Below are positions 1 to 10,574 of a stretch of DNA of 10,574 nt, in pieces. How positions within the stretch are numbered: the stretch's first letter is position 1; each line of letters begins with the position of its first letter. Source of the stretch: Patescibacteria group bacterium (GTDB lineage: Bacteria; Patescibacteriota; Saccharimonadia; Saccharimonadales; HK-STAS-PATE-42); the NCBI GenBank assembly GCA_030917805.1, contig JAUPUA010000018.1, forward strand, positions 1 through 10,574. The letters run 5' to 3'. The notes below the pieces were generated by a model that was not told where the DNA came from, did not search any database, and saw nothing but the letters and a program-made list of their open reading frames with translations. A program made the translations under genes and the position numbers.

Positions 1-2757
1 TCTGAAGCTCTAATTGAAGTTTTTAGCCGACTTAGACCTGGTGAAATGGCAACAGTAGACAACGCCAAATCTCTAATCGAAGGAATCCTTTTCAACTTCA
101 AAAGATTTGACCTAGGTAAGGTTGGGCGATACAAGATGAACCGAAGACTCGGCCTAGAGGGTCCATTTACTCCAGAGGGTCGTATTCTACGTAAAGAAGA
201 TCTAATTGCAGTCATTAAAGAACTAATCCGCCTAAACATTTCACAAGAGCCGGCTGATGACATGGATAGCCTTGCCAACCGTCGTGTGCGTCTGGTCGGA
301 GAGCTTTTAGAGCAGCAATTCAGAAAGGGTCTTCTACGTCTAGAAAAAAACATTAAAGACAGAATGACTCTTGCAGATGTTGATACTGCCACACCGGTAT
401 CACTTGTAAACTCCCGCCCAGTAACTGCAGCAGTAAGAGAGTTCTTCAATACTGGTCAGCTTTCACAGTACATGGAACAAACTAATGCACTACGTGAGCT
501 TTCTAACAAAAGAACTCTAACTTCGCTTGGAACCGGAGGTCTAACTCGTGAACGTGCCGGATTCGAAGTTCGTGATACACACTCAACCCATTACGGACGT
601 ATCTGTACAATCGAAACTCCAGAAGGCCCTAACATTGGTTTAGTACTACATCTTGCCTCTCACGCTAAGATTAATGAGTTTGGATTTATTGAAGCTCCTT
701 ATAGAAAAGTCGTTAAGGGTAAATTAACTGAAGAAGTTGAGTACCTAGATGTTGAAGCAGAAAAAAAGAGTATAATTGCATCTTCTAATATCGAAGTTAA
801 TGATTCTGGAAAGATAGTTTCAGAACGTGTCGCCGCCCGTGTCGGATTTAAGCCAGAAGAAGTAGATTCATCTGAACTTACCCACATTGACGCCTCACAA
901 TCTGAAAGTCTTGGAACATCAGCGGCACTAATTCCATTTATCGAAACCAACGAAGCAAAGCGTGCTTTGATGGGTGCAAACATGCAAAGGCAAGCAGTTC
1001 CTTTAATTAAGACCGAATCTCCAATTGTTGGAACCGGCCTAGAACACGAAGTAGCCAAATCTACCGGTCAGCTAATCGTCGCAGACGAAGCCGGTGAGGT
1101 AACTTACGCTGATGCCAATAGAGTTAGTATTAAATACTCTAACGGTGTTAGAACATATGAGCCTCAGCACTTCGTTCGCAGCAATAACGGAACAAGCGTT
1201 AACCAAAAAGTTGTCGTAAACGCTGGAGACAAGGTGAAAAAAGGCCAATCAATTATAGAGGGAATGAGCGTCGCCGATGGTGAGCTTGCTCTAGGAAAAG
1301 ATGTTCTCGTAGCATTCATGCCATGGGAAGGGTACAACTTTGAAGACTCAATTGTTATATCAGAACGTCTAGTGAAGGATGACGAATATACTTCTGTACA
1401 TATCGAGGATTACAATATTGATGTTCGAGAGACTAAACTAGGTCGCGAGCAGGCTACAATGGACATTCCAAATGCCGCCCCCGAAGTACTCCGCCACCTT
1501 GATGAGTTTGGTATTGTCCGTGTTGGCTCAGAAGTAAGAGCTGGCGATGTCCTGGTTGGTAAGATTACTCCAAAAGGTGAAACTGAACTTTCAGGTGAAG
1601 AGCGTCTCCTAAGAGCAATCTTTGGCGATAATGCCAAAGACGTTAAAGATACGTCTCTAAGAATGCCAAACGGTAAGAGCGGAAAAGTCGTCGATGTAAA
1701 GATCTTTACAAGAGAAGGTGGGCACGATCTACGCTCTGACGTACTAATGCAAGTGCAGGTCTTCGTAGCACACATGGCCAAAGTCGAAGTAGGCGATAAG
1801 TTTGCCGGACGTTACGGAAACAAGGGAACAATTGCTAAGATACTTCCGGTTGAGGACATGCCATTTACAGAAGACGGACAGCCAGTAGACATGGTTCTAA
1901 CACCGCTCGGAGTTCCAAGCCGTATGAACCTTGGTCAAGTTTTCGAAATGCACCTCGGTCTTGCCGCAAGGGCTTTAGGGTACAAAGTCGCCTCCCCATC
2001 ATTCAACCGTGTTACAACTAAGCAAATTAAAGCCGAGCTTAAAAAGGCTGGTTACGAAGAGGACGGCAAAGTCCAATTATTCGACGGAAGAAGCGGTGAA
2101 GCTTTTGAAGAGCGAACTGCGATCGGTTATATGCACATGCTCAAACTAGAGCACATGATCGAAAACAAGATCCACGCCAGAAGCATCGGACCGTACACCA
2201 AGGTTACTCAGCAACCACTAGGTGGTAAGGCACAATTTGGTGGTCAGCGTTTCGGAGAGATGGAAGTTTGGGCACTAGAGGCATTCGGAGCTTCAAACAT
2301 TCTTCAAGAAATGCTCACAATCAAATCTGATGACATGGTCGGAAGATCAAAAGCCTATGAGTCTCTAGTTAAATCTAGAAAGATCGTTGGTCCAAAGCTA
2401 CCAGAAAGCTTTAAAGTTCTAGTTAGTGAGCTTCAAGGTATTGGTCTAGACGTTCAGTTGATTGGTGATCGATACGAAGCTGAGCATGTCGCTAGCCCAA
2501 AGCCAACAGCAAGTTCTATTACCGCAGAAGCTGAAGACCTAATAGAAGAGGCCGGCCAAGCCGAATCTCAAGTTAGCTCTGAAGTAGAAGAAGCAATCAA
2601 GGCAGAAAGTACACTTAGCCCAAACGATATAGATGTCAGTGGCCTTAGCTCTGACTTCTCAGGTGAAACAATTACCGCTGATGATGATACAGAGCAAGAA
2701 CTCGCTATCGAGGACGAGATTGAAGCCAAAGAACCAGAAGAGGAGGGCCAAGCATAA
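1..2757 (+). CDS. rpoB: DNA-directed RNA polymerase subunit beta, 5'-partial
   Basis: Beta subunit of core RNA polymerase, forming one pincer of the active-site cleft and the rifampicin pocket. The reading frame is open from base 1, and the 15 codons before the first Met (base 46) still match RpoB (EVFSRLRPGE), so that Met is internal and roughly 300 N-terminal residues lie outside the window. Conserved blocks in order: rifampicin region and fork loop 2 (442-580), ETPEGPNIGL (about 616-645), GANMQRQAVP (973-1002), GYNFEDSI (1330-1353), GDKFAGRYGNKG with both active-site lysines (1792-1827), VPSRMN, HARS, and the TQQPLGGKAQFGG block (from 2206). The large E. coli-type lineage insertion (SI2) is not present. 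After LQGIGLDVQL the protein ends in an acidic tail of about 80 residues (from about 2500). Several rifampicin-contact positions are non-consensus. It lies 45 nt before rpoC, which it probably shares a transcript with. Identity is certain. Confidence 0.99.
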   Translation, partial: SEALIEVFSRLRPGEMATVDNAKSLIEGILFNFKRFDLGKVGRYKMNRRLGLEGPFTPEGRILRKEDLIAVIKELIRLNISQEPADDMDSLANRRVRLVGELLEQQFRKGLLRLEKNIKDRMTLADVDTATPVSLVNSRPVTAAVREFFNTGQLSQYMEQTNALRELSNKRTLTSLGTGGLTRERAGFEVRDTHSTHYGRICTIETPEGPNIGLVLHLASHAKINEFGFIEAPYRKVVKGKLTEEVEYLDVEAEKKSIIASSNIEVNDSGKIVSERVAARVGFKPEEVDSSELTHIDASQSESLGTSAALIPFIETNEAKRALMGANMQRQAVPLIKTESPIVGTGLEHEVAKSTGQLIVADEAGEVTYADANRVSIKYSNGVRTYEPQHFVRSNNGTSVNQKVVVNAGDKVKKGQSIIEGMSVADGELALGKDVLVAFMPWEGYNFEDSIVISERLVKDDEYTSVHIEDYNIDVRETKLGREQATMDIPNAAPEVLRHLDEFGIVRVGSEVRAGDVLVGKITPKGETELSGEERLLRAIFGDNAKDVKDTSLRMPNGKSGKVVDVKIFTREGGHDLRSDVLMQVQVFVAHMAKVEVGDKFAGRYGNKGTIAKILPVEDMPFTEDGQPVDMVLTPLGVPSRMNLGQVFEMHLGLAARALGYKVASPSFNRVTTKQIKAELKKAGYEEDGKVQLFDGRSGEAFEERTAIGYMHMLKLEHMIENKIHARSIGPYTKVTQQPLGGKAQFGGQRFGEMEVWALEAFGASNILQEMLTIKSDDMVGRSKAYESLVKSRKIVGPKLPESFKVLVSELQGIGLDVQLIGDRYEAEHVASPKPTASSITAEAEDLIEEAGQAESQVSSEVEEAIKAESTLSPNDIDVSGLSSDFSGETITADDDTEQELAIEDEIEAKEPEEEGQA

Positions 2758-2802
2758 AGTTTAACTAAATCAATAAGTAAACTAAATGTAAGCAATAAAA
2801 CT

Positions 2803-5800
2803 ATGACACCATCACATTACGACGACACAAGTACAGTACTATCAGATTTTGATGAGATCAAACTAACCGTTGCGTCTCCAGCTAGAATCCTAGATCTTTC
2901 GCACGGTCACGTTACTAAATCAGAAACCATCAACTATAGAACACAAAAAGCAGAAAAAGACGGACTCTTCTGTGAGAAAATTTTTGGACCATCTAAGAAC
3001 ATCTCTGCACACGACACTCGCTTTAAGGGAGTAAGAGCTCGAGACATGGCTGTTGATAAAAAGGGAAGATTGGTCACAAACTCTAACGCTAGGCGTGAAA
3101 GAATGGGACACATCGAACTGGAGGTACCTGCCGTACACACCTGGTTCCTGCGTTCTAACCCAAGCGCCATTAGCCATCTTCTTGGCATGAGCACAAAAAG
3201 TTTAGAGCGCGTTATTTATTTTTCCGCCTACATGATTAATGAAGTAGATGCGGGTAAACTAGATGCACTTTATGTAGATCTCGAAGCTGCAGTTGATACA
3301 GAAAAGAAGGCCATCGAAGCACGTTATGAAGAGCTGAATGAAGCCGAAGGAGCAGATCTAAAGGATCTTGCTAAAACCAGAAGCAAAGAGATCGATGCAG
3401 TAAATGAAGCCTTCTTAACTAGGAAAGCACAGCTGGATAGCCTAAAAGAAGCAGCCCTAATAACGGAGTCCGACTTTGGTCAGCTACCGCAAGAATATAA
3501 GGATGTTGCTAAAGTAAGTATGGGTGCTGAAGCAATTTATGGCGCACTAAAAGAGCTTAATCTTGCTGAGCTAATCGAACAGATACGAACAGAAGTAGAA
3601 GAGGCTCAAGGTCAACGTTATAAAAAGCTAATTAAGCGTTTAAAGATTCTAGAAGGGATCCATAAGGCTGGAATCGACCCAAGCTGGATGTGCTTAACAG
3701 TTCTGCCAGTTATTCCACCAGAACTACGCCCAATGGTCTCGCTTTCAGGTGGTCGTTTTGCAACTTCAGATCTAAACGATCTTTACCGTCGTGTCATTAA
3801 CCGTAACAACCGTCTAAAAAAACTTACTGCGCTTGGTGCGCCTGAGCTTATTAAGCGTAATGAAAAGAGAATGCTTCAAGAGGCAGTCGATGCTCTAATT
3901 GATAATGCAGGCCGTGGATCACGTGCTGTTACTGCAACTGGAGGTCGCCGTAAGCTTAAGTCTCTAACGGACGTTCTAAAAGGAAAACAAGGACGTCTTC
4001 GTGGAAACCTTCTTGGTAAGCGTGTCGATTATTCCGGTCGTAGTGTTATTGTTTCAGGTCCAGAGCTAGAGATAGACGAGTGTGGATTACCTCGTTCAAT
4101 GGCGCTTGAGCTATTTAAAGCTCACGTTATTGGATGGCTGATAGAACACGAGTATGCTCAGAACATTAAGGGTGCTAATCGCTTGATTGAACTCAGAGAT
4201 ACAATCATTTGGGATGCACTTGATTCTGTCATGGAAGGGAAGTACGTTCTTTTGAACCGTGCTCCAACCTTGCATCGTCTTTCCGTTCTTGCTTTCAAGC
4301 CTAAACTAAACGATGGGCGTGCAATCCAGTTACACCCATTAGTTTGTGCAGGTTTCAACGCTGACTTTGATGGGGACCAAATGGCAGTTCACCTTCCACT
4401 TTCTGATGAGGCCCAAAAAGAAGCCCGTGAGATAATGGCAGCCAATCTTAACCTTCTGAAGCCAGCTGATGGATCTCCAATTCTTAACCTTTCACAGGAC
4501 ATCGTCTTAGGTTGTTACTTCTTAACTTACATTCGACCGGAATTTGAAGAAGATAAGAACTACAAAGCTCCAATAGTTGCTACAATGCAAGAAGCTGAAG
4601 CTGCTTACCAAAAAGGTAATTTAAGCTTGCAACAACCGATAATTACTATTTGTGACGGAAAGAGACTAGATACAACCTACGGACGTCTAATTTTTAACTC
4701 ATCACTTCCTGACAAAATTCCATTCCAGAATAAAGCTATGGATAGTAAGAGTCTAAAATCTGTAATGGCCCTCGCTTTTGAAGAGTTCGAAGCAGCAGGC
4801 GCAGCAAAAGTTGCCAACGAGATTAAACGCCTCGGGTTTGCGTGGGCAACAACATCTGGTCTTTCGACTGGTATGGATGATTACGCTGATGTTAAGAACC
4901 TACCAACTTTAATCGAAGAAGGTGAAAAGAAGGCTGCAGAAATTGACCAAATGCTTAAAGACGGTCTATTAACTAACGAAGAAAAAAGGAAACAAACCGT
5001 AGAAGCCTGGAAGGCCGTTGACCGTAAGATATCTGCTGCAATTCAAGAACAGTTCAAACGAATTGATTCAAGTATGGAGATGGCAGCCATTTCTGGAGCT
5101 CGTGGATCAATCGGTAACTTTAAGAACGTTACCGGAATGAAGGGTATTGTTGTAGATGCCGTTGGTCGTGAGATCGAACTTCCAATTAAGAATAACTATA
5201 AGACCGGGTTCAACCCAGTGGAATACTTTATCGATAGTTCTGCTGCACGTAAGGGTCTAATCGATACAGCACTTAAAACTGCCGATGCTGGTTACCTAAC
5301 TCGTCGTATGGTAGATATTGCACAAGATATCTTTACTGTTGAGGGCGAATCAGAGGATTCTGGATTTACAATCTATCGTAAAGAAGCTGATGACATCGGA
5401 ATAACCTTTGCCTCTCGTTTAGAGGGTAGATTCCTGGCAGCAGCAGTCAAGTTCGGAGACCTAAAGCTCAAGGCTGGTGATTTCATCACTAAAGAGCTTG
5501 CCACAAAGATTGATAATGCAGAAGAGGTGACTGAAGTAACAATTAAGAGTGTAATCACCTGCTCTAATTTAAGAGGAGTAACAATTGAATCTTACGGAAC
5601 AGATCTTGGTTCAGGAAAGCTAATTGAGCCATACCAAGCCGTAGGTGTAATTGCTGCACAATCTTTAGGTGAAAACACAACTCAGCTAACACTTAATACA
5701 AAGCACCAGGCTGGTTCTGCAACAGAAACCGACGTAACCAAAGGTCTTCCTCGTGTAGATGAGCTCCTCGAAGCCCGAGTTCCAAAAGGTAAGGCTACTA

Positions 5801-6630
5801 TATCAGAATTAGACGGAGTTGTATCAGTTTGGGAGGATGGTGAAACTCAAGTAGTTCAAGTCACACCAAGTGAAGCTAGAAAAGAAGAGTTCAAACTAGA
5901 AGATAGACAGGCCAGAGTGTCCTCTGGTAGTGATGTCCTCGCAGGAGACGTTCTTGCTAGTACCGAAGAGAATGCTAAACAAATTGTTGCAACATTCGCC
6001 GGTAAAGTTGAAGTAACTCCAAAAGCTGTTTTGGTAACCGCTTCACAGAAGGCATCAACCAAGTACACATTCTCTAAGAGCATGCAGATTACTGTTGTCG
6101 ATGGAGCCAAGGTTCAGGCAGGTGATCGTATTACCGAAGGTTCACTAGACCCGAGCGAGATTCTAGAGTACAAAGGTGTGGAGGCTGCACAGCGCTACAT
6201 CATCAACGAAGTTCTTGCTCTATACGCATCACAAGGAATTGACATTAACGCTAAGCACCTAGAGCTTATCGTCAGACAGATGTTTAGCCGAGTTCGTGTT
6301 GAAGAACCAGGTGATAGCTTATACGCTGCAGGTGAGGTTATCTCAAGAGCTAGCGCCATAGAAGAAAATGACGTGCTCATTAAAGATGGACAAAAGCCAA
6401 TTGTGTATAGTCAATTGCTTCTAGGTCTAACAAGAGCCTCAATTGCCTCAGATAGCTTCCTCTCAGCAGCCAGCTTCCAAGAGACAACCAGAGTTCTTGT
6501 CGGCGCTGCGATAACCGGAAAGAAAGATAAATTACGTGGACTAAAAGAAAACGTAATCATCGGTCGAAAGATTCCGGTAGGAACTGGAGCCAGAAATAAG
6601 AGTGGAGGATTACTCTCAGACTATCTTTAG
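2803..6630 (+). CDS. rpoC: DNA-directed RNA polymerase subunit beta' (both zinc sites degenerate)
   Basis: Largest RNA polymerase subunit (1275 aa), carrying the catalytic Mg2+ site. Seen in order: ETINYRT and GLFCEKIFGP near residues 41-63; the former zinc-ribbon segment (66-96) followed by RRERMGHIE; an acidic, helical coiled-coil region around 150-280; PVIPPELRPMV and GGRFATSDLNDLYRR; the switch-2/rudder block GKQGRLRGNLLGKRVDYSGR; the catalytic NADFDGDQMA with Asp521/523/525; the F-loop (about 765-784); the bridge helix (from about 807); the trigger loop (957-971); and a C-terminal LRGLKENVIIGRKIP block. The large E. coli trigger-loop insertion (SI3) is absent. Oddities: zinc-1 cysteines become Ala69, Asp71, Val84 and Lys87; zinc 2 keeps only Cys920; the trigger loop reads TLNTKHQAG. 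Length and catalytic residues are normal, so it is not a pseudogene. The start at 2803 fits family length, but no clear Shine-Dalgarno precedes it. Identity is certain. Confidence 0.99.
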   Translation: MTPSHYDDTSTVLSDFDEIKLTVASPARILDLSHGHVTKSETINYRTQKAEKDGLFCEKIFGPSKNISAHDTRFKGVRARDMAVDKKGRLVTNSNARRERMGHIELEVPAVHTWFLRSNPSAISHLLGMSTKSLERVIYFSAYMINEVDAGKLDALYVDLEAAVDTEKKAIEARYEELNEAEGADLKDLAKTRSKEIDAVNEAFLTRKAQLDSLKEAALITESDFGQLPQEYKDVAKVSMGAEAIYGALKELNLAELIEQIRTEVEEAQGQRYKKLIKRLKILEGIHKAGIDPSWMCLTVLPVIPPELRPMVSLSGGRFATSDLNDLYRRVINRNNRLKKLTALGAPELIKRNEKRMLQEAVDALIDNAGRGSRAVTATGGRRKLKSLTDVLKGKQGRLRGNLLGKRVDYSGRSVIVSGPELEIDECGLPRSMALELFKAHVIGWLIEHEYAQNIKGANRLIELRDTIIWDALDSVMEGKYVLLNRAPTLHRLSVLAFKPKLNDGRAIQLHPLVCAGFNADFDGDQMAVHLPLSDEAQKEAREIMAANLNLLKPADGSPILNLSQDIVLGCYFLTYIRPEFEEDKNYKAPIVATMQEAEAAYQKGNLSLQQPIITICDGKRLDTTYGRLIFNSSLPDKIPFQNKAMDSKSLKSVMALAFEEFEAAGAAKVANEIKRLGFAWATTSGLSTGMDDYADVKNLPTLIEEGEKKAAEIDQMLKDGLLTNEEKRKQTVEAWKAVDRKISAAIQEQFKRIDSSMEMAAISGARGSIGNFKNVTGMKGIVVDAVGREIELPIKNNYKTGFNPVEYFIDSSAARKGLIDTALKTADAGYLTRRMVDIAQDIFTVEGESEDSGFTIYRKEADDIGITFASRLEGRFLAAAVKFGDLKLKAGDFITKELATKIDNAEEVTEVTIKSVITCSNLRGVTIESYGTDLGSGKLIEPYQAVGVIAAQSLGENTTQLTLNTKHQAGSATETDVTKGLPRVDELLEARVPKGKATISELDGVVSVWEDGETQVVQVTPSEARKEEFKLEDRQARVSSGSDVLAGDVLASTEENAKQIVATFAGKVEVTPKAVLVTASQKASTKYTFSKSMQITVVDGAKVQAGDRITEGSLDPSEILEYKGVEAAQRYIINEVLALYASQGIDINAKHLELIVRQMFSRVRVEEPGDSLYAAGEVISRASAIEENDVLIKDGQKPIVYSQLLLGLTRASIASDSFLSAASFQETTRVLVGAAITGKKDKLRGLKENVIIGRKIPVGTGARNKSGGLLSDYL

Positions 6631-6645
6631 CCATCAATTTACTGC

Positions 6646-6666
6646 GCCCCTTGTTTTACAGGGGGC
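6646..6666 (+). repeat. GC-rich hairpin between rpoC and rpsL
   Basis: Arms GCCCCTTGT (6646-6654) and ACAGGGGGC (6658-6666) pair over 9 bp with one G-U wobble and a TTT loop. It begins 15 nt after the rpoC stop, where a terminator would be expected, but the downstream sequence is AAAAGAG rather than a T-tract. It overlaps the proposed -35 element of the rpsL promoter. It may be a non-canonical rpoC 3' end or terminator, or an operator-like element. The structure is clear; the function is not. Confidence 0.6.
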
Positions 6667-6679
6667 AAAAGAGTATAAT
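6651..6679 (+). promoter_or_regulatory. Candidate sigma-70-type promoter for rpsL-rpsG-orf113
   Basis: A perfect TATAAT (6674-6679) lies 17 nt after TTGTTT (6651-6656), which matches the -35 consensus only in its TTG. TTTACA at 6655-6660 is a better hexamer, but its 13-nt spacer is too short. A start near 6686 would give a leader of about 80 nt before rpsL. The -35 and most of the spacer lie within or next to the 6646-6666 hairpin. Confidence 0.5.
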
Positions 6680-6767
6680 TACTACCTAAAGATTCAAATT
6701 AAACAATTAAATTTAAGAATAAGAGTAAATCGATATCTCCCCAAAGGGTTAAAGAGTTTTAATTTAT

Positions 6768-7181
6768 ATGCCAACCGTAAATCAATTACTTCGCAAACCG
6801 CGAAAGAAGGCTACAAAAAAGCCTAAATCTCCAGCGCTTAAAGTAGTTACCAATACTAAGCGTAATAAAAAGTACAATAAGCCTTCGCCTTTTAGACGCG
6901 GTGTTTGTATCAAAGTTACTACTATGAATCCAAAAAAGCCAAACTCTGCGATGCGTAAGGTTGCTCGAGTTCGTTTAACTAACGGCGAAGAGTTCTGGGC
7001 ATACATTCCTGGCGAAGGTCATAATCTACAGGAGCACGCTGCAGTACTAGTTCGTGGAGGACGTGTTCCAGACCTCATCGGTGTGCGTTACACAATTGTT
7101 CGAGGTTCTATGGATCTTCAAGGTGTACAGGGTCGTAAGAAGAGTCGTTCTAAGTACGGTGTTAAGAAAGATGCTAAGTAA
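6768..7181 (+). CDS. rpsL: 30S ribosomal protein S12
   Basis: Small-subunit protein at the decoding centre (137 aa). Family blocks: N-terminal [10 protein letters not shown], a basic stretch, [28 protein letters not shown] (residues 54-73), [30 protein letters not shown] and SRSKYGVKK. Residues 25-43 contain an insertion of about 13 residues relative to E. coli; B. subtilis S12 has a similar one, so this is ordinary. Lys56, equivalent to E. coli Lys43, is kept, but the loop normally read as RVKDLPGVRY has Pro101 for Lys88 and Ile104 for Pro91. The Asp methylthiolated in many bacteria (E. coli Asp89) is kept as Asp102. AAAGAG (6751-6756), 11 nt before the ATG, is the only Shine-Dalgarno-like element. 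It lies 26 nt before rpsG. Confidence 0.98.
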
Positions 7182-7207
7182 AAGAGTAGGGAATAGAGAA
7201 TAAAGTT

Positions 7208-7684
7208 ATGCCACGTAAAAAAACCAAATCACTACAAAGAGAATTAAACCCAGATAGACTCTATGGGTCAGTTCTCGTTCAGCGCTTAATTAATAAAAGT
7301 ATGAAGGACGGTAAAAAGTCTTCTGCCGAAAAAGCCGTTTACATGGCTATGGAGTTCGCCGCCAGTAAGGTTAAGTCTAAGAACCCACTAGAGGTTCTAG
7401 AGACCGCACTAGAGAACGTCTTTCCGGCCTTCGAGGTTAAAGGCCGCCGTGTCGGAGGTTCTAACTACCAAATTCCATACCCAGTGCAAGGTCACCGAAG
7501 AATCCACCTTGGGATGATGTGGTTTGTTGGTTCTGCTAGATCTAAAAAAGGAATGCCATACTGGCAACGCCTTGGTGCCGAGATCGTAGACGCCTACAAC
7601 GAAACCGGAAACGCAGTCAAGAAGAAAGACGAAGTCCACAAGATGGCCGAAGCCAACCGAGCATTCGCCCACTTCGCCCGCTAA
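7208..7684 (+). CDS. rpsG: 30S ribosomal protein S7
   Basis: Primary 16S rRNA-binding protein that nucleates assembly of the 30S head (158 aa, close to the usual 155-156). Recognisable blocks: N-terminal MPRKK and LYGSVLVQRLINKSMKDGKK, SAEKAVYMAMEFA, the rRNA-contacting RRVGGSNYQIPY segment (about residues 80-91), and the C-terminal VHKMAEANRAFAHF motif. The middle helix segment (GSARSKKGMPYWQRLG) diverges from the family but keeps its length. It follows rpsL after 26 nt, the usual str-operon order, and is probably on the same mRNA. In E. coli S7 represses this operon by binding the rpsL-rpsG junction; the short junction here (GAGAATAAAG before the ATG) gives no visible evidence for that. It has no cysteine. 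Confidence 0.98.
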   Translation: MPRKKTKSLQRELNPDRLYGSVLVQRLINKSMKDGKKSSAEKAVYMAMEFAASKVKSKNPLEVLETALENVFPAFEVKGRRVGGSNYQIPYPVQGHRRIHLGMMWFVGSARSKKGMPYWQRLGAEIVDAYNETGNAVKKKDEVHKMAEANRAFAHFAR

Positions 7685-7699
7685 AGATAGAAGTCCTGT

Positions 7700-8041
7700 A
7701 TGGTCGAAAGTAGAGCCCCAGATCCAAGGCTAGTGCAGCTTGGTAGACAAGCATTTATAGATCAACAAAGACGTAGAAGTGCTACTAGAGGGATGCAGGG
7801 TATTGTATTGCAATCTCAACTTTTAGAAAGAGCAATATCTGTTCAAGCAAGAAAAAGAGGTGGAATCAGCAGGGAAGCACTAGAACAACACCTAGAGAAA
7901 ATAGGAGAATTTGCTACCGCCTGGAACTGGATACCACCAAACCATCTTTCACCTGAGCGACCAATTCTCGATGCTATGGCCTCATTGGCCTTATTAGAAC
8001 CAAATCCAGCTGATACAACAGGAACAAACACAGCCGCCTAA
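7700..8041 (+). CDS. Hypothetical protein, 113 aa, downstream of rpsG
   Basis: I do not recognise this protein. It begins 15 nt after the rpsG stop on the same strand and is probably part of the rpsL-rpsG transcript, in the slot where fusA often lies. The first two thirds are rich in Arg/Gln and likely helical, with basic clusters QQRRR (residues 23-27) and RKRGG (51-55). A second helical part follows (SREALEQHLEKIGEFATAW), then WIPPNHLSPERP, a short hydrophobic helix (ILDAMASLALL) and a Pro/Thr-rich C-terminus. It has no cysteine, signal peptide or transmembrane segment. The basic helices and ribosomal neighbours make an RNA- or ribosome-associated role conceivable, but that is speculation. 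The ATG at 7700 is weakly supported, with only GATAGAAG upstream. No overlapping alternative frame looks better. Confidence 0.75.
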   Translation: MVESRAPDPRLVQLGRQAFIDQQRRRSATRGMQGIVLQSQLLERAISVQARKRGGISREALEQHLEKIGEFATAWNWIPPNHLSPERPILDAMASLALLEPNPADTTGTNTAA

Positions 8042-8069
8042 TATATCCAAGGCTGTAAGGTTATATAAC

Positions 8070-8096
8070 TAGACATAAGCGCTACTGCGCTATAAT
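8070..8096 (+). promoter_or_regulatory. Candidate promoter of the ABC transporter gene
   Basis: A perfect TATAAT (8091-8096) is preceded by TAGACA (8070-8075), five of six matches to TTGACA, but the spacer is only 15 nt. A short inverted repeat (8078-8091) fills the spacer and touches the -10. The spacing is suboptimal, so the -35 assignment is uncertain; the -10 is convincing. It sits 28 nt before the ABC start codon. Confidence 0.45.
8078..8091. repeat. Short inverted repeat inside the ABC promoter
   Basis: AGCGC (8078-8082) and GCGCT (8087-8091) form a 5-bp GC-rich stem with a TACT loop, between the candidate -35 and -10 and overlapping the first base of the -10. It could be a small operator or chance; it lacks a T-tract and is not a convincing terminator. 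Confidence 0.4.
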
Positions 8097-8123
8097 AAAA
8101 CTTAAACTTAAAATAAGATCTTC

Positions 8124-9938
8124 ATGAGAAATCAAAAAAACAAAACTGATCAAAAAGATCAGTCAATCAAAGCTATTCTTAGCTTGTACCGCCACAACCT
8201 AAAGAAACTGAACACAGTATTCTTTCTGACATTTTTGGCAAATATATTCATAGCAATCCTACCTTATTTCATTGGAAAGATAGCAGGCTTAGTAAGCCAG
8301 CCTCAGGTCAGCTACAATGAAGTATCCAAATGGGTATATTTGATGGTTGGCTGTGTAATTGTACACGAGGTTCTATGGAAACTGGCTGAGTTCTCAAGTG
8401 TTTTTTGGCAAACCAAAGTTCATTATAAGTTCAGAGATATTATTCAAAAGTTTTCTTGGAGTTACCAATATGAAGATTTCGTAGAAAAACCAAGCGGGAA
8501 GATTGCCAGTGCAGTACACGAGACTTACTTTAAGCTAGGAACACTATCTTATGAATTCATGGACGAAGACATCAATAATTTCATTAAGTTTCCTGTTTTT
8601 ATAGGTATATTGTTCATAACTACCAAAGAGAATGCCGTATTATTCATGATCTTCTTGGCAATTCTAATATTCGTATCTTGGATTAGCCTGAAAAAGGTTA
8701 GATTAACTGCAAGTACTCATTCTGATATGCAATCAACTGTATTGGGAAGACTATATGATTCTATGGCTAACTTCGTTAATGTTAAATCGTTTAAAAGTGA
8801 AGAAGTTGAGCTCAAGTCTCTACATAATGACAATAAGCAGATGATGGGTACTTCTATGAAAAGAAGTATTGCAGACCTATTCTATTGGGGATATGCTGGT
8901 GTAGTTATACATGGAGGACTTTGGACATGCTTTGCAATCCTAAACTTATGGCTGTACAGAAATGGCAGATTAGATATTGCTGGTTTTGTCACGGCCTTAA
9001 CTGTCTTACAGCAATTTACGAATAGCATTTGGGACATCTCTGGGAGAATTAAGAGCATAACTACTAACGTCTCAGAATATAAGCAAAACTATAATTACCT
9101 CTTCCCTGGGCGAAACGTTGTTAAAGAATATTATCAGGATTTAAGTACACCAAAACAAAAGATCTTTAAGCCTGCGTTTAATGAAGGAATCAGGCTCAAT
9201 AAGCTAAACTTTGCATATCCAGATCGTAAGGATACTTTGGTACTTAAAAATATCAGTATTAACATTAAGAAGAATGAAAAGATTGGGATAGTAGGGAAGA
9301 GTGGCTCTGGAAAATCTACCTTGATCAAACTTCTCCTGGGTTTCTATGAGTATAAAGAGGGCGCTGTTCAGATTGATGGCAACAATGTATCAAAAGAAGA
9401 GTTAAGCTTAATAAACTCATACGTTCCGCAGGATACTACTCTATTCCAACAGAGTGTTGCCTATAATATTGCCTATGCCAAGGAAGGTAGAGCCAGCCTG
9501 AAAGAGGTAATTGTTGCAGCCAAAAAAGCCCACGCCCATGAGTTTATTAACTCACTTCCGGAAAAATATGATACTCTAGTGGGTGAGAGAGGAATTAAAC
9601 TAAGCCTTGGGCAGCGCCAACGTATTGCAATCGCCAGAGCATTCCTTAAAGAGTCAGACTTGTTAATTTTAGACGAAGCCACATCTGCACTAGATTCCAA
9701 AACAGAGAAACTAGTTCAAGAATCGCTTGAAGATTTATGGGAGGGCAAGACTGTCATAGCAATCGCCCACAGGCTATCAACCCTAAACAATGTTGATAGA
9801 ATAATCGTCATGGATAATGGAAGAATTGTCGAGCAGGGAACAAAATCTGAATTATTGAGCCTAGGTGGTATATTTGCCGATCTATGGAACCATCAAAAGA
9901 ATGGCCTAATTATCGATGAAGACGAAAAGGAACTGTGA
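8124..9938 (+). CDS. ABC exporter half-transporter (MsbA/ABCB type), permease fused to ATPase
   Basis: An ATP-driven membrane exporter of 604 aa in the usual half-transporter layout, expected to act as a dimer. The permease domain has about six hydrophobic segments (near residues 31-55, 69-91, 152-166, 170-189, 251-278 and 283-303). The nucleotide-binding domain starts near 355: A-loop Tyr365, Walker A GKSGSGKST (391-399), Q-loop Gln436 in YVPQD, signature LSLGQ (493-497), Walker B LLILDE with Glu518, D-loop SALD (521-524) and switch His549. The signature has Leu for the usual first Gly of LSGGQ; the other catalytic positions are standard. There is no leader-peptidase domain and no cleavable signal. 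The substrate cannot be read from the sequence: lipid, peptide or drug export are all possible. It appears to have its own promoter, and 82 nt separate it from the ribosomal block. It ends in TGA and converges on the LOG-like gene. Confidence 0.95.
   Translation: MRNQKNKTDQKDQSIKAILSLYRHNLKKLNTVFFLTFLANIFIAILPYFIGKIAGLVSQPQVSYNEVSKWVYLMVGCVIVHEVLWKLAEFSSVFWQTKVHYKFRDIIQKFSWSYQYEDFVEKPSGKIASAVHETYFKLGTLSYEFMDEDINNFIKFPVFIGILFITTKENAVLFMIFLAILIFVSWISLKKVRLTASTHSDMQSTVLGRLYDSMANFVNVKSFKSEEVELKSLHNDNKQMMGTSMKRSIADLFYWGYAGVVIHGGLWTCFAILNLWLYRNGRLDIAGFVTALTVLQQFTNSIWDISGRIKSITTNVSEYKQNYNYLFPGRNVVKEYYQDLSTPKQKIFKPAFNEGIRLNKLNFAYPDRKDTLVLKNISINIKKNEKIGIVGKSGSGKSTLIKLLLGFYEYKEGAVQIDGNNVSKEELSLINSYVPQDTTLFQQSVAYNIAYAKEGRASLKEVIVAAKKAHAHEFINSLPEKYDTLVGERGIKLSLGQRQRIAIARAFLKESDLLILDEATSALDSKTEKLVQESLEDLWEGKTVIAIAHRLSTLNNVDRIIVMDNGRIVEQGTKSELLSLGGIFADLWNHQKNGLIIDEDEKEL
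8145..8163 (+). repeat. Perfect inverted repeat in the first codons of the ABC gene
   Basis: ACTGATC (8145-8151) and GATCAGT (8157-8163) are perfect 7-bp arms around an AAAAA loop, covering codons 8-14. A separate 8-bp palindrome AAGATCTT (8115-8122) ends one base before the ATG. A hairpin here could affect initiation, or the site could bind a protein; chance in a Lys/Asp/Gln-rich start is also possible. Confidence 0.45.
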
Positions 9939-9947
9939 TCCAAACCA

Positions 9948-10021
9948 CTTCCCTACTATCCCCTGTCATATATTAGCCAGTACTCATTTTGTACTAATCT
10001 AGACTGGAAAGAGCAGGGAAG
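9948..10021. repeat. Nested inverted repeats in the convergent spacer, possible bidirectional terminator
   Basis: Between the ABC stop and the LOG-like stop are several pairing arms. Outer: CTTCCCT (9948-9954) with AGGGAAG (10015-10021), or alternatively CCCTG (9961-9965) with CAGGG (10014-10018). Middle: CCAGT (9977-9981) with ACTGG (10003-10007). Inner: AGTAC (9979-9983) with GTACT (9991-9995) around a TCATTTT loop. The middle and inner stems overlap and are mutually exclusive. No clear T-tract follows on either strand. Its place between convergent genes suggests a shared transcript end, but the mechanism is not evident. Confidence 0.4.
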
Positions 10022-10022
10022 A

Positions 10023-10043
10023 GTGAGATTATCACTTCTCTTT
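10023..10043 (-). terminator. Weak hairpin over the stop codon of the LOG-like gene
   Basis: On the minus strand AGTGA, including the TGA stop, pairs with TCACT around a TAATC loop, and the stem extends by 2-3 pairs past a bulged base. The downstream sequence is pyrimidine-rich but has no U-run. This is at most a weak terminator. Confidence 0.25.
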
Positions 10044-10574
10044 GAACTTATCAAAAGTAGCCTTTACAACAACATCTAGTAGTTTGTCAATGTCTTCATT
10101 ATAGAATACATCGTGTCTGTCATTGCACACTCCCCCTTTGCATAAACCAGCCACAATCATTAGTTCATCAAACATATCAGAAGTACCACCAGAATTACTC
10201 ACAACACCAACTGGTTTATGAGCCTCAATTGCCGTAGCAAACTCGTGTACTGTACCCATTCTACCACCAATAGAAATCACACAATCAGAGCTATTAATTA
10301 GCAAACTATCACGCCCAACATAATGCATCCCAGTGTAGAGAATAAAGTCATAGTTCTCAGTCGGTAACTTGTACTTAACAATATGCTCTTTATAGCTTTG
10401 AGCTGGGCTTATTCCAATACTTCTTCCGCCAACACTCTTTGCACCTTGGGCAGCCCAGTCTGGCAAACCCACAGTAGCACCAGTTATTAAAGTGTGCCCA
10501 CGGAGTGCAATTTGCTTGCCTATTTCAAAAGCAATCTTATAATCCATATCTACAGTTGGACCATGTGCTGCACC
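10032..10574 (-). CDS. LOG/SLOG-family Rossmann nucleotide-binding protein, 5'-partial
   Basis: The frame is open to the window edge. The nine codons before the first visible Met (base 10547) read GAAHGPTVD and look like the end of the first Rossmann strand-loop, so that Met is probably internal and a short N-terminus is missing. Visible features: GKQIALRGHTLITGATVGLPDWAAQGA, typical of the second helix/strand, then MHYVGRD..., SSDCVISIGGRMGTVHEFATAIE. The last part matches the LOG signature, in which an Arg (here in GRDSLL) and the Glu after the GG..GT motif act in nucleotide phosphoribohydrolase chemistry. The usual PGGxGT is IGGRMGT here. Related families hydrolyse nucleoside 5'-monophosphates (LOG/cytokinin activation in plants, PpnN-like enzymes in bacteria) or only bind nucleotides, so the reaction is not assigned. 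It ends in tandem TGA-TAA and converges on the ABC gene. Its promoter lies outside the window. Confidence 0.85.
   Translation of the reverse strand, partial: GAAHGPTVDMDYKIAFEIGKQIALRGHTLITGATVGLPDWAAQGAKSVGGRSIGISPAQSYKEHIVKYKLPTENYDFILYTGMHYVGRDSLLINSSDCVISIGGRMGTVHEFATAIEAHKPVGVVSNSGGTSDMFDELMIVAGLCKGGVCNDRHDVFYNEDIDKLLDVVVKATFDKFKEK

Follow-up and report, generated by a model that had tools for sequence, protein, structure and literature searches.

The window, a stretch of 10,574 nucleotides, carries the end of rpoB followed by rpoC, rpsL and rpsG. The encoded RpoC scores 1308 bits against the NCBIfam profile TIGR02386 (cut-off 963.5), which places it in that family, and its open reading frame contains the catalytic NADFDGD motif (GFNADFDGDQMAVHLPL). 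rpsG is followed by an ABC exporter, with no elongation factor gene there; positions 7700-8041, downstream of rpsG, hold a 113-residue ORF that has no NCBIfam or Pfam match. The genome from which the window derives is 65.6% complete in 93 contigs, and its assembled part contains one match to the RpoC zinc domain. We take the order to be Saccharimonadales, and homologues of this RpoC are labelled, for example, Candidatus Saccharibacteria. One homologue (P0006), 89% identical to the window's RpoC over the searched region, has the source label Candidatus Nomurabacteria, which looks wrong. An insert after residue 147 appeared odd next to E. coli RpoC and was dismissed as a peculiarity of the window, given some insert there in all 66 Patescibacteria rows of our alignment; a search with residues 138-236 alone found no PDB match. 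One RpoC of the order (L103, genome G300) has 201 residues after its YFASY motif vs 84-94 in most rows of the class. A plasmid search added nothing.

Table 1 Features of the rpoC locus in the window, with the basis of each assignment and the residues found at the corresponding alignment columns.
Feature	Position	Strand	Basis
rpoC, RNA polymerase beta' subunit, 1275 aa	2803..6630	+	TIGR02386 profile, Pfam Rpb1 domains
ZBD1 segment, residues 66-96, no Cys	2998..3090	+	gap-free match with solved beta' chains
Ala69 codon, place of E. coli Cys70	3007..3009	+	order rows P 43, A 2, S 1 (n=46); others C 19/19
Asp71 codon, place of E. coli Cys72	3013..3015	+	D in 46/46 order rows; others C 19/19
Val84 codon, place of E. 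coli Cys85	3052..3054	+	order rows V 41, I 4, R 1 (n=46); others C 19/19
Lys87 codon, place of E. coli Cys88	3061..3063	+	order rows N 32, K 9, E 3, R 2 (n=46); others C 19/19
ZBD2 first part, residues 844-853, Ser850 at place of E. coli Cys814	5332..5361	+	Cys in 6/47 order rows, 18/19 others
ZBD2 second part, residues 918-933, Cys920/Thr927/Ser930 at places of E. coli Cys888/895/898	5554..5601	+	alignment rows

The zinc ligands of the N-terminal zinc-binding domain of bacterial beta' (ZBD1) are usually treated as fixed. In E. coli RpoC, taken from NC_000913, the cysteines stand at 70, 72, 85 and 88, and window numbering runs one lower. A preliminary description of this DNA had claimed that all four are lost at unchanged length, and our comparison bears this out: relative to E. 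coli they are replaced by A69, D71, V84 and K87, and the 31-residue segment between GPSK and RRERMGH aligns without gaps with solved beta' chains, e.g. 8i23, 7l7b and 6wvj. We looked for displaced cysteines nearby and found none within the GPSK...RRERMG stretch. The domain thus resembles its E. coli counterpart in place, length, GPxK...RRERMGH flanks and basic positions, but it lacks all four cysteines and its knuckles are rebuilt, a state shared by 48/48 RpoCs of the order and 0/110 from other Patescibacteria. The C-x-C ... C-x2-C motif is absent from the window's ZBD1 and occurs in 0/48 in the order, and the distance from GPxK to RRERMGH is 31 residues in all 158 RpoCs read.

The second zinc site of RpoC (ZBD2), which the preliminary description does not mention, is lost as well. 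We take C814, C888, C895 and C898 of E. coli to be this site; all four are confirmed as cysteines of E. coli RpoC in our alignment. The window has S850, C920, T927 and S930 at these places, so that three of the four cysteines are gone. At E. coli 888, 895 and 898, cysteine is found in 22, 0 and 1 of 47 order rows vs 18, 19 and 18 of the 19 other Patescibacteria rows, and the complete four-cysteine site in 0/47 vs 18/19. The sole exception among the 19 (L059, genome G242) combines an intact ZBD1 with a ZBD2 that has one of its four cysteines. Its family mate (L239, genome G046) has both zinc sites, which indicates a separate, ZBD2-only loss in L059.

Across Patescibacteria, the loss of the ZBD1 cysteines marks the window's order (Ca. 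Saccharibacteria). All 48 order RpoCs lack cysteine in ZBD1 and all 110 from outside carry the four-cysteine motif, which rules out a phylum-wide trait. The 48, window included, comprise the RpoCs of 22/22 order genomes in one protein search, 25 readable ones of 30 in another, and one (L135) from a contig scan with variable-stretch patterns that gave this single locus. The 110 comprise 25 that share the window's class but not its order and 85 from other Patescibacteria, the latter hand-picked from matches, mostly one per family, together with genomes that had no DNA-pattern match. Likewise, the best 120 of 7997 RpoC homologue matches are without ZBD1 cysteines (120/120). A homologue named Ca. 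Mycosynbacter amalyticus (P0060) carries this type of segment too. A DNA pattern for C-x-C-G-K-[YF]-K matched 7 of 392 order genomes, none in the RpoC frame (a reversed control pattern gave 4), and 28 of 32 genomes in the class's other orders, the remaining 4 yielding no RpoC N-terminus. Outside the order, 226 of 264 genomes matched, with the location in RpoC checked for part of them. We read 30 of the 38 misses, all of which have the four cysteines in a C-G-K-Y-R variant that lies outside the pattern; the reading left out G011, G057, G077, G108, G204, G213, G253 and G261. Since genomes without an assembled RpoC also score as misses, our claim rests on the direct readings. The comparison beyond Patescibacteria covers E. 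coli and the three solved beta' chains, so uniqueness among bacteria is outside its reach. Among the titles listed in searches of the open-access literature, none describes such a change, which is weak evidence of novelty because subscription papers fall mostly outside that scope.

To place the losses in time, we used an RpoC tree of 66 rows (47 from the order, 19 from other Patescibacteria), built by a quick method with the zinc columns excluded. The 47 order rows fall on one side with support 99.9. Mapped onto this tree, as the preliminary description had proposed, the ZBD1 cysteine loss is one change; the ZBD2 loss takes two, of which one falls on L059. The remaining order forms a branch with support 97 that excludes the window's family and L103, and the grouping of this family with L103 has a support of only 7. 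The loss is therefore older than the order's sampled diversity.

The cysteine-free domain is under purifying selection rather than in decay. Mean pairwise identity within ZBD1 is 0.82 in the order vs 0.83 in the others, with 0.67 vs 0.55 for whole RpoC. Ranked by conservation among all 31-residue windows of RpoC, ZBD1 stands at the 77th percentile in the order, lower than its 88th in the others. Over 8 related pairs, pN/pS is 0.043 in ZBD1 vs 0.149 in the remaining RpoC, a rough figure since several pairs come close to saturation at synonymous sites (pS up to 1.06). New letters have become fixed or nearly so in the order rows: I67 in 44/46, P69 in 43/46, D71 in 46/46, G76 in 46/46, E81 in 43/46 and A83 in 46/46, with V or I at 84 in 45/46, followed by D-[KH]-[NKER]-G. 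Lys or Arg is kept at E. coli positions 74, 76, 79 and 81 (window 73, 75, 78 and 80) in 46, 46, 46 and 45 of 46 rows, whereas E. coli R77 is replaced by Gly in 46/46 and H80 by Ser in 42/46. Contacts of the domain may therefore be in part retained and in part altered. With the ligands gone at unchanged length and purifying selection acting on the segment, a kept ZBD1 fold is plausible.

Zinc motifs are missing from other proteins of the lineage as well. S14 is of the long type, which has no C-x2-C pairs, in 10/10 order genomes, 1/4 from other class orders and 0/5 elsewhere in the phylum. L24 lacks the cysteine motif in 14/14 class members (10 from the order, 4 others) and has it in 5/5 phylum genomes. 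L33 has at most one cysteine in 7/8 order genomes and in five class genomes, and four in 3/3 phylum genomes; the eighth order L33 (L189, genome G314) has three cysteines, the other seven none or one. We read L36 for 37 of 75 order matches (the 30 best-scoring and 7 low-scoring ones picked deliberately): 32 are without the zinc motif and 5 have it, the 5 including those of the window's genome (G000:C35, L232) and of its genus mate. A count of L36 changes on the tree is set aside, since row L034 had been given the state of its family mate G024. In a further set, L36 is without the motif in 7/7 order genomes (2 in common with the 37) and has it in 4/4 class and 3/3 phylum genomes in which it was found. 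A ligase zinc finger occurs in 3/8 order genomes (window's included), 1/5 class and 2/5 phylum genomes, the sequence read being that of the window's genome only. L32 gave a match in 9 of 16 genomes, with the frames of G000 and G314 left out.

Our picture is one of successive losses of zinc motifs: L24 and L33 would have come first, S14 and both RpoC sites would have followed at the order's base, and L36 later in most of the order. This pattern of losses fits zinc economy in abundant machinery, which we infer to be its reason. Such economy would be incomplete, because the window's genome keeps a zinc-type L36 and the zinc finger of its DNA ligase, and 5 of the 37 L36 proteins keep the motif; zinc has therefore not been purged everywhere. 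The zinc-type L36 of this genome likewise weakens the idea of a synchronous purge.

That the order's RpoC has lost the cysteines of both zinc sites while its first domain is kept at length under strong selection suggests a polymerase able to do its work with no structural zinc. It seems likely to us that the ancestor of the order swapped both structural zinc sites of beta' for metal-free versions, with a remodelled ZBD1 that still folds and works. We hold a little less firmly, but still favour, the wider reading that beta' throughout the order has no structural zinc at either site and relies on metal-free replacements, which would make transcription independent of zinc supply. In the exchange, the first knuckle of ZBD1 passed at constant length from C-x-C-G to (mostly) P-H-D-A, with the Asp invariant. 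The second went from C-x2-C-G to V-D-K-N-G, which probably makes a tight turn in a beta-hairpin. The residues around them changed too, Trp/Tyr becoming Ile and Val/Ile becoming Ala, while the hairpin body and the basic face toward nucleic acid at the RNA exit were most likely kept. ZBD2 has lost its C-x2-C pair, the other two cysteines being kept only in part of the order. These changes fit the view that zinc sites were taken step by step out of the lineage's abundant transcription and translation machinery.

The alternatives each account for part of these data. A changed partner or signal, such as promoter DNA, exit RNA, a factor or the ribosome, might have selected the change in ZBD1 with zinc loss as a by-product. 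Surface positions did change together with the ligands (R77 and H80, above), and in published work H80 touches RapA (PMC8501970) and L78 and K79 lie at putRNA (PMC9378689). Nevertheless, the four basic positions are almost invariantly kept, and altered contacts leave the loss of ZBD2 and of the ribosomal zinc motifs unexplained, so we regard this account as unlikely. Somewhat more doubtful still is erosion, in which ZBD1 became dispensable in a reduced, host-dependent genome and is drifting. The small genomes (0.4-1.6 Mb), the variable ZBD2 columns within the order and a Thermus Rho-dependent release assay that tolerated ZBD1 deletion (PMC9908020) would suit it, but drift is hard to square with a ZBD1 length that is constant in 48/48, a pN/pS under that of the rest of the gene, and new letters that are fixed.

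We also considered that a metal is still held in ZBD1 by other ligands, e.g. His70, Asp71, Glu81 and Asp85. Asp71 and Asp85 are invariant (46/46) and Glu or Asp is usual at 81; yet the segment's only His is Asn or Tyr in 4/46 rows and cysteine is absent in 48/48, which makes retained metal very improbable. An artefact of sequencing, assembly or genetic code might be suspected from the incomplete and fragmented genome of the window, but the frames are open and stop-free and 48 separate genomes of the order agree, which rules it out for practical purposes. Chance or error is excluded by the contrast between the order, uniformly without cysteines, and the 110/110 RpoCs outside it with all four. 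The metal-free exchange of both sites remains our preferred reading: the substitutions, their spread, the single origin on the RpoC tree and the conservation are observed, and metal absence, kept fold and kept function are predicted.

In model bacteria ZBD1 sits at the RNA exit, and exit RNA, RapA and Rho contact it. There, putRNA bound to ZBD1 lowers swivelling and pausing (PMC9378689), and E. coli ZBD1 wedges RapA open, with further functions listed for upstream DNA, in termination and in coupling to the ribosome (PMC8501970). The spacer contact falls to a neighbouring zipper residue, R47, and a contribution of the zinc domain is cited at a weak -35 element (sigma-32, PMC10216364). Thermus ZBD1 enters the Rho ring, and RNA release was unaffected by its deletion (PMC9908020). 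The altered promoter recognition or termination suggested in the preliminary description is possible in Saccharibacteria. A large functional effect need not follow, because the Thermus polymerase without ZBD1 still released RNA with Rho. If ZBD1 is naturally zinc-free across an order, the metal would be replaceable without giving up the domain, and the compensating substitutions of this version would lie ready for probing what zinc does. The change would also be one of the stages by which the gene-expression machinery of Saccharibacteria has shed zinc sites.

Two known systems invite comparison. Changes in the RNA polymerase of small-genome, host-dependent bacteria are also described for endosymbionts whose genomes are extremely reduced (PMC8321222). 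Theirs are presented as erosion, the zinc finger appearing in the relevant passages simply as a domain, whereas the Saccharibacteria ZBD1 stays conserved. Another parallel is found in the zinc-free (C-) forms of ribosomal proteins such as S4, L31, L33 and L36, of which S4 is described in C+ and C- forms (PMC3087516). In both cases the zinc ligands are replaced in a gene-expression protein that is otherwise unchanged, and the zinc form of ZBD1 is replaced throughout the order, making it an analogue of the C- proteins in another family rather than a member. The C- ribosomal forms have several origins and were also transferred, whereas the change described here has one origin on the tree and lies in RNA polymerase.
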